NCBI RefSeq assembly: GCF_000317615.1 | Contig: NC_019780.1 | Span: 248,001-312,000 of the forward strand | Direction of reading: 5' to 3' | Origin: Dactylococcopsis salina PCC 8305 | GTDB taxonomy: Bacteria; Cyanobacteriota; Cyanobacteriia; Cyanobacteriales; Rubidibacteraceae | Length of the DNA stretch: 64,000 bases | In this document: piece by piece, positions 1-64,000 of the stretch | How the letters are laid out: each line of letters begins with the position of its first letter | Numbering within the stretch: position 1 is the first letter of the stretch | The notes under the pieces: model-generated | The model's database searches: none | What the model was told of the DNA's origin: nothing | What the model saw: only the letters and a program-made list of their open reading frames with translations | Program-made: the position numbers and the translations under genes

Positions 1-1394
1 CAGTATTAATTCGGAATCTTACCCAAGAAGTCAATCAACTATTTATGGGAGTTTTGATTCCTTTGGTAATGCTATGTACAGAAGTAACCGTTTTAACGGG
101 ATTAGTATTACTGTTAATATTCTTGCAACCAATGGCAACATTAGCCGTTGCGATCGGGCTAGGTATAGCGAGTTTTATTTTTTACAATATTTTTCAGAAA
201 CAATTATCAGAATCAGGGAAAAAAAGGCAATATCATTCTGGTCAAGTCATCCAGCAAATTAATCAAGGGTTAGGAGGAGTGAAAGAAACGAAACTTCTGG
301 GTCGGGAAAATTTTTTCTTGAAACGCCATAGTCACCATCGCTCAGAGTTAGTTAAATCATTGCAATTTGTGCAAACAATTCAACAATTACCTAGGTTATA
401 TTTTGAAACTTTAGCGGTATTTGGTCTATTAGGAATTGTTTTGATTACCGTTTTACAGGAAACAGCAACAGGAGAGGTTTTACCAACCGTATCCTTGTTT
501 GCAGCTGCTGCGTTTCGACTAATGCCTTCTCTGAACCGAGTAATGAATAGTGTGAATAGAGTTCGATTTGGTAGTCATGCGCTTGATGTGATTGTCTATG
601 AATTTAGGGTTTTAGAAGATGAGAAAAATCTCTTATCAAAAGTAGAGGTGACTGTTCCTTCATTTAAGGATAAACTAACTTTAGATGCGGTTTCTTACCA
701 TTATCCTGGTTCAGAAGAAGAAGTTTTAAATCGGGTCTCGATCACAATCTCTCAAGGCAAGTCAGTAGGATTAATCGGAAGTTCTGGAGCGGGTAAAACT
801 ACTTTAGTTGATGTAATTTTAGGTTTATTACGACCAACTGAAGGCAGAGTGCTAGTAGATGGAGTTGATATTCAGCAAGGGTTACGAGGATGGCAAAGTC
901 AAATTGGCTACATCCCTCAAAGTATTTATTTGTGTGATGATACATTACGGGGAAACATCGCTTTTGGCATTCCAGAAGAAGAGATTTCTGATGAACAAGT
1001 CTGGTCAGCGGTTCGATCGGCGCAACTCCAAGAATTAGTAGAAAGATTACCGCAAGGGTTAGATACTGTAGTTGGGGAGAGAGGAGTGAGACTTTCTGGA
1101 GGACAACGTCAACGGGTAGGAATCGCTCGTGCGCTTTATCATAATCCACAAGTGTTAGTGATGGACGAAGCAACGGCAGCGTTAGATAATGAGACGGAAG
1201 CGGGAATTATGGAGGCGGTAGAGAAGTTAAGTGGGGAGAAAACCTTGATTATGATTGCTCATCGGTTGACAACGGTTAAAAATTGTGATTGTCTTTATTT
1301 GATGGAGCGAGGGAAGGTGGTTGATCAGGGAAGTTATGAAGAGTTGCGCGATCGCAATGCAAGTTTTATGAGGATGGCGAGTGGTATTAGTTAA
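1..1394 (+). CDS. ABC exporter, fused permease/ATPase (5' end outside window)
   Basis: This is the C-terminal part of a half-size ABC exporter. The frame is open from the first base, so the ATG at 45 is internal and the true start lies upstream. The first ~200 visible residues hold hydrophobic membrane segments. The ATPase domain follows, with Walker A GSSGAGKTT (about residue 245 counted from the ATG at 45), signature LSGGQRQR (~350), Walker B VLVMDEATAALD (~370) and the H-loop AHR (~405). Exporters of this kind flip lipid-linked sugars or export lipids or peptides. The adjacent glycan locus makes a PglK/MsbA-like role plausible, but the substrate is inference. A 5'-truncated paralogue of the ATPase domain lies at 9949-10683. 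Confidence 0.9.
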   Translation, partial: VLIRNLTQEVNQLFMGVLIPLVMLCTEVTVLTGLVLLLIFLQPMATLAVAIGLGIASFIFYNIFQKQLSESGKKRQYHSGQVIQQINQGLGGVKETKLLGRENFFLKRHSHHRSELVKSLQFVQTIQQLPRLYFETLAVFGLLGIVLITVLQETATGEVLPTVSLFAAAAFRLMPSLNRVMNSVNRVRFGSHALDVIVYEFRVLEDEKNLLSKVEVTVPSFKDKLTLDAVSYHYPGSEEEVLNRVSITISQGKSVGLIGSSGAGKTTLVDVILGLLRPTEGRVLVDGVDIQQGLRGWQSQIGYIPQSIYLCDDTLRGNIAFGIPEEEISDEQVWSAVRSAQLQELVERLPQGLDTVVGERGVRLSGGQRQRVGIARALYHNPQVLVMDEATAALDNETEAGIMEAVEKLSGEKTLIMIAHRLTTVKNCDCLYLMERGKVVDQGSYEELRDRNASFMRMASGIS

Positions 1395-1405
1395 AGCCTC
1401 ATAAA

Positions 1406-1570
1406 ATGTTGGGATTTACAGACGTTGATTTAAGGGAAACTCGTTTCTATCAAGATGTTTACGCCGAAAAGGAGAAAAACAGACGATCGCGCCTGGAGAC
1501 AGTCAGGTTTGCCAAAAACGGGTTCGATGGGAGTTTTGCTTCTGCGATCGCGCCCTTAGAGCAAGTTTGA
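1406..1570 (+). pseudogene. Composite relic: Rpn/PD-(D/E)XK-type tail joined to a DUF29 C-terminal tail
   Basis: A 54-codon open frame begins with a segment reading DLRETRFYQDVYAEKEK, which resembles the C-terminal linker of Rpn-type putative nuclease/transposase proteins of cyanobacteria. It ends with AIAPLEQV, the DUF29 C-terminal motif encoded by a HIP1 site, just before the intact DUF29 gene at 1597. It is probably a deletion junction between two decayed genes. Expression is doubtful. Confidence 0.45.
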
Positions 1571-1596
1571 GATGAAAATAAGTAAAATCAGAAAAT

Positions 1597-2058
1597 ATGG
1601 TTGCAGACTCTTCACAAGCACAAAAAACACTCTATGAAACGGATTATTATCTCTGGGTAGTGGAAACAGTTAAAAAACTCCAAAATCGAGAATTTGCAAC
1701 GATTGACTGGGAGAATTTGATTGATGAGGTGTCCGATTTGAGTCGGCGTGAGAAAAAGAAGCTGAAAAGCCTGCTTAAAAAGTTAATTGAACATTTACTG
1801 AAACTCAAGTATTGGCAAGCTGAGAAAATAAGAAATCAAGGACATTGGCAAGCAGAAATTACGAACTTTCGTCAACTGATTCGAGATGAATTGGAAGATA
1901 GCCCCAGCTTGCAACCTTATTTGCAGGAAATTTATCCTCAATGTTACAGCGAAGCTCGAAAAATTGCTTCCCAACGTTCTCAACTTTCCCTAAGCACATT
2001 TCCAGAAAGCGCGATCGCGCCTTTAGAAACGATTCTAGATGAAAACTGGTTGCCGTAA
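1597..2058 (+). CDS. DUF29 family protein
   Basis: A 153-residue protein of the DUF29 family, which is found almost only in cyanobacteria and has no established function. It starts MVADSSQAQKTLYETDYYLW, followed by the family core: IDWENLIDEVSDLSRREKKK (~45-65), an EHLLKLKYW helix (~70), an alpha-helical charged middle, and the C-terminal signature APLETILDENWLP. The segment AIAPLE is encoded by a HIP1 site (gcgatcgcgcc). It is followed 12 bp later by a close paralogue at 2071, so the two may be co-transcribed. Further copies in the window are at 3154, 5763, 23736 and the split gene at 32954/38189. Confidence 0.9.
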   Translation: MVADSSQAQKTLYETDYYLWVVETVKKLQNREFATIDWENLIDEVSDLSRREKKKLKSLLKKLIEHLLKLKYWQAEKIRNQGHWQAEITNFRQLIRDELEDSPSLQPYLQEIYPQCYSEARKIASQRSQLSLSTFPESAIAPLETILDENWLP

Positions 2059-2070
2059 AGGAAAATCAAA

Positions 2071-2559
2071 ATGGTCGCAGACTCTCCACAAGCACAAAAA
2101 ACGCTCTATGAAACGGATTATCATCTTTGGGTAGTCGAAACAGTTAAAAAACTCCAAAATCGAGAATTTGAAACAATTGATTGGGAGGATTTGATTGATG
2201 AGGTATCCGATTTGAGTCGGCGAGAGAAACAAAAATTGAAAAGTTTACTCAAAAGGTTGGTGGAACATTTGCTAAAACTGAAATACTGGGAATCTCAAGT
2301 TAAAGAGAATGAAGCACATTGGAAAAGAGAAATTCTTAATTTCCGTCAGCAACTTCAAGAAATCTTAGCTGATAGTCCGAGCTTAAAGCCATATATCAAG
2401 GAAGTATATCCTGAATGCTACCAAAAGGGACGCAAACTTGCTTCGACAGCTTCAGGATTACCTTTAGCGTCTTTTCCTGAAAGCGCGATGTCGCTTTGCG
2501 ACTGTCCAAAGGACATCGCGCCTTTAGAAACGATTCTAGATGAAAACTGGTTGCCTTAA
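2071..2559 (+). CDS. DUF29 family protein with a 9-residue HIP1-site insert
   Basis: A 162-residue DUF29 paralogue, nearly identical to the 1597 gene over its first 65 residues and diverging afterwards. It is exactly nine residues longer than the 153-aa form because 27 nt (2490-2516) interrupt the HIP1 site that encodes the C-terminal AIAPLE motif. The insert adds a Cys-containing stretch (SLCDCPKD) and leaves the frame and the terminal ENWLP intact. Function is unknown. Confidence 0.88.
   Translation: MVADSPQAQKTLYETDYHLWVVETVKKLQNREFETIDWEDLIDEVSDLSRREKQKLKSLLKRLVEHLLKLKYWESQVKENEAHWKREILNFRQQLQEILADSPSLKPYIKEVYPECYQKGRKLASTASGLPLASFPESAMSLCDCPKDIAPLETILDENWLP
2485..2519. repeat. 27-nt double-hairpin insert inside a HIP1 site (copy 1)
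   Basis: The HIP1 core is split after GCGAT. The 27-nt insert (2490-2516) is two hairpins with 3-nt loops: GTCGC/GCGAC around TTT, then TGTCC/GGACA around AAA. It ends in AT, so the flanking GCGAT and ATCGC can close a three-way junction. Its length keeps the DUF29 frame open. An identical copy lies at 3568-3602. Confidence 0.85.
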
Positions 2560-2593
2560 GTTATGCTGAGATTATATTAAAAAAGGAGTCAAA

Positions 2594-2806
2594 ATGAATT
2601 CAGTGATTGTTTTTGAAGTCTCTCAAGAAGAAGATGGTGGTTTTGTCGCGGAATGTTTAACTGAGGATATTTTTACTCAGGGTGATAGTTGGGAAGAATT
2701 AAGAGTTAATGTCAATGAAGCAGTTAAAGGATATTATTTTGATCAGCCAAGTTGTCCTCAAGTAAAATTACATCTTCTTAAGGAAGAAATGTTAGTGATT
2801 CAATGA
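2594..2806 (+). CDS. HicB-like antitoxin
   Basis: This 70-residue protein has the partial RNase H-like fold pattern of HicB/UPF0150 antitoxins: a hydrophobic first strand (VIVFEVSQEEDGGFVAECL), then the WEELRVNVNEAVKGYY helix. The C-terminal DNA-binding region present in longer HicB proteins is missing. Its TGA overlaps the ATG of the next gene (ATGA, 2803-2806), so the pair is translationally coupled. AAAAGGAG upstream of the ATG is a strong ribosome binding site. It should bind and neutralise the HicA-like toxin encoded next. Confidence 0.85.
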   Translation: MNSVIVFEVSQEEDGGFVAECLTEDIFTQGDSWEELRVNVNEAVKGYYFDQPSCPQVKLHLLKEEMLVIQ

Positions 2807-3042
2807 AAATTCCGAGAGATTTGAAAGGAAGTGATTTCGCGAGGGTTCTCTGTCGCCAATGGGATTACAAGGTTGTTCATCAACAAGGAAGTCATATTAT
2901 TTTGGATACTGAAATTCCCAGTCATCAAAGAATTAGTATTCCTAACCATAATCCTTTGCGCTTAGGAACGTTGAATAGTATTTTGCGAGCAGTTTCTCGG
3001 CATAAAGGAGTAGCCAAAGCTGAGATTATTAATACCTTGTAA
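2803..3042 (+). CDS. HicA-like mRNA interferase toxin
   Basis: A 79-residue double-stranded-RNA-binding-like toxin of the HicA (YcfA) family. It shows the N-terminal MKIPRDLKGSDFARVL segment, the catalytic-histidine motif QQGSHIIL, and the end of the fold with IPNHNPLRLGTLNSILRAV. HicA proteins cleave mRNA independently of the ribosome. It overlaps the antitoxin by 4 nt. Antitoxin-first order is common in this short HicB/HicA subtype, and the second pair in the window (44005-44578) has the reverse order. Confidence 0.87.
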   Translation: MKIPRDLKGSDFARVLCRQWDYKVVHQQGSHIILDTEIPSHQRISIPNHNPLRLGTLNSILRAVSRHKGVAKAEIINTL

Positions 3043-3153
3043 TTAAAGCCTCCCCAACCTGATGAGCGAGTTACTCCTCATTTCAGCCCTAGTTCCCAGC
3101 GCGATCGCGCCCCTCGATCAAGTTTGAGATGAAAACAAGTAGAATCAGAAATT

Positions 3154-3642
3154 ATGGTCGCAGACTCTCCACAAGCACAAAAACAACTCTATGAAACCGA
3201 TTATCATCTCTGGGTAGTCGAAACAGTTAAAAAACTCCAAAATCGAGAATTTGAAACAATTGACTGGGAGAATTTGATTGATGAGGTATCCGATTTGAGT
3301 CGGCGTGAGAAAAAGAAACTGAAAAGTCTCCTCAGAAATTTATGGGAACATTTGCTAAAATTCAAATACTGGCAGAATGAATGGGAGAGAAATCAATCTC
3401 ATTGGAAAGGTGAAATTCGCAATTTTCGCAAACAGATTCGAGATGAATTGGAAGATAGTCCGAGCCTCAAAAACTATTTGCATGATATTTCAGCGCAATG
3501 CTACGAAGATGCCAAAGCAATCGTCAGCGATAAGTCCGAACTTCCGTTAGATCATTTCCCTGAAAACGCGATGTCGCTTTGCGACTGTCCAAAGGACATC
3601 GCGCCTTTGGAGCAGGTACTGGATGAAAACTGGTTGCCTTAA
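3154..3642 (+). CDS. DUF29 family protein with a 9-residue HIP1-site insert
   Basis: A third DUF29 paralogue (162 residues) opening with MVADSPQAQKQLYETDYHLW. It has the DUF29 core and the terminal signature PLEQVLDENWLP. Like the 2071 gene it carries the 27-nt insert in the HIP1-encoded AIAPLE motif (3573-3599). The 110 bp upstream (3043-3153) contains a DUF29 3'-end relic (gcgatcgcgcccc followed by a decayed PLDQV-stop), suggesting an earlier tandem copy was lost. Confidence 0.88.
   Translation: MVADSPQAQKQLYETDYHLWVVETVKKLQNREFETIDWENLIDEVSDLSRREKKKLKSLLRNLWEHLLKFKYWQNEWERNQSHWKGEIRNFRKQIRDELEDSPSLKNYLHDISAQCYEDAKAIVSDKSELPLDHFPENAMSLCDCPKDIAPLEQVLDENWLP
3568..3602. repeat. 27-nt double-hairpin insert inside a HIP1 site (copy 2)
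   Basis: Same sequence and same codon position as the copy at 2485-2519. The two DUF29 genes otherwise differ around it, so the insert was either carried by gene conversion or inherited from a common inserted ancestor. Confidence 0.85.
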
Positions 3643-3932
3643 CCTTTGGTCAATGCTGGGATCAGCGATCGCGCTTGGATGGTAAATATAAAAGCAGCCG
3701 CTTTTGCGGTTAGGGTATATGGTTCAAAGATGCTATTGGGTTCAGGGTTAGCAAAATCTGCCATTGAATTAGTGGCGCGATCGCGCTTCGGTAATATTTT
3801 CCAAGCAACCCTCTTTTCTCCAGAATTTTCCGATATTAGAGTTGATTGCTAGAAAAACAATTACTGCACATCAATTGACATTACTTAACTTCTAAGCTAG
3901 ACTCTAATATAGTCAATTAAATTGTTTTTTTA
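3643..3932. other. Gene-free stretch with decayed coding-like sequence
   Basis: No convincing gene is present. The reverse strand reads through about 3640-3850 in one open frame with plausible but unrecognised peptide (for example FEPYTLTAKAAAF), interrupted by HIP1 sites. It looks like a relic of an unidentified gene. The last ~70 bp (from about 3855) lead into the IS607 element. Confidence 0.35.
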
Positions 3933-4577
3933 ATGTCAAAGTATGTACCAGCCAGAGTCGCCCAAGAACAACTCGGCGTTTCCCTTAGAACTCTCTTGCG
4001 ATGGGATGAGGCTGGAAAAATCGAAACCATCCGAACCCCTAATGGACAAAGACGATACAACGTCGAATCAGTCCTCAACCCTTATAAATCAGAAAAAGCA
4101 ATTCTCCTCTATGCCAGAGTTAGCAGTCATGCTCAAAAACCTGACCTTGAAAGACAGGCTGACTTTCTTCTCACTCGTTTCCCCAACGGTGAACTCGTCA
4201 AAGAAATCGCGTCGGGTCTCAACTTCAAGAGAAAAAAACTTCGTGACCTATTGGAACGAGTTCTCTCAGGAGATGTTTCAATGGTTGTGGTCTGTCATAA
4301 AGACAGACTCGCCCGTTTCGGTGTTGAACTTATCCAATGGCTCTGCGAAAGACAAGGTTGTCAACTCGTGGTTCTCCAACAAAGTGACCTTTCTCCAGAA
4401 CGAGAAATGGTCGAAGATATTCTTGCCATCATCCACGTCTTTAGTTGTCGATTATACGGACTCCGAAAGTACAAACAGCCCATCCGTCAAGACTTGCACC
4501 CAGTATCGAATGGTACTAACCAAGGAACAACGCCATCTTCTGAAAAAATGGGTCAGACTGAATCGGAAAGCGTATAA
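3933..4577 (+). CDS. tnpA: IS607 family TnpA serine recombinase
   Basis: A 214-residue site-specific recombinase. An N-terminal MerR-like helix-turn-helix (residues 1-45, ending PNGQRRYNVE) is followed by the serine-resolvase catalytic domain with the nucleophile motif LLYARVSSH (~60-68), the SGLNFKRKKLRDLL segment and VVCHKDRLARFG. The C-terminal helix VFSCRLYGLRKYK is typical of the family. The last ~65 bp overlap the tnpB start in another frame, so the tail beyond RKYKQ may be extended by the overlap. It catalyses excision and integration of the element. Confidence 0.92.
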   Translation: MSKYVPARVAQEQLGVSLRTLLRWDEAGKIETIRTPNGQRRYNVESVLNPYKSEKAILLYARVSSHAQKPDLERQADFLLTRFPNGELVKEIASGLNFKRKKLRDLLERVLSGDVSMVVVCHKDRLARFGVELIQWLCERQGCQLVVLQQSDLSPEREMVEDILAIIHVFSCRLYGLRKYKQPIRQDLHPVSNGTNQGTTPSSEKMGQTESESV

Positions 4578-5718
4578 CATGGCTATCGAATACTTGAACC
4601 AACATCAAGGCTTCGATCGAACAGGAATCGGAGGCACGGGGAAGCAAGCCTTCAAAACCTTTTTTAAGGTTCAGATTAGACCAGACTGGTTAAAAAAGGA
4701 ACTTCCTGCAGCCATCTTAGATCAAGCGGTGATGGAGGCTTATTCCGCATGGTCTAAAACCAAAAAGAATCCCAAATATGTGGGTAAAGGCAAGAATAAG
4801 AAACCATCACCAAAAGCTGGATTGAAAATAGCAAGATTTCGTTCCATCCGAGACAAATCTCAAACGCTCCAATTTAAGGTAGCATCTGACCTAAAACAAG
4901 GGAAACTGCTTCCCCAATACTGGGGAGATTTAGGAGCATTTGAATGTTCTGATAACGGAAAACGCTTTTGTGTGATTAACCCAAACTACACGCCAGAAGT
5001 CACTTACAAAAATGGTAATTTCTATCTTTCTCTTCCTCAAGATACAGAAGTAGAAGACAACGGGAAAGAAAGTTTCATTGCGTTTGACCCTGGTGTACGA
5101 ACTTTCCTAACAGGATTTGATGGTAATCAGTTTATCGAGTTTGGAGAAGGCGACATTAATCGCATTGTGAGATTGTGCCGTTCTTTAGACAAGATGCAAA
5201 GTCAACGAGACTTATTGAAAGGACATAAAAATCGCCATCTCCGTTATCAACTTAATCAAAAGATGAAACGGAAACGACGAAAAATTCGGAATCTGGTTGA
5301 TGAAATGCACCGAAAGACTGCGAGTTGGTTAGCTAAAAACTATCGGGTGATAGCGTTACCAACTTATGAATCTTCCCAAATGGTGTGTAAAGCCAAAAGA
5401 AAGATTCAGAGTAAAACGGCTCGTAGTATGCTGACTTGGGCAATGTATCGTTTTTCTCAGGTGTTAGAGTGTCAGTGCGCTAAACATGGCTCGATTCTGA
5501 CCCGTCACACCGAAGAATATACATCGAAAACTTGTCCTCATTGTGGTCATATTCATCAGAAGTTAGGCGGAAGAAAACAGTTTATTTGTCCTAACTGTGG
5601 ATTTTCTCTAAAAAGAGATTTTGTAGGAGCTTTGGGGAATTTCCTCAAGGCGTTGTGGGATAGCACCGTACTTTCCGAAGTACGCTCTGACTGCTTTACT
5701 TTTACAATTAATGTATAG
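4510..5718 (+). CDS. tnpB: TnpB, RNA-guided RuvC-like endonuclease of IS607
   Basis: Read from the ATG at 4510 (MVLTKEQRHLLKKWVRLNRK), this is 402 residues, the normal TnpB size. The open frame continues upstream over tnpA, but that part is only its shadow. The RuvC-like domain shows FDPGVRTF (first Asp), ALPTYE (Glu) and the late RDFVGALGN (last Asp). The zinc ribbon is intact, with CPHCGH and CPNCGF. TnpB proteins are guided by an omega RNA made from the element's 3' end and cut donor or empty sites to keep the element in place. The start overlaps tnpA by 68 nt. Confidence 0.9.
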   Translation: MVLTKEQRHLLKKWVRLNRKAYNMAIEYLNQHQGFDRTGIGGTGKQAFKTFFKVQIRPDWLKKELPAAILDQAVMEAYSAWSKTKKNPKYVGKGKNKKPSPKAGLKIARFRSIRDKSQTLQFKVASDLKQGKLLPQYWGDLGAFECSDNGKRFCVINPNYTPEVTYKNGNFYLSLPQDTEVEDNGKESFIAFDPGVRTFLTGFDGNQFIEFGEGDINRIVRLCRSLDKMQSQRDLLKGHKNRHLRYQLNQKMKRKRRKIRNLVDEMHRKTASWLAKNYRVIALPTYESSQMVCKAKRKIQSKTARSMLTWAMYRFSQVLECQCAKHGSILTRHTEEYTSKTCPHCGHIHQKLGGRKQFICPNCGFSLKRDFVGALGNFLKALWDSTVLSEVRSDCFTFTINV

Positions 5719-5762
5719 TATTGTTCAGTCTTGAACTATCAGACTATATAAGGAAAATCAAC

Positions 5763-6224
5763 ATGGTTGCAGACTCTCAACAAACACAAAAAACACTCTA
5801 TGAAACTGATTATTATCTCTGGGTGATAGAAACCATTAAGCAACTGCAAAATCAAGAATTGGAAGCGATTGATTGGGAGAATCTAATTGATGAGGTATCG
5901 GATTTGAGTCGGCGGGAAAAAAGAAAACTACAAAGTTTATTCAAACGGCTATTGGAGCATCTGCTGAAACTCAAATACTGGGAAGACGAAGCCGAGAGAA
6001 ATCGCAGACATTGGCGGGGAGAAATTGCTAACTTCCGCCAACAAATTAAATATCAGCTAGAAGACAGTCCGAGCTTAAACTCGTACTTAAAAGAAATTTT
6101 TGCTCAATCTTATCGAGATGCGAGAGTGATTGCATCGGAAAAATCAGGATTACCTCTTAGCACCTTCCCTTCTCAACCGATCGCGCGGTTCGATCAAATT
6201 TTAGATGAAAATTGGTTGCCTTAA
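5763..6224 (+). CDS. DUF29 family protein
   Basis: A fourth DUF29 gene, 153 residues from the ATG at 5763, which has the ribosome binding site AAGGAAAA and matches the MVADSQQTQKTLYETDYYLW start of its paralogues. The frame is open 14 codons further upstream, but those codons belong to the IS607 junction. The core IDWENLIDEVSDLSRREKRK and the terminal QILDENWLP are present. The motif corresponding to AIAPLE reads PIARFDQ here, still at a HIP1-like site. Function is unknown. Confidence 0.88.
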   Translation: MVADSQQTQKTLYETDYYLWVIETIKQLQNQELEAIDWENLIDEVSDLSRREKRKLQSLFKRLLEHLLKLKYWEDEAERNRRHWRGEIANFRQQIKYQLEDSPSLNSYLKEIFAQSYRDARVIASEKSGLPLSTFPSQPIARFDQILDENWLP

Positions 6225-6353
6225 ACCCAAGCGCGATCGCGCGGGAAGAATATCCGATCGAGTTGCAAGCTAAACGTTATCTTGAGCTTGATCAGCAAAT
6301 CTTAGACAAGAAGTAGAAAAGAGCGCGATCATGATTGTATTTGAAGCAGAATC

Positions 6354-6404
6354 AAAAGTTATTATCTCCCGTTTCTACGGTTACTTAGAATTCAGATTAA
6401 ATCT
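6354..6404 (+). repeat. Partial duplicate of the 7366-7416 sequence
   Basis: About 50 bp here match the 3' end of the HigA-like gene (7366-7416) with few changes. In the 7.4-kb copy it continues directly into a glycosyltransferase 5' relic. Here it is separated from the equivalent relic (6683) by the DUF2283 gene, as if that gene had been inserted into one copy. Confidence 0.6.
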
Positions 6405-6417
6405 TAAAGAAGGAATT

Positions 6418-6636
6418 GTGGTATGCGCCCAAGTAAAAGTTTTTTATGATCGGACAGGAAATAGTTTGACTGTTTGGTTTGGCAATCCTCAAGATGAGTT
6501 TGAATCAGAAGAAACAGGGGATGAAGTTATTTTAATGAAGGATAAAAGCGGTCGAGTGATTGGGTTTGAAAAACTGAATTTTCAACCCAGTCAGAATGAT
6601 CCAGTGAAAATGGCATTTGAGGCCTTTCCTGTTTAA
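6418..6636 (+). CDS. DUF2283 family protein
   Basis: A small protein of 72 residues from a GTG at 6418, chosen because AAGAAGGA lies just in front and because the upstream open frame is the repeat described at 6354. The core VKVFYDRTGNSLTVWFGNP, the EETGDEVILMKD block and the closing VIGFEKLNF are the usual DUF2283 pattern. Function is unknown; members often sit near toxin-antitoxin genes, as here (HigBA-like pair 140 bp downstream). Confidence 0.8.
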   Translation: MVCAQVKVFYDRTGNSLTVWFGNPQDEFESEETGDEVILMKDKSGRVIGFEKLNFQPSQNDPVKMAFEAFPV

Positions 6637-6682
6637 GTATTCCTAAATGTTTCTATAATTGCTTAAAGCCGATAAAATTTTT

Positions 6683-6742
6683 ATGAAAATTCTACAAATT
6701 AATCAATCTGATCTTTCGGGAGGAGGCGCGATCGCGCACTAA
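6683..6742 (+). pseudogene. 5' relic of a family-4 glycosyltransferase
   Basis: Twenty codons reading MKILQINQSDLSGGGAIAH then stop. This matches the first residues of cyanobacterial GT4 enzymes such as the intact gene at 22310 (MIILHLSSNDISGGAARAA). A second, more decayed copy with an early stop is at 7417-7465. Confidence 0.6.
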
Positions 6743-6776
6743 AATCAAATTACTATTGAAATATATAGTAATACTT

Positions 6777-7124
6777 ATGTCAGAAATAATCATCAAAATT
6801 CTTGAACCGACAGAAGCAATTAGTCCATTTGAGAAATGGTATAACTCAATCAAAGATAAATCAGTCAGAAGACGTATTCTAGTCAGAATTAAAAGATTAG
6901 AATTGGGTAACTTTGGAGACTGGAAAAATTTGGGAGAAGGAGTTTATGAACTTCGTATGAGCTTTGGCTCTGGATATCGAGTTTATTTTGCTCGTCAAGG
7001 CAACGAAATGGTAATTATACTAGGAGGAGGAGACAAACGTAGTCAAGCTCAAGATATTACAAACGCCAAAGCACTGTGGAGAGAGTATAAAAATGAAATT
7101 GAAAGATTTTCACGAGACTTTTAG
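6777..7124 (+). CDS. HigB/RelE-like toxin (Gp49-like family)
   Basis: 115 residues from the ATG at 6777; an upstream in-frame ATG at 6756 gives seven extra residues and is less likely. The pattern of the phage-derived Gp49-like/HigB killer proteins is clear: PFEKWYNSIKDKSVRRRILVR, LGEGVYELRMSFGSGYRVYF and IILGGGDKRSQAQDI. Such toxins act on mRNA at the ribosome. Its 3' end overlaps the downstream antitoxin gene by 32 nt. Confidence 0.88.
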   Translation: MSEIIIKILEPTEAISPFEKWYNSIKDKSVRRRILVRIKRLELGNFGDWKNLGEGVYELRMSFGSGYRVYFARQGNEMVIILGGGDKRSQAQDITNAKALWREYKNEIERFSRDF

Positions 7125-7398
7125 CAGTGACCTTCAAGATCGTGAATTTGTCTTAGGCTATCTGCAAGAATCTTTAGAAGAAGGTGGCATTATTTTATTT
7201 CTATCTGCTCTGAAAGATGTAGTTAAAGCTGATCAAAGTAATCAGGATAATTTCGATAAAACGAATGATGAGAAAAACACTTTAAATCATTTTCTGCAAA
7301 GTCAACATCCCACCTTGGTCGAAGTTTATAAAGTTCTAAAAATTCTCGAATTAGATTTACAAGTAAAGTTATTATCTCCCATTTCTACAGTTACTTAA
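7093..7398 (+). CDS. HigA-like antitoxin
   Basis: A 101-residue partner of the upstream toxin. It shows the conserved start of this antitoxin family (DREFVLGYLQESLEEGG, then LFLSALKDVVKA) and a degenerate helix-turn-helix followed by HPTLVEVYKVLKILELDLQV. Toxin-first order with overlap is usual for this family. It should bind the toxin and repress the operon. The last ~30 bp are shared with the repeat at 6354. Confidence 0.83.
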   Translation: MKLKDFHETFSSDLQDREFVLGYLQESLEEGGIILFLSALKDVVKADQSNQDNFDKTNDEKNTLNHFLQSQHPTLVEVYKVLKILELDLQVKLLSPISTVT

Positions 7399-7416
7399 AA
7401 TTCAGATCAAATCTTC

Positions 7417-7510
7417 ATGAAAGTTCTACAAATTAATTAATCTGATATTTCGGGAGGAGGCGCGAGGCTCTTCGGCTCGGTCTCCGACCTACGCGCTACG
7501 CAAGAATATC
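7417..7510 (+). pseudogene. Second glycosyltransferase 5' relic with a divergent HIP1-site insert
   Basis: It reads MKVLQIN then stop, followed by sequence encoding a decayed SDISGGGA, the same relic as at 6683. At the HIP1 site of the first copy (gcgatcgcgc) this copy instead has about 26 extra bases containing a GGTC/GACC hairpin with a 3-nt loop. This is a diverged relative of the HIP1 inserts at 2485, 38382 and 43500. Confidence 0.5.
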
Positions 7511-8366
7511 CTTTAGAGATTGCACTCCCCTTGAACTCATTTCCCCCCTTGATTAAGGGGGGTTAGGGGGGATCGAACAATTAGTGGAAAATATTTGATC
7601 CCCCCTTTAATTCCCCCCTTACGGAAAGGGGGGAGCAGAAGTTAATCCAATATTTATACTTGTATAGCAGTTGGCTTTGCTCTCTGTAGGAATTAGAAAC
7701 AATCTAGTAATCCTAAATCAGTTGTTCTCCCCTTGAACTCATTTCCCCCCTTAATTAAGGGGGGTTAGGGGGGATCGAACAATTAGTGGAAAATATTTGA
7801 TCCCCCCTTTAATTCCCCCCTTACGGAAAGGGGGGAGCAGAAGTTAATCCAATATTTATACTTGTATAGCAGTTAGCTTTGCTCTCTGTAGAAATTAGAA
7901 ACAATCTAGTAATCCTAAATCAGTTGTTCTCCCCTTGAACTCATTTCCCCCCTTGATTAAGGGGGGTTAGGGGGGATCGAACAATTAGTGGAAAATATTT
8001 GATCCCCCCTTTAATTCCCCCCTTACGGAAAGGGGGGAGCAGAAGTTAATCCAATATTTATACTTGTATAGCAGTTGGCTTTGCTCTCTGTAGGAATTAG
8101 AAACAATCTAGTAATCCTAAATCAGTTGTTCTCCCCTTGAACTCATTTCCCCCCTTAATTAAGGGGGGTTAGGGGGGATCGAACAATTAGTGGAAAATAT
8201 TTGATCCCCCCTTTAATTCCCCCCTTACGGAAAGGGGGGAGCAGAAGTTAATCCAATATTTATACTTGTATAGCAGTTAGCTTTGCTCTCTGTAGAAATT
8301 AGAAATAATCTAGTAATCCTAAATCAGTTGTTCTCCCCTTGAACTCATTTCCCCCCTTAATTAAGG

Positions 8367-9566
8367 CAGGGCTGTTTCATTCTCGGGGTAAAATTGTAAA
8401 TGTAAAGCGCGATCGCGATAATAAATCAGTAGCGCGATCGCGCATTTCTAGAAAAATTTCTGATATGTCTAGTTTAATCAGTTACTTAAAACAAGTCAAG
8501 GACTGGCGCGATCGCAGTGGACAAAGACATCCCCTATGGTGGGTACTTTTCATTGTTATTCTTGGTTTAATGATGGGTAACTTAAGTTACCGAGACTTAG
8601 CTGCCTTTGGAAAAAATAAGCATTACTACCTCACTCGTTTAGGAAAATCTCCTAAGCTAAAGTCGCCATCTTATTCAACAATTAGAAGAGCCATGATGGG
8701 AGTAGATAATAATGATTTAATTCAAGTTTTTAACCAATGGGCTGCTCAATTATCTTCCCCAGATGAACTTTCTAATTGGATCGCGATTGATGGTAAAAGT
8801 ATTAAGTCAACTTTAACTGATACCTACGGAAATAAGCAGAATTTTGCTTCAATTGTCTCTTGGTTTAGTCAGGACAATGGGTTAGTTTTAGCTCTAGAAA
8901 AATTAGAGAATAAAAAGACTTCAGAAATTTACTGTGTTCGAGAGATGGTGAATAACACGCCTTTATCAAATCAAGTTTTGACTCTGGATGCAGTTCACTG
9001 TCAAAAAGAAACAATTAAAACGATTAATCGCTCTCGTAATGATTATGTAATTGCGGTGAAGAAAAATCAACCGAAATTGTACAACCGTTTAGAAGAAATC
9101 GCTCATAATCAGATTTCTGATCAGGAAGATATTCGAACAGAAACGAGTCACGGACGACAAGTTACTCGAACCGTATCTGTCTTTAGAATTCCAGAAACTC
9201 TTCAAGAAATTTGGATCAGTAGTCAGTGTTTTATCAAAGTAGAAAGGAAAGGCACTCGAAAAAATAAGCCTTATCATCAAATTGTTTATTATTTAAGTAG
9301 TTGTTACCAAACGGCTCAAAATTTTAGTAAAAAGATTCAGGGACATTGGGGAATTGAGAACCAACTACATTGGGTTAAAGATGTTATTTTTTCTGAAGAT
9401 GTTTCCCCGGTACACCATCTTCAGTCAGCAGTCAACTTTTCAGTATTAAAAACCATTTGTCTTAATCTTTTCAGACTATTAGGCTTTTTATCAGTTACTG
9501 AAGCCCGAAGATGGCTTGGAGAGAGGCTTTGGCTACTACCCATTTTGATAGAATGAAACAGCCCTG
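8367..9566 (+). mobile_element. ISAs1-like insertion sequence, 1200 bp
   Basis: Perfect 16-bp terminal inverted repeats (CAGGGCTGTTTCATTC at 8367-8382, its complement at 9551-9566) enclose one transposase gene. The flanks are both 202-bp-repeat sequence, but 58 bp of the unit are missing at the junction and no target duplication is visible. AAGG and CCTT flanks extend the symmetry to 20 bp. Confidence 0.93.
8465..9556 (+). CDS. ISAs1 family (H-repeat-like) DDE transposase
   Basis: 363 residues from the ATG at 8465 (MSSLISYLKQVKDWRDRSGQ). The frame is open upstream to 8339, but that part lies across the repeat array and the IS end. Family hallmarks are HPLWWVLFIVILGLMMGN, the catalytic-Asp motif IAIDGKSIK, LTLDAVHCQKET, VKKNQPKLY, and the C-terminal HWGIENQLHWVKDVIFSED with the catalytic Glu. 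It appears intact. The stop codon lies within the right terminal repeat. Confidence 0.92.
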   Translation: MSSLISYLKQVKDWRDRSGQRHPLWWVLFIVILGLMMGNLSYRDLAAFGKNKHYYLTRLGKSPKLKSPSYSTIRRAMMGVDNNDLIQVFNQWAAQLSSPDELSNWIAIDGKSIKSTLTDTYGNKQNFASIVSWFSQDNGLVLALEKLENKKTSEIYCVREMVNNTPLSNQVLTLDAVHCQKETIKTINRSRNDYVIAVKKNQPKLYNRLEEIAHNQISDQEDIRTETSHGRQVTRTVSVFRIPETLQEIWISSQCFIKVERKGTRKNKPYHQIVYYLSSCYQTAQNFSKKIQGHWGIENQLHWVKDVIFSEDVSPVHHLQSAVNFSVLKTICLNLFRLLGFLSVTEARRWLGERLWLLPILIE

Positions 9567-9948
9567 CCTTACGGAAAGGGGGGAGCAGAAGTTAATCCAA
9601 TATTTATACTTGTATAGCAGTTAGCTTTGCTCTCTGTAGAAATTAGAAATAATCTAGTAATCCTAAATCAGTTGTTCTCCCCTTGAACTCATTTCCCCCC
9701 TTGATTAAGGGGGGTTAGGGGGGATCGAACAATTAGTGGAAAATATTTGATCCCCCCTTTAATTCCCCCCTTCCGAAAAGGGGGGAGCAGAAGTTAATCC
9801 AATATTTATACTTGTATAGCAGTTGGCTTTGCTCTCTGTAGAAATTAGAAATAATCTAGTAATCCTAAATCAGTTGTTCTCCCCTTGAACTCATTTCCCC
9901 CCTTGATTAAGGGGGGTTAGGGGGGATCGAACAATTAGTGGAAAATAT

Positions 9949-10683
9949 TTGACACTAAAAACTCAGTTAAGGTTAGATTCGGTTTCGTATCATTATCCTA
10001 ATTCGGAGGAACAAGTATTAAATCAGGTTTCGATCGAAATCCCGCAAGGAACATCGGTGGGGTTAATTGGCAGCTCTGGGGCGGGAAAAACAACGTTAGT
10101 GGATGTGATTTTAGGATTATTACAGCCCACTGAGGGGAAAGTATTAGTGGATGGGGTAGATATTCAGCAGGGGTTGCGAGGATGGCAAAATCAAATCGGT
10201 TACATCCCACAGAGTATTTATTTGTGTGATGATACATTACGGGGAAACATCGCTTTTGGCATTCCAGAAGAAGAGATTTCTGATGAACAAGTCTGGTCAG
10301 CGGTTCGATCGGCGCAACTCCAAGAATTAGTAGAAAGATTACCTCAAGGGTTAGATACTGTAGTTGGTGAGAGAGGAGTTAGACTATCTGGCGGGCAAAG
10401 GCAGCGGGTGGGAATTGCGCGGGCGTTATATCATAATCCACAGGTATTGGTGATGGACGAAGCAACGGCGGCTTTGGATAATGAGACGGAAGCGGGAATT
10501 ATGGAGGCGGTAGAGAAGTTAAGTGGGGAGAAAACTTTGATTATGATTGCTCATAGGTTGACAACGGTTAAAAATTGTGATTGTCTTTATTTGATGGAGC
10601 GAGGGAAAGTAGTTGATCAGGGGAGTTATGAAGAGTTGCGCGATCGGAATAAGAATTTTATGAGGATGGCAAAGATAAGTTAG
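9949..10683 (+). CDS. ABC transporter ATPase domain, 5'-truncated duplicate
   Basis: This is the nucleotide-binding domain only (244 residues) of the exporter at 1-1394. It has intact Walker A (GSSGAGKTT), LSGGQRQR, Walker B and H-loop, but no membrane domain. The frame opens with a TTG that lies inside the last 202-bp repeat, with no evident ribosome binding site. Identity to the first copy is patchy: the 5' part has diverged (QLRLDSVSYHYP against KLTLDAVSYHYP), while ~115 bp around 10227-10341 are almost base-for-base the same as 937-1051, suggesting gene conversion. It is probably a pseudogene that still encodes a complete ATPase fold. Confidence 0.8.
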   Translation: MTLKTQLRLDSVSYHYPNSEEQVLNQVSIEIPQGTSVGLIGSSGAGKTTLVDVILGLLQPTEGKVLVDGVDIQQGLRGWQNQIGYIPQSIYLCDDTLRGNIAFGIPEEEISDEQVWSAVRSAQLQELVERLPQGLDTVVGERGVRLSGGQRQRVGIARALYHNPQVLVMDEATAALDNETEAGIMEAVEKLSGEKTLIMIAHRLTTVKNCDCLYLMERGKVVDQGSYEELRDRNKNFMRMAKIS

Positions 10684-10717
10684 GGAAGCCAGAATACAAT
10701 TTTAGAATCAAGCTCAT

Positions 10718-11431
10718 ATGATACGGATTAACCAAATTTCTCAATCCTTAGAAGAGGCGAACCCACAAAAAATCTTAAGTTGGTCTTTATCTCAATTTGA
10801 CCCAGACAAGATGGTGGTAACGACTTCTGCTAGCCTACCCGTAACCGTTGCTCTCTTATATGGAGAAATTAAGCCTTCTTCCTCGATTCCCATTATCTTT
10901 ATTGATACCTTACATCATTTCCCTGAAACTTTGCAAACAGCCAATCAAATCAAACAACACTATGGAATTGATTTACGAATTTATCAACCCAAAGGGATAA
11001 AATCGAGAGAGGAATTTGCCCAAATTTATGGACAAGAGCTTTGGAAAAATGACATTGATCGATTTCATTTTTTGACTAAAATTCAGCCTTTAGAACGCGC
11101 TTTAAAGGAACTGAAGGCTGAAGTTTGGATTACGGGAAGACGCAGAGATCAATCTTCCACTCGTAAAAATCTGCCCATTTTGGAAGAAGATCCCAGAGGT
11201 TACATGAAAATTAATCCCCTTGCTAATTGGACTTATCGGGACGTTTGGCGATATATTGATCAACATCAAGTTCCTTATAATCCACTGCATGATCAGGGTT
11301 ACAGCAGTATTGGCGATGAACCCCTGACGACTCCCACTTATGCAGGGGAAAGTGAACGTAGCGGTCGCTGGCGAGAAAGGGGAAAGACTGAATGCGGTCT
11401 TCATATCTATCCAAGCAGTGAAATTCAGTAA
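10718..11431 (+). CDS. cysH: Phosphoadenylyl-sulfate (PAPS) reductase
   Basis: 237 residues of the CysH family. The PP-loop region lies near VVTTSASLPVTVALLYGEI. IDTLHHFPETLQTA, ITGRRRDQSSTRKNLP and the catalytic-cysteine tail ERGKTECGLH are present. The CC pair that binds an iron-sulfur cluster in APS reductases is replaced by FHFLTKIQPLERAL, so this is the thioredoxin-dependent PAPS type. It reduces PAPS to sulfite in assimilation. Placed at the head of a glycan locus that also has a sulfotransferase (19435), it may affect local PAPS supply, which is inference. Confidence 0.9.
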   Translation: MIRINQISQSLEEANPQKILSWSLSQFDPDKMVVTTSASLPVTVALLYGEIKPSSSIPIIFIDTLHHFPETLQTANQIKQHYGIDLRIYQPKGIKSREEFAQIYGQELWKNDIDRFHFLTKIQPLERALKELKAEVWITGRRRDQSSTRKNLPILEEDPRGYMKINPLANWTYRDVWRYIDQHQVPYNPLHDQGYSSIGDEPLTTPTYAGESERSGRWRERGKTECGLHIYPSSEIQ

Positions 11432-11519
11432 ACACAATTTTATTTATGTTATCCACAGTAATTTTTGTGCTAATGCCGAACCTTTCTAAAGCTATCTAAG
11501 TGTTATTAAATCAATAAAA

Positions 11520-13772
11520 ATGATTATAGATCGTAATCTCAGACCCTATATTATCTTTACAGAAGACAGTATTCTTAACGCCCTGAAAAAAATTGAAGAA
11601 AATCAAGGGCGGATTATTTTCTGTGTTAGTGAAAACGGACAGCTAGAAGGATTGCTCACCAATGGCGACATCATCCGTTGGCTAACCCAACAAAAAGAAA
11701 ATGCTGATCTCAGCCAAGCTGTTTCTGAAATTGCCAATCAGAGTTATCTTTACGCTTTTCAAAATGATCCGCCCCAAAAAATAGAATCCTATCTAGAGAA
11801 GGTGCTTTATGTTCCCATAATTGACCAGCACGGGCATCTAACAGCGGTCGCGCGTCGCCGTAAATCCAATGAAGGCATTAATATTAGCAATTTTTTAATT
11901 AGCGAAACATCTCCTACATTCGTCGTTGCAGAAATTGGGATTAATCATAACGGAAGCCTTGAACTTGCTAAACAACTGGTTGATGAAGCAGTCACAGCAG
12001 GTGCTAACTGTGCAAAATTCCAAATGCGCGACATGACCAGTCTCTATCAAAATGCAGGAGAGGCTAACGATGCTAAAGAAAATTTAGGAACACAATATAC
12101 CCTCGATCTACTGTCTCGTTTCCAACTGACAACAGATGAGATGTTCCAAATTTTTGATTACTGTCAGGAACAAGGAATTTTGCCCTTGTGTACGCCTTGG
12201 GATAAAGGGAGTCTTGAAGCCCTTGAAACCTACGGAATGCCAGCTTATAAGGTAGCATCGGCTGATTTAACCAATCATGAGTTCTTAACGGCTTTAGCAA
12301 AAACCAATAAGCCTTTGATCTGTTCGACAGGGATGTCCACAGAACAAGAAATTCAAGAATCAGTACAGTTATTGCGACATTTGGGGGTACAGTACATTCT
12401 ATTGCAGTGTAATTCGACATATCCTGCGCCATTTAAAGATATTAATCTCAAATACATGGATCGCCTAAAAACGATTGGTGAGTGTCCTGTGGGGTACTCT
12501 GGACATGAACGAGGGACTAATGTCGTGATCGCTGCTGTGGCAAGAGGGGCAAAAGTGATTGAGAAACACTTTACTTTAGATCGGGCAATGGAAGGCAATG
12601 ATCATAAAGTGAGTTTACTTCCCCATGAGTTTCAAACGATGATAGAAGGAATTCGGCAAGTTGAGGAGTCTTTAGGGACAGACAGCGATCGCCGTGTCAC
12701 CCAAGGGGAGATGATGAATCGGGTGAATCTCGCCAAAAGTCTTGTGGTTAATTGCGATTTGGCTATTGGAGATACTATCACTGCGGAGATGATTGAAGTG
12801 AAAAGCCCTGGTCGAGGGTTACAGCCTAACCGTCGAGAAGATTTAATTGGCAAAACTGCCAAACGCCCCTTGCAAGCGGGAGATTTCTTTTATCCTAGCG
12901 ATTTAGAAGAAGAAAAAGTACAATCCCGAAACTATCACTTTCAAAGAGCTTGGGGGCTTCCTGTCCGCTATCACGATTTTGAAAAAATTCTCAGTAAAAC
13001 GAATCCTGATTTTCTGGAATTTCACCTTAGCTATAAAGATATGGAGGAAAGCATTGAGGATTATTTGAAAGGAGAATACAATCTTGATTTAGTGGTTCAT
13101 AGTCCAGAACTGTTTGCAGGGGATCATACTCTGGATCTCTGTTCTCAAGATGAAGAGTATCGTCAATACTCAATTCAAGAACTCCAGCGCGTCATTAACA
13201 TTACTCGCACCTTAAAGCCCTATTTCAAGAAAGCGACTCGCCCTTGTATTGTTACCAATATCGGTGGATTTACTTTCGATTTTCATCTGCATCACTCGGA
13301 ACGTCAGAAACTGTACGAACTTCTCTTAAAAAGCCTCTCTCAATTAGATACCGCAGGAGTCGAAATTATTCCGCAAACGATGCCACCTTTTCCGTGGCAT
13401 TTTGGCGGGCAACGCTATCATAATTTGTTTGTAGATGCTCAAGAAATCGCAGAGTTTTGCGCTAATCATCAATATCGGATTTGTTTAGATATTTCTCACT
13501 CTAAACTTGCCTGTAATCATTACAAGTGGTCATTTCAAGAATTTGTGGAAACCGTAGGAGCATATACAGCACACCTCCATATTGCTGATTCAGAAGGGAA
13601 AGATGGGGAAGGATTACAAATTGGAGAAGGAGAGATTGATTTTCATCATTTAAGCCAAACTTTAGCCAAGGTTGCCCAGAATGCACTGTTTATTCCCGAA
13701 ATTTGGCAAGGACACGAAAATGAAGGAGAGGGTTTTTGGATTGCCTTGGAACGTTTAGAAGGGTTATTTTAG
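11520..13772 (+). CDS. CBS - NeuB synthase - SAF - xylose-isomerase-like TIM barrel fusion
   Basis: 750 residues in four parts. Residues 1-115 look like a CBS pair (FCVSENGQLEGLLTNGDIIR). About 130-370 is a sialic-acid-synthase (NeuB/SpsE) barrel with VVAEIGINHNGSLELAKQLV, GYSGHERG and EKHFTLDRAMEGNDH. About 385-460 is the SAF/antifreeze-like domain (NRVNLAKSLVV to GRGLQPNRREDLIG). About 475-750 is an AP-endonuclease-2/xylose-isomerase-like barrel (HSPELFAGDH, ICLDISHSKLACNHY, AHLHIADSEG, PEIWQG). The NeuB part condenses phosphoenolpyruvate with an aldose to a nonulosonic acid. The C-terminal barrel could supply or remodel the sugar. The gene is followed with no gap by the EamA gene. Confidence 0.88.
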   Translation: MIIDRNLRPYIIFTEDSILNALKKIEENQGRIIFCVSENGQLEGLLTNGDIIRWLTQQKENADLSQAVSEIANQSYLYAFQNDPPQKIESYLEKVLYVPIIDQHGHLTAVARRRKSNEGINISNFLISETSPTFVVAEIGINHNGSLELAKQLVDEAVTAGANCAKFQMRDMTSLYQNAGEANDAKENLGTQYTLDLLSRFQLTTDEMFQIFDYCQEQGILPLCTPWDKGSLEALETYGMPAYKVASADLTNHEFLTALAKTNKPLICSTGMSTEQEIQESVQLLRHLGVQYILLQCNSTYPAPFKDINLKYMDRLKTIGECPVGYSGHERGTNVVIAAVARGAKVIEKHFTLDRAMEGNDHKVSLLPHEFQTMIEGIRQVEESLGTDSDRRVTQGEMMNRVNLAKSLVVNCDLAIGDTITAEMIEVKSPGRGLQPNRREDLIGKTAKRPLQAGDFFYPSDLEEEKVQSRNYHFQRAWGLPVRYHDFEKILSKTNPDFLEFHLSYKDMEESIEDYLKGEYNLDLVVHSPELFAGDHTLDLCSQDEEYRQYSIQELQRVINITRTLKPYFKKATRPCIVTNIGGFTFDFHLHHSERQKLYELLLKSLSQLDTAGVEIIPQTMPPFPWHFGGQRYHNLFVDAQEIAEFCANHQYRICLDISHSKLACNHYKWSFQEFVETVGAYTAHLHIADSEGKDGEGLQIGEGEIDFHHLSQTLAKVAQNALFIPEIWQGHENEGEGFWIALERLEGLF

Positions 13773-14672
13773 TTGCGGTTTTTGTCAAATCTATCTCCAA
13801 GTGCGCGTAAAGGGTTATTTTTTTCTTTACTGGGAACGTTTTTGGTTTCGACCAATTTTGTGACGGCTAAATATGCGCTCAGTGGGTTTAATCCGCTTAC
13901 GTTTAGTTTGGTTTGGTGTAGTGTAGCAACTTTCTATACTATGACCATTATTTATCTGACAAAACAACATCACACTTTAATTGTTCCTCAATCTTCTCTA
14001 TTTCCCCTTCTTTTGATGGGATTATTAACAGGAGTGGGTATGTTAGTAGGGTGGCAAGGGTTAGCCATTCTTGATCCGACTTTTGTCGCTTTTCTCAAAC
14101 GGTTTGAACCAGTCTTAGTTATTTTACTGAGTCTGTTTTACTTAAAAGAACGTCTTTTCGTTGGAGAAATAGTTTCCATTATCTTAATTGCCTTTGGTGG
14201 CGTTTGGAGTGCATTTGGACGTTGGGAAGTGATTGGCGAGGGAGTAATTCTAATTATGTTTGCTAGTCTGGCAACAGCTTTACAATTATTTATCGCCAAA
14301 ACCAATATTCAGAATGTTTCTCCATTGATTCTGGTTTTTTATCGGATGAGTATTGCTACCTGCGCGATCGCGCTCTGGACAATTTTTTCAGGAGGGGTTA
14401 ACTTTAATATAGAAAGTCGCTATTGGGGAGTAACGCTACTTGGAGCATTCCTTGGACCTTGTTTGAGTTTCCTTTGCACGTTTAATTCCTATCGCTATTG
14501 GGAATTGTCGCGATCAACGATTGTTTTGATGTTACAGCCCTTGTTTGCTCTCGTCTTAGCAGTTGTTTTTTTACAGCAATTTCCTACTTCACAAGAACTA
14601 ATGGGAGGAATAATAATTTTAATTGGATCAGTTAGTTTTGTTTGGCAATATTTCTTGCAAAAAACGTCTTAA
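13773..14672 (+). CDS. EamA/DMT family transporter
   Basis: A 299-residue, strongly hydrophobic protein with about ten membrane segments in two EamA halves (GTFLVSTNFVTAKYALSGF in the first; LGAFLGPCLSFLCTFNSY in the second). The frame begins with a TTG immediately after the stop of the upstream NeuB fusion, so translation is probably coupled. An internal ATG would remove the first membrane segment. DMT proteins export small metabolites or nucleotide sugars; the substrate here is unknown. Confidence 0.85.
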   Translation: MRFLSNLSPSARKGLFFSLLGTFLVSTNFVTAKYALSGFNPLTFSLVWCSVATFYTMTIIYLTKQHHTLIVPQSSLFPLLLMGLLTGVGMLVGWQGLAILDPTFVAFLKRFEPVLVILLSLFYLKERLFVGEIVSIILIAFGGVWSAFGRWEVIGEGVILIMFASLATALQLFIAKTNIQNVSPLILVFYRMSIATCAIALWTIFSGGVNFNIESRYWGVTLLGAFLGPCLSFLCTFNSYRYWELSRSTIVLMLQPLFALVLAVVFLQQFPTSQELMGGIIILIGSVSFVWQYFLQKTS

Positions 14673-14736
14673 ATCTAAGATTTCAGAATTTTTATTGATT
14701 TTTCTGAACTGTTTCTATTTTCATTAAATTATTAAA

Positions 14737-15399
14737 ATGATAGAATTGCCTGATTTTAATCGTAGCTTTGAATATGAAAATAACTTTTACTTGTCTTGTG
14801 GCATTAACCGCATTAGCAAAATTTTAGCTCATTATGAGCTTTATAAAATGGTGCAAGAAGTTCCAGGTGCAATTGTTGAGTGCGGTGTATTTAAAGGAGT
14901 CTCTTTAGCTCGGTTTGCTACATTTCGAGACTTGTTCAGCAATCCTTACTCAAAAAAGATTATTGGCTTTGATACCTTTGGTGAGTTTCCTGAAACTGAA
15001 TTTATAGAGGATCAATCATTCCGAGAGAAATTTATCAGAAATGCAGGAAGTGAAAGTATTTCTAAGGAGCAGTTGCATCATATACTAGAACATAAAGGAG
15101 TTGATAGGTTTGTCGAATTAGTCGAAGGGAATGTAATGGAAACTGTTCCCGATTATGTAAACAAAAATCCTGAATTAAGAATTTCCCTTTTGAATCTAGA
15201 TACAGACGTTTATGAACCGGCAAAAGTAGTTTTGGAACATCTTTATCCTAAAATTGTTAAAGGAGGAGTTTTAATTCTGGATGACTATGGTACTTTCCCA
15301 GGAGAAAATCAAGCAGTAGAAGAGTATTTTGCAGAACAAGATATTGAAATTAAAAAATTTCCTTTTTGTATGACTCCCTGTTATATTGTAAAAAAATAA
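14737..15399 (+). CDS. TylF/MycF-type SAM-dependent methyltransferase
   Basis: 220 residues. The family pattern is visible in GAIVECGVFKGVSLARFATF (SAM-binding motif I), IIGFDTFGEFPET, and the LNLDTDVYEPAKVVLEHLYP and GGVLILDDYGTFPG blocks that carry the metal-binding acidic residues. TylF-type enzymes O-methylate sugars (macrocin, mycinose), so a role in methylating a glycan residue fits the locus. No HIP1 site occurs in the gene. Confidence 0.87.
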   Translation: MIELPDFNRSFEYENNFYLSCGINRISKILAHYELYKMVQEVPGAIVECGVFKGVSLARFATFRDLFSNPYSKKIIGFDTFGEFPETEFIEDQSFREKFIRNAGSESISKEQLHHILEHKGVDRFVELVEGNVMETVPDYVNKNPELRISLLNLDTDVYEPAKVVLEHLYPKIVKGGVLILDDYGTFPGENQAVEEYFAEQDIEIKKFPFCMTPCYIVKK

Positions 15400-15418
15400 A
15401 CTAACTCTTGAAGCCTCT

Positions 15419-16141
15419 ATGTCATCATATAATCGTTCCATAAAAATGTTTGACGAACCTCACCCCCCTGTAGTTCTTGATAGAGTGGTAAATGAAAAAT
15501 CAATCAATAAGGGAAAGTTTCTGACAAAAGCACACTCAGAATCATATTTATATCAAATGCAAACTATAAGCAAATTGCAGGATGTCAATAGTGTACTTGA
15601 AATAGGTCCTGGAGAAGGTTTTGTTGCCAAAAATCTCCGCAGTATAGGATATGAGTATCATACCCTTGATTTTGAGGATGCTAATGAACCAACAATAAAA
15701 GCAGATTTTTCATCCTTAGAGCCTAATCAAGTTACTCAGAGTTATGATTTAACTTGTGCTTGTCAAGTCCTAGAACATTTCCCATACGAATCGTTGCTAA
15801 AAAATATTACAACTCTTGCTCAGCTTTCTAAAAAATATGTTTTAATAAGCCTTCCTTGTTCCTGTAAAGGATTTAGCATTAAGTTGAATATTTCTCATGG
15901 GCAACATAAGAGAAAAACAAAACAAATTGACTTTTATTTACCAACTAATCTTCCTAATCGAAAATACAGGAAAGAGTATATGGAGGAATTTCCTTGGGCA
16001 GTTCATTACTGGGAAATTGGAAGAAAAGGCTTCCCTTTAAAAAGAATATTACAAGATATAGAATCATGTAAACTGAAAATTTTAGATAAATTTCATTCTC
16101 CCAATCCATTTCACTATTTTATTCTCTCTCAAAAAGAATGA
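15419..16141 (+). CDS. Class I SAM-dependent methyltransferase
   Basis: 240 residues with motif I VLEIGPGEGFVAKNL (~60-75), a following YHTLDFEDAN and the post-motif CACQVLEHFPYESLL. The acceptor is not predictable from sequence. It sits 19 bp after the TylF-like gene and 12 bp before the cytidylyltransferase, so it is probably in the same operon. Confidence 0.82.
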   Translation: MSSYNRSIKMFDEPHPPVVLDRVVNEKSINKGKFLTKAHSESYLYQMQTISKLQDVNSVLEIGPGEGFVAKNLRSIGYEYHTLDFEDANEPTIKADFSSLEPNQVTQSYDLTCACQVLEHFPYESLLKNITTLAQLSKKYVLISLPCSCKGFSIKLNISHGQHKRKTKQIDFYLPTNLPNRKYRKEYMEEFPWAVHYWEIGRKGFPLKRILQDIESCKLKILDKFHSPNPFHYFILSQKE

Positions 16142-16153
16142 ACAAGAGACATT

Positions 16154-16879
16154 ATGACTGATTCCAATAATGTAAATGCCTTAGCGATTATCCCTGCTCG
16201 CGGTGGATCAAAGCGATTACCAGGCAAAAATATTAAGCCCATCCAAGGAAAACCGTTAATTTCGTATACCATTGAAGCAGCTATTAAAAGTAGTTGCTTT
16301 ACTAAAATTATGGTGTCTTCAGATGATGAAGCAATTTTAGAGGTAGGTCGCCAGTACAAAGAAGTGGATTCAGAAGCAAGACCCGCCCGACTCGCTGGGG
16401 ATCAGGTAAAAGTATTAGAGTTAGTCTGTGAGATTGCAGAACGTCCAGAACTGAAAGACAACTATGATGTAATTGCTCTACTTCTCCCCACTGCACCCTT
16501 TCGTCAAGCAAAACATATTCAAGAGGGGTTTGAACAGTTAACCTCTGATGTTGATTCAGTGGTCAGTTTGACGACATACGAATTTCCGCCTCAACTCAGT
16601 GTCACCTTAGAGGAAAATCAATTAATTACGCCTGTATTTAATCCCTGTCCTCTAATTACAGGAGATACTCGCTCTCAAGATCAAAAACTGATTTATCGTC
16701 CTAATGGTGGGTTTTATATCTCTTGGTGGCAGTCTTTTTTGGTGAACCAAAACTTTTGGAAAGGAAAAGTTAAGGGCTATCCGATGTCAAGATTAGCTTC
16801 CGTGGATATTGATGACCAAACCGACTTAGACTACGCTGAGTTTCTCTTGAAACAGGGAGCTTATCAATTAGATAATTAA
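16154..16879 (+). CDS. CMP-nonulosonate (acylneuraminate) cytidylyltransferase
   Basis: 241 residues of the NeuA/KdsB-like GT-A family. The nucleotide-binding motif ALAIIPARGGSKRLPGKNIK is at the N terminus, followed by ISYTIEAA, VSSDDEAIL, LLLPTAPFRQAKHI and the metal-binding VDIDDQTDLDYAE near the C terminus. It transfers CMP to a nonulosonic acid, the activated donor for glycosylation. It pairs functionally with the NeuB fusion at 11520. Confidence 0.92.
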   Translation: MTDSNNVNALAIIPARGGSKRLPGKNIKPIQGKPLISYTIEAAIKSSCFTKIMVSSDDEAILEVGRQYKEVDSEARPARLAGDQVKVLELVCEIAERPELKDNYDVIALLLPTAPFRQAKHIQEGFEQLTSDVDSVVSLTTYEFPPQLSVTLEENQLITPVFNPCPLITGDTRSQDQKLIYRPNGGFYISWWQSFLVNQNFWKGKVKGYPMSRLASVDIDDQTDLDYAEFLLKQGAYQLDN

Positions 16880-16889
16880 GGAAAGAATT

Positions 16890-17855
16890 ATGAAAGACCT
16901 GACGGCTTTACGGAAACGAATTCACGGTCCTGTTTTCTCCATCCTGACTCCCTTTCGAGAAGAAGATGAGGAAATTGATTTCCCTACCTTAGAAAAGTAC
17001 CTCAATCAAATTTATAACGCAGGTGGGCGTATTTTTTATGTAATGGGCTATAACAGCCGTTACAGCCAACTCTCTTGGGACGAAATCAAAGAACTGAATG
17101 AATTTGTGACAAAAACGGTGAAAGGGATAGATAGCAATAACATCGCGATTGTTGCTGATCCCTTACACTGTTCCACCAAAGTCAGTGCTGAGTTTGCCAA
17201 ACACGCTCAGGATATTGGGGCAGATTTAATTTCCATTATCTGTCGAGAAAGGTTCTATTTTGAAGACCAAATTTACAATCACTACAAAAAGATTGCTGAT
17301 GCGGTAGAAATTGGGGTTCTAGTCCATGAAATGCCCTTTCTCAATGGCTATGGTGGACCTCCTGTAAAGTGGCCAGTTTCCTTGCTTGATCGCGTTGCCG
17401 ATATTCCGAATGTTATTGCCGTGAAAGAAGATGCTAAGGATGATGACTATTCCCGTGCTGTTATTGAAAAAATACGCGATCGCGTGGCAATTGTTATTTC
17501 TGGGGGTGGACTTCGCCAGTGGTTGCGCTTTTCAGAAATGGGTTGTCAAGCCTGGTTAGATGGTATTGGCGTATTTGAGCCTCGTTTGGAAGTTTTATTT
17601 TATCACTATTATCAGGAAGGAAATGTCCAGAAATACCAAGAAATCATTGATAAAATTGAGGTGCCTTTCTTTGAAGAAGGTGTCAATCAGTTGGGCTGGC
17701 ATTTGGTGATTAAAGCCGCTCTCCAAGCTAGAGGGATTATGTCGCGGCGCGATCGAATGCCGTTACAAGAGTTGCCAGAGGAGCAGTATCAAGAAGTCAA
17801 GGCTTTAATAGAACGTTTACCCATTGAGGAATTGAGTCAATATACATCAATTTAA
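16890..17855 (+). CDS. Dihydrodipicolinate synthase / N-acetylneuraminate lyase family protein
   Basis: 321 residues with a DapA/NanA TIM-barrel order: PVFSILTPFREEDEEIDF, GGRIFYVMGYNSRYSQLSW, and the Schiff-base lysine in VIAVKEDAKDDD (~residue 185). The position where most family members have the catalytic tyrosine (YN.P) reads LVHEMPF, so chemistry may differ from either classic enzyme. It lies 10 bp behind the cytidylyltransferase, suggesting a role in making or salvaging a nonulosonic acid or a related keto acid. The specific reaction is unknown. Confidence 0.82.
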   Translation: MKDLTALRKRIHGPVFSILTPFREEDEEIDFPTLEKYLNQIYNAGGRIFYVMGYNSRYSQLSWDEIKELNEFVTKTVKGIDSNNIAIVADPLHCSTKVSAEFAKHAQDIGADLISIICRERFYFEDQIYNHYKKIADAVEIGVLVHEMPFLNGYGGPPVKWPVSLLDRVADIPNVIAVKEDAKDDDYSRAVIEKIRDRVAIVISGGGLRQWLRFSEMGCQAWLDGIGVFEPRLEVLFYHYYQEGNVQKYQEIIDKIEVPFFEEGVNQLGWHLVIKAALQARGIMSRRDRMPLQELPEEQYQEVKALIERLPIEELSQYTSI

Positions 17856-17878
17856 AGAAGATAAAAGCGACTTTATTA

Positions 17879-19384
17879 ATGGATTATCAACGGGCAATTG
17901 AAATTATTACAACACTGGAAAAAGAATTTGATGTCAATTCTCTAAAATGTGAAGGGATTAAAGTTTGGCCACTAATTCGACAAGCAATTTGGAAGCAAGT
18001 TTGCCAGCCTCATAATAACTTTATGAGCAGTAATCAAAGGCTAGCTAGAGTTAAAAATCATCTCAGACCTCTAAAACAAAGAGTTTTTAACTTCTCTCCA
18101 CCCTTTTCAGAATATCAGCAAAATTCTCAACTTAGGAATGCTTCTCCTGTTGATGTCGTTTTCTTTTCAAGGGCGGAAGATCACACCGATTTAATTAACG
18201 GCAAATTGATCAATCGCCACCTTGATCCCATAATTCAATTAATAGAAACAATTCCCAACGTTGATTACTTGAAATTAGAGTTATTTACAAATAAACTAAC
18301 TTCAGAAAAAAATCCCCGTTTTTGTCAAACTAAAGTTTTAAAGCAGTTTCTCAATTTTCTAAAACCTCTTCAGTCTAACTCTATTCAAAATTTTAAAGGA
18401 TTCAAACAAATGGCTCTAAAAGCCAGTGGGATTGAATTGAAAGAGGAATATTTCCTCAATCAAATTTACTTAATCAGGCAATATGAATTGTTTTATTTTA
18501 ATATTTTGTCAAAGATTAATCCCAGTCAACTTTTTTTAGTTTGTTATTATTACCTACAGGCAATGGCATTAATTAGTGCTTGTAAGAAATTAAATATAAA
18601 AACTATTGAGGTTCAACATGGAAAACAAGGTAAATATCATGGAATGTACACTCATTGGACGCAAATTCCTGAAGATGGCTATGAATTTCTTCCAGACTAT
18701 TTTTGGTCGTGGGGTCAAGAGTCAAAGGAAAACATTGAAAAGTGGCATCCTAAATTCTGTAATCGTCATCAACCGATTGTTGGTGGTAATTGTTGGCTTG
18801 CAAACTGGATAAATGGAGAGGGATATAAACTAGGTTCAGACGTAGATAATTTCATTTCTTCTTTAAATAATAAATATAGGAAAGTAATTTTAGTTACTCT
18901 ACAGAGATTTAAGAAGTTAACTGAAATAATTCCTGAATTTTTAGCCCAAGCGATGTTAGAGTCATCAGATAATTGGATATGGCTAGTGCGGCTACATCCA
19001 CTTCAAAGAAATCGTTTGGAAGAAATTAAAAACTACTTAAACCAATTTGGTATTAATAATTTTGAAATCGAAAAATCTACTAGCGTCCCTCTTTATGCTT
19101 TACTTAAGCATTCTCATAATCACATAACTTGCTGGTCTTCGGTATGCTATGAAGCTTTACTATTTCAAGTTCCAACAATAATTATTCATTCGACCGGGTT
19201 ACAAATTTACCAACAATATATCAATGAAGGTAAATTTAGCTATAGTGAGACAACAAGTGAAGTATTGATCAAACTTAATGAAAAACTTGATCCTAGTTCC
19301 TTGAAAGAAGAAACACCTTATATTGAAACTGATCTAGATTTAGCTAAAAATACTCTCAATAAATTAATCACTGATAATATCTAA
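17879..19384 (+). CDS. Putative GT-B-type glycosyltransferase (surface carbohydrate)
   Basis: 501 residues, no certain family. The second half has features seen in GT-B transferases of capsule synthesis, including sialyl- and Kdo-type enzymes: IKTIEVQHGKQGKYHGMY, LVTLQRF, IWLVRLHPLQRN and CWSSVCYEALLFQVPTIII. The N-terminal half is helical and unrecognised. Its place directly behind the NeuB-, CMP- and DapA-type genes makes a CMP-nonulosonate transferase an attractive but unproven assignment. Confidence 0.6.
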   Translation: MDYQRAIEIITTLEKEFDVNSLKCEGIKVWPLIRQAIWKQVCQPHNNFMSSNQRLARVKNHLRPLKQRVFNFSPPFSEYQQNSQLRNASPVDVVFFSRAEDHTDLINGKLINRHLDPIIQLIETIPNVDYLKLELFTNKLTSEKNPRFCQTKVLKQFLNFLKPLQSNSIQNFKGFKQMALKASGIELKEEYFLNQIYLIRQYELFYFNILSKINPSQLFLVCYYYLQAMALISACKKLNIKTIEVQHGKQGKYHGMYTHWTQIPEDGYEFLPDYFWSWGQESKENIEKWHPKFCNRHQPIVGGNCWLANWINGEGYKLGSDVDNFISSLNNKYRKVILVTLQRFKKLTEIIPEFLAQAMLESSDNWIWLVRLHPLQRNRLEEIKNYLNQFGINNFEIEKSTSVPLYALLKHSHNHITCWSSVCYEALLFQVPTIIIHSTGLQIYQQYINEGKFSYSETTSEVLIKLNEKLDPSSLKEETPYIETDLDLAKNTLNKLITDNI

Positions 19385-19434
19385 ATAGAATGGATTAGTA
19401 GGCACTTAATTTTTAATTATCAATCCAGTAAAAA

Positions 19435-20295
19435 ATGCAAAAAAATATCAATATTACTAGATTTCTTAAAAGTAAGATAATGATGCTTAAAAATCGCCAA
19501 GAGCAAAAAGAAATTATTAAAGCTTATAATCTTTTACGTAAACCACCCTCCGTAATTTTTTATACTACTCATAAATGCGCTTCAGTTTTTGTAAATAAAT
19601 TATTAAGTTGTATCACGAAAAATAGTGATTACCGGTTGAAAAATTATTCTTCAGCTATCTGGAGTTTAGGTAATCAGATTGATGTTGGTAGTCCTTACGA
19701 AGATTTTCTAGAGAAAGCCTATGATCGACTATATAAGACAAAAGGTGAAATTTATGCTCCTCAGAGAAGACCTTTAGATTTTCCTGGAAGAGAGAACTTT
19801 AAGCACATTTTCTTTTTGCGGGATCCGAGAGACGTATTAGTATCAGGTTATTATTCGTTTGGCTATAGCCACAAAACACCTAAAGCGGAAAAACAAAAGC
19901 AAAAATTCAATGAAACAAGGGTAAAAATTCGAGAGCAAGGAATAGATAATTATGCTTGCGAAGCAGCTATAAATTGGCTCTTACCTTTGTATGATAAGTA
20001 TCGTGAATTATTAGAAACTTCAGACACTCACCTTTATTTAACCTATGATGAGTTTAAGGATGATACGACTCGCTTCATTCAAAAAATTGCTGATTTTTTA
20101 GAAGTTAATGTTCCCGAAAAAGAAATTCAGGAAATTGCTAATGAAGCATCTCCCGTCCAACAAAATAAAGATATTATGCAACATAAACGCTCAGGGTTGA
20201 GCCAGCAATATTTAACAGAGCTAGAGTCAGATACGATTCAAAAACTTAATGAAACATTTGCTGAAGTGTTATCTTACTGGAATTTTCCCATTTAA
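19435..20295 (+). CDS. Sulfotransferase domain protein
   Basis: 286 residues with both PAPS-binding elements: a 5'-phosphosulfate loop at ~residue 40 (FYTTHKCASVFVNKLL) and the 3'-phosphate motif FFLRDPRDVLVSGYYS (~125). The rest follows the sulfotransferase order, with LYLTYDEFKDD and the C-terminal RSGLSQQYL. It moves sulfate from PAPS to a hydroxyl, probably on the glycan made by this locus. The coding sequence is AT-rich and free of HIP1 sites. Confidence 0.85.
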   Translation: MQKNINITRFLKSKIMMLKNRQEQKEIIKAYNLLRKPPSVIFYTTHKCASVFVNKLLSCITKNSDYRLKNYSSAIWSLGNQIDVGSPYEDFLEKAYDRLYKTKGEIYAPQRRPLDFPGRENFKHIFFLRDPRDVLVSGYYSFGYSHKTPKAEKQKQKFNETRVKIREQGIDNYACEAAINWLLPLYDKYRELLETSDTHLYLTYDEFKDDTTRFIQKIADFLEVNVPEKEIQEIANEASPVQQNKDIMQHKRSGLSQQYLTELESDTIQKLNETFAEVLSYWNFPI

Positions 20296-20303
20296 AATAT
20301 GAG

Positions 20304-20420
20304 TAGTTTCTTAGATAAGTGCGACGCAGGAAGTTTTAGCTGTGAAGCTAGAATCCCTCCGTGTAATCTTTGATTTGATTCACCGAAGGATAAGGTAACA
20401 TAGCGTTCCGAAAATAAATA
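20304..20420 (+). other. Possible IS200/IS605-type right-end remnant
   Basis: There is no coding capacity. A TAGCT/AGCTA hairpin is followed by AAGCTAGAATCCCTCCG, which resembles the structured RNA end found at the 3' side of many tnpB genes, but no tnpB lies upstream. This is pattern recognition only. Confidence 0.3.
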
Positions 20421-20464
20421 TGAGTTACAATCAATTCTAGCTACTCTAGAAAAGCCTAAAAGTT

Positions 20465-21406
20465 TTGGAAAGTAATTTAAAACTAAAAACCCCAGTGCTT
20501 TTACTTACCTTTAATCGACTAGATTCCACTAAGGAAGTCTTAAAAGCAATTAGTAAAGCTCAACCTAGTAGTATTTATATCGCTTCTGATGGTCCTCGTC
20601 CAGATCGTGTAGGAGAAGCGGAGAAAGTTCAAGAAGTTCGAGATTATGTAATCAGCAATATCAATTGGGATGGCGATGTAAAAACGTTATTTCGAGAGGA
20701 GAATTTAGGATGTAGAGTTGCTGTTAGCGGCGCAATTGATTGGTTTTTTGAACATGAATCAGAGGGCATTATTTTAGAAGATGATTGTGTTCCAGATGCC
20801 AGTTTCTTTCCTTATGTGGAAGAATTGCTAAATCGATACCGTGATGATGAACGGATTATGGTCATTGCGGGGAACCACTTTCCTGGTAAAGCTCACCAGC
20901 CCCCTTATAGCTACTTTTTTAGTCGCTACAATCACTGTTGGGGCTGGGCAACTTGGCGACGTGCTTGGCAACATTATGATCATGATATGAGCCAGTGGCC
21001 AAAGTTACGCAATACTAATTGGTTGTTAACTATTGGTGATGGAAATCGCAATTTCCAGCGTTACTGGACTCGTATTTTTGATCAAGCCTATGCTCAAAAA
21101 GTCGACTCTTGGGCTTATCGCTGGACATTTTCTTGCTGGGCTCAAAGCGGACTGACTATATTACCTGCTCTTAACCTAGTTAAAAATATTGGTTTTGATG
21201 AAAATGCAACCCATACAAAAAGTAAAAATGGTAGCCATAAATTATCAACTTTACCTCTTGAGTCCCTAACTTTTCCCTTGTCTCACCCATCAAACGTAAT
21301 CAGAGATTATGAAGCAGATAGGTGGACAGAGAAAAATCACTTTAAACATAATTGGAATCGGTATATTAAATCCCAATTAAGACGAATAGTGCCTTCATTT
21401 AGTTAA
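20465..21406 (+). CDS. GT-A glycosyltransferase, HlpA/GNT-I-like
   Basis: 313 residues opening from a TTG (MESNLKLKTPVLLLTFNRLD). It has an N-terminal GT-A nucleotide-binding start (PVLLLTFNRLDSTKEVLKAI), IASDGPRPD and a metal-binding EDD in GIILEDDCVPDASFF (~105), then HCWGWATWRRAW, typical of the hemolysin-related HlpA-like transferases of polysaccharide loci. The start codon is not certain because no ATG lies near. Confidence 0.8.
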   Translation: MESNLKLKTPVLLLTFNRLDSTKEVLKAISKAQPSSIYIASDGPRPDRVGEAEKVQEVRDYVISNINWDGDVKTLFREENLGCRVAVSGAIDWFFEHESEGIILEDDCVPDASFFPYVEELLNRYRDDERIMVIAGNHFPGKAHQPPYSYFFSRYNHCWGWATWRRAWQHYDHDMSQWPKLRNTNWLLTIGDGNRNFQRYWTRIFDQAYAQKVDSWAYRWTFSCWAQSGLTILPALNLVKNIGFDENATHTKSKNGSHKLSTLPLESLTFPLSHPSNVIRDYEADRWTEKNHFKHNWNRYIKSQLRRIVPSFS

Positions 21407-21463
21407 AATTAATCTCTAATTAAACTTTTACTACTTAAATTATGAAGACAAATTAAAAAACTT

Positions 21464-22285
21464 ATGAAAATTTTATGTCAAGAAATTGATGCCAATTTCT
21501 TAAGTCCAGAGGAAATTAGTTATTTTAATCAATTTGCTAACCAAGATTTGGATCTCCAAGAAATTTGGCAGCTAATGGATCAAGCCTGGGATGAAGTGGG
21601 TGCAGGATATACGCCAGCAGAGACTGAAGCTGTTGGCATTTTCTATGATCATCCGGTTTGGCTTCTTAATGGTATCTTCACTGAATGCGACCCGACTTCG
21701 GCTCAACACAGAGAGAATATTGCGAAATGGATTGCTACTCTTCAGCCTGATCTAGTTGCTGACTTTGGAGGAGGATATGGTTCATTAGGGAGAAAAATTG
21801 CTGATCTCTGCCCTAAAACAGAGGTTAAAATTGTTGAACCTCATCCTAGAGAACTTGCTAAACACCTTGCAAAACAATATAGCAATTTAGAATACACACC
21901 TAAACTTCCCCAGAATGCTGATATTGTAATTGCACAAGACGTTTTAGAACATATACCTGACCCATTAGATGTTTTTGGAGAGCTTTTAAAAGCTACCAAA
22001 GTAGGTGGAAGGGTGATTACAGCCAATTGTTTCCGCCCTGTCATTAAATGTCATCTACCAGAAACTTTTCACTTTCGGTATAGCTTTAAATGGATTGCTC
22101 CCAAATTAGGATGTAACTATAAAGGGACAGTTCCATCTGTTCGTCATGCTGAAGTTTTTAGGAAAACAGACCAAAAAGTCAGATGGTCTCAAGCAAGAAG
22201 GTTAGAAAAGTTATCTCGCTTCATGTTTCCGATTATTGAAACGACAAAGCCTGTTCTAAAGGCAGTGCGGAGTTTAAAACGTTAA
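21464..22285 (+). CDS. Class I SAM-dependent methyltransferase
   Basis: 273 residues. SAM motif I is VADFGGGYGSLGRKIADL (~100), followed by VKIVEPHPRE and ADIVIAQDVLEHIPDPLDVF, which is the usual Methyltransf_12/23 order. An N-terminal ~90-residue helical part precedes it. The substrate is unknown; the position between two glycosyltransferases suggests glycan methylation. Confidence 0.82.
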   Translation: MKILCQEIDANFLSPEEISYFNQFANQDLDLQEIWQLMDQAWDEVGAGYTPAETEAVGIFYDHPVWLLNGIFTECDPTSAQHRENIAKWIATLQPDLVADFGGGYGSLGRKIADLCPKTEVKIVEPHPRELAKHLAKQYSNLEYTPKLPQNADIVIAQDVLEHIPDPLDVFGELLKATKVGGRVITANCFRPVIKCHLPETFHFRYSFKWIAPKLGCNYKGTVPSVRHAEVFRKTDQKVRWSQARRLEKLSRFMFPIIETTKPVLKAVRSLKR

Positions 22286-22309
22286 GTCGGGCTAAATAGA
22301 CACTAGCTA

Positions 22310-23572
22310 ATGATAATTTTACATCTTTCCTCTAATGATATCTCTGGTGGTGCTGCCCGAGCAGCTTATCGCCTACATCAAGCCTACCTACAACATGAGA
22401 TTTCCAGTCGAATGCAGGTAGGAAATAAAAAGAGCGACTTGCATACAATTGATGGTGCTGAAAATAGGTGGCAAAAAGCAATTAACCTTGCTAGACCACA
22501 ATTGGCTAAACAATTAATGGGTCTCCAAAACTCTCCTAATCCTATTATTCATTCTCCTGCTTTTCTGCCATCTGGTTTAGTTCAGAAACTAAATTCTGCT
22601 GAGGCTGATGTACTCCATCTGCACTGGGTTGGTAGTGAATTTTTATCAGTCGAAGATATTGGGAAACTGAAAAAACCTTTAGTTTGGACGCTACATGATA
22701 TGTGGCCCTTCTCTGGTGCAGAACACTATGGAGATGATAGCCCGAATGCTCGCTGGCGAGTTGGTTATGATGCCCACAATCGACCTAAAGATCATAGAGG
22801 AATTGATATTGACCGTTGGGTATGGAATCGTAAACGTCGCGCTTGGAAACAGCCAATTCAGATCGTTGCACCTAGTCAGTGGTTAGCGGATTGTGCCAAA
22901 AATAGTATTCTAATGCAAAATTGGCTGATTTCTATTATTCCCTCTGCTCTAGATATTAATACATTTCGTCCTTGGGATAAAGCGATGGCCCGTCAATTAC
23001 TGGGATTACCGCAAGATAAGAAATTGGTCTTATTTGGCGCAATTGGTGGGGGAAAAGATTCTCGTAAAGGTTGGGATTTACTACAGCCCGCTTTGACTAA
23101 ATTAGCTAAACAAATCCCTGATTTGGCAGGTGTAGTCTTTGGACAATCAGAGCCACTTGATCCACCGCAATTGGGACTTCCTCTTTATTGGATGGGTCAT
23201 CTTTACGATGAAGTTACAATTGCTCTCCTCTATAGTGCTGCTGATGTGACGGTAGTGCCATCTAGACAGGATAATTTACCCCAATCTGGAACTGAAGCCC
23301 AAACTTGTGGATGTCCAGTGGTTGCCTTTAATATCTGTGGTTTACCATCAGTTGTTGTTCATGAGGAAACAGGGTATCTTGCTACTCCTTTTGACTCAGA
23401 TGATCTTGCTCAAGGGATTGCTTGGGTTTTAGCTGATAGTGAACGATATAATAAATTGTCTGAAAATGCGCGCGATCGCGCCGTTAAATTATGGTCTCCT
23501 GAAGTAGTAGTTAAACAATATCTAGAAGTTTATGAAAGCGCGATCGAGTCTCACCGCCAGAATCGTCCTTGA
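22310..23572 (+). CDS. Glycosyltransferase family 4
   Basis: 420 residues, GT-B fold. The N-terminal glycine-rich start is MIILHLSSNDISGGAARAAY, then DVLHLHWVGSEF and LVWTLHDMWPFSG. The C-terminal donor domain has LFGAIGGGKDSRKGWDLL and the E-x7-E-like region SRQDNLPQSGTEAQTCGCPV. The last ~100 bp and the downstream intergenic sequence recur three times at 24.3-25.65 kb. Truncated starts of similar enzymes occur at 6683 and 7417. Confidence 0.88.
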   Translation: MIILHLSSNDISGGAARAAYRLHQAYLQHEISSRMQVGNKKSDLHTIDGAENRWQKAINLARPQLAKQLMGLQNSPNPIIHSPAFLPSGLVQKLNSAEADVLHLHWVGSEFLSVEDIGKLKKPLVWTLHDMWPFSGAEHYGDDSPNARWRVGYDAHNRPKDHRGIDIDRWVWNRKRRAWKQPIQIVAPSQWLADCAKNSILMQNWLISIIPSALDINTFRPWDKAMARQLLGLPQDKKLVLFGAIGGGKDSRKGWDLLQPALTKLAKQIPDLAGVVFGQSEPLDPPQLGLPLYWMGHLYDEVTIALLYSAADVTVVPSRQDNLPQSGTEAQTCGCPVVAFNICGLPSVVVHEETGYLATPFDSDDLAQGIAWVLADSERYNKLSENARDRAVKLWSPEVVVKQYLEVYESAIESHRQNRP

Positions 23573-23735
23573 TGAGGTTGTTTGCCAAACTGTTCAGTCT
23601 TTGATGAAATAAGATAGAAACCAAGCGCGATCGCGCTTACCGAGGTACTCATATTAACTGGTGGAAGTTTCAATTTTCACAGGCTCAACCAAATCAAGAA
23701 AAAAGAACAGAGATTTCAAGAGAAGGAAATAGATT

Positions 23736-24200
23736 ATGGTAACTGAACTCACTCATCAGAAATATAAGCAACTCTATGAAACTGATTATAATCTTTGGGT
23801 TTTAGAAACAGTTAAAAAACTACAAAACCGAGAATTAGATTCTCTTGATTGGAAAAACTTAATTGATGAGGTACTTGACTTGAGTCGGCGAGAAAAAAGA
23901 AGATTAGAAAGTTTATTAACCCGACTCTTAGAACATCTACTAAAACTGAAATATTGGGATTCAGAACGAGAACTCAATCAAAACCATTGGCAAAAAGAAA
24001 TTCGTAATTTTCGCAAACAAATTAAGCGGGAATTAAAAGCAAGTCCAAGTCTAAAAAAATATCTTGTAGAACAATTTTCTGAACTGTATCAAGATGCAAG
24101 AGAATTAGTCTCAGATGCCTCAGGCTTACCCCTTGACCATTTCCCTGAATCCCCGATCGCGCCCCTAGAAAACGTGTTAAATGAAAACTGGTTACCTTAA
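23736..24200 (+). CDS. DUF29 family protein
   Basis: 154 residues. The start differs from the 5' cluster (MVTELTHQKYKQLYETDYNLW), but the core (LIDEVLDLSRREKRRLESLL) and the ending PIAPLENVLNENWLP are typical. The C-terminal PIAPLE again comes from a HIP1-type site. It stands alone between the glycosyltransferase and a repeat-filled region. GAAGGAAA precedes the ATG. Confidence 0.88.
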   Translation: MVTELTHQKYKQLYETDYNLWVLETVKKLQNRELDSLDWKNLIDEVLDLSRREKRRLESLLTRLLEHLLKLKYWDSERELNQNHWQKEIRNFRKQIKRELKASPSLKKYLVEQFSELYQDARELVSDASGLPLDHFPESPIAPLENVLNENWLP

Positions 24201-24268
24201 ACAAATTCTGATCAAGTAATTGCAAGATGATGCCAAAAAAGTGCAATGTTTCATACAAAAACCAAGGC

Positions 24269-24524
24269 GGCGATCACGCCGTTAAATTATAGTCTCCTGA
24301 GGTAGTAGTCAAATAATATCTAGAGGTTGATGAAAGCGCGATCGAGTCTTCCTGCCAGAATAGTCCTTGATATAGTAAAATTTGGTATGGGATTGAGTTC
24401 TTGAAGCGCGATCGCGTAATTTCCCTAAATGGGGTTGCCTAATCTAAAATTACATCTCTAGCTAGATGGGAGGCTCAAACTGTTCAGTCTTTGATAAGGG
24501 GAGATAGAAACCAAGCGCGATCGC
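24269..24524. repeat. Decayed copy of the glycosyltransferase 3' end, bounded by HIP1-like sites (copy 1)
   Basis: The left part matches 23472-23570 (3' end of the GT4 gene), with stops, and the right part matches the intergenic sequence that follows that gene (AACTGTTCAGTCTTTGAT, GATAGAAACCAAGCGCGATC). Both ends coincide with HIP1 or near-HIP1 sites. About 75 bp in the middle (CGCGTAATTTCCCTAAATGG region) are absent from the parental copy but shared with the copy at 25322. Confidence 0.75.
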
Positions 24525-24595
24525 AACTTTTCCAGTAGCCCTATAATAGAAAAAACTCCAAAACATATCTAAGAATACAGCATTAGTTAGAAACA

Positions 24596-24841
24596 ATGCA
24601 AATAACAATCGAATTACCTCCTGATCTAGAACAAGACTTAAGACATCAGGCGGCACAATCCAACCTTCCCCTGCAGGCACTAATTCTGCAAGCCCTGCAT
24701 CAACTGACTCAATCTAACTCTGATAGTAATACTTCCCAATGGTCAGATATTATTCTCGACTATGAAGGAATTCCTGATTTTCCCCCCTTTGAATCTTACC
24801 GTGAAGACCTGCTTCCCCCTAGCGAACCGAAGCTATTTTAA
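24596..24841 (+). CDS. VapB-like antitoxin
   Basis: 81 residues. The N-terminal MQITIELPPDLEQDLRHQA looks like a short ribbon-helix-helix DNA-binding start, followed by a helical linker and an acidic, proline-rich tail (DFPPFESYREDLLPP) that would wrap the toxin. The TAA overlaps the toxin ATG by one base (TAATG at 24839-24843). It should neutralise the PIN-domain toxin and autorepress. Confidence 0.82.
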   Translation: MQITIELPPDLEQDLRHQAAQSNLPLQALILQALHQLTQSNSDSNTSQWSDIILDYEGIPDFPPFESYREDLLPPSEPKLF

Positions 24842-25245
24842 TGCGATACTTACTAGATACTTGTGTGATCAGCGACTTTATTAAAGGAGAAACTGGAACT
24901 AAGACGAGATTGAAACAAACGCCACCGAGGGAAATCGCGATTTCTTCGATTACAATGATGGAGTTGCGTTACGGGTTAGAGTTAAATCCAAAACGTGCTG
25001 AAAAAGTTGAACCAATCATTGCTACTCTTCTATCTTCTGTGACGGTTCTTCCCTTTGGAATCTCAGAAGCCCAACAAACCGCTAAGATTCGGGCGAAGCT
25101 GAAATCTCAAGGGCAACCCATTGGGGCTTATGACCTGTTAATTGCTGCGACTGCACTCCAACATAATCTAATTATGATAACCTCGAACCAACGCGAATTT
25201 GAACGAGTTGACAATCTACAGATAAAAAATTGGCGAGAGTTATAG
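24841..25245 (+). CDS. VapC-like PIN-domain ribonuclease toxin
   Basis: 134 residues with PIN acidic residues in YLLDTCVISDF (Asp ~6), TMMELRYGLEL (Glu ~42) and PIGAYDLLIAATALQHN (Asp ~100), then ITSNQREFERV. VapC toxins are Mg-dependent endoribonucleases that cut tRNA or rRNA. The pair sits between two HIP1-bounded relics of the glycosyltransferase 3' end, consistent with insertion into a duplicated block. Confidence 0.88.
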   Translation: MRYLLDTCVISDFIKGETGTKTRLKQTPPREIAISSITMMELRYGLELNPKRAEKVEPIIATLLSSVTVLPFGISEAQQTAKIRAKLKSQGQPIGAYDLLIAATALQHNLIMITSNQREFERVDNLQIKNWREL

Positions 25246-25321
25246 TTTTTTTGTTTCTCTGAGTCTTGGGGAATGGTCGCAATTCAAGAATGTCCCATTC
25301 CATAACTCTAAAGAGGAAGAA

Positions 25322-25654
25322 GCGCGCGATCGCGCCCTTAAATGATGGTCTCCTGAGGTAGTAGTCAAATAATATCTAGAAGTTGATGAAAGCGCGATCA
25401 AGTCTCACCGCCAGAACAGGTTTGATATAGTCAAATTTAGCAGGAGGTAGAATGAGTGAGTATAGCGCGATCGCGTAATTTCCCTAAATGGGGTTGCCTA
25501 ATCTAAAATCACATTTTTAACGAGATGGTTAGCCAAACTGTTCAGTTTTTGATAAAAAGAGATAGAAACTAAGCGCGATCGCGCCCTTAAATTATGGTCT
25601 CCCGAAGTAGTAGTCAAACAATATGTAGAAGTTGATGGAAGCGCGATCGAGTCT
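25322..25654. repeat. Two further decayed copies of the glycosyltransferase 3' end (copies 2 and 3)
   Basis: Copy 2 (25322-25583) carries the same modules as the copy at 24269 and ends at a HIP1 site, which is also the start of copy 3 (25572-25654). Copy 3 matches only the coding part (TTAAATTATGGTCTCC to GCGCGATCGAGTCTT). Together these explain the gene-free 475 bp between vapC and the glycosyltransferase at 25721. Confidence 0.75.
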
Positions 25655-25720
25655 TGGAAAACTCAAACCAGTTAGAAAAACTCAAATATTAAAAACTATT
25701 CAGCAATCTTAAACCCTTTT

Positions 25721-26968
25721 ATGAAAGAAGAGCGTAAATTATTAATTATAGGTTGGTTTAAATTTCCATTTGGAAGTGCAGCAGCGTCAAGAGTGCGAAC
25801 GATCGCAAAAGGATTAACAGAAAAAGAAGTAAGGGTACATATTATTACAACTGCTCGTATTCCATTCCGAAAAGAGGATCAGAACGAATTAAATCAGATG
25901 TATTGGGAAGGAATTAGCTATGAGTGTCAAAATCAATACGAACCAGAGAATAATCAAAAGTTATCAAAATTTCAACGTATATGGAATTATATTTTAGCCA
26001 CTATAAGGGGTTGGAATAGAGTTTTAAGATTAGTTAAAAACAATGAATTTGATAGCATTTTAATTTATGGGAGAAGTGCTATATCTTACTTTCCAATAGT
26101 AATTATTGGACATTTATATCAGGCTTCACTTTTTTATGATGTGGTGGAATGGTTTCCACCAACAAGATTTAAACTTGGAAGATTAAACCCTTTTTTTTAT
26201 GATGATTTGTTATCTCGTTACCTACCTTTATTAGGTTGTCAAGGCGTAATTGCCATCAGCACCTTTATTTTTAATAAATACAAAAAAAAAGGAATTCCTT
26301 GTTTTATTATACCCAGTATTTTTGATAGTTCAATTATTAGTAATGTAGAAGCTTCAGAAACAAAACTTCCCATGAATAAATTTACTGTTATTTATGCTGG
26401 TACCTGTAAAGCTGGGGATGGATTTGATAGACTTTTAAGTGCAGTAAGGATTGTTTATTTAAAGGGATGTCCAATACATTTGCGAATTTTAGGAACTGAT
26501 GGTTTATCAGGAAATGCTGCTGATAAAAGGACAATTTGTGAAAAAGATGATATATTATCCTCCTGTGTAAGTTTTATGGGTAGAGTGTCAGATCAGGATT
26601 ACTTTAAATTACTTGCCTCTGCTAACTGTCTCGTCTTACCACGTCCCAAATGTCAAATTACAGAAGCTTCTTTTCCTACTCGTCTCCCTGAGTTTTTATA
26701 TACCGATCGTCCTGTTTTGACAACAGATGTTCCTGATATTCCGCTGTATCTAGAACCTGGCATTCATGCTGAAATTGTATCGGGAGATACATCAGAAGCA
26801 TTAGCACATGGCTTATTAAGACTATGGCAAGATTCTGAACGCGCTTTAAAGATTGGTTTGGCGGGTAAGCAAAGATGTTATGAAGTTTTTTGTTATCGTC
26901 AACATAAGGAAAGACTCTATCAATTTCTCATTAAAAAACAATGTGATAGTGCTGAATCAATTAGTTAG
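25721..26968 (+). CDS. Glycosyltransferase family 4-like
   Basis: 415 residues. The N-terminal GT-B domain opens LLIIGWFKFPFGSAAASRVR and includes ASLFYDVVEWFPP. The donor domain has FTVIYAGTCKAGDGFDRLL, VSFMGRVSDQDYFKLLASAN and the nucleotide-sugar region ASFPTRLPEFLYTDRPVL. It begins a stretch with no HIP1 sites and lower GC (to about 32.6 kb), suggesting separate acquisition. The sugar is unknown. Confidence 0.83.
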   Translation: MKEERKLLIIGWFKFPFGSAAASRVRTIAKGLTEKEVRVHIITTARIPFRKEDQNELNQMYWEGISYECQNQYEPENNQKLSKFQRIWNYILATIRGWNRVLRLVKNNEFDSILIYGRSAISYFPIVIIGHLYQASLFYDVVEWFPPTRFKLGRLNPFFYDDLLSRYLPLLGCQGVIAISTFIFNKYKKKGIPCFIIPSIFDSSIISNVEASETKLPMNKFTVIYAGTCKAGDGFDRLLSAVRIVYLKGCPIHLRILGTDGLSGNAADKRTICEKDDILSSCVSFMGRVSDQDYFKLLASANCLVLPRPKCQITEASFPTRLPEFLYTDRPVLTTDVPDIPLYLEPGIHAEIVSGDTSEALAHGLLRLWQDSERALKIGLAGKQRCYEVFCYRQHKERLYQFLIKKQCDSAESIS

Positions 26969-27053
26969 CATAATTTTTGATAACAGAATCCCAGGAAAGT
27001 ATTTAATTTATTTTTTTTGAATAACAATTCAGTAACATAGCAGCTTTAAAAAA

Positions 27054-28337
27054 ATGGCATTTTCAATAAAACATGAAGTTATAGCAATCTACTTGATCTT
27101 TTTTTATGCAATCGCGTTTCCGATTTTTTATGATAGGTTAGGTTCAGCAGGAGCTATTCTTATTAATGGTGGACTAATTGTATTTTGTAGCTTATACTTA
27201 TTTAATTTTAGTAGATTTAAAATTCCAATCCATTCTGATCAAGAAAAAAAAATTATATTAATTATAATATCTGTTTTCGGCTTTTACTTCTTTAGTATTT
27301 CTGCATCTACTTTGTTGAGTGAAAGATTGATATTTCGTGATTTATATGAACTACATAGACCAGTTCTTTATACTCTTATATTTTGCTCATCTCTCTATTT
27401 TTTCAAAAAAATAGAACATTTAAAACATCTTAAAATATTAATAAGTCTATCTTTTATCATAGTCGTTTTTTTGGGAATTAATCACTATTTCAGAATTGAG
27501 GACTCATTATCAGCTCTTTATACCAAAAGACAAAATATAATTACTGAAAGAGTATCTACTCCATTCCCTAATCCATATGACTATAGTTTTTATATGCTGT
27601 GGCCATTCTGCTATTTTTTTATTCGTTCTTTAACTGGCAATGTACTGCATGTAAAAGTGATTAGTGCTGTTTTATGCTTGCTTAGTTCCACAGGAGTTTT
27701 TTTAACCCAGTCTAGGACAGGGTTGATCCTTTTGGTTTTAGAAGTTTTTCTTATTCTTCCTGTAACTTTACTGATTGAAAATACAAGAAATATCAACATA
27801 AATATAATTTCAAAAAAAATATTTCAGTATCCTTTGATTATATTATTAGTGATTTGCTTTACTATCATTGTGTATAATTTTTATGCCAGTGAATTGAGTT
27901 ATCTAATAGTTGGAATTCAAAGGATTCTATTAGAAGGAGATTTAGGTACAGGTCAAACACGAGTTAACTTAATGGCATTAGCTTTGGAGAAAGCTAATAA
28001 TAACTTTTTTGTGGTCTTACTGGGCCACGGTCCATCTAAAGCTATACTGGAAAATCCTGAAGCAGGATACGCTTACTTTATTTATAGATATGGATTCCTT
28101 ACCTTAATTTTATTTTTCTTTTTGCCTTTATTTTTATCGTGTTTTTATTTGATTAAAATCATACGAAGAAAGAAGACTGATTCTACAATTTATATGGCAA
28201 TACTTGCTTGGTATTTAAGTCTTCCTGTTGCGTATCTTTCTACAAATTTTACGGAACAAATAAGATTGTCTTTTTTATATTATTTTCTAATGGGTTTTAT
28301 TGTTAAGAGTTATTTTCTTTTATCTAATAAAAAATAA
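27054..28337 (+). CDS. O-antigen polymerase/ligase-like membrane protein (Wzy-like)
   Basis: 427 residues, very hydrophobic, about eleven predicted membrane segments and a large periplasmic loop around residues 330-360. The conserved loop start VLLGHGPSKAILENPEAGYA has the GHGP/G-S..-H-like pattern of Wzy/WaaL proteins. The segment SSTGVFLTQSRTGLILL matches the SRTG motif of the family. It likely joins repeat units of the surface glycan at the membrane. Confidence 0.78.
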   Translation: MAFSIKHEVIAIYLIFFYAIAFPIFYDRLGSAGAILINGGLIVFCSLYLFNFSRFKIPIHSDQEKKIILIIISVFGFYFFSISASTLLSERLIFRDLYELHRPVLYTLIFCSSLYFFKKIEHLKHLKILISLSFIIVVFLGINHYFRIEDSLSALYTKRQNIITERVSTPFPNPYDYSFYMLWPFCYFFIRSLTGNVLHVKVISAVLCLLSSTGVFLTQSRTGLILLVLEVFLILPVTLLIENTRNININIISKKIFQYPLIILLVICFTIIVYNFYASELSYLIVGIQRILLEGDLGTGQTRVNLMALALEKANNNFFVVLLGHGPSKAILENPEAGYAYFIYRYGFLTLILFFFLPLFLSCFYLIKIIRRKKTDSTIYMAILAWYLSLPVAYLSTNFTEQIRLSFLYYFLMGFIVKSYFLLSNKK

Positions 28338-28381
28338 TATAAATAATTCTAGTTTTTGATTACAGTAATCCAATCTTTTAT

Positions 28382-29608
28382 ATGCAAATTTACTACTTAA
28401 CAATGGCATTTCCAGTTCCTTCAGAAACATTCATATCAAATGATGTCAAGGCATTACAATCTATTGGAGTTAATATATCGGTTCATACCTTAAGACCTAT
28501 GAGAAAAGACTTTAACAGACTCGTTAAAGAACGTGGATTATATTCTTTGGAAATTACTCACAACTCCATTGCTTCCTCTTTTAGAGGACTATCACGGGGT
28601 ATTTTTAAACCTAAAATATTATTTAGTTTAATAGCATTCCTGTTTTCTAAAACATGGTTTAGTCCTATACAACTTTTCAAAAGTTTACTTCTATTACCGC
28701 GAGTGTTAGATATTTTCTTTAATATTTGTAAAAAGAAACCAGATATAGTTCACTTATCTTGGGGTCATTATCCTTGTTTAGTTGGTTACTTGGTTCAGCA
28801 ATGGCTGCCTGAAGCTTGTCTATCTATTTTCCTCGGTGCTTATGATTTAGTTAATTGGCACAAATGTACTCCAGAGGTGATAAAAAAAGCTGATCTAGTT
28901 TTTACACATGCGAAAGTTAATAAAAGTAAAATTTTTGAGCTTGGTGCTAAAAATATTGAGGTTGTATATAGAGGTATAAACTTAAATTACTTTCAAAAGT
29001 ATAAGATTGATATTGATAAAAAAATACCAAAACGTTTTATAACTGCTGGACGATTAATCCCTCAAAAAGGATTTGATGATGTAATTCTAGCTTTTGAAAA
29101 GATTGCAGAGAGATTTTCTGATGCTTCTCTGGTGATTTTAGGAGATGGTCCAGAGCTTAAAAAATTAAAAAAATTATGTAATGACAAGCGCCTTAGTCCG
29201 TTTGTTATGTTTTATGGTCATGTAGAACATGAGAAAGTTTTAGAAGAAATGGCTAAGGCTGAAATTTTTATTTTAATGTCTAAGTATGATGGCGAACGCT
29301 TACCTAATGTTATAAAAGAAGCTATAGCAAGTAAATGCTTATGTGTTACAACTCAAACTCTTGGCATTGAAGAATTAGTAGAACATGAACAACATGGATA
29401 TATAGTCCCTCAGGGTGACTATACTTCTGCTGCTAATTATCTCAACCAAATACTTAATAATCCCCAGAAAATAAATGGTATGAGAAAGCTTGCTTATCAC
29501 CATTTACTTTGTAAGTTTGATCTAAATGTTAATATGATGAGGTATAGAGATCTTTGGCAAAAGTGTATTGAAAATAAAGTTAGTGCAGATCAGAGCATCC
29601 AAAATTAA
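28382..29608 (+). CDS. Glycosyltransferase family 4
   Basis: 408 residues. It shows the GT4 pattern: MAFPVPSETFISNDVKALQS at the start, DIVHLSWGHYP, then the C-terminal domain with RFITAGRLIPQKGFDDVILA, SLVILGDGPELKKLKKL, FYGHVEHEKVLEEMAKA and GERLPNVIKEAIASKCLCVT (E-x7-E). The start resembles colanic-acid-type transferases (WcaL/EpsF-like). Confidence 0.87.
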   Translation: MQIYYLTMAFPVPSETFISNDVKALQSIGVNISVHTLRPMRKDFNRLVKERGLYSLEITHNSIASSFRGLSRGIFKPKILFSLIAFLFSKTWFSPIQLFKSLLLLPRVLDIFFNICKKKPDIVHLSWGHYPCLVGYLVQQWLPEACLSIFLGAYDLVNWHKCTPEVIKKADLVFTHAKVNKSKIFELGAKNIEVVYRGINLNYFQKYKIDIDKKIPKRFITAGRLIPQKGFDDVILAFEKIAERFSDASLVILGDGPELKKLKKLCNDKRLSPFVMFYGHVEHEKVLEEMAKAEIFILMSKYDGERLPNVIKEAIASKCLCVTTQTLGIEELVEHEQHGYIVPQGDYTSAANYLNQILNNPQKINGMRKLAYHHLLCKFDLNVNMMRYRDLWQKCIENKVSADQSIQN

Positions 29609-29760
29609 GTAACTACAAAAAAAAGTAACCATTAGCCCAAAAGTTTATAAATTTTGTAATATTAACCTGCACGATTTACTGCATATAAAAGTAAATGAGT
29701 TATCTTGAAAAAAATACTCGCTCCAATCTAATTTTAGAACGCAAAAAAGGTTGAATCAAG

Positions 29761-29932
29761 ATGATCGATTATAATAATCCAACAGTAACAATCGCAATCC
29801 CTGCATATAATGAAGAGAATTATATTGAATCGGTTATATCAACAGAGTGAGTAAATTTTAATCGCTGATGGTGGTAGTACAGATGGTACACAAAAAATTA
29901 TTAATCAAAAAGTTACTTATCCTCTAAAATAA
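29761..29932 (+). pseudogene. Family-2 glycosyltransferase fragment
   Basis: It reads NNPTVTIAIPAYNEENYIES, then a stop and frameshift, then ILIADGGSTDGTQKIINQ and a stop. It is a close copy of the first ~60 residues of the intact gene at 30932, lacking the ~12-residue SFLHQQYPDLEE segment. The rest of 29609-29985 shows no other gene. Confidence 0.8.
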
Positions 29933-29985
29933 ATTTAGCTGAACCAATTTTTTAAGTTTTTAAGTTATTAAAAATTAGCATTAAT

Positions 29986-30918
29986 ATGGATTGGAAAATT
30001 AAAGCAAAAATACAAAACATAGTTAGCCTTCTTCCTTCTTCTACTTCCCATTCAATTTACTACTGGATTCAAACGAAATTCGGCTCATTAAAAAAAATTG
30101 ATCCCGTTAGCAGACTAAAAGCCGGTATTGAATTTTCTAAAAAAATAGAAGATTCAGGGAAATCAATTATTGATTCTACTCTCCTCGAAATAGGAACAGG
30201 GCGAAGACTTAATATACCTATAGCTTTTTGGCTATTAGGCGCTAACAAGGTAATCACTACAGATATCAATACTTACTTAAAAGAAGAATTAGTTAAACAA
30301 GATATCAATTATATTAAAGATAACCCACAAAAAATAGAGAAGCTATTTGAAAATCATATTTTTAATGATAGATTGCAATTGATACTTGAATTAACAAAAA
30401 ATCAATTTAATCTAAAAGATGTTTTAGATTTATGTTGCATTGAATATCTGTCTCCAGTAGATGCAACGCAACTTCCGCTACCATCTGAGTCTATAGACTT
30501 TCATACTTCTTATACTGTTTTTGAGCATATTCCCTTGCTAATTCTTAAAAAAATTCTGCACGAAGGTAATAGGGTAGTAACAGATCAAGGATTGTTTGTT
30601 CATCTAATTGATTATAGTGATCATTTTTCTCATTCTGATAAATCTATTTCTGCTATTAATTTTCTTCAATTTTCCGAAGCGGAATGGAATAAAATAGCTG
30701 GTAATTCATACATGTATATGAATCGCCTACGTCACGATGATTACATAAAAATGTTTCAAGAAGTTAATCATAATATACTTTCGGAGAAACCCAAGAGGGA
30801 TAAACATTTGTTAGATATACTTCATGAAGGTTTCCCACTCAATGAAGAATTTTCAAATAAATCAGAAGAAGTTATTGCTACAACCAACTCATGGTTTGTA
30901 ACGAAAAAGAATAAGTAA
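29986..30918 (+). CDS. SAM-dependent methyltransferase-like protein
   Basis: 310 residues. A motif I-like LLEIGTGRRLNIPIAFWLLG (~65) is followed by VITTDINTYL and, later, VDATQLPLPSESIDFHTSYT and VFEHIPLLILKKIL. The spacing between motifs is stretched by a ~60-residue helical insert. It lies 13 bp before the GT2 gene. The substrate is unknown. Confidence 0.75.
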   Translation: MDWKIKAKIQNIVSLLPSSTSHSIYYWIQTKFGSLKKIDPVSRLKAGIEFSKKIEDSGKSIIDSTLLEIGTGRRLNIPIAFWLLGANKVITTDINTYLKEELVKQDINYIKDNPQKIEKLFENHIFNDRLQLILELTKNQFNLKDVLDLCCIEYLSPVDATQLPLPSESIDFHTSYTVFEHIPLLILKKILHEGNRVVTDQGLFVHLIDYSDHFSHSDKSISAINFLQFSEAEWNKIAGNSYMYMNRLRHDDYIKMFQEVNHNILSEKPKRDKHLLDILHEGFPLNEEFSNKSEEVIATTNSWFVTKKNK

Positions 30919-30931
30919 ACTTTAAAATTAA

Positions 30932-31993
30932 ATGACTAATCCTACTAATAATCCAACAGTAACAATCGCGATTCCTGCTTATAACGAAGCTAATGATATC
31001 GAAGCCGTTATATTAAGTTTTTTACATCAGCAGTATCCTGATTTAGAGGAAATCTTAATAGCTGATGGTGGTAGCACAGATGGAAGTCAAAATATAGTTA
31101 AACAAATAGCCGAAAATAACCCTCAAGTTAAACTTATCTATAACCCTAATAAAACCCAGTCCTATGCACTTAATTTAATGCTTGAAAAAGCAAAAGGAGA
31201 CATCTTTTTAAGAGCTGATGCTCATTCTGAATACGCTAACGACTATATTGAAAAATGTGTTAAAAATCTAATTAATACCCAAGCCCTCAATGTTGGTGGT
31301 TCTCAACGATTTATTGCCAAAAATAATTTTCAATCTGGAGTCGCTCTAGCATCTAAAAGTTATCTGGGCAATGGAAACGCTAGATATCGAGATTCTCAAT
31401 ATACTGGCTATGCAGATACAGTTTACCTTGGATGTTTTTGGCGAGAGACTTTAGTAAAAATGAGAGGATATGATGTTGAAGCAACACCTAATGAAGACGC
31501 TGAATTGAACTTAAGGTTATTAAAAAAACAAGAGCAAGCAGTTTATATTAATTCAGATATTCGAGCATGGTACACTCCCCGAAGTACCCCAAAAGCTTTA
31601 TGGATACAATACTTCAAATATGGTCGCGCTAGGTTTTTAACTTCAAGCAAGCATCCCAATAAAGCTCCTATAAGAACTAAAATTCCTTTTTTATTTTCTA
31701 TCCTATTGCTAAGTATATTTTTGATAATATCTATTTCTTCCAATATTTTGTATGGATTGATACTTATCTTGCTAATTGCTATTATTTTCTTAATTGAAAG
31801 TATGAGAGTCACCCTAAAGTATAAAGAAAAATTTAATCAAGAAATTTGGCGAGGTAAACAGACTGAAAAACCTAATTTATTTAATAGAATTTGGAATTGC
31901 TGGCTGGCTTTAATTATTATGCCGATCGCCTATGTAAGCGGCAACTGCTATCAATTCTTCAGAAATAAAGTATTGAAAAAACAAGGTTGGTAA
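30932..31993 (+). CDS. Family-2 glycosyltransferase, ExoA-like
   Basis: 353 residues. The GT-A domain has TIAIPAYNEANDIEAVILSF, LIADGGSTDGSQNIV, the D-x-D-like FLRADAHSEYANDY, and the acceptor-site NEDAELNLRLLKK. Two C-terminal hydrophobic segments (~245-290) would anchor it to the inner membrane, as in succinoglycan ExoA. A broken duplicate of its 5' end lies at 29761. Confidence 0.87.
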   Translation: MTNPTNNPTVTIAIPAYNEANDIEAVILSFLHQQYPDLEEILIADGGSTDGSQNIVKQIAENNPQVKLIYNPNKTQSYALNLMLEKAKGDIFLRADAHSEYANDYIEKCVKNLINTQALNVGGSQRFIAKNNFQSGVALASKSYLGNGNARYRDSQYTGYADTVYLGCFWRETLVKMRGYDVEATPNEDAELNLRLLKKQEQAVYINSDIRAWYTPRSTPKALWIQYFKYGRARFLTSSKHPNKAPIRTKIPFLFSILLLSIFLIISISSNILYGLILILLIAIIFLIESMRVTLKYKEKFNQEIWRGKQTEKPNLFNRIWNCWLALIIMPIAYVSGNCYQFFRNKVLKKQGW

Positions 31994-32006
31994 TGTAGAA
32001 GCAAAC

Positions 32007-32957
32007 ATGAAATCAATTTTAGTCACAGGGGCTACAGGCTTTATTGGTAGCCACTTACTCCCACACCTAGAACAGCAAAACTTTTCCGTCAAAATAACCA
32101 CTCGCCAACCCTCACCTCAAACTTCCCAAAATATAACCCCCGTCAAAATTAACAACATAGACGAAACAACAGACTGGAGTGAAGCCCTAACAGATGTTGA
32201 ATGTGTCATCCATTTAGCGGGTCGCGCTCATATCCTTCAAGATACGGCGACTGATCCTGAAGCAGAATTTTATCAAACTAATACGGTTGCTACCAGTAAT
32301 CTGGTGAAACAATCGATCGAATGCGGTGTGAAACACTTTATCTTTATGAGTTCGATCGGTGCAATGACAACTCTCGCCACAGAAACTTTAACTGAATCTT
32401 CCCCTTGTTATCCTGATACCCCTTATGGACATAGTAAACTCCAAGCCGAACAAAACTTAAAGGAATTGTGCAAAAATAATCCCATGACTTGGACAATTTT
32501 ACGTCCTCCCCTGATTTATGGAGCGCGTAATCCTGGGAATATGGAACGCCTCTTAAAACTGGTAAAAACAGGACTTCCTCTTCCTTTTGGTGCAATCAAG
32601 AATTGTCGGAGCTTGCTTTATGTGGGAAACTTAGTAGATGCGATCGCACAGTGTATTACTCACCCTAACGCCAGAAATCAAACCTTTATTATTAGTGATG
32701 GGGAAGATTTATCCACTCCTGCTTTAATCCGTCAAATCGGAACAGCAATGAGGAAACAACCGACTTTAATTCCGATTCCACCTCAACTGCTGAAACTCAT
32801 CGCTCAACCTTTGGGGAAAGGAGAAACCATCGATCGATTAGCAGGGTCTCTTACGGTTGATAGTGGTAAAATTAGAAAAACGCTTGATTGGAAGCCTCCC
32901 TTTTCAGTTCATCAAGGGTTGAAAAACACAGTTGATTGGTTTCTTGAGAAGAAATGA
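32007..32957 (+). CDS. NAD-dependent epimerase/dehydratase (extended SDR)
   Basis: 316 residues. The nucleotide-binding ILVTGATGFIGSHLLPHL is at the N terminus, then CVIHLAGRAH, the catalytic YGHSKLQAEQNLK (Tyr-x3-Lys) and ILRPPLIYG. It resembles the UDP-sugar 4-epimerases that close O-antigen loci (WbpV/Gne-like). The exact sugar is not determinable. Its TGA overlaps the ATG of the following DUF29 gene by four bases. Confidence 0.87.
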   Translation: MKSILVTGATGFIGSHLLPHLEQQNFSVKITTRQPSPQTSQNITPVKINNIDETTDWSEALTDVECVIHLAGRAHILQDTATDPEAEFYQTNTVATSNLVKQSIECGVKHFIFMSSIGAMTTLATETLTESSPCYPDTPYGHSKLQAEQNLKELCKNNPMTWTILRPPLIYGARNPGNMERLLKLVKTGLPLPFGAIKNCRSLLYVGNLVDAIAQCITHPNARNQTFIISDGEDLSTPALIRQIGTAMRKQPTLIPIPPQLLKLIAQPLGKGETIDRLAGSLTVDSGKIRKTLDWKPPFSVHQGLKNTVDWFLEKK

Positions 32958-33244
32958 ACATAAAAACAGAATACGATCGAGATTTTTATGCCTGGATTAA
33001 CCAAAATGTGAGCTTATTGCGAGAAGGTCGGCTGAGCGAAATTGATGCGGAACATATAGCCGAAGAATTAGAAAGCATGGGAAAACGCGATCGGCGCCAA
33101 CTTCGCAGTCGCTTACAGGTTTTGCTGATGCACCTCCTAAAATGGCAATACCAGCCTGAAAAACAGAGTCAAAGCTGGCTGAGAACGATCGAGCATCAGC
33201 GAGACGAAATTGAAGCTCTATTATTGGATAGTCAAACTTTCTAA
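32954..33244 (+). pseudogene. DUF29 gene, N-terminal part, interrupted by an IS607 element
   Basis: The N-terminal ~93 codons of a DUF29 protein (DFYAWINQNVSLLREGRLSE, LEELESMGKRDRRQLRSRL, HLLKWQY). Coding homology stops at LLLDS; the last three codons and stop come from the inserted element. The missing C-terminal half continues ~5 kb downstream at 38189-38359. This copy belongs to a different DUF29 subgroup from the MVADS copies. Confidence 0.88.
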
Positions 33245-33292
33245 TAACTAAATTTAGTATCATATAGGTATAATATGGTATAAAACAGACAG

Positions 33293-33884
33293 ATGTATTT
33301 AACACCACAAGAAGCAAAAGAGAAATTTGATTATCATCCGAAGAGTTTAGCTCGTTGGGCAGATCAAGGATTGATCAAATTTGTTAAAAGCCCAGGGGGG
33401 CACAGAAGGTATTTATTATCTTCATTAGAGAACTTTTACTATCAAGAAGAAGATAAAAGAGAAATTATTTTATACATAAGAGTTTCTACTAACTCACAAA
33501 AAGAGGATTTAGAGAGCCAAAGACAATACGTTAGTAGCTACTACCCTCAGTGTAAATGTGTCTCAGATTTAGGGTCAGGATTAAACTTCAAAAGAAAAAA
33601 GTTTATATCTATAATGCAACAAGTGGCTAATGGAAAAATAAAAAAGATCGTTATAGCCCAAAAGGATAGGTTATGTCGATTTGGCTTTGACTTTGTTGAA
33701 TGGTTCTGTAACCTAAACAACTGTGAGATAGAAGTTCTTAATAGCACCTATCAAACTCAAAAATGAAGAGTTAATGGAGGATTTTATGGCTATTATGCAC
33801 TGTTTTTCAAGCAGACTCTATTTTCTGAGAAGTTATAAGAAAAAGATTAAACAAGAGGTTGATAATTTAAAGAAATCGGAGTAA
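33293..33884 (+). pseudogene. tnpA: IS607 TnpA serine recombinase, frameshifted
   Basis: The first frame (33293-33766) encodes a MerR-like HTH (residues 1-45, SPGGHRRYLLSS), the catalytic ILYIRVSTNSQ and SGLNFKRKKFIS. It stops in CAAAAATGA. The next frame continues the family C terminus without a break (EELMEDFMAIMHCFSSRLYF, then LRSYKKKIKQEV) to the TAA at 33882-33884. Removing one A from the run of five restores a single frame. It is a recent mutation or, less likely, programmed +1 frameshifting on the A run. Confidence 0.85.
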
Positions 33885-33915
33885 TCTAGACAGATAGAAA
33901 TGAAACATCTTAGCT

Positions 33916-35385
33916 ATGGCGAGGAAAAAAACTGCAAAAAATCAATACACAGTAACCCAAGTTGGTTATTGTGTAGGAGGCGATACAGTCAAAGCTCGTG
34001 AAATGGCTAGAAGAGCAGGGAGACTTCGATCTGATATTTGGAACAAGTACGGTAGTCTTCAAGCATGGGGAATCTCCCATCAGAAACTCTATAAAGCCTT
34101 TCAAGAAACTAATCCACCCTCATTTTATAAAATCTCTCAAAAACAATGGCAAAAGACCTTTGAAAGGGTTATAGATGATATTCATGCTTCTCAAGAAGCA
34201 GCTAAATCTATAGTAATTAAAAAGATATATCGAAAATTTAGACCTGAAAAAGATTTTCACGGTAAAGAGCTTGAAGATACTTCTTTTAGGAAAGAATTAT
34301 TAGAAAGCCTAGATACTTTAGAGTGGATGGATTATCCATTAATCCATAGATGGATGAGAGATGCTTATCATAGAGGTCATACTTATGTTAATAATCAGAT
34401 TTGTATAGGAGTTGATAATGGGGCGACTATAAAAAGAATAAGCAGAAATCTAGTTAAGGTAACCACTCAAGGAGAGAAAATTAAATCAAGAAAGTATGAA
34501 CAGCTTTCTTTATTCTTTAAGGTAGGGAGAACCACTCCTAAAGGATTATTTCAAATCATTTTTGATGACTTTAATAATGAAGTTAGATTACATTATCCGA
34601 AAGTGCTAGACAAAGAGTCTAGTGTTAAAAAGGGAAGTTGTGGGCTTGATAAGGGTTACACGGAAGCCTTTACAGATAGCAATTGCCTCACTTACGGTGA
34701 AGGGATTGGTAAGGTAATGCAAACGTCTGTATCCAAAAGACATCAAAGAGGTAAATCTAGAAACAAGTTATATCAGATAGCAAAGAAAAAGGGTAATGAT
34801 AAAATCTTTCGTTCTAACCTTACTAAAAAACGTCACAATAGAAGAGAAAAAAGAAAGAAGGAAACGTTAAACACCAAGATTCGTGCAGGGATTAATAAGT
34901 TCTTTGATCACTATAATCATGCGATTACTGAAGACTTAAGTTTTGTAGTTAAGAATAAAAAGCAAAGCAAAAAAGTGAATCGTAATCTAGCAGAGTGGTG
35001 TAAAGGAACTCTACAGAAATCTCTTGATGAGATAGCAACTCGACGGAATTGTCAGGTTTCAGTAGTGAATGCTGCGTACACCTCGCAGGTTGATTCTCGT
35101 TACGGGGTTCTATTAGGAACTCGTAAAGGGGATCAATTCTTCACCTTTGATGGGGAGGTGTTAAGCGCAGACGGTAATGCTGCTCGAAACATCGAGGCTA
35201 GACTGACTGATGCTAAGATTCCAAGGTATTTGAAATCTATTGAAGTTAGAAAGGTTTTGATTAAGCGAACAGTATCCTTTTTAAGAGAAAGGGGTTACTA
35301 CTTAAAAGATGCAATCAACTTCGGTTGGTTCAACAGTAAACATCTTAAAGGAATAACACTTGAAAAGGCAATGGCGTTAGAGTGA
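33916..35385 (+). CDS. tnpB: TnpB-family nuclease lacking the zinc ribbon
   Basis: 489 residues, longer than common TnpB (~400). RuvC-like residues are present: GLDKGYTEAF (first Asp), HAITEDLSFV (Glu) and SADGNAARNIEAR (last Asp). Where TnpB normally has two CxxC pairs, this protein reads AAYTSQVDSRYGVLLGTRKG and DQFFTFDGE, with no cysteine pairs. The catalytic triad appears intact, so it may still be an RNA-guided nuclease. It is accompanied by an IS607-type tnpA. A group II intron begins 15 bp after the stop. Confidence 0.85.
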   Translation: MARKKTAKNQYTVTQVGYCVGGDTVKAREMARRAGRLRSDIWNKYGSLQAWGISHQKLYKAFQETNPPSFYKISQKQWQKTFERVIDDIHASQEAAKSIVIKKIYRKFRPEKDFHGKELEDTSFRKELLESLDTLEWMDYPLIHRWMRDAYHRGHTYVNNQICIGVDNGATIKRISRNLVKVTTQGEKIKSRKYEQLSLFFKVGRTTPKGLFQIIFDDFNNEVRLHYPKVLDKESSVKKGSCGLDKGYTEAFTDSNCLTYGEGIGKVMQTSVSKRHQRGKSRNKLYQIAKKKGNDKIFRSNLTKKRHNRREKRKKETLNTKIRAGINKFFDHYNHAITEDLSFVVKNKKQSKKVNRNLAEWCKGTLQKSLDEIATRRNCQVSVVNAAYTSQVDSRYGVLLGTRKGDQFFTFDGEVLSADGNAARNIEARLTDAKIPRYLKSIEVRKVLIKRTVSFLRERGYYLKDAINFGWFNSKHLKGITLEKAMALE

Positions 35386-36150
35386 CCGCCGAGAGGTTTG
35401 TGCGATTCGTTTCCTGTGAAATCGCAGGAGTTCCCACGAATTCCGAGGTATAAACAGGAGCATGGTTAGAACCCTTCGGGGTACAAAACCTTGACAACTT
35501 GATTTCCATGTTGGTGAGAACCTGTGGAGCAACAGCTAAGAAATAGGTAGAGTATAACTCGTTAATTCAAATCCATCCCTCTCAGGGTGTGAGAGGACAG
35601 CGTAACCCTCATCTATAGAGTTGACTACTTGAGGATGAAGCAGGGTTAAATGGGGTCACTGCTGGAAGCCTAAACTGGTAAATCCCTAGCAAGAGGCTAT
35701 GTCTAGTTAACGAACCTATGTCTGAACCATCGTGATTGGCAACCTGCGTAAAGGCTGCTCGCAGGGAGCGAAATAAGCTCAAGACAAAAGGATATAAGTT
35801 TAAACCAGCTTGTATCACACCTTCAATTTGTTCGGTGGATAATAGGGGGCTAAGGTCTCAAACAATGGAATTCAGGAACGAAGTAACCCTCGTTCATACT
35901 CTTGGGATAGGTCGATTTCTCAAGTAGTCTGTCGGGACGCAATCTCTGACTCATTAGTCGGGTAGAGCGAGGGCAGGATTGGATAAGAAGCAAACGCCTT
36001 CTTTAACGAGAAGGATAAGCAGACGTATCCACTTTAGATTACGAAGATAATACGCGAAAGTAGAGTAATGTTATGAACCAAATCAGGTATAAATGTGATG
36101 CTCGGACAAAGACCTTCTTAATGCTCTGGTTAGGCTTTGGGTTTAATCTC

Positions 36151-37974
36151 ATGGCAGAGACAGAGTGGAGTCAGATTGACTGGAAGGAGGTTGAAATACG
36201 GGTGTTTAAGCTCCAAAAGCGGATTTATCGAGCTTCTCTAAGTGGTGACGTGGCTAAAGTTCACAAACTCCAAAGATTATTGTTGAGGTCTTGGTGCGCC
36301 AAACTCCTAGCAGTAAGGCGTATTTCGCAGGATAACCAGGGTAAAAATACCGCAGGGGTGGATGGTATTAAAAGCCTAAGTCCTAAACAAAGGTTGAGCC
36401 TTGCTGAAAGCCTAACCCTTACAGGGAAAGGTAAATCCTTAAGACGGGTCTGGATTCCGAAACCAGGTCGCAAAGAAAAACGTGGCTTGGGTATTCCAGT
36501 AATGGAAGACCGTGCGAGGCAGGCTCTCCTTAAGTTGGCTTTAGAGCCTGAATGGGAGGCAAAATTTGAGCCTAACTCGTACGGATTCAGACCAGGACGC
36601 TCTTGCCATGACGCGGAACGAGCAATCTATTTAACCGTTAAACAAAAAGCCAAATGGGTTCTTGATGCGGATATTAGTAAATGCTTCGACCGTATAAATC
36701 ACAATGTTCTCTTACAAAAATTAAATACAACCCCGACTATTGCCCGACAGATTCGAGCTTGGTTGAAATCGGGGGTCTTGGATAGAGGTGATTGGATGCC
36801 TACAGAGGAAGGGACACCACAAGGAGGGGTAATTAGTCCACTTTTGGCAAACATAGCCCTGCACGGACTTGAAGAGTACATAAAACAATGGGCTGAAACT
36901 TGGAAGGGAGGTAAACGGGATAACCGTTGGAGTATTTCCTTAATCAGGTATGCAGATGATTTCGTTGTTCTTCACAAGGATAAATCTGTCATCCAACAAG
37001 CGAGAAAGCTGATTGAACAGTGGTTACATGGCTTAGGCTTGGAATTAAGCGAGAGCAAGACGAGAATTTGCCACACCTTGTATGATACAGAAGAAACAAA
37101 GGCAGGGTTTGACTTTTTAGGATGGAACGTCCGACAATATAGAGTCGGGAAGAACCATACGGGAAAAAGTACGAATGGCGAGTTACTCGGATTCAAAACA
37201 ATTATCAAACCTAGCGACAAAAGTATAAAGACACATTATGAAAAGATTGTTGAAGTGCTAGATTCAATGAAAGGTAAGTCTCAAGAAGCAATCATTGGAA
37301 GGCTAAACCCGATTATCATCGGCTGGTGCAACTACCACAAAACAATCTGCTCAAAAGAAACATTTTCACACATAGACAACTTAGTCTATAACAAACTACG
37401 TCGCTGGATAAAGAGCCGTCATCCCAACCAAACTCTAAAATGGTGTGAAGGTAGATACTTTCATTTGACTAAGGAGAAAAACCTAGACGGAGAAGATAGA
37501 AATGCTAAATGGGTCTTTTCTACTCCACCTGATATACCAAATTCTCCTGTTGCGGGCAAGCATGAATTACGCAAGCACGTATGGACACCAATTGAAAGAC
37601 ATATAAAAATCGAGGGTACGAGGTCTCCTTATGATGGAGATTGGCGGTATTGGAGTAAACGTCGGGGTGAATACCCTGGCACACCGAAACGGGTTGCTAC
37701 ACTGATGAAGCAACAGAAAGGAAAATGCGCTCGTTGTGGACTTTACGTTAAGGATGAAGATGTAGTGGAGGTTGACCACATCGTCCCTAAAGCTGAAGGG
37801 GGCAAAGACCATTACAAGAATTTGCAGTTACTTCATCGTCATTGTCACCATCAGAAAACTGCTGAAGACCGACAACGACAAATGGATAATAAGGGGCGAA
37901 AGAAAGCCCAGAAGAAAACAAAGAAAGGTCGTAAATCGGAAACTAGACAGGGAAGTTCTGTTAGTACAGCGTAG
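36151..37974 (+). CDS. ltrA: Group II intron-encoded protein: reverse transcriptase, maturase, HNH endonuclease
   Basis: 607 residues from the ATG at 36151 (MAETEWSQIDWKEVEIRVFK), which matches the usual N terminus. An upstream ATG at 36073 would add 26 residues of intron sequence. RT blocks include LRRVWIPKPGRKEKRGLGIP, FRPGRSCHDA, the catalytic RYADDFVVLH, and GTPQGGVISPLLANIAL. The maturase domain X follows. The C-terminal HNH zinc module shows CARCGLYVKDED, VDHIVPKAEGG and LLHRHCHHQK. The protein aids splicing and drives retrohoming. Confidence 0.93.
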   Translation: MAETEWSQIDWKEVEIRVFKLQKRIYRASLSGDVAKVHKLQRLLLRSWCAKLLAVRRISQDNQGKNTAGVDGIKSLSPKQRLSLAESLTLTGKGKSLRRVWIPKPGRKEKRGLGIPVMEDRARQALLKLALEPEWEAKFEPNSYGFRPGRSCHDAERAIYLTVKQKAKWVLDADISKCFDRINHNVLLQKLNTTPTIARQIRAWLKSGVLDRGDWMPTEEGTPQGGVISPLLANIALHGLEEYIKQWAETWKGGKRDNRWSISLIRYADDFVVLHKDKSVIQQARKLIEQWLHGLGLELSESKTRICHTLYDTEETKAGFDFLGWNVRQYRVGKNHTGKSTNGELLGFKTIIKPSDKSIKTHYEKIVEVLDSMKGKSQEAIIGRLNPIIIGWCNYHKTICSKETFSHIDNLVYNKLRRWIKSRHPNQTLKWCEGRYFHLTKEKNLDGEDRNAKWVFSTPPDIPNSPVAGKHELRKHVWTPIERHIKIEGTRSPYDGDWRYWSKRRGEYPGTPKRVATLMKQQKGKCARCGLYVKDEDVVEVDHIVPKAEGGKDHYKNLQLLHRHCHHQKTAEDRQRQMDNKGRKKAQKKTKKGRKSETRQGSSVSTA

Positions 37975-37983
37975 TTTGGAGAG

Positions 37984-38017
37984 GAGCGGTATGAAGCGAA
38001 AGTTTCACGTGCCGTTC
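37984..38017 (+). ncRNA. Group II intron domain V
   Basis: A 34-nt helix with the GAGC-like start, GAAA tetraloop and CCGTTC closing strand typical of bacterial domain V, the catalytic core of the ribozyme. It lies 10 bp after the ORF stop and is followed at 38021 by the domain VI stem. Confidence 0.85.
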
Positions 38018-38188
38018 TGAAGCCGAGTCAAGAGGGCGACCTCTTGGCTTAGGTTAACAGATAGATTTGAAGGAGAGTGCCCACCATTTGTTTGTACTTC
38101 AACTCACTCAAACCGAAAAGAGCCTTGCTTTTTTAAGTAAGGTTATAGGACAAACGAACTCTTACGGTTTCTACCGTTTTGTTCCGTT

Positions 38189-38359
38189 ATGCCACTCACT
38201 CCTAGCTTACGACGAGAATTAACAGAAGCACTAGCAATAATTTACCCCAAAGCGTTACGAGATGCTTGTCAAGAAACAGGGCTTCCCAAAACAGCATTTC
38301 CTTCGTCTTCTCCCTTGACAATAGAAGAAATTTTAAGTCAAGAATTTTTCCCTGAATAA
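38189..38359 (+). pseudogene. DUF29 gene, C-terminal part, beyond the IS607/intron insertion
   Basis: Reads PSLRRELTEALAIIYPKALR and then LPKTAFPSSSPLTIEEILSQ before the TAA. This is the expected second half (PSL.., CYxDA-like helix, LP..FP, I..IL) of the DUF29 gene begun at 32954. An ATG at 38189 is supplied by the inserted element, so a short C-terminal peptide might still be made. Confidence 0.85.
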
Positions 38360-38381
38360 ACGATTTACCCTTTATTGAGGC

Positions 38382-38416
38382 GCGATCGCCTCTGGCGCTG
38401 AGCGAAGCTCAATCGC
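38382..38416. repeat. 27-nt double-hairpin insert inside a HIP1 site (intergenic copy)
   Basis: GCGAT at 38382-38386 is followed by a 27-nt insert (38387-38413) made of a CGCC/GGCG hairpin (TCT loop) and a TGAGC/GCTCA hairpin (GAA loop), then AT and CGC. It has the same length and architecture as the inserts in DUF29 (2485, 3568) and Uma2 (43500), with a different stem sequence. Confidence 0.8.
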
Positions 38417-38438
38417 GTTTTTAAAAGCTTATCCTCAC

Positions 38439-38585
38439 ATGGGAAAATTAGAACTTAAATTTGTTCAGGAAGCATTTGAAACCAACTGGATCGCGCCTGT
38501 GGGGCCGCATGTCAATGCCTTTGAAGCAGAATTTTGCCAAACCGTTGGCAGTTCTTACGCCGCAGCCCTGAGTTCAGGAACAGCC
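38439..38585 (+). pseudogene. 5' fragment of a DegT/DnrJ/EryC1/StrS aminotransferase
   Basis: About 49 codons (MGKLELKFVQEAFETNWIAP, then VGPHVNAFEAEFCQTVGSSY, AAALSSGTA) match the start of PLP-dependent sugar aminotransferases. Homology stops at SGTA, just before the glycine-serine-threonine motif would continue. The frame then runs on into the Uma2 gene. It is probably the broken remainder of a glycan-locus gene. Confidence 0.85.
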
Positions 38586-38615
38586 AGAAGAACCACTAAT
38601 CATTTTGGGTTGAAC

Positions 38616-39191
38616 ATGACAGTATTAATTCTCCAAACTCATCCAGCCCTAGACATGACAGAAGAACAATTTTTTCAATTCTGTCAAATTAACCCCAACT
38701 ATCGCATTGAACGAAATGCCCAAGGAGAATTATTAGTGATGTCTCCGACGGGCAGCGAAACAGGACATCATAACGCTAAATTAACCCAACAATTGGGAAA
38801 CTGGTCTGATGAAGACGGGACAGGAATCGACTTCGATTCTTCTGCCGGGTTTAAACTTCCCAATGGGGCAGAGCGATCGCCCGATGCGTCTTGGGTCAAA
38901 CTAGAGAAATGGCAAGCCATACCGCCCCAACAACGGCAGAGATTTGCCCCGTTATGTCCTGATTTTGTCGTGGAATTGCGATCGCCGAGCGATAATCTTC
39001 AACCTTTACAGGAAAAAATGGAAGAATATATCCAAAATGGTGCAGCTTTAGGTTGGTTAATTGATCGCAAAAATCGCCGAGTTTATATCTATCGTCCCCA
39101 AACCCCAGTAGAATGCTGGCAATCTCCTGAAACACTCCAAGGAGACCCCCTTTTACCTGGGTTTGTTTTGCAACTGGCAAAAATTTGGTAG
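38616..39191 (+). CDS. Uma2 family (DUF820) putative endonuclease
   Basis: 191 residues from the ATG at 38616, taken as the true start because the upstream in-frame codons are the aminotransferase relic. The PD-(D/E)XK-like Uma2 fold is visible: MTEEQFFQFCQINPNYRIER, LLVMSPTG, FKLPNGAERSPDASWV (Asp), FAPLCPDFVVELRSPSD (Asp and Glu) and AALGWLIDRKNRRVYIY. Uma2 proteins are abundant in cyanobacteria; their biological role is not settled. Confidence 0.9.
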   Translation: MTVLILQTHPALDMTEEQFFQFCQINPNYRIERNAQGELLVMSPTGSETGHHNAKLTQQLGNWSDEDGTGIDFDSSAGFKLPNGAERSPDASWVKLEKWQAIPPQQRQRFAPLCPDFVVELRSPSDNLQPLQEKMEEYIQNGAALGWLIDRKNRRVYIYRPQTPVECWQSPETLQGDPLLPGFVLQLAKIW

Positions 39192-39277
39192 TTCAAACCA
39201 AAAAACGCTCCAATCGATACGCCCTTTGAGCTTGTTACAATCGACGTGAACCTTGCCAATTCACCCACAACCGAATC

Positions 39278-39916
39278 ATGACCATCTCCCTCGAAAGCGA
39301 AACGATTTATCCCGATAGTGATGGCCAACCGATCGCAGATAATACCCAGCAATTTCACTGGATTGTTCTCATTAAAGAAAACTTAGAGCGATTATTTGCC
39401 CACGATCCTCAAGTGTTTGTCGCCGGGGACTTACTCTGGTATCCCATCGAAGACCATCCAGAAATTCGGGTCGCCCCCGATGTCATGGTCGTCTTGGGAA
39501 GACCAAAAGGCGATCGCGGGTCTTATCGACAGTGGGAAGAAGACCAAATCGCACCGCAAGTGGTATTTGAAATACTCTCCCCTAGCAACCGCCTCAAGGA
39601 AATGACCAAAAAACTGCAATTTTATGACCGCTACGGAGTCGAAGAATATTATATTTATCATCCAGAACACAATGACTTGCATGGTCTCTATCGCACAGCA
39701 GAGGGGTTGACGGTCATTGAAGACATAGAAAACTGGACAAGTCTCAGATTAGGCATTCGCTTTCTCCTAACGGCTGAAACCTTGGAAATTTATCGCCCGG
39801 ATGGTGAGAAGTTTCTTACCTCCCTAGAATTAGAACAACAAGCTCAACAGGAACACCAACGGGCTGAACGTCTAGCGGCTCAATTACGGGCTTTAGACAT
39901 TGAACCAGAGTCATAA
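39278..39916 (+). CDS. Uma2 family (DUF820) putative endonuclease
   Basis: 212 residues of another Uma2 subgroup: YPDSDGQPIADNTQQFHWIV at the N terminus, FVAGDLLWYPIEDHPEIRVA, PDVMVVLGRPKGDRG (Asp), QVVFEILSPSNRLKEMTKKL (Glu) and YGVEEYYIYHPE. The tail ends in a short Gln/Glu/Arg-rich coiled coil (~185-212). It follows the previous Uma2 gene by 86 bp on the same strand. Confidence 0.9.
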   Translation: MTISLESETIYPDSDGQPIADNTQQFHWIVLIKENLERLFAHDPQVFVAGDLLWYPIEDHPEIRVAPDVMVVLGRPKGDRGSYRQWEEDQIAPQVVFEILSPSNRLKEMTKKLQFYDRYGVEEYYIYHPEHNDLHGLYRTAEGLTVIEDIENWTSLRLGIRFLLTAETLEIYRPDGEKFLTSLELEQQAQQEHQRAERLAAQLRALDIEPES

Positions 39917-39969
39917 AATATCTGAATCGCCTTTTTCAGAGTGATAATGTAAATTAAAAGAAATCAAAC

Positions 39970-40614
39970 ATGGTACAAACGGTTCAAGCTCAAAATATCG
40001 ATATGCGCTATGTGATCGATCATTTTGGCATTCGCTTTAATCGAGATGAAAATTTCTTCCGGGAATGGCAAGAAAATTTACCAGAAATCACTGACTCACA
40101 GAAGCAATATCTTGACCAAGTAAGGGAAGGTTATTTTAACTTATTGGAACACCCTCCTCTACTAGAAGGGGTGGTAAAAATGGCAATTTTAGACCCAATT
40201 CTTTTTATTGGTGGTTTCTTCCTTTCTCCATTTTATATTAGATCAGAACAACCCATTGATATTGCGCTTGAAGATCAAGATGTTGTAGTGCGAGGACGCA
40301 TTGATAGTTTAGTCCTCCAAGAACAACTTTGGTTAATGGTGATTGAATCTAAAAAATTCGCGTTTTCTACAGAAGAGGGATTAGCACAACTCTTGGTCTA
40401 TATGTTAGCGAATCCCAATCCAGAACAGCCCACTTATGGGATGGTGACAACAGGAGGAAGTTTTTTGTTTGTTAAATTACTTAAAACAGAAACCCCTCAA
40501 TATACAACCTCTCGACTCTTCGGGACTCGCAACATTGGAGATTTATATGAAGTATTGCGAATTTTAAGAAAATTAACAGCAGTAGTTCGTAGTAACGAGA
40601 ATCACACTCTCTAG
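39970..40614 (+). CDS. PD-(D/E)XK nuclease-like protein (type I restriction HsdR N-terminal-like)
   Basis: 214 residues. A catalytic-core pattern is visible in VVVRGRIDSLVLQ then LWLMVIESKKFAFSTEEGLA (Asp...Glu-x-Lys), followed by a helix (LAQLLVYMLANP) and a strand with GMVTTGGSFLFVKL. Such proteins resemble the nuclease domain of type I restriction HsdR, but no modification or specificity genes are near. Function is unknown; the name reflects fold only. Confidence 0.72.
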   Translation: MVQTVQAQNIDMRYVIDHFGIRFNRDENFFREWQENLPEITDSQKQYLDQVREGYFNLLEHPPLLEGVVKMAILDPILFIGGFFLSPFYIRSEQPIDIALEDQDVVVRGRIDSLVLQEQLWLMVIESKKFAFSTEEGLAQLLVYMLANPNPEQPTYGMVTTGGSFLFVKLLKTETPQYTTSRLFGTRNIGDLYEVLRILRKLTAVVRSNENHTL

Positions 40615-40674
40615 CCTTTTCACCACAGCCTATCATCAAATCCAATCGCAAAAAATACAAGAGAAAACTAAGCC

Positions 40675-41349
40675 ATGACAGCCACCGCCTTACTCTCACA
40701 ATACCGTCCTAATGCCCAACACTGTTATTAGCCTCAGAAGCCCCATAAAATTCTTCGCCTGTTCCTAATTACGGGCGTTGCAATCATCCTCACCATTATT
40801 GCTTCCATTCCTCTCCGTATTGCCCTCACTAAACTTCACACGCCTCAGCCAGAAGCAATTTTTATGCTTGGAGGGGGACGCGATCGCGAACGTTTCACCG
40901 CAGAATTTGCTCAAAAACACCCCTCACTCCCGATTTGGATTTCCGTAGGCTCTCGTAAAGCTCCTGAAATCTTTGCTAATGCCGCGATTAATCCCACTCG
41001 CATCCATTACGACGATCGCGCCACCGATACGGTTACTAATTTCACCACTATAATCGAACCTTTTCAAGACAATAATCTCGATCATGTTTATCTCATTACC
41101 TCTGACTTTCATATGAGACGTTCCCGCGCGATCGCGACAGTCGTTTTTGGAAGTCGAGGCATTATTGTTACGCCAGTGGCAGTCCCCTCAAAACGAGAAG
41201 CAGAAAAAAACACCCGAATCGCCCGTGATGTCGTTCGCTCCCTACTTTGGGTATTCACAAAGCGCACTGGCGCAAGTTTGAATCCCAGCCTATCTTGGTT
41301 ACCTAATAAAAGGCTTGACCGAGCCATAGAGGGACTCTCCCAAGATTAG
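40675..41349 (+). pseudogene. YdcF/SanA-like (DUF218) membrane protein with a nonsense codon
   Basis: From the ATG at 40675 the frame runs 18 codons to TAG at 40729-40731, then continues open to 41349. The continuation contains the membrane segment (ILRLFLITGVAIILTIIASI) and the DUF218 core: AIFMLGGGRDRERF, RIHYDDRATDTVTNFTTII and VYLITSDFHMRRSRAIATVV. The paralogue at 49080 aligns from just after the TAG. An ATG at 40864 could give a 161-residue soluble form. DUF218 proteins act in envelope biology in other bacteria. Confidence 0.75.
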
Positions 41350-41442
41350 GAAGTTATTCCAGCAAGAGAAATCTTTTACTCACAAAACTGTTGAGAGCGA
41401 ACCCTAAAATAGTAGATATAGAAGCCTAACCTAATCCTCTCT

Positions 41443-42006
41443 ATGACTGCTGCTACTTCTAAATCCCTGACACTGGAAGAATTCCTGCAACTTCCCGAAA
41501 CCAAACCCGCCAGCGAATTCCTCGCCGGCAAAATCATTCAAAAACCGATGCCGAAAGGAAGACATAGTCGAATACAAGGAAAACTTAGTAATGAAATTAA
41601 TCGGGTTACTGAGGAGCAAAAAATTGCTTATGCTTTTCCCGAACTCAGGTGCAGTTTTGGGAATCGATCAATTGTTCCCGATATCGCTGTCTTCCGTTGG
41701 GATAATATTCCGTTCCTTGATAATGGTGAAGTGCCAGATCGATTTTCTTTCCCTCCCAACTGGGTAATTGAAATTCTATCTCCAGAACAAAAACCGAATC
41801 AAGTGATTGGTAATATTTTGTACTGCATTGAAAATGGCAGCGAATTAGGCTGGTTAATTGATCCTGATGATCAAAGTATTTTAGTATTCTGGCGCGATCG
41901 CGCTCCTTCCCTGCGACAAGAAAACGACGTGCTTCCCGTCTTAGCAGAGATAGAATTAGAACTAACGGCTAATCAACTCTTTAGCTGGCTAAAAATGGGA
42001 AATTAA
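41443..42006 (+). CDS. Uma2 family (DUF820) putative endonuclease
   Basis: 187 residues (MTAATSKSLTLEEFLQLPET at the start). Core motifs are CSFGNRSIVPDIAVFRWDNI, PPNWVIEILSPEQ and GSELGWLIDPDDQSILVFW. It is one of three close paralogues (43049, 48507). About 140 bp upstream and the first ~50 codons are nearly identical to the 43049 copy. It is convergent with the coiled-coil gene at 42033. Confidence 0.92.
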   Translation: MTAATSKSLTLEEFLQLPETKPASEFLAGKIIQKPMPKGRHSRIQGKLSNEINRVTEEQKIAYAFPELRCSFGNRSIVPDIAVFRWDNIPFLDNGEVPDRFSFPPNWVIEILSPEQKPNQVIGNILYCIENGSELGWLIDPDDQSILVFWRDRAPSLRQENDVLPVLAEIELELTANQLFSWLKMGN

Positions 42007-42032
42007 TCCGAAAATTACCGCTAACAACTGTT

Positions 42033-42623
42033 TTACTCCCCATATTCCTGTAAAAAAGCCAAAAAATCCCTTAAGGCTTGTCCGTTGGCTTCGTTGGGTT
42101 CGAGTTGATACCGTATTTGTAAAATAGTTCCTCGATTTTGGATTCGAGCACGGCGAGCCGCTCGTTCTCTTTCCTCAGTTGCTCGGTTTCGCTCTCGATT
42201 TGCTCGTTCTCTTTCCTCAGCTGCTCGGTTTCGCTCTTGATTTGCTCGTTCTCTTTCCTCAGCTGCTCGGTCTCTTTCCTCGTCTGCTGCGCGATCGCGC
42301 TGTATTTCTCGCTGTCTTCTCTCAACTCTTTCATTCTCTGTTCGTGCTGCTTCTGCGCTTCTTCTTCTTTCTGATTCTGCTTCGCGTGCTGTTTCTCGAT
42401 TTCGACGGTCCCACTCAACGCCGAAAGCAACCAGCGCCACCACGAGGGCTGCCACGGTGAGTCGGTTACTCCAGACTCGGGGTTGCTCAATTGTTGCGAG
42501 GAAGGTGAAGTCTTCTTGGTCATAAAACCTCAGAAACGCGACGGCAATGGTTAGTACACTTAAAAGGGTATTGGGGAAAAGCGAGAGAAAGTTTAACCAA
42601 ATTTTTCTTTGGGGTGACTCCAT
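42033..42623 (-). CDS. Membrane-anchored coiled-coil protein, frame A (array copy 9)
   Basis: 196 residues, no recognised family. Two hydrophobic segments (residues ~9-33, LLSVLTIAVAFL; ~53-70, LTVAALVVALVAFGVE) are followed by a long Arg/Glu coiled coil (~72-160) containing two full 14-residue repeats of the type RAAEERERANRERN. A conserved tail (ILQIRYQLEPNEAN, LRDFLAFLQEYGE) closes it. The start MESPQRKIW is shared by the paralogues. A second frame (42071-42523) is open through the same DNA. The function is unknown; a membrane-tethered oligomer is a reasonable inference. Confidence 0.65.
   Translation of the reverse strand: MESPQRKIWLNFLSLFPNTLLSVLTIAVAFLRFYDQEDFTFLATIEQPRVWSNRLTVAALVVALVAFGVEWDRRNRETAREAESERRRSAEAARTENERVERRQREIQRDRAADEERDRAAEERERANQERNRAAEERERANRERNRATEERERAARRARIQNRGTILQIRYQLEPNEANGQALRDFLAFLQEYGE
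42071..42523 (-). CDS. Overlapping frame-B coiled-coil protein (array copy 9)
   Basis: A 150-residue open frame, +1 relative to frame A, starting 100 nt inside it and ending 38 nt before its stop. It opens MTKKTSPSSQQLSNPESGVT, has a Trp-rich hydrophobic patch (PWQPSWWRWLLSALSG), then heptad coils built from KENEQIESETEQLR repeats, and ends KIEELFYKYGI plus a Pro/Thr tail. A GAGG box sits 4 nt before its ATG. It may be real dual coding or a by-product of codon use in frame A. Confidence 0.4.
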   Translation of the reverse strand: MTKKTSPSSQQLSNPESGVTDSPWQPSWWRWLLSALSGTVEIEKQHAKQNQKEEEAQKQHEQRMKELREDSEKYSAIAQQTRKETEQLRKENEQIKSETEQLRKENEQIESETEQLRKENERLAVLESKIEELFYKYGINSNPTKPTDKP

Positions 42624-42720
42624 TTTAGCAGACTTTCTACTAAGTTCGGCTTCATTGTCCCATTCCCTTGCTGAAAAGGAAAGGTTTGAACTCGATGGGA
42701 CACAAAGCTCTCAGTTAGAA

Positions 42721-42886
42721 TTACTCCCCAGATTCCTGTAAAAAAGCCAAAAAATCCCTTAAGGCTTGTCGGTTGGCTTCGTTGGGTTCGAGTTGATACC
42801 GTATTTGTAGAACAGTTCCTCGATTTTGGATTCGAGTACGGCGAGCCGCTCGTTCTCTTTCCTCGTCTGCTGCGCGATCGCGCTAA
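42721..42886 (-). pseudogene. 3' relic of the coiled-coil gene (array copy 8)
   Basis: Only the end of the gene is left (RAADEERERAARR coil end and ILQ/VLQIRYQLEPNEAN tail to the TAA at 42721). It is cut at a HIP1 site, beyond which unrelated forward-strand sequence begins. The 97-bp spacer to copy 9 is the same as between other copies. Confidence 0.75.
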
Positions 42887-42980
42887 AAAAGAGTTTGGTT
42901 TTTCTCCTCGTTCCCTAGAAGTCGGGTTACAGCAAGAAATTGAACTCATGCGCCAACAAGGATTAATCTCTTCTTCTTAA
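42882..42980 (+). pseudogene. 3' relic of an unidentified gene
   Basis: 33 codons reading AKKEFGFSPRSLEVGLQQEI and ELMRQQGLISSS to a TAA, joined at a HIP1 site to the coiled-coil relic. The peptide looks like a genuine protein C terminus, but no family was recognised. Confidence 0.35.
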
Positions 42981-43048
42981 ACCATCCTCAAAACTGTTGA
43001 GAGCGAACCCTAAAATAGTAGATATAGAAGCCTAACCTAATCCTCTCT

Positions 43049-43639
43049 ATGACTGCTGCTACTTCTAAATCCCTGACACTGGAAGAATTCCTGCAACTTC
43101 CCGAAACTAAACCCGCCAGCGAATTCCTCGCCGGGAAAATCATTCAAAAACCAGGCTCGAAAGGAAGACATAGCTGTTTACAGTATGAAGTTTGCAATGT
43201 TATCAATCAAGCAACAAAAAATCAAAAAATTGCCTACGCTTTTCCTGAACTGAGATGCACTTTTGCCAATCGTTCCATTGTTCCCGATATCGCTGTCTTC
43301 CGATGGCAAAACATTCCCTTCCTCTCCGATGGACAAGTTCCAGATCGATTTTCTTTCCCTCCCAACTGGGTAATTGAAATTCTATCTCCAGAACAAAAAC
43401 CGAATCAAGTGATTGGTAATATTTTGTACTGCATTGAAAATGGCAGCGAATTGGGCTGGTTAATTGATCCCGATGATCAAAGTGTTTTGGTATTCTGGCG
43501 CGATGCTCGAAGAGCGGTCGCTTCGCGACATCGCGCTCCTTCCCTGCGACAAGAAAACGACGTGCTTGCTGTCTTAGCAGAAATAAAATTAGAACTAACG
43601 GCTGATCAACTCTTTAGCTACATCAAAATGGGAAATTAA
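43049..43639 (+). CDS. Uma2 family (DUF820) putative endonuclease with a 9-residue HIP1-site insert
   Basis: 196 residues, close to the 41443 gene; the upstream 60 bp and the first 45 codons are nearly the same. It is nine residues longer because a 27-nt insert (43505-43531) splits the HIP1 site that encodes FWRDRAPSL, producing FWRDARRAVASRHRAPSL. Catalytic-region motifs (CTFANRSIVPDIAVFRWQNI, WVIEILSPEQ) are intact. It is convergent with array copy 7. Confidence 0.92.
   Translation: MTAATSKSLTLEEFLQLPETKPASEFLAGKIIQKPGSKGRHSCLQYEVCNVINQATKNQKIAYAFPELRCTFANRSIVPDIAVFRWQNIPFLSDGQVPDRFSFPPNWVIEILSPEQKPNQVIGNILYCIENGSELGWLIDPDDQSVLVFWRDARRAVASRHRAPSLRQENDVLAVLAEIKLELTADQLFSYIKMGN
43500..43534. 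repeat. 27-nt double-hairpin insert inside a HIP1 site (Uma2 copy)
   Basis: The insert 43505-43531 consists of a GCTC/GAGC hairpin (GAA loop), one G, a GTCGC/GCGAC hairpin (TTC loop) and AT. The uninterrupted site is seen in the paralogues at 41443 and 48507 (ggcgcgatcgcgct). The second stem is the same as the first stem of the DUF29 inserts. Confidence 0.85.
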
Positions 43640-43665
43640 GCCGAAAATTACCCCTAAAAACTGTT

Positions 43666-43920
43666 TTACTCCCCATATTCCTGTAAAAAAGCCAAAAAAT
43701 CCCTTAAGGCTTGTCCGTTGGCTTCGTTGGGTTCGACTTGATACCGTATTTGTAAAATAGTTCCTCGATTTTGGATTCGAGCACGGCGAGCCGCTCGTTC
43801 TCTTTCCTCAGCTCTTTCATTCTCTGCTCGTGCTGTTTCTGTCTCTTGGCGTGCTGTTTCTCGATTTCGACGGTCCCACTCAACGCCGAAAGCAACCAAC
43901 GCCACCACGAGGGCTGCCAC
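43666..43920 (-). pseudogene. Coiled-coil gene, frame A, 5'-truncated (array copy 7)
   Basis: Retains the second membrane segment (from a GTG at 43920), a very short coil (ETARAENERAEERERAARR) and the conserved tail. Homology to the other copies runs back to RFYDQQDF near 43985 but then hits a stop, where the HicAB insertion begins. The first membrane segment is lost. Frame B (43704-43988) is intact. Confidence 0.6.
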
Positions 43921-43988
43921 GGTGAGTCGGTTACTCCAGATTCGGGGTTGCTCAATTGTTGCGAGGAAGGTGAAGTCTTGTTGGTCAT
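43704..43988 (-). CDS. Overlapping frame-B coiled-coil protein (array copy 7)
   Basis: 94 residues from the ATG at 43988 (MTNKTSPSSQQ); an upstream start at 44012 would add eight residues across the insertion junction. It has the Trp patch, a short coil without 14-residue repeats, and the KIEELFYKYGIKSNP ending. This frame stays complete although frame A has lost its start here. Confidence 0.38.
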   Translation of the reverse strand: MTNKTSPSSQQLSNPESGVTDSPWQPSWWRWLLSALSGTVEIEKQHAKRQKQHEQRMKELRKENERLAVLESKIEELFYKYGIKSNPTKPTDKP

Positions 43989-44004
43989 AAAACCTCTGAA
44001 GGTA

Positions 44005-44337
44005 TCAAGCACGAGCTAATTTAGTGTTTATATGGCGATTTAGGCTTACATTCTGCTCAGCAGCTTCAATTACAAGCTGACGATGTAACTGTGGAGTTGC
44101 ACGAACTTGAAATTTTCCACTGTATTCTCCATTGGCTATAGGCTCCGGAGGGGTTTCTCCCTTTGCTTCCATATCTGATACTACATCTGCCACTAATTCA
44201 GAGATTCCTTTTAGAGCATCTACCTGGTTTTCATCCAAGCATGAAAGGCTTGGAAACTCAGCGCAAAGACCTACAAATTCCTCATCTTCTGGCGACCAAG
44301 TTATTCTATAGGTATAGTTTTTAGGGTCTATCATCAT
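44005..44337 (-). CDS. HicB-like antitoxin with C-terminal DNA-binding helix
   Basis: 110 residues. The N-terminal HicB fold (YTYRITWSPEDEEFVGLCAE, FPSLSCLDENQVDALKGI) is followed by a ribbon-helix-helix-type C terminus (GKFQVRATPQLHRQLVIEAA, SLNRHINTKLA). It should bind HicA and repress the operon. It overlaps the hicA-like gene by 17 bp. The pair sits between coiled-coil copies 7 and 6 and truncates the former. Confidence 0.88.
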   Translation of the reverse strand: MMIDPKNYTYRITWSPEDEEFVGLCAEFPSLSCLDENQVDALKGISELVADVVSDMEAKGETPPEPIANGEYSGKFQVRATPQLHRQLVIEAAEQNVSLNRHINTKLARA

Positions 44338-44578
44338 CCATTTCCTCCTTTTTCTTTATAGCTTCTAGAGCTTTCCTAACCTGATAGGGTTTAGCCATCC
44401 CATTTTTGTTTTGGATGTTAACCCGAGGGTCTCCAGGCCAAGGTGTTTGATAGATAAGATGGCTCCCTCTTTGCCTAGGAAGACCAAAATAATGCTCGCA
44501 AACTTTAGCTAGCTCGTGAAACTTGACATTTTTTGGATTTCTTTCTATCTTTTCGAGTATTTTTTTTACACTAGGCAT
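44321..44578 (-). CDS. HicA-like toxin
   Basis: 85 residues: MPSVKKILEKIERNPKNVKF, then FGLPRQRGSHLIYQTPWPGD with the catalytic-type His, and GMAKPYQVRKALEAI. Predicted mRNA interferase. It is transcribed first and the antitoxin second, the classic hicAB order. Confidence 0.87.
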   Translation of the reverse strand: MPSVKKILEKIERNPKNVKFHELAKVCEHYFGLPRQRGSHLIYQTPWPGDPRVNIQNKNGMAKPYQVRKALEAIKKKEEMDDDRP

Positions 44579-44620
44579 TCGACTAATTTTATTATAGTAT
44601 CATTAATAATACTAGTCAAC

Positions 44621-44675
44621 GAAAACGTGCCTTCTGTCTTAGCAGAGATAGAATTAGAACTAACGGCTGACAACT
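44621..44675 (+). pseudogene. 3' relic of a Uma2 gene
   Basis: It matches the last ~50 bp of the Uma2 genes at 41443 and 43049 (gtcttagcagagatagaatt, aactaacggctga), directly followed by the 3' end of array copy 6. The Uma2/coiled-coil convergent junction is therefore present three times. Confidence 0.75.
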
Positions 44676-44678
44676 GTT

Positions 44679-45185
44679 TTACTCCCCATATTCCTGCAAG
44701 AAAGCCAAGAAATCTCTTAAGGCTTGTCCGTTGGCTTCGTTGGGTTCGACTTGATACCGTATTTGTAAAATAGTTCCTTGATTTTGGATTCGAGTACGGC
44801 GAGCCGATCGTTCTCTTTCCTCAGCTGCTCGTTCTCTTTCCTCGTCTGCTGCGCGATCGCGCTGTATTTCTCGCTGTCTTCTCTCAACTCTTTCATTCTC
44901 TGTTCGTGCTGCTTCTGCGCTTCTTCTTCTTTCTGATTCTGCTTCGCGTGCTGTTTCTCGATTTCGACGGTCCCACTCAACGCCGAAAGCAACCAGCGCC
45001 ACCACGAAGGCTGCCACAGTGAGTCGGTTACTCGCCTCTCGGGGTTGTTCAATTGTTGCGAGGAAGGTGAAGTCTTGTTGGTCATAAAACCTCAGAAACG
45101 CGACAGCAATGGTTAGTACACTTAAAAGGGTACTGGGTAATAGCGAGAGAAAATTTAACCAAATTTTTCTTTGGGGTGACTCCAT
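44679..45185 (-). CDS. Membrane-anchored coiled-coil protein, frame A (array copy 6)
   Basis: 168 residues, MESPQRKIWLNFLSLLPSTL start, two membrane segments, a coil of medium length lacking full 14-residue repeats (QRDRAADEERERAAEERERS) and the conserved ILQIRYQVEPNEAN tail. It lies 97 bp behind the stop of copy 5. Confidence 0.62.
   Translation of the reverse strand: MESPQRKIWLNFLSLLPSTLLSVLTIAVAFLRFYDQQDFTFLATIEQPREASNRLTVAAFVVALVAFGVEWDRRNRETAREAESERRRSAEAARTENERVERRQREIQRDRAADEERERAAEERERSARRTRIQNQGTILQIRYQVEPNEANGQALRDFLAFLQEYGE
44717..45085 (-). CDS. Overlapping frame-B coiled-coil protein (array copy 6)
   Basis: 122 residues, MTNKTSPSSQQLNNPERRVT start, Trp patch, coil KEEEAQKQHEQRMKELRED and the KIKELFYKYGIKSNP end. 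It starts 100 nt inside frame A and stops 38 nt before its end. Confidence 0.38.
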   Translation of the reverse strand: MTNKTSPSSQQLNNPERRVTDSLWQPSWWRWLLSALSGTVEIEKQHAKQNQKEEEAQKQHEQRMKELREDSEKYSAIAQQTRKENEQLRKENDRLAVLESKIKELFYKYGIKSNPTKPTDKP

Positions 45186-45282
45186 TTTAGCAGACTTTCT
45201 ACTAAGTTCGGCTTCATTGTCCCATTCCCTTGCTGAAAAGAGAAGGCTTGAACTTGATGGGACACAAAGCTCTCAGTTAGAA

Positions 45283-45768
45283 TCACTCCCCAGATTCCTG
45301 TAAAAAAGCCAAAAAATCCCTTAAGGCTTGTCCGTTGGCTTCGTTGGGTTCGAGTTGATACCGTATTTGTAGAACAGTTCCTTGATTTTGGATTCGAGTA
45401 CGGCGAGCCGATCGTTCTCTTTCTTCAGCTGCTCGGTTTCGCTCTCGATTTGCTCGTTCTCTTTCCTCAGCTGCTGCGCGATCGCGCTGTATTTCTCGCT
45501 GTCTTCTCTCAACTCTTTCATTCTCTGTGCGTGCTGTTTCTCGATTTCGACGGTCCCACTCAACGCCGAAAGTAACCAACGCCACCACGAGGGCTGCCAA
45601 GGTGAGTCGGTTACTCCAGACTCTGGGTTGCTCAATTGTTGCGAGGAAGGTGAAATCTTGTTGGTCATAAAACCTCAGAAACGCGACAGCAATGGTTAGT
45701 ACACTTAAAAGGGTACTGGGTAATAGCGAGAGAAAATTTAACCAAATTTTTCTTTGGGGTGACTCCAT
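45283..45768 (-). CDS. Membrane-anchored coiled-coil protein, frame A (array copy 5)
   Basis: 161 residues from the ATG at 45768, which aligns with MESPQRKIW of the other copies; the frame is open 24 codons further upstream from a TTG. One 14-residue coil repeat. The tail reads TVLQIRYQLEPNEAN and ends QESGE, as in the copy 8 relic. Confidence 0.62.
   Translation of the reverse strand: MESPQRKIWLNFLSLLPSTLLSVLTIAVAFLRFYDQQDFTFLATIEQPRVWSNRLTLAALVVALVTFGVEWDRRNRETARTENERVERRQREIQRDRAAAEERERANRERNRAAEERERSARRTRIQNQGTVLQIRYQLEPNEANGQALRDFLAFLQESGE
45321..45668 (-). CDS. Overlapping frame-B coiled-coil protein (array copy 5)
   Basis: 115 residues, MTNKISPSSQQLSNPESGVT start, Trp patch, one KENEQIESETEQLK repeat, and the usual KIKELFYKYGINSNP end. 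Same offsets to frame A (100 nt and 38 nt) as in other copies. Confidence 0.38.
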   Translation of the reverse strand: MTNKISPSSQQLSNPESGVTDSPWQPSWWRWLLSALSGTVEIEKQHAQRMKELREDSEKYSAIAQQLRKENEQIESETEQLKKENDRLAVLESKIKELFYKYGINSNPTKPTDKP

Positions 45769-45865
45769 GCTAGCAGACTTTCTACTAAGTTCGGCTTCAT
45801 TGTCCCATTTCCTTGCTGAAAAAGAAAGGCTTGAACTCAATGGGACACAAAGCTCTCAGTTAGAA

Positions 45866-46408
45866 TCACTCCCCATATTCCTCCAAAAAAGCCAAAAAAT
45901 TCCTTAAGGCTTGTCCGTTGGCTTCGTTGGGTTCGACTTGATACCGTATTTGTAAAATAGTTCCTCGATTTTGGATTCGAGTACGGCGAGCCGCTCGTTC
46001 TCTTTCCTCAGCTGCTCGGTTTCGCTCTCGATTTGCTCGTTCTCTTTCCTCAGCTGCTGCGCGATCGCGCTGTATTTCTCCCTGTCTTCTCTCAACTCTT
46101 TCATTCTCTGTTCGTGTTGCTTCTTCGCGTCTTCTTCTCTCCTCATCGCCTCTTCTCTGGTCATCTTCAGCCAAGCGATTTGTTTCTCGGTTTCGACGGT
46201 TCCACTCAACGCTGAAATTAACCACTGCCACCAAGAGGGCCGCCACAGTGAGTCGGTTGCTCCAGAGTCTTGGTTCTCTAATTTGTCCGAGGATTGTGAA
46301 ATCTTGTTCATCATAAAAACGTAGAAAAGCGACAGTAATAGTCAGAAGAGTTAAAAGCGTTCCTGGTAAAAGGGCAAGGAAATTCTGCCATGGAGATGAT
46401 GTTTTCAT
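45866..46408 (-). CDS. Membrane-anchored coiled-coil protein, frame A (divergent array copy 4)
   Basis: 180 residues and the most diverged copy: MKTSSPWQNFLALLPGTLLT start and QIREPRLWSNRLTVAALLVA second segment. The coil has an extra Asp/Glu/Arg stretch (LAEDDQRRGDEERRRREEA) before one standard 14-residue repeat. The tail is conserved (RYQVEPNEAN, FLAFLEEYGE). The spacer to copy 3 is 43 bp rather than 97. It is useful for measuring selection in the two frames. Confidence 0.62.
   Translation of the reverse strand: MKTSSPWQNFLALLPGTLLTLLTITVAFLRFYDEQDFTILGQIREPRLWSNRLTVAALLVAVVNFSVEWNRRNRETNRLAEDDQRRGDEERRRREEATRTENERVERRQGEIQRDRAAAEERERANRERNRAAEERERAARRTRIQNRGTILQIRYQVEPNEANGQALRNFLAFLEEYGE
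45904..46314 (-). CDS. Overlapping frame-B coiled-coil protein (divergent array copy 4)
   Basis: 136 residues, MMNKISQSSDKLENQDSGAT start, PSWWQWLISALSGTVE patch, coil with MTREEAMRREEDAKKQ and the standard repeat, KIEELFYKYGIKSNP end. It stays open despite the divergence; its start is 94 nt into frame A, and the GAGG box of other copies is absent. Confidence 0.38.
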   Translation of the reverse strand: MMNKISQSSDKLENQDSGATDSLWRPSWWQWLISALSGTVETEKQIAWLKMTREEAMRREEDAKKQHEQRMKELREDREKYSAIAQQLRKENEQIESETEQLRKENERLAVLESKIEELFYKYGIKSNPTKPTDKP

Positions 46409-46451
46409 TGTAAATGATTAGAGCGAATCAGGTCTTATTTTACCTTGATTC

Positions 46452-47021
46452 CTAATCCCCATATTCCTGCAAAAAAGCCAAAAAATTCCTTAAGGCTTGT
46501 CCGTTGGCTTCGTTGGGTTCGATTTGATACCGTATTTGTAGAATAGCTCCTCGATTTTGGATTCGAGCACGGCGAGCCGCTCGTTCTCTTTCCTCAGCTG
46601 CTCGGTTTCGCTCTCGATTTGCTCGTTCTCTTTCCTCAGCTGCTCGGTTTCGCTCTTGATTTGCTCGTTCTCTTTCCTCAGCTGCTCGGTTTCGCTCTCG
46701 ATTTGCTCGTTCTCTTTCCTCAGCTGCTGCGCGATCGCGCTGTATTTCTCGCTGTCTTCTCTCAACTCTTTCATTCTCTGTGCGTGCTGTTTCTCGATTT
46801 CGACGGTCCCACTCAACGCCGAAAGTAACCAACGCCACCACGAGGGCTGCCAAGGTGAGTCGGTTACTCCAGACTCTGGGTTGCTCAATTGTTGCGAGGA
46901 AGGTGAAATCTTGTTGGTCATAAAACCTCAGAAACGCGACGGCAATGGTTAGTACACTTAAAAGGGTACTAGGTAATAGCGAGAGAAAATTTAACCAAAT
47001 TTTTCTTTGGGGTGACTCCAT
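46452..47021 (-). CDS. Membrane-anchored coiled-coil protein, frame A (array copy 3)
   Basis: 189 residues with the longest run of coil repeats: three consecutive 14-residue units of the type RAAEERERANRERN. It has the standard MESPQRKIW start, two membrane segments and the AILQIRYQIEPNEAN tail. It lies 97 bp behind the stop of copy 2. Confidence 0.63.
   Translation of the reverse strand: MESPQRKIWLNFLSLLPSTLLSVLTIAVAFLRFYDQQDFTFLATIEQPRVWSNRLTLAALVVALVTFGVEWDRRNRETARTENERVERRQREIQRDRAAAEERERANRERNRAAEERERANQERNRAAEERERANRERNRAAEERERAARRARIQNRGAILQIRYQIEPNEANGQALRNFLAFLQEYGD
46490..46921 (-). CDS. Overlapping frame-B coiled-coil protein (array copy 3)
   Basis: 143 residues, MTNKISPSSQQLSNPESGVT start. 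Three consecutive 14-residue repeats (KENEQIESETEQLR type), i.e. six heptads, then KIEELFYKYGIKSNP. Confidence 0.4.
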   Translation of the reverse strand: MTNKISPSSQQLSNPESGVTDSPWQPSWWRWLLSALSGTVEIEKQHAQRMKELREDSEKYSAIAQQLRKENEQIESETEQLRKENEQIKSETEQLRKENEQIESETEQLRKENERLAVLESKIEELFYKYGIKSNPTKPTDKP

Positions 47022-47118
47022 TTTAGCAGACTTTCTACTAAGTTCGGCTTCATTGTCCCATTCCCTTGCTGAAAAAGAAAGGCTTGAACTCGATGGGACA
47101 CAAAGCTCTCAGTTAGAA

Positions 47119-47562
47119 TTACTCCCCATATTCCTGCAAAAAAGCCAAAAAATCCCTTAAGGCTTGTCCGTTGGCTTCGTTGGGTTCGATTTGATACCGT
47201 ATTTGTAGAATAGTTCCTCGATTTTGGATTCGAGCACGGCGAGCCGCTCGTTCTCTTTCTTCAGCTGCTCGTTCTCTTTCCTCAGCTCTTTCATTCTCTG
47301 CTCGTGCTGTTTCTGCCTCTTGGCGTGCTGTTTCTCGATTTCGACGGTCCCACTCAACGCCGAAAGCAACCAGCGCCACCACGAGGGCTGCCACGGTGAG
47401 TCGGTTGCTCGCCTCTCGGGGTTGTTCGATGATTGCGAGGAAGGTGAAGTCTTCTTGGTCATAAAACCTCAGAAACGCGACAGCAATGGTTAGTACACTT
47501 AAAAGGGTACTGGGTAATAGCGAGAGAAAATTTAACCAAATTTTTCTTTGGGGTAGCTCCAT
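47119..47562 (-). CDS. Membrane-anchored coiled-coil protein, frame A (array copy 2)
   Basis: 147 residues, MELPQRKIWLNFLSLLPSTL start, two membrane segments, a short coil (QEAETARAENERAEERERAA) without full repeats, and the conserved tail. It lies 97 bp behind the stop of copy 1. Confidence 0.62.
   Translation of the reverse strand: MELPQRKIWLNFLSLLPSTLLSVLTIAVAFLRFYDQEDFTFLAIIEQPREASNRLTVAALVVALVAFGVEWDRRNRETARQEAETARAENERAEERERAAEERERAARRARIQNRGTILQIRYQIEPNEANGQALRDFLAFLQEYGE
47157..47462 (-). CDS. Overlapping frame-B coiled-coil protein (array copy 2)
   Basis: 101 residues, MTKKTSPSSQSSNNPERRAT start, Trp patch, short coil and the KIEELFYKYGIKSNP end; same offsets to frame A as in other copies. 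Confidence 0.38.
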   Translation of the reverse strand: MTKKTSPSSQSSNNPERRATDSPWQPSWWRWLLSALSGTVEIEKQHAKRQKQHEQRMKELRKENEQLKKENERLAVLESKIEELFYKYGIKSNPTKPTDKP

Positions 47563-47659
47563 TCTAGCAGAGTATCTACTAAGTTCGGCTTTATTGTCCC
47601 ATTCCCTTGCTTAAAAGGAAAGGTTTGAACTTGATGGGACACAAAGCTCTCAGTTAGAA

Positions 47660-48124
47660 TCACTCCCCATATTCCTGCAAGAAAGCCAAAAAATTCCTTA
47701 AGGCTTGTCCGTTGGCTTCGTTGGGTTCGATTTGATACCGTATTTGTAGAATAGCTCCTCGATTTTGGATTCGAGCACGGCGAGCCGCTCGTTCTCTTTC
47801 CTCGTCTGCTGCGCGATCGCGCTGTATTTCTCGCTGTCTTCTCTCAATTCTTTCATTATCTGCTCGTGCTGTTTCTGCCTCTTGGCGTGCTGTTTCTCGA
47901 TTTCGACGGTCCCACTCAACGCCGAAAGCAACCAACGCCACCACGAGGGCTGCCACGGTGAGTTGGTTACTCGCCTCTCTGGGTTGCTCAATTGTTGCGA
48001 GGAAGGTGAAATCTTGTTGGTCATAAAACCTCAGAAACGCGACGGCAATGGTTAGTACGCTTAAAAGGGTACTGGGTAATAGCGAGAGAAAGTTTAACCA
48101 AATTTTTCTTTGGGGTGACTCAAT
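47660..48124 (-). CDS. Coiled-coil protein, frame A, start codon changed to ATT (array copy 1)
   Basis: The frame is open over all 154 codons and aligns end to end with other copies, but the first codon is ATT instead of ATG (IESPQRKIWLNFL). Translation would need the rare ATT start or the GTG at 47956, which loses the first membrane segment. It is the 5'-most copy of the array in the direction of transcription. The coil is short. Confidence 0.5.
   Translation of the reverse strand: MESPQRKIWLNFLSLLPSTLLSVLTIAVAFLRFYDQQDFTFLATIEQPREASNQLTVAALVVALVAFGVEWDRRNRETARQEAETARADNERIERRQREIQRDRAADEERERAARRARIQNRGAILQIRYQIEPNEANGQALRNFLAFLQEYGE
47698..48024 (-). CDS. Overlapping frame-B coiled-coil protein (array copy 1)
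   Basis: 108 residues, MTNKISPSSQQLSNPERRVT start with the ATG and GAGG box intact although frame A has lost its ATG. Short coil, KIEELFYKYGIKSNP end. Confidence 0.4.
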   Translation of the reverse strand: MTNKISPSSQQLSNPERRVTNSPWQPSWWRWLLSALSGTVEIEKQHAKRQKQHEQIMKELREDSEKYSAIAQQTRKENERLAVLESKIEELFYKYGIKSNPTKPTDKP

Positions 48125-48284
48125 TCTAGCAGAGTATCTACTAAGTTCGGCTTCATTGTCCCATTCCCTTGCTGAAAAAGAAAGCCAAGTCTTAGCGGCG
48201 TTATGCTAATTTTAAGGGGATAGCAAAATGATAATCATCGCTAATATCAGTGTTCATTGATTCAAAAATTTTTGCCACGCTCGA

Positions 48285-48455
48285 AGCAAGGGAGCAATGG
48301 GAGACAAGGGAGACAAGGGAGACAAGGGAGATAAGGGAGCGATTTTTCTCCCCCATCTTCCCCATCTCCCCCATCTCCCCCATCTTCCCCATCTTCCCCA
48401 TCTTGCCTTTTACCTTTTGCCTTTTGCCTCTTGCCTTTTGCCTTACTACAAGAAA
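48285..48455. repeat. Low-complexity 9-bp and 7-bp repeats
   Basis: Four to five GGGAGACAA-type 9-mers, then about seven CCCCATCTT/CCCCATCTC 9-mers, then TTGCCTT(T) heptamers. This is strand-biased purine/pyrimidine sequence. Open frames through it (for example GEMGEMGKMG on the reverse strand) are repeat artefacts. The rest of 48125-48506 shows no gene. Confidence 0.85.
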
Positions 48456-48506
48456 AACATGAACTTTTTCAGCAAACCCTAGTTAGTTTGCTCCTTTGAA
48501 TTAATT

Positions 48507-49076
48507 ATGGCAGTTACAACCGCATCAAAACCCCTTACCCTAGAAGAGTTCCTGAAGTGTCCCGAAACTAAACCAGCGATCAGTGAGTTTATAGCAGGAG
48601 AAATTATTCAAAAGCCAATGCCGAAAGGAAGACACAGTTGTTTACAGTATGAAACTTGTCATGTAATTAATCAGGTGACAAAAAAACAAAAAATTGCTTA
48701 TGCGTTTCCCGAACTTAGATGTAGTTTTGGGAATCGATCGCTCGTCCCTGATATCGCTGTCTTCCGTTGGGATAATATTCCGTTTCTAAATAATGGCGAA
48801 GTACCCGATCGATTTTCTCTCCCTCCTAACTGGGTGATTGAGATTCTATCTCCAGAACAAAAACCGAATCAGGTGATTGGAAACATTTTGTACTGTATCG
48901 AAAAGGGGAGCGAGTTGGGTTGGTTTATTGACCCTGATGATCACAGTATTTTAGTATTTTGGCGCGATCGCGCTCCTAGTCTTCAACAGGAAAATGATTC
49001 TCTCCCCCTCCTGTCTGGAATCGAATTAGAACTAACAGTGGATCAGCTATTTAGCTGGCTGAAAATGGGAATTTAA
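48507..49076 (+). CDS. Uma2 family (DUF820) putative endonuclease
   Basis: 189 residues, third close paralogue of the 41443 and 43049 genes (MAVTTASKPLTLEEFLKCPE; CSFGNRSLVPDIAVFRWDNI; WVIEILSPEQ; GWFIDPDDHSILVFW). The HIP1 site in FWRDRAPSL is uninterrupted here. It ends three bases before the ATG of the YdcF-like gene, so the two are co-transcribed. Confidence 0.92.
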   Translation: MAVTTASKPLTLEEFLKCPETKPAISEFIAGEIIQKPMPKGRHSCLQYETCHVINQVTKKQKIAYAFPELRCSFGNRSLVPDIAVFRWDNIPFLNNGEVPDRFSLPPNWVIEILSPEQKPNQVIGNILYCIEKGSELGWFIDPDDHSILVFWRDRAPSLQQENDSLPLLSGIELELTVDQLFSWLKMGI

Positions 49077-49079
49077 GTA

Positions 49080-49757
49080 ATGTCTCGCCCCTATTGGAGA
49101 GTGCTTCGCTTTCTCGTTCTAATCGTCGTTACGATCCTATTTACCGTTTTAGGATCAATTCCCGTTCAAATCGCTATTACCAAAATTCAAGTTCCTGAAC
49201 CCCAAGCAATTTTTATGTTAGGGGGAGACTTTTCTCGCGATCGAGCGACTGCTGAATTAGGGAAAAAACATCCCAACCTTTCGATTTGGCTCTCTGGGGT
49301 TTATGGCGGAACCCGTAAAATATTTGTGGAAACTAACATTGATCCGAGTCGCATTCATTACGACGATCGAGCGACTGATACGGTGACTAACTTCACCACA
49401 ATGATCAAACCACTTCAACAAAACCAAATTCGCCACGTCTATCTCGTCACTTCCGATTATCATATGAGACGTTCTCTGATGATCGCAACGATCGTGTTTG
49501 GTAGTCGAGGGATGATTGTAACGCCTGTACCAGTCCCTTCTCAACGAGAAGAAGAAACGCTCTTGCGAGCAATACGGGATTTAGGTCGCTCGATCGTTTG
49601 GCTATTTACAGGGCGCACTGGAGCCAGTCTGAAGGGAAGATTCAATACTGCGACAACGGGGAGTTACTTCCTAGCGCAGATAAAAGCCGATTCCGTTATG
49701 AACCCGAGCAGCAGTCGCTGGCGGACGATTGATGATTTCACCGCCAAGATAGAGTGA
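49080..49757 (+). CDS. YdcF/SanA-like (DUF218) membrane protein
   Basis: 225 residues with an N-terminal membrane anchor (VLRFLVLIVVTILFTVLGSI), then DUF218 motifs: AIFMLGGDFSRDRATAELGK, SRIHYDDRATDTVTNFTTMI, VYLVTSDYHMRRSLMIATIV. It is the intact relative of the broken gene at 40675. The last ~29 codons overlap the 3' end of the convergent gene at 49671 and look like read-through rather than domain sequence. Confidence 0.87.
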   Translation: MSRPYWRVLRFLVLIVVTILFTVLGSIPVQIAITKIQVPEPQAIFMLGGDFSRDRATAELGKKHPNLSIWLSGVYGGTRKIFVETNIDPSRIHYDDRATDTVTNFTTMIKPLQQNQIRHVYLVTSDYHMRRSLMIATIVFGSRGMIVTPVPVPSQREEETLLRAIRDLGRSIVWLFTGRTGASLKGRFNTATTGSYFLAQIKADSVMNPSSSRWRTIDDFTAKIE

Positions 49758-51455
49758 GGTGGAACTACCGCCGTCTAAGTTTAAAGCATCGATCGCGCCC
49801 AACCGTTGTAAAATCCTAGTCGCTTCAGCGAGAGTGGGTCCTTTTCTTTCGATACCATCACCCATTGCCACTAAAAGCAGTTTTCCTGATCGGGTGAGAG
49901 CGATCGCGCTTCGATCGGCTTTCTGATTGATAAAGGCTTGACTAAAGTTTTCTCCTGCTGCATCTAAGACCATCTGTCCATTTTTCAGCAGTAACGGACC
50001 AGCGGCGAGAACATGGGGATAACCAGCCAAACGAGGAGGAAACGTCTGATTTTGCAATTGTAACTTCATTCCCACTGCCAATTTAGACGATAATTCTGGT
50101 TGACCCCGTATTGTTAATAAATAACCGTTACGGGGAATAGTAATTGTTTGATCTTGATCAAAATTTCCAGTGATAAATCGTTGCACCGTTTGATTTTCCA
50201 CAACAACGATCGTTTCCTCATCGGTGAGGGGAGTATAAGTGAATCCCCAAGTAGGGGTATAACGAGCGATTCCAGACTGCACATAGCCGCTATTTAAAGC
50301 CTGTAGAGAAAATCTTTCTCCAGCATCGGTGATCAGAGTTTCCTCGTAGCGCAATCGATCCATTGTTATTCCTCCTTGATTATCCCACCCGATCGCGCCT
50401 CGATTTAAAATTGGGCTAGAATACCATTCCCCCTCTCGTTTAATTGCACCGAGGGGTAATTTTGTATCACGGTTAAAAAAACCACCATTAATCCCTAGAT
50501 TTGCCCGATTTTCTTGCCCCATCTTTGCTAAAGTAGTAATTCCTTGCATTTGCTGCAGATTCCCCCAAATCGGAATTAAATCTAAATTGGTTAAACGCGG
50601 ATCAATTTCCAGCCAAGTCACCGCAAACGCTGCTTCTCCTAACGGAATATAATCTTGTTTCCAGTTAATCCCCGATGACCAACGAATCTCTCGAGATTTT
50701 AGGTGATCTGCGCGTAAATCAATCACTAATCGGTTAGGATTCGCCAAAGTGCTAACTCGCAGCTTGAGAGACTCTGGTAATTGAATCTGAAGCTGAGTTT
50801 CGTTTGCTTCGGATGTGACGACCAAAAGAGGCTGATCTGTTTCCGCTTCTTCGATTTCTGGTGGTGGGGGAAACTGTTGACTAATTTCGGGAGGAGTAAA
50901 AGCAGGAAGGGTTAAGGTTGCTTCCCTTCTTCCTTGTTTCTGTTGCCAAAGAATGGGACGATCTAAATCGATAACAATGCGGTTTCCCCATGACTGTTTT
51001 CCGATGCGAATTTCTTGCACTTGTGCGGGATTAGTGGTGATTTCTAAGCGATTCTGAAACACAGCAATTTGTTCGCTGCTCTCCCTTAAAATCGGTGTAA
51101 AATCTAGATAACGATCGGTTTCGAGATGTTGTGCGGTAAGGGAATAAGCAGAACGATTTTCACCGCCAAACCACCACACTGGTTGCATCTGTGGGCGATC
51201 GTTGCTAAGCAATTCTAAACCAAGACGTTGTTGAGCGGAAGCATCCGTAATCCCAAGATAAGTTTGATTATTCGTTTGCCATTGTCGCCAACTGACGGGA
51301 AGTTTATTCCCATTAAGACTGATTTCCTCTCCTCTGCGTAAGATAGTTATATCGGAAGAAGTGGGTTGAGCATAGCTAATCCTCGCCAAGAGAATACAGA
51401 TCACTGTTGTGGTTAAACCCAGTCCAATTTTAGTTAACAACTGATTCCATCTCAT
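49671..51455 (-). CDS. Exported phosphodiester glycosidase (NAGPA) family protein
   Basis: 594 residues from the ATG at 51455, chosen because it gives a signal peptide (MRWNQLLTKIGLGLTTTVIC then ...SYAQP). The frame is open 45 codons further upstream, across a palindrome. The first 300 residues are AMIN-like beta-rich repeats (VIDLDRPILW; RLVIDLRADHL). The C-terminal half has the NAGPA/DUF2233 domain: NLGINGGFFNRDTKLPLGAI, NRGAIGWDNQGG and the closing DALNLDGGSSTSLYLGG. Probably periplasmic and linked to peptidoglycan or exopolysaccharide. It is convergent with and overlaps the YdcF-like gene. Confidence 0.87.
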   Translation of the reverse strand: MRWNQLLTKIGLGLTTTVICILLARISYAQPTSSDITILRRGEEISLNGNKLPVSWRQWQTNNQTYLGITDASAQQRLGLELLSNDRPQMQPVWWFGGENRSAYSLTAQHLETDRYLDFTPILRESSEQIAVFQNRLEITTNPAQVQEIRIGKQSWGNRIVIDLDRPILWQQKQGRREATLTLPAFTPPEISQQFPPPPEIEEAETDQPLLVVTSEANETQLQIQLPESLKLRVSTLANPNRLVIDLRADHLKSREIRWSSGINWKQDYIPLGEAAFAVTWLEIDPRLTNLDLIPIWGNLQQMQGITTLAKMGQENRANLGINGGFFNRDTKLPLGAIKREGEWYSSPILNRGAIGWDNQGGITMDRLRYEETLITDAGERFSLQALNSGYVQSGIARYTPTWGFTYTPLTDEETIVVVENQTVQRFITGNFDQDQTITIPRNGYLLTIRGQPELSSKLAVGMKLQLQNQTFPPRLAGYPHVLAAGPLLLKNGQMVLDAAGENFSQAFINQKADRSAIALTRSGKLLLVAMGDGIERKGPTLAEATRILQRLGAIDALNLDGGSSTSLYLGGEIINRPPATAARVHNGIGFYLR

Positions 51456-51543
51456 GTTAATGTTTGATCCGTCGAGAGTCTGTTTTATTGTCTCATTTAC
51501 TGGAATCACTGAGTAGCGAATATCTGAGAGAATTTGTTTAAAC

Positions 51544-51570
51544 AGTAGGGTTTGCAAGGCAAACCCTACT
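51544..51570. repeat. 12-bp perfect inverted repeat (hairpin)
   Basis: AGTAGGGTTTGC and GCAAACCCTACT around a 3-base loop. Relatives of the GTAGGG...CCCTAC motif recur at 54067-54090 and 54248-54275, so this is a dispersed repeat rather than a gene-specific terminator. Confidence 0.75.
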
Positions 51571-51640
51571 ACAATCATCTTTCGCTTCACAAAGATGCTA
51601 ATCGGAGAAGTTTATAAGAAGTTTCGCATCGATCGCGCAA

Positions 51641-51847
51641 CACTACGATTACATCTTATGGCGCAATCTCTCCTTACATTTTCTCCCTTCTCTCAGCACC
51701 CTAATCACTAATTTGATCACCCATTTTCGTTCTTCGCAGGAAATAGAAAATAATCCCGAAAACCCGTCTTTAATTGCCGACTTAATTGAACACTTGCGGC
51801 GCGATCAATGCTTAATTATTCTCAATAATTACGAACCCCTAAAATAA
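51641..51847 (+). pseudogene. Fragment of an NB-ARC-type ATPase (WD40/NACHT-like signalling protein)
   Basis: 69 codons, no start. HYDYILWRNLSLHFLPSLST and LIEHLRRDQCLIILNNYEPL match the region of cyanobacterial NB-ARC proteins where F..V.WR.L is followed by L...L...RCLLILDN.E. The Walker motifs are missing on the left and the protein stops just after the Walker-B-like strand. The remainder of 51456-52051 shows no gene. Confidence 0.65.
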
Positions 51848-52051
51848 CACAATTTACTCTCATGCCGATGTTAAAAAAATATCTGACCTTATCCCTATCC
51901 CCCCCTCCCCCTTCTCAAGAAAGATAAATTTTAAAACTCATGTAAATCTTCAGGGATTGGTAACAACTACTGTTATGATGCGATCAGGATGCTTCACGTT
52001 AAACGGAAGATTTTCAATTTTAGATTAACCTAATAAAGGTTCTTATTTGTT

Positions 52052-53011
52052 ATGCCATTTACCATAGATTCAGCCCGCAACATTTTTCCGAATACCTTAG
52101 CGGCGGATGCTGTTCCCGCCACGATCGCGCGTTTTGAACAATTAACTGCTGAAGATCAATTAGCACTGATTTGGTTTGCCTATCTGGAAATGGGTAAAAC
52201 CATTACCATTGCGGCTCCAGGGGCTGCCAGTATGCAGTTTGCGGAAAGAACTCTTGAGCAAATTCGGAAAATGAGTTTCCAAGAACAATCACAAGTTATG
52301 TGTGATTTAGTAAACCGAGCCGACACGGAAATTTGTCGCACCTATGCCACCTGGTCCCCAAACATTAAACTCGGTTTCTGGTATAAACTGGGAGAATGGA
52401 TGGAAGAAGGAATCGTTGCACCAATTCCCGAAGGATACCAGCTTTCTGCTAACGCTTCCGCCGTGTTACAAGCGATCCGAGGGTTAGAATCGGGTCAGCA
52501 AATTACCGTCTTGCGTAACTCTGTGGTTAGTATGGGCTTTGATCCTAACAAAATGGGAACTTATACCCCTGTCACCGAGCCAGTTGAACCCCCTCAAGAA
52601 GCATCTGAACGACAGGAAGTCGCAATCCCAGGAGTAACCAATCCGACGATTTTGGCTTATATGAATAATATGAATGCCAATGATTTTGATGCTCTCATTG
52701 AGTTATTCCTTCCCGATGGCGCGTTACAACCTCCCTTCCAGCGTCCAATTATCGGTAAAGAGTCAATTATGCGCTTCTTTAAGCAAGAATGCCAAAACTT
52801 AAAACTGCTTCCTGAAAATGGCGTAGTTGAACCGGCTGAGGATAATTACACTCAAGTTAAGGTAACTGGAAAAGTTCAAAGTCCTTGGTTTGGTGCAAAA
52901 GTAGGGATGAATATTGCCTGGCGTTTCCTTCTCGATCCCAATGATAAAATCTTCTTCGTTGCGATCGATTTATTAGCTTCCCCTCAAGAGTTGATGAATT
53001 TTGCTCGTTAA
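52052..53011 (+). CDS. ocp: Orange carotenoid protein (OCP)
   Basis: 319 residues, the standard OCP length. The all-helical N-terminal carotenoid domain (residues 1-160) and the NTF2-like C-terminal domain (~195-319) are joined by a Pro/Glu-rich linker (~170-190). Known key residues are present: Tyr44, Trp110, the salt-bridge Arg155 (TVLRNSVVS) with Glu246, and the keto-binding Tyr203 and Trp290, the last two shifted by two relative to Synechocystis. It binds a ketocarotenoid, is activated by blue-green light, docks on phycobilisomes and quenches excitation. Confidence 0.97.
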   Translation: MPFTIDSARNIFPNTLAADAVPATIARFEQLTAEDQLALIWFAYLEMGKTITIAAPGAASMQFAERTLEQIRKMSFQEQSQVMCDLVNRADTEICRTYATWSPNIKLGFWYKLGEWMEEGIVAPIPEGYQLSANASAVLQAIRGLESGQQITVLRNSVVSMGFDPNKMGTYTPVTEPVEPPQEASERQEVAIPGVTNPTILAYMNNMNANDFDALIELFLPDGALQPPFQRPIIGKESIMRFFKQECQNLKLLPENGVVEPAEDNYTQVKVTGKVQSPWFGAKVGMNIAWRFLLDPNDKIFFVAIDLLASPQELMNFAR

Positions 53012-53174
53012 GAGGCTGAATGCTGAAATAGTTTTTGAATCAGAATCGGAGCGTTTTTCTTGCAGAAGAATGCTCTTTTTTTTGGCGAGAACCATCATTA
53101 ATAGTAATTGATCCCATAGACAGTTTCAGATGAGTTTGGTAAGCTGTAAGTTCACTCAACATTGAAATGGGATC

Positions 53175-53501
53175 ATGTCAACGACTGAAAATTATTGGTC
53201 TAGTACAGAAAAAGAAATCGCACAAAGAGCCTTTGAAAAAGCTCGATCGCGCGAAATAAATACTCTAATTGAAACAGTTCGCAATGCCGCGAGTTCCGTC
53301 AGTAACCTTGATGAAATCTGGCGATTACACGATTATCTAAGCTCAAAAAGATATGAAATTGATGGGAAATATGATGATCGGGAATCGGTGCTAATTTTTG
53401 TCTTTTCTCAGCTAGTGAAAGAAGGATGGCTGAGTGTTGAAGACTTGGAAGGGTTAAACTCAGATAAAATTGCGAAATTAAACGCTTTAGCTAAAATGTA
53501 A
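53175..53501 (+). CDS. frp: Fluorescence recovery protein (FRP)
   Basis: 108 residues, helical, close to known FRP: WSSTEKEIAQRAFEKARSRE at the N terminus, then DEIWRLHDYLSSKRYEIDGK with the Trp and Asp of the dimer interface, SVLIFVFSQLVKEGWLSVED and a C-terminal helix. It binds the OCP C-terminal domain and speeds return of OCP to the orange form. It lies 163 bp behind ocp on the same strand, the usual arrangement for OCP1-type genes. Confidence 0.95.
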   Translation: MSTTENYWSSTEKEIAQRAFEKARSREINTLIETVRNAASSVSNLDEIWRLHDYLSSKRYEIDGKYDDRESVLIFVFSQLVKEGWLSVEDLEGLNSDKIAKLNALAKM

Positions 53502-54395
53502 CATCGCTCCCGAAAGCCCCCCAATCATCGGGGGGTTGGGGGGATGATCAACAATCAAAGCGAAACCCAACACCGATTCTAGGGAATTACCTGAACCTGA
53601 TCTTACCAGTAGTTTACGAAACCCAACCGCCGACTTAGGTGGGGTTTCGTCTCACTGCTTACCACAGTTTCTTCCCTTTGTCAAATTTTCTACGGAAGTA
53701 GTGCGTTTAGCTTTACAAAAATTGATGTGAATAAATTGATTTGTCAAGGGGGTCGATCGAGTAACAATTAACCATTCCTCGCCGTTTGAATGAGGTATTT
53801 TTATTTTTTGCACTAATTCCCATTATCTAGAAAGACCTTACCATGAAAAATGTTGATGAGCAAGTCCACCCGCGAAAAATCTCGGAAATTCGTTCTGATT
53901 TACGGTTCGTAATATAAGCAATTGCAATCAGCGAGAAAGTAAAGTTTAGAATTGCTAATATTGGCGCGATGGGTTTCTGTTTCCTTAAATAGGTGGGAAG
54001 GATGACTTGATCAACTTATATCATTTTGAAAAAGTCAAGTTACAGTAATTAACTCACTCATTGACCGTAGGGTTTGCCTTGCCCACCCGACAAGATGTAA
54101 CATCTACCTTTTAAATTTGTCTGTGTTGGGTTTCGCTACTCTCTACAAGGGCATACGTCTGTGTTGGGTTTCGCTACTCTCTACAAGGGCATACGTCTGT
54201 GTTGGGTTTCGCTACTCTCCACCCAACCTACGTCTCACTCATTGACCGTAGGGTGGGCAATGCCCACCCTACAAGATGTAACTACTCTCCACCCAACCTA
54301 CGTCTGATTGGTGTTGGGTTTCGCTACTCTCCACTCAACCTACGTCTAAAGCCCCCCTTTCAAAGGGGGGTTGGGGGGATGATCAACAAGACTGC
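53502..54395. repeat. Gene-free 0.9 kb with dispersed and tandem repeats
   Basis: It holds two copies of a GCCCCCC...GGGGGGTTGGGGGGATGATCAACAA-type element (53514-53563 and 54351-54388), an inverted repeat CGAAACCC/GGGTTTCG (53617-53649), and three 38-bp tandem units beginning GTGTTGGGTTTCGCTACT at 54123, 54161 and 54199, with a partial fourth at 54311. GTAGGG...CCCTAC hairpins also occur. A 24-codon frame starting at 53843 (MKNVDEQVHPRKISEIRSDL) is the only short ORF of note and is unrecognised. Confidence 0.8.
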
Positions 54396-54998
54396 TTAGA
54401 TGTTTTTCTCTTCAATCACGCGATCGATGATACCGTAGTTTTTCGCTTCTTCTGCGGACATAAAGAAATCGCGATCGGTGTCTTTTTTGATTTTCTCCAC
54501 CGTCTGACCTGTATTTTTCGCCATAATCTCATCTAATTGTTGACGGATGCGAAGAATCTCTCTGGCTTCAATTTCAATATCTGTCGCTTGTCGTCTCCCT
54601 TGCGTTCCCCCTAAAGGTTGGTGAATCATAATCCGAGAGTGAGGAAGGGCGATACGCTTACCTTGTGTTCCTGCTGTCAGTAAAAACGCTCCCATAGAAG
54701 CAGCAATTCCCACGCAAATGGTGACAACTTCTGATTTAATATGTTGCATGGTGTCATAAATTGCCATGCCTGCGCTAACTGAACCACCAGGAGAGTTAAT
54801 GTAAAGGTAAATTGGCTTGCTGGGGTCTTCGGAATCAAGGTAAAGCATGACGGCAATGATTTGATTCGCTAAACCGTCATTAATCCCACGACCGAGGAAA
54901 ATAATGCGTTCTCGATACAGACGATCATAGATATTTACCCAGTCACTGTAGGGTTGACCAGGCATCTGATAGGGAACTTTTGGAACACCAATGGGCAT
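54396..54998 (-). CDS. clpP3: ATP-dependent Clp protease proteolytic subunit (ClpP3-like)
   Basis: 200 residues from the ATG at 54998 ([14 protein letters not shown]); an upstream in-frame start adds 24 unconvincing residues. The catalytic Ser ([17 protein letters not shown]), His ([11 protein letters not shown]) and Asp ([10 protein letters not shown]) are all present, with the oligomerisation loop [19 protein letters not shown]. It follows clpR by 98 bp on the same strand. In cyanobacteria ClpP3 and ClpR form a mixed ring that works with ClpC and is essential. Confidence 0.93.
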
Positions 54999-55096
54999 AA
55001 AACTTATCCTTTTCTCGCAATATTGACAGTTGTTTTTTCGTGATGCAAAAATCCAGTGGGTTAAAACCACTACTTGTAAACTTTCAGGGAACTGGA

Positions 55097-55783
55097 CTAA
55101 CTAAGAACACCCGCCGTTGAGGGAAGTTCTTTTGTGCTTTCTAAAACTCGATCGATCAGTCCATATTCTTTTGCTTCCTGTGGACTAAGATAGAACATTC
55201 GGTCAGAATCTTTAGCAATCTTTTCTACAGGTTGACCCGTATTTCGGGAAAGAATGCTTAACATGGACTGTTTATTTTCCAACACTTCCTTCGCCCGAAT
55301 TTGAATATCAGTGGCTTGTCCTTGCGCTCCCTGACGAGGCTGGTTTAGAATAATCGTGGCATTGGGCAGACTAGCGCGATAACCTTTCGTTCCAGAAGAG
55401 AGAATCATCGCTGCGGTTCCCATTGCTTGACCGATGCAAATGGTATTCACTGGCGGTTCGATATAGTTGAGAGTGTCACAAATGGCAAAGGCTTCGGTTT
55501 CAAAGCCGATCGACTCGCCTCCATACCAAGATGTTCCCGTGGAGTTGATATACATATAAATCGGTTTTTCCCGATCTTCAAATTGCAAATATAGCAGTTG
55601 AGCAATGATTAACTCAGTCACATCAATCCCAATTTGCTCTTTGTACTCATCTGGGGAAACTAAAGGTAAACCCAAATAAACAATACGTTCTTTCAACAAC
55701 AGGGAAGGGAGATCGGGTGGAGGGGTGCGGGTGTTTCCTCCTCCATAATAAGGAGCTTGTACGCCTCGGATTGGTGAGTTCAT
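55097..55783 (-). CDS. clpR: ClpR, inactive ClpP paralogue
   Basis: 228 residues with the ClpP fold but a degenerate active site: the nucleophile motif reads [17 protein letters not shown] (no Ser) and the His motif reads [11 protein letters not shown] (Asn in place of His). The N-terminal extension [20 protein letters not shown] and the [17 protein letters not shown] insertion are typical of cyanobacterial ClpR. It is a structural subunit of the ClpP3/R core. Confidence 0.93.
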
Positions 55784-55868
55784 GTTTTCTTTCTGATAAA
55801 GATGGCTTTTTCTCGCTTGTTTCTGTAAACCTATCTTAACTTACTGCATCCATCACCTATCAGAAGCC

Positions 55869-56888
55869 TCACCAGTTTCGGGAAGATAAATGTTTTAGTT
55901 TTTCTAAGCGGCGAGTAAAATAATGATCGTCGAGACGGCTATATTCAAAGCAAATCGCACGGTTGAGATGGATTCCCCACGCCCAAATAAAAGCCGCAAC
56001 GGTGAGAGAGGGTAAACAATCAATTTCAATTTGGCGCAAGGGGCTAATACTGGAATATCCTTGTAAGACTGCTTCTCGGACTTTAGGAGTGCAACCGCTT
56101 TGTAAGGAGACTTGATAGAATTTTCCCAAGTCAAAAGCCCGCCAACCATAACCACATTGATCAAAGTCAAAAAGCGTCAGTTGATTGTTTTCAGTGAAGT
56201 GGGTGTTTCCACTGTGAGGATCACCCCAACAAACTGTCCAAAATGGCTTGGTTTGAGGGAGGTTTTGCAGTTCTGCTTTCACCTGATCTGCAATACTGAA
56301 TAAGGTTTGTAAGTCCCAAGGACGGTGTTCTAGAAAAGGGGCGATGATTTGATTCGATCGATCGATTATTAATTCGGGAGTCAGCATCGATCGCTCGCTG
56401 ACAGGGGAAAAGTCGTAACTAATTTGATGGAGTTTGGCGAGGGTTTCTCCCAATTGATGGCTTTGGGTGCAGTCTAAATCACCGATCGGCACTGACCCTG
56501 CTGCGTATTCAAAAACTGTACCGTATCGTACTCCTTCTGGCGCTGCGATTTCTAAACACAGTTCTCCAGTTCGCGTCGGGAGAGGAGAAGCGACGGGAAT
56601 TTTGTTTTCACGGAGAAAGCTGAGGAACTCCAGTTCAAATTGAATTTCTGAGCGCGATCGCCAGTGATGATGAGAAACACGAAAAATATAAAATCCTGTA
56701 TCCGTTTCAATGCGATAAATATCACTAAGTCCGTGATACCAAAATTGACAATTTTTTACCTGACCCAGATCATAATAGGAACTGATGGCAGTGGTGACAG
56801 CTTTCGGCGCGATCGTCGAATAGGTGACAGAACACTGGAGAGCATGGGTAGGAAGTGATTTGATGGAAGATTGAGTAAGCAAGGTCAA
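55869..56888 (-). CDS. Aminoglycoside phosphotransferase-like kinase (APH family)
   Basis: 339 residues. The kinase-like fold is marked by GFYIFRVSHHHWRSRSEIQF (ATP site), the catalytic loop VCWGDPHSGNTHFTENNQ (Asp, Asn) and the metal-binding LTLFDFDQCGYGWRAFDLGK. This family includes homoserine kinase II and choline kinase-like enzymes; no resistance role is implied. It is single-gene, convergent to nothing, and about 85 bp from clpR. Confidence 0.85.
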   Translation of the reverse strand: MTLLTQSSIKSLPTHALQCSVTYSTIAPKAVTTAISSYYDLGQVKNCQFWYHGLSDIYRIETDTGFYIFRVSHHHWRSRSEIQFELEFLSFLRENKIPVASPLPTRTGELCLEIAAPEGVRYGTVFEYAAGSVPIGDLDCTQSHQLGETLAKLHQISYDFSPVSERSMLTPELIIDRSNQIIAPFLEHRPWDLQTLFSIADQVKAELQNLPQTKPFWTVCWGDPHSGNTHFTENNQLTLFDFDQCGYGWRAFDLGKFYQVSLQSGCTPKVREAVLQGYSSISPLRQIEIDCLPSLTVAAFIWAWGIHLNRAICFEYSRLDDHYFTRRLEKLKHLSSRNW

Positions 56889-57017
56889 TTTGCGGTGAAA
56901 ATCATCTATACCTTGCGAGAATTGTCCCTGAAAGTTAAGAAAAATTTTGTATGAGAGACTACGAAATTTAGGTTTCTTTTAGGGCGCAGCACGAAAAAGT
57001 TCATTGGTTGGTTTAGT

Positions 57018-57128
57018 AAGGCAAAAGGCAAGAGGCAAGAGGCAAAAGGCAAGAGGCTTGCATGCAAGAGGCAAAAAGCAAAAGGCAAGAGGCAAGAGGC
57101 AAGAGGCAAGAGGCAAGAGGCAAGAGGG
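57018..57128. repeat. GCAAGAG/GCAAAAG heptamer tandem repeat
   Basis: About fifteen heptamers alternating GCAAGAG and GCAAAAG, interrupted once by TTGCATG. This is typical cyanobacterial tandem heptamer sequence. Open frames on the reverse strand (CLLPFAFCLLP) are artefacts. Nothing else is seen in 56889-57320. Confidence 0.9.
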
Positions 57129-57320
57129 TTGATTGATCGGTAGGAGGGGAAGGTTTTGATGCAAGGTTTTTACTCATATCTTAATTGCCTTAAATCCTTA
57201 TTTGGTAAAACTTTCAGTTTCCCAACAGCAAACCCTATGTTAAAGTTCATCGATCGATGTGGTTCGGGAGTCGGGAGTCTCCCGTTGAGCGAGATGTTGA
57301 TGAAATGCTCAATTTCCTAA

Positions 57321-57977
57321 TCACTCATCTTGATTCACCTCTTCGGGTTCAGCTAACACCCCATTAAGAAAAATATCAGCAATTCCCTCCGCCATTTCTT
57401 TCATCGCGTGAGGAGGGGCATCAGATTCAACAATGGTATCACTAGAAAAGCCCGCGATCGTAAACATTCCCAAGAAAACTTGCGCCACCACTCGCGGATT
57501 CATCTTGCGATAAATTCCCCGTTCCATAGCCGTTTCAAAAAAGGCTTCTGTGACATTCGTCATCTTAGAAATCACCTCTGATTGGATACGTTCCCTCAAT
57601 TCAGGATGAAATTGGGCCTCAAAAAAACAAACTCGCAACAACTCACCATTTTCATGTAATCGAAACATCCTTCGCTTCATTACTTGAGCGACCGCTTTAT
57701 AACTTCCCATCTCACTAAGTTCTGTGAGTAAATCCGTTAAAATCTCAATCCAACCCGCCGTCGCAACCTCGACAAGAATGGCTTTTTTATTTTCAAAGTG
57801 TCGGAATAATGTTCCCTCAGCGATTCCAGCTTGGGTTGCTAAATCTTTTGTAGTTGTCGCATCGTAACCACGATTAGCAAAGAGACGTTGCGCCGTTTTT
57901 AAGACGCGATCGCGCACTTTTTCTTCTGAGGGAGGCTTTTGGGAATGATTAGCAACTTGTTGACGGAACGCTTGCAT
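57321..57977 (-). CDS. TetR/AcrR family transcriptional regulator
   Basis: 218 residues. The N-terminal HTH (~25-70) reads VLKTAQRLFANRGYDATTTK, DLATQAGIAEGTLFRHFENK. The C-terminal ligand-binding domain is all-helical and ends in an acidic tail. It is divergent from the M16 peptidase operon across 263 bp and could regulate it or itself; the ligand is unknown. Confidence 0.9.
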   Translation of the reverse strand: MQAFRQQVANHSQKPPSEEKVRDRVLKTAQRLFANRGYDATTTKDLATQAGIAEGTLFRHFENKKAILVEVATAGWIEILTDLLTELSEMGSYKAVAQVMKRRMFRLHENGELLRVCFFEAQFHPELRERIQSEVISKMTNVTEAFFETAMERGIYRKMNPRVVAQVFLGMFTIAGFSSDTIVESDAPPHAMKEMAEGIADIFLNGVLAEPEEVNQDE

Positions 57978-58151
57978 AGGACTTTAATCGGTTGAGAGAA
58001 TAACTTGGTTCGTCTGACGTATCATTGATTAAGGTAACTTAGAATCAAAGCATCAAGTTAACGACTTTCAATCGAGTGTAACAGAACTTTGCATTCATTG
58101 GATTCACTCACCTATAGCAATCAGGAATGAAATGTGAGAAATAGGTTAACC

Positions 58152-58182
58152 TAGTTCCCCCAAGATTGGGGGCTAGGGGGCT
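58152..58182. repeat. C5/G5 hairpin, dispersed repeat type
   Basis: TTCCCCCAAGATTGGGGGCT, followed by TAGGGGGCTGAAG. Similar to the C6/G6 elements in the 202-bp array and at 53514 and 54351. It lies in the gap between the TetR and M16 genes; it could act as a structure in the leader, but no function is evident. Confidence 0.55.
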
Positions 58183-58240
58183 GAAGTCTCTAACGACTCA
58201 TTTGAGATTGCTATAGGCCAAGTAATTTTAGAGGAATACC

Positions 58241-59758
58241 GTGTTACGACTAATTATTACCATCAGTTGCATTTTCTTGCTATCGGGAACTGCTTTTATC
58301 CCCAGCGCGAAAGCAGTCAACAACTCTTCCCAAATTCAGCCTTACTTAGAACGAGTAAAAGAGCGTATTATCGAATATGAATTAGACAACGGAATGAAAT
58401 TTATCATTCTTCCAGAAAAAGAAGCCCCAGTCATTTCTTTTGTTACTTATGCTGATGTGGGAGGTGCAAATGAAGAACAAAGAAAAACGGGCGCAGCGCA
58501 TTTTTTAGAACATTTAGCCTTTAAGGGAACGACTGAAATTGGAACAACCAATTATCAACAAGAAAAAGCGTTACTAAACCGTTTAGATCAAGTCCATAAT
58601 CAACTAGAAACAGCGCAAGAGAAAGGAAACTCAGAAGCGGTCAAACAACTGAAAACTAAATTTGAAACCCTACAAAAACAAGCCTCCCAATATGTGAAAC
58701 AAAATGAATATGGGAAAATTGTTCAAACCGAAGGCGGTGTCGGATTAAATGCGGCTACATCAGCAGATTATACGGTTTATTTTTATAGTTTTCCCGCCAA
58801 TAAATTAGAACTCTGGATGTCCTTAGAATCAGAACGATTTTTAGACCCTGTTTTCCGAGAATTTTATAAAGAACAACAAGTCATCTTAGAAGAAAGACGA
58901 CTTCGTACCGATAACTCTCCAGTGGGAAAAATGATCGAAGAATTTTTAGGAACTGCTTTTACGACTCATCCCTATCAACGCCCTGTTATTGGTTATGAAG
59001 CGGATATTCGGAACTTAAATCGCAGTGATATTCGTGAGTTTTTTGAAACTTATTATGTTCCTGAAAATTTAACAACAGCTATTGTTGGCGATGTTGATCC
59101 AGAAGAAGTTAAAGCCTTAGCAGAGGTTTATTTTGGTCGCTTTTCTCGTCAAGAAACGCCCCCAAAAGTAACAGAAATTGAACCGTCTCAAACGGAAACT
59201 CGTGAGATTAATTTGACCCTTAATTCTCAACCCTGGTATTTTGAAGGCTATCATCGTCCAGCAATTACTGATAAAGATCATGTGATTTATGAAGTGATTT
59301 CCACTTTACTGAGTAATGGACGAACTTCTCGTTTGTATCGAAATTTAGTCGAAGAAAAACAGGTTGCGCTTTCCGCAAGAGGGATTAGTAGTTTTCCTGG
59401 GAATAAGTTTCCGAATTTAGTGTTATTTTACGCGCTGACTGCACCAAATGCAAGTTTAGAACAGGTTTCGGACGCATTAACATTAGAGATAGAAAGATTA
59501 AAAAATGAAAGGGTTTCTGATGAGGAATTAGAACGAGTCAAAACCCAAATTCAAGCCAGTTTATTACGGAATTTAGATTCAAATAAAGGGATGGCAAGAC
59601 GGTTAGCCGAATATGAAGGAAAAACTGGCAGTTGGGAGAATTTATTTACAGAATTAGAAGCAGTAGCCGCCGTGACACCTGATGATATTCAGCGCGTCGC
59701 TCGATCGACCTTTACGGAAGAAAACCGCACCATTGGACGCATTTTATCCGAGAAATAA
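58241..59758 (+). CDS. M16 family zinc metallopeptidase, catalytic subunit
   Basis: 505 residues from a GTG preceded by AGAGGAA. A signal peptide (LRLIITISCIFLLSGTAFIP) marks it as exported. The inverted zinc motif HxxEH is present as HFLEHLAFKG (His87, Glu90, His91). A ~60-residue helical, Lys/Gln-rich insertion (about 105-160) follows, before the GGVGLNAATSADYTVYFYSF block; this insertion is longer than in short M16B enzymes. It forms the active half with the next gene, 20 bp downstream. Confidence 0.92.
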   Translation: MLRLIITISCIFLLSGTAFIPSAKAVNNSSQIQPYLERVKERIIEYELDNGMKFIILPEKEAPVISFVTYADVGGANEEQRKTGAAHFLEHLAFKGTTEIGTTNYQQEKALLNRLDQVHNQLETAQEKGNSEAVKQLKTKFETLQKQASQYVKQNEYGKIVQTEGGVGLNAATSADYTVYFYSFPANKLELWMSLESERFLDPVFREFYKEQQVILEERRLRTDNSPVGKMIEEFLGTAFTTHPYQRPVIGYEADIRNLNRSDIREFFETYYVPENLTTAIVGDVDPEEVKALAEVYFGRFSRQETPPKVTEIEPSQTETREINLTLNSQPWYFEGYHRPAITDKDHVIYEVISTLLSNGRTSRLYRNLVEEKQVALSARGISSFPGNKFPNLVLFYALTAPNASLEQVSDALTLEIERLKNERVSDEELERVKTQIQASLLRNLDSNKGMARRLAEYEGKTGSWENLFTELEAVAAVTPDDIQRVARSTFTEENRTIGRILSEK

Positions 59759-59778
59759 CGCAGTATAAGTGAGGAAAT

Positions 59779-61227
59779 ATGAATCGAATTAAATGGTTAG
59801 GATTGGTGATTTTAGTCTCTTTATTTGTCATCATCGGAAATAGTGATTTATTGGCAAGTGCCGCCGAAAAAGAGCCAAAACACTATACAGAATTGGAGTT
59901 TTCTTCTCCTCCTGAAGTGAAACTTCCCGACTATCAAACCTTGACTTTAAACAATGGAATTAAAATTTATTTGATTGAAGATCATGAGTTTCCTTTAGTG
60001 AGTGGAACAGCAATTTTTCGCACGGGATCGCGATTAGAATCAGCAGAAAAAGTGGGATTAGCGTCTTTAACGGGAACGGTGATGCGAAGTGGGGGAACTC
60101 AACAACATCCCCCTGATCAATTAAATCAGATTTTAGAACAACGCGCCGCCTCGATCGAAACGGGAATTGGAACAACGTCAGGAAACGCAAGTTTTGATTG
60201 TTTAACTAAAGATTTGGACACCGTTTTTAATTTATTTACAGAAGTGATTAAAACCCCTGCTTTTGCGGAAGATAAATTTGCTTTAGCCAAACAACAAGTT
60301 AGAGGAAATATTGCTCGTAGAAATGATGATCCTGGAGATATTGCTGATCGAGAATTTAAGAAGTTAATCTATGGTGAAAATAGCCCTTATGCGCGGAAAG
60401 TGGAATATAACACCTTAAGCAATATCTCTCGTCAGGATGTAATTGATTTTTATCAAAGCTATATTCGTCCCGAAGAAATGTTATTAGGAATTGTGGGAGA
60501 TTTTGATGCAAAAATGATGCGCGATCGCATCGAAAACGCCTTTGGTAATTGGCAAGTTTCCACACCAAAACCCAACTATGATCTCCCTCCTGTAGAAGCA
60601 AAAAACACCGATGGCATTTACTTTGTTGAACAGCCACAGGTGAGCCAATCTTACGTCGAAATTGGACATCTTGGCGGTCAATTAGACAATCCCGATTATC
60701 CTGCTTTAAGAGTTTTAAATGGGTCATTAAACGGCTTTGGTGGTACACTCTATAATGATCTGCGATCGAGACAAGGACTCGCTTATTCTGTGTATGGAGT
60801 CTGGAGTTCTCGCTACGACTATCTAGGTTATTTTATTGCGGGTGGACAAACTCGATCGAGCGCCACCGTTCCCTTTATTAAATCAATTGCGGAAGAAATC
60901 AAAAAAGTCCAAGAAAATCCCCTTTCTGACAGTCAACTCCAATACGCAAAATCATCAATTCTCAACTCATTTATTTTCAACTTTCAACAACCCTCACAAA
61001 CCCTCTCTCGTCTCATGCGTTACGACTATTACGATTATCCCTCCGACTTTATATTTGAATTTCAAAAAGGAGTCAAACAAACCACAAAAGAAGATGTGCA
61101 ACGAGTCGCCAACACTTATTTAAAACCAGAAAAAATGGTTAAACTGGTAGTCGGTAATCGTGATGAAATCAACCCTGATCTCAGCACATTAGACGAACCA
61201 ATAACCACCGTTGATATTTCCATGTAG
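59779..61227 (+). CDS. M16 family peptidase-like protein, non-catalytic partner
   Basis: 482 residues with a signal peptide (WLGLVILVSLFVIIGNSDLL). It has the M16 fold, but at the zinc-motif position it reads VGLASLTGTVMRSGG, so HxxEH is gone. The C-terminal domain has the R/Y pair region SRQGLAYSVYGVWSSRYDYL that binds substrate in heterodimeric M16 enzymes. It pairs with the catalytic subunit at 58241. Confidence 0.9.
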   Translation: MNRIKWLGLVILVSLFVIIGNSDLLASAAEKEPKHYTELEFSSPPEVKLPDYQTLTLNNGIKIYLIEDHEFPLVSGTAIFRTGSRLESAEKVGLASLTGTVMRSGGTQQHPPDQLNQILEQRAASIETGIGTTSGNASFDCLTKDLDTVFNLFTEVIKTPAFAEDKFALAKQQVRGNIARRNDDPGDIADREFKKLIYGENSPYARKVEYNTLSNISRQDVIDFYQSYIRPEEMLLGIVGDFDAKMMRDRIENAFGNWQVSTPKPNYDLPPVEAKNTDGIYFVEQPQVSQSYVEIGHLGGQLDNPDYPALRVLNGSLNGFGGTLYNDLRSRQGLAYSVYGVWSSRYDYLGYFIAGGQTRSSATVPFIKSIAEEIKKVQENPLSDSQLQYAKSSILNSFIFNFQQPSQTLSRLMRYDYYDYPSDFIFEFQKGVKQTTKEDVQRVANTYLKPEKMVKLVVGNRDEINPDLSTLDEPITTVDISM

Positions 61228-61231
61228 AGAC

Positions 61232-61273
61232 GTTCGATGTAGAGACGTTCCATGGAACGTCTCTACATCGAAC
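61232..61273. repeat. 42-bp perfect palindrome
   Basis: Arms of 21 bp, beginning GTTCGATGTAGAGACGTTCC, meet without a loop at CCATGG. It sits 5 bp after the M16 stop and could form a strong hairpin terminator-like structure, but lacks a T-run. Probably a dispersed repeat (the GTAGAGACGTTC motif is repeated once just upstream). Confidence 0.85.
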
Positions 61274-61311
61274 AAGACAACCAACTAATGAATTAGAAAC
61301 AATAAATAACC

Positions 61312-62160
61312 ATGGACGAACTAAGAACCGCTCTCGAATTAGCCACAGAAGAAGAACTACAACAAATTACTGAAATTTTATTTTGTCGCCGTTTTAATCC
61401 CCTCGATTATTTTGGCACACCAGAACCTACAGAAATTCAAAGTAAAGAACATGATTCTTGGCTAGACGCATTAGAACATCGTTTTCGCTTTCTCGCCGCC
61501 GATGGCTTTACCGTTTTAAGAAAGCGTAGCCAACAACTTAGTTATCGTCAAATTTTAATACGAGTTTCTAACTATTTAAAACTTTCCTATTCTAATCAAC
61601 TTTCTACCACTGATCTCGAAGCCGAAATCTTCCTACATTTGATGAGTCGCGCTTGGAAAGAACTTCCAGAAGCAGAAAAAGCCTCAATTACCGCCAAAGT
61701 CCAAAACTCTCTCGCCACCGCAAAAGCACCCGCACCGCTTCCGCCGCAAATTCAACATAACCCTATGAATTTCTTGCTAAAAAGCGGGGGAGTAGTCGCC
61801 GTTAGTTCCGTTTTACGTCCTTGGTTACTCCAACAAATCGCCCGTCAGTTTGCGCTACACTTTGCACGGTATCAAGTAGCAAAAAACGCTCTCATTCGTG
61901 GCGGAACCGCCGCCGCCGCGCAAATTCAAGGTCAATTGGCACTCCGTAGCGCCCAACACGGGATGGCTTTGAGTGCCGCTCGTTATGGAGCAGTGCGAAC
62001 CGTCTTTTCTTTTCTCGGACCGATTTTATGGGGCTGTTTAGTGGCTGATCTCGGCTGGAAAACGATCGCGACGAATTATGGGCGCATTATCCCCATCGTG
62101 TTCACATTGGCTCAAATTCGCCTTCTCCGTGAAGAAGACGCTAACTGGGAATTAGCATGA
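61312..62160 (+). CDS. YaaW family protein
   Basis: 282 residues. An N-terminal DUF3944-like helical segment (MDELRTALELATEEELQQIT, FNPLDYF) precedes a long helical region. An Ala-rich hydrophobic C-terminal part (GAVRTVFSFLGPILWGCLVA) follows, as in E. coli YaaW and its cyanobacterial relatives. Function is unknown; possibly membrane-associated. The stop overlaps the next start (ATGA). Confidence 0.72.
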   Translation: MDELRTALELATEEELQQITEILFCRRFNPLDYFGTPEPTEIQSKEHDSWLDALEHRFRFLAADGFTVLRKRSQQLSYRQILIRVSNYLKLSYSNQLSTTDLEAEIFLHLMSRAWKELPEAEKASITAKVQNSLATAKAPAPLPPQIQHNPMNFLLKSGGVVAVSSVLRPWLLQQIARQFALHFARYQVAKNALIRGGTAAAAQIQGQLALRSAQHGMALSAARYGAVRTVFSFLGPILWGCLVADLGWKTIATNYGRIIPIVFTLAQIRLLREEDANWELA

Positions 62161-63464
62161 GTGATTGGTCAGAAGCGAAGGAAAAATTATGGCGGTGGGG
62201 ACAAGGGATGTTTCTGATTTTTCCTTTACTTCCCACTTGGGGATCATTGGGGTTATTTTTGATCGCCTGTGTTACCCTCAAACAACATGGAAAAGCAGTG
62301 TTAAAACGTCCTTTAACTTGGGGATTAATCGGCTTAACCTGCTGGTTATTGCTAACAACATTTACCGCAGAATATCAGCAAGAAGCAGGATTAGGACTCG
62401 CTAATTTTATTCCCTTTTTTATTGTCTTCTTAGGAATTAGTTTACTAATTGAAACCCCGCATCAGTTACGACGATTAGCAGAATTAGGAGTCATTACTGC
62501 AATTCCTGTGGCAATTTTAGGACTCGGACAAGTAATTGGAAATTGGACAACTCCCGAAAGTTTACAACCGTTATTGGGTTGGATTTTAGCAGCAAATGGC
62601 AACCCATCGGGACGATTAGCTTCGGTTTTTATGTATGCCAATATTGCGGCTGCTTATCTGTTAGTTACCTTTACTTTCGCTTGCGGTTTGTGGGTGGAAG
62701 CCTATCGTCAACGTCGAGAAAAATTGTGGCGCTGGTTCAGTTTAAATGTCATTGTTTTAATCATCGCGTTGGCTTTGATTTTAACCAGTTCTCGCAATGC
62801 TTGGGGAATCGCTTTCTTAGTTGGTATTAGTTTTATTATTTATCTAAAATGGCGTTGGTTACTGACTTTAATCGGAATAATGATTAGTGCGATTCTTGGC
62901 GCAGCGTTCGCACCTTCTCCTTTTAATTTATGGTTACGCCAAATTGTACCGCGCTATTTTTGGGCGCGAATTAATGATCAAATGTACACCGATCGAGCAG
63001 TAGAAACCCTCCGTAGTACGCAATGGGAATTTACCTGGAATTTAATCCAAGAAAACCCTTTTTTCGGTTGGGGATTACGCAATTTTACGCCTCTTTATCA
63101 AGAAAAAATGGAAATCTGGTTAGGACATCCTCATAATTTATTCTTAATGTTAGCTGCAGAAATTGGCATTTTAGGAATGATTTTACTATTAATTTTAGTA
63201 GGGAGCGCGATCGTCCGTGCGAGTTTAATATTAAGCATTTGGTCTGCTCTTACTCCCACTCCCAAAGGGAAACAATGGCAACAAGATCAACTCATTTTTT
63301 TAACCCTTATCATTGCTTTTTGCGCGCTTACGCTTTTCAACTTCCTCGATGTCACCTTATTTGATTTAAGAATCAACCTTTTAGCTTGGTTATTGTTAGC
63401 CGCAATTAATGGGGTCGGTCATTATTACCGTCAATTAAAACTGGGACTAAAATTAATGGACTAA
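62157..63464 (+). CDS. ictB: O-antigen ligase family protein, IctB-like
   Basis: 435 residues, about ten to twelve membrane segments. The Wzy/WaaL-type periplasmic loop contains the LTSSRNAWGIAFLVG segment and NPFFGWGLRNFTPLYQEKME plus the GHPHNLFLMLAAEIG motif. In cyanobacteria the single chromosomal member of this family is often annotated IctB; its once-proposed bicarbonate transport role is doubtful. Translation is coupled to yaaW. The 3' end overlaps the convergent regulator gene by 12 bp. Confidence 0.82.
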   Translation: MSDWSEAKEKLWRWGQGMFLIFPLLPTWGSLGLFLIACVTLKQHGKAVLKRPLTWGLIGLTCWLLLTTFTAEYQQEAGLGLANFIPFFIVFLGISLLIETPHQLRRLAELGVITAIPVAILGLGQVIGNWTTPESLQPLLGWILAANGNPSGRLASVFMYANIAAAYLLVTFTFACGLWVEAYRQRREKLWRWFSLNVIVLIIALALILTSSRNAWGIAFLVGISFIIYLKWRWLLTLIGIMISAILGAAFAPSPFNLWLRQIVPRYFWARINDQMYTDRAVETLRSTQWEFTWNLIQENPFFGWGLRNFTPLYQEKMEIWLGHPHNLFLMLAAEIGILGMILLLILVGSAIVRASLILSIWSALTPTPKGKQWQQDQLIFLTLIIAFCALTLFNFLDVTLFDLRINLLAWLLLAAINGVGHYYRQLKLGLKLMD

Positions 63465-63977
63465 ATGATTTTGAATCGCCCATCGTGCCAATTCTGTGCG
63501 ATTATGAAGGCGCGTTTTATTCAACATATTGGAAACATGAGATTCAACGGTACGCTGACTGACGTTGAGTTTTTCCGCAATTTCTCGATTCGCTAATCCT
63601 TCCGACACAAATTGCACCACTTTTGTTTCTGTACGAGTGAGAGTAACATTATTAGGAACGTGAATTTTTGCCCCTTCTTCTAAGTCAACGTTGCTTTCAT
63701 ATCTTTCTTGAAAACGGTTAACTTGTTTCAGAGAAGACTCCACTTGCGCCACTAATTCTTCTGGTTCAAATGGCTTCACTAAATACACATCCGCACCTTT
63801 GGTTAATCCCTTAACGCGATCGGTGGTTTGTCCTTTTGCAGATAAAAAGATCACAGGAATCCAACTGATGCGACTATCCTCTCTGATTCGTTCTACCATC
63901 TCATAACCATCTATATCTGGCATCATAATGTCACAGATAATCAGATCAGGAATATATTTTTCTAGGATGTCCAGCAC
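63453..63977 (-). CDS. NarL/FixJ-type response regulator, Ycf29-like (5' end outside window)
   Basis: The frame is open to the window edge (SADNGQEVLDILEKY precedes the ATG at 63977), so the ~35 N-terminal residues are missing. The receiver domain shows LIICDIMMPDIDGYEMVERI with the phospho-Asp, VIFLSAKGQT and DVYLVKPFEPEELV. The LuxR-type HTH at the C terminus reads LTRTETKVVQFVSEGLANRE and VSQRTVESHVSNML. The WIPVIFLSAKG.T.DR block is typical of the cyanobacterial and plastid Ycf29 group. The cognate kinase and targets are unknown. Confidence 0.9.
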   Translation of the reverse strand: MLDILEKYIPDLIICDIMMPDIDGYEMVERIREDSRISWIPVIFLSAKGQTTDRVKGLTKGADVYLVKPFEPEELVAQVESSLKQVNRFQERYESNVDLEEGAKIHVPNNVTLTRTETKVVQFVSEGLANREIAEKLNVSQRTVESHVSNMLNKTRLHNRTELARWAIQNHLVH

Positions 63978-64000
63978 TTCTTGACCATTATCCGCACTTT

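Follow-up and report, generated by a model that had tools for sequence, protein, structure and literature searches.

A small repeated gene in Dactylococcopsis salina PCC 8305 carries two different predicted proteins in overlapping reading frames of the same DNA, and more than a hundred relatives across the cyanobacteria show that evolution has preserved both frames, an arrangement that is exceptionally rare outside viruses. Frame A encodes a predicted two-pass membrane protein with an Arg/Glu/Ala coil, while frame B, which is wholly nested in A at +1, encodes a predicted Trp-rich helix followed by a leucine heptad coil. We analyzed a window of 64,000 nucleotides (contig NC_019780.1, positions 248,001 to 312,000), and all coordinates below are positions within it. 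The original prediction described an array of at least eight reverse-strand copies with both frames open, and this observation is correct in its ORFs and coordinates. It was left undecided there whether both products are made or whether repeat composition keeps frame B open by chance; our data support the first of these options and chance is rejected, although translation itself is inferred from selection.

The array holds eight long copies and one fragment, all on the reverse strand. In copy 1, frame A lies at 42033-42623 (196 aa) and frame B at 42071-42523 (150 aa). A 3' fragment of a copy, in which both frames are open, lies at about 42721-42890. In copy 2, frame B is complete (43704-43988, 94 aa from its ATG), whereas frame A (43666-~44000) is 5'-truncated and joined to the end of hicB. 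Copy 3 has A at 44679-45185 (168 aa) and B at 44717-45085 (122 aa), and copy 4 has A at 45283-45768 (161 aa from ATG) and B at 45321-45668 (115 aa). Copy 5, the most diverged, has A at 45866-46408 (180 aa) and B at 45904-46314 (136 aa). Copy 6 has A at 46452-47021 (189 aa) and B at 46490-46921 (143 aa), copy 7 has A at 47119-47562 (147 aa) and B at 47157-47462 (101 aa), and copy 8 has A at 47660-48124 (154 codons open) and B at 47698-48024 (108 aa).

Frame B is open in every long copy (94-150 aa) and ends exactly 38 nt before the stop of A in all of them, the fragment included. The B ATG lies exactly 100 nt after the start of A in six copies, and one of these six, copy 8, has ATT in place of the ATG of A. 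In copy 5 the distance is 94 nt. A GAGG box four nt before the B ATG, which had been noted for most copies, is present in all long copies except copy 5.

In order to find whether this arrangement is conserved, profile searches were run for each frame and it was found that A is present in 80 and B in 68 of 390 cyanobacterial genomes of the class, each profile finding the locus independently in many cyanobacterial families. Among newly retrieved loci, 61 A ORFs carry B at +1 and no A of 100 aa or more lacks it. It had been stated beforehand that homologues with one frame routinely broken, or synonymous variation that ignores the other frame, would speak against dual coding, and neither was found: of 118 distinct nested copies, 106 keep both frames open, 11 have a stop in A and 1 has a stop in B, and changes silent in A are suppressed about five-fold where they would alter B.

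One possible option is that A alone is the gene and that B stays open because the codons of the A coil, for R, E, A, N, Q and D, have no T in position 2 and cannot make a +1 stop. This is true for the coil alone, and some copies have a fairly high chance of staying open (up to 0.58). However, in 88 intact copies synonymous reshuffling of A leaves B open with a median probability of 0.056 (mean 2.2 stops expected, none seen), while the +2 frame of the same DNA holds 6.6 stops on average. Because of the coil composition, the key tests were repeated in the overlap outside the coil. There, changes silent in A but altering B run at 0.19 (0.14-0.28) of the doubly silent rate, and the reverse class runs at 0.22 (0.16-0.31). 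B outside the coil is about twice as conserved as A-only coding predicts, with an identity between relatives of 0.40/0.60/0.68 against 0.20/0.29/0.33 expected from A alone, in 105 of 105 pairs, with no stops against 3.5-3.8 expected per pair. Synonymous position 3 is 2.4-2.8 times less variable in the overlap than in the A-only ends, where the +1 frame shows an omega of about 1.0-1.2. These results refute the A-only explanation.

The opposite option, that B alone is the gene and A is a by-product, is also very unlikely. The 11 copies that have an in-frame stop in A with B intact, against one converse copy, may support it, and A is thus dispensable in some copies. Yet, the non-overlapping 5' and 3' ends of A, where B does not exist, evolve as ordinary coding DNA in frame A (pN/pS 0.21-0.38; p3/p1 difference ratio 1.75-1.84, against 0.82 in the overlap). 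The reverse shuffle shows A identity of 0.36/0.58/0.67 against 0.20/0.32/0.35 expected from B, also in 105 of 105 pairs. The stops in the broken copies look recent, since each has one stop in an otherwise preserved A, and the asymmetry is at best marginal after allowing for mutational opportunity: counts from 14:1 down to 9:1 gave p of about 0.04-0.17 when only changes silent in the other frame are counted (the 14:1 count included partial or frameshifted copies; the uniform count is 11:1). The broken copies were thus rejected as proof that B is the essential partner. A further hypothesis, that an RNA or DNA element constrains the synonymous sites of A, would lower synonymous rates as any overlapping constraint does, but it is contradicted by the phase of the signal. 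Position 1 of A, which is the wobble position of B, is the most variable position in the overlap, changes silent in both frames run at the neutral rate or above (0.95-1.85 of A-only pS), and stops are excluded from frame B.

The explanation that best fits our data, to which we give a probability of roughly 0.75, is that each repeat unit is an ancient dual-coding gene read by internal initiation. In this view a ribosome starting at the outer ATG makes protein A, whose second membrane helix would run into a long cytoplasmic Arg/Glu/Ala helix and a conserved C-terminal helix. A second ribosome would start about 73-110 nt inside the same mRNA, at an ATG formed mostly by the conserved Tyr-Asp/Gly codons of A (TAT-GAN) and often preceded by a GAGG/GAGA box hidden in the Leu-Arg codons of A, and would read the +1 frame to make protein B, with a Ser/Pro-rich N-terminus, the Trp-rich helix and the coil. 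The comparative evidence shows that both frames are under purifying selection, that the arrangement is ancient and widespread in cyanobacteria and that coil length varies mainly in steps that keep the heptad. The translation of the two proteins, internal initiation rather than frameshifting, the meeting of A and B as membrane-side coils whose lengths are automatically matched because the same 21-nt repeats encode both, the growth of the array by recombination between repeats and any cellular role are inferred or remain beyond what these data show.

With regard to the internal start, the B ATG is present in all 84 intact copies scored. A B-frame stop lies within 3 codons before the ATG in 60 of 88 copies and within 10 codons in 87 of 88. 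Programmed frameshifting, which would make B as a fusion with the start of A, can reach the +1 geometry, but these upstream stops, the invariant ATG and the variable stretch just after it, in which no conserved slippery site was seen, make it very unlikely. The Arg before the B start is AGG/AGA in 50 of 53 sequences. However, AGG is also common at an Arg codon just after the B stop (20 of 46 A-only 3' Arg codons), so the Shine-Dalgarno argument is weak, and SD-like boxes precede B in only 39 of 84 copies.

The coils change length mostly in steps of seven residues, or seven plus four; 127 of 147 length differences between close copies are 0 or 4 modulo 7, and hydrophobic periodicity of 3.5 residues is present in both frames. 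Heptad-sized indels could come partly from slippage of the 21/42-nt repeats. AlphaFold2 models of A and B from copy 7 are helical. A PDB profile search with A and a second look with Foldseek/VIA gave only generic helical matches (ESCRT-III Snf7, Z 7.0, rmsd 6.1), within what long helices give by chance. It may be suggested, tentatively and as less likely than not, that the two coiled-coil proteins bind each other at the membrane, so that every gain or loss of a 21-nt unit would lengthen or shorten both partners together. Such a genetic ruler would keep a protein pair length-matched because the same repeats encode both, and would be maintained across cyanobacteria and diversified in tandem arrays.

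Neither protein matches a curated family: A gave nothing above cut-off in Pfam or NCBIfam, and B gave only coiled-coil composition matches far below the cut-offs. Weak B hits from the same phylum, in one family (f47; E of about 1e-4, several inside 350-650 aa ORFs), were judged spurious. Another hypothesis is that the pair is a toxin-antitoxin-like or defence unit, in which A would be a membrane-acting two-TM effector related to SLATT-type effectors and B its coiled-coil antidote or regulator, held together by the overlap. The patchy distribution, the many copies per genome, the tandem arrays, the hicAB pair inside this array, the lack of fixed neighbours and the 11:1 excess of copies that lose A but keep B can be in line with this. 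SLATT and 2TM effectors of anti-phage systems likewise have two membrane helices followed by a helical cytoplasmic region, and several A proteins weakly match the PADLOC 2TM effector profile (best E 1.6e-4, in one of 20 A proteins scanned singly) and RTasSLATT (6e-3) over the TM region. Yet, only order-level members match and distant members give none, the matches are of sub-threshold quality with scores near the noise for such sequences, and Pfam finds no SLATT family. In 29 gene contexts, where most neighbours were not annotated, a search for an operonic sensor partner (CBASS, SLOG, RT) gave no conserved neighbour family beyond scattered ones, DUF29-like genes recur in three contexts only, and no associated nucleotide-signal or reverse-transcriptase gene was seen nearby. 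We consider this reading possible but unlikely.

Literature searches for this family or for overlapping genes in cyanobacteria found no earlier report within the literature searched. The comS gene of Bacillus subtilis is also on the same strand, out of frame and wholly inside a larger gene, srfA (PMC12350097), but it is described as one gene with an independent function inside a large synthetase gene, whereas here both genes are small and nearly co-extensive, occur as a multi-copy family in many genera and both encode predicted coiled coils from the same repeats. In the Rz/Rz1 spanins of phages, a same-strand +1 gene is nested inside a gene for a membrane-anchored coiled-coil protein. Rz1 is an outer-membrane lipoprotein with a lipobox, while the B consensus has no signal peptide or lipobox Cys. 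The plasmid and phage collections searched gave no match, nor did IMG/VR viral contigs with three B queries, and our copies form chromosomal tandem arrays. Pseudomonas olg1/olg2 (cited in PMC12350097) and the E. coli O157:H7 genes pop, laoB and ano (PMC7103648, PMC5810103, PMC5960689) are bacterial overlapping protein-coding genes supported by selection or expression. The E. coli ones are long antisense genes and were argued by their authors to be recent overprints or lineage-restricted, whereas the pair described here is sense, ancient and class-wide.

This family gives over a hundred natural replicates with flanking single-coding controls inside each copy, so questions about how two proteins share one sequence can be tested statistically. 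It also adds two conserved cyanobacterial protein families without a Pfam or NCBIfam model, one of which (whichever frame a pipeline rejects) is probably missing from annotation at these loci. Within the array itself, frame A of copy 6 contains 42-nt units (14 residues, two heptads) repeated 3.6 times at 98% match, and the 3' fragment at about 42721-42890 begins at a GCGATCGC (HIP1) octamer.

The reverse strand of 42033-48124, in the window at 248001-312000 of the 3.78 Mb one-contig genome of Dactylococcopsis salina PCC 8305, whose relatives are cyanobacteria, carries eight long copies of a small gene in head-to-tail order, interrupted by a hicAB pair and a Uma2 gene. It is the only such locus in this genome. 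In each copy frame A is an ORF of up to 147-196 aa and frame B, in the +1 frame, is an ORF of 94-150 aa that ends 38 nt before the stop of A, and the array in two overlapping frames that was described in the original prediction is confirmed. One copy is truncated at the 5' end of A but retains all of B, one has ATT in place of the ATG of A, and one further fragment (42721-42890) starts at a GCGATCGC octamer (HIP1). HIP1 octamers lie inside several copies (about 42850-42900 and the coil of several copies), and the start of the fragment at one of them suggests recombination at HIP1. Three closely similar Uma2 (putative endonuclease) genes on the forward strand (41443-42006, 43049-43639 and 48507-49076) flank and interrupt the array, which suggests that they were duplicated together with it. 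Just upstream of the array, at 48287-48444, there are short 7- to 9-nt tandem repeats (CAAGGGAGA, TCTTCCCCA and TTGCCTT).

One simple explanation is that frame B stays open by chance. The coil of A is built of R, E, A, N, Q and D, whose codons lack T in position 2 and so cannot contribute a +1 stop; the coil alone therefore proves nothing, as the original prediction had warned. However, over the whole B extent, shuffling the synonymous codons of A leaves B open with a median probability of 0.056 per copy, and the +2 frame is full of stops (6.6 per copy).

Homologues were first searched with single sequences. A single A query found relatives in 26 of 293 genomes of the order and ten more loci outside it, including Cyanobium and Synechococcus, in a scan of 84,980 species, and a single B query found 27 of 386 genomes of the phylum. 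Profiles raised this to 80 (A) and 68 (B) of 390 genomes of the class, where genomes with A only have weak or partial matches. Profile pairing showed that A of 100 aa or more without B is essentially absent, and on loci fetched later 61 A ORFs carried B and none of 100 aa or more lacked it. A uniform count of near-full-length, non-redundant copies, which starts from B matches and so is somewhat biased towards B, gave 106 with both frames open, 11 with an A stop and B intact, and 1 with a B stop and A intact. The latter copy (locus L160, reverse strand, about 1500-1809) is the only clear one of its kind and has a TAG within the conserved Trp cluster of B. Among the A-broken copies, two from one genome (loci L020 and L092, genome G082) carry an insertion reading FGGERSS in frame B next to the HIP1 site, with a stop in A and B left open. 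In two other loci (L096, 8390-8869 on the forward strand, and L100, 5390-5681 on the reverse strand) a B-like coil and C-terminus without a recognisable A frame are fused to other sequence, and these may be decayed or re-used B segments.

In order to look at selection, a codon alignment of 88 intact copies was divided into A-only 5', overlap and A-only 3' parts. In 34 independent pairs the A-only ends differ mostly at position 3 (0.41 and 0.49, with p3/p1 of 1.75 and 1.84), while in the overlap position 3 falls to 0.17 and the most variable position becomes position 1, which is the wobble position of B. Classifying each change by its effect in both frames gives, outside the coil, rates of 0.452 (silent in both), 0.087 (silent in A only), 0.098 (silent in B only) and 0.042 (silent in neither). 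This corresponds to omegaB of 0.19 (0.14-0.28) and omegaA of 0.22 (0.16-0.31) by bootstrap over pairs, whereas in the ends of A the +1 frame has omega near 1. These and the following comparisons rest on simple counting methods with a transition/transversion ratio fixed at 2, and the pairs are independent by sequence but not fully by phylogeny. For more distant pairs, B identity is 0.40, 0.60 and 0.68, against 0.20, 0.29 and 0.33 expected if only A were encoded, and it exceeds expectation in all 105 pairs. The mirror test, in which B is held fixed, supports A equally, with 0.36, 0.58 and 0.67 against 0.20, 0.32 and 0.35. Two single-frame models, in which only A or only B is encoded, and an RNA-element model are thus rejected, and of the two options left by the original prediction, that both products are made or that repeat composition preserves the second frame by chance, the reading that both frames code is the one supported.

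The A product is predicted to have two hydrophobic segments (mean maximal 19-residue hydropathy of 2.04 and 1.56, although the second exceeds 1.6 in only 48% of copies), a positively charged stretch after the second, a long helix and a C-terminal helix (AlphaFold2 mean pLDDT 84). The B product is predicted to have a disordered Ser/Pro-rich start, followed by one long helix from the Trp-rich segment through the coil (pLDDT 74), and M1 and W31 are invariant in 54 sequences. Both frames show a 3.5-residue periodicity, B with Leu-type residues at one heptad position (0.79) and A mainly with Ala at two adjacent ones. The coil length differs widely even among close copies, and 127 of 147 differences are 0 or 4 modulo 7, which are the spacings tolerated by coiled coils. 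Since these copies share ancestry, and slippage of 21/42-nt repeats also yields multiples of seven, this is support rather than proof.

The start codon of B is ATG in all 84 intact copies scored and is formed mostly within the Tyr-Asp/Gly codons of A. A B-frame stop lies within 10 codons upstream in 87 of 88 copies, so B must begin there or be reached by a frameshift downstream; no conserved slip site was seen. The Arg codon upstream is AGG or AGA in 50 of 53 sequences, giving GAGG or GAGA, although AGG is also frequent at an unrelated site. Because the second membrane helix of A and the Trp-rich helix of B are encoded by the same DNA, as are the two coils, both proteins would have a membrane-prone segment followed by coils of equal length. 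A paired, length-matched complex at the membrane is the simplest reading. While selection on both frames is shown by the comparisons, translation of both products, internal initiation on the same mRNA and the pairing of the two proteins are inferred from sequence alone.

In the literature nested genes are described as rare anomalies, with comS in srfA as the classic same-strand case (PMC12350097), and a few overprinted genes, largely antisense, are described in E. coli and other bacteria (PMC4683798). No report of this family was found in the literature searched. Nested genes as such are thus known, and what is unusual here is the depth of conservation, the array form and the two coils from one repeat.

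Another hypothesis regards the function of the pair as a toxin-antidote or defence unit. The patchy distribution, the multiple copies, the adjacent hicAB and the weak matches of A to 2TM/SLATT effector profiles allow such a reading, which remains doubtful: the matches are weak and absent in distant members, the excess of copies with broken A is marginal after mutational opportunity is considered, and no conserved neighbour was found in 29 contexts, in which most neighbours were not annotated. The hicA/hicB toxin-antitoxin pair itself (44005-44578, reverse strand) sits inside the array, and the 5' truncation of copy 2 joins directly to the end of hicB (HicB Pfam E 1.1e-12).
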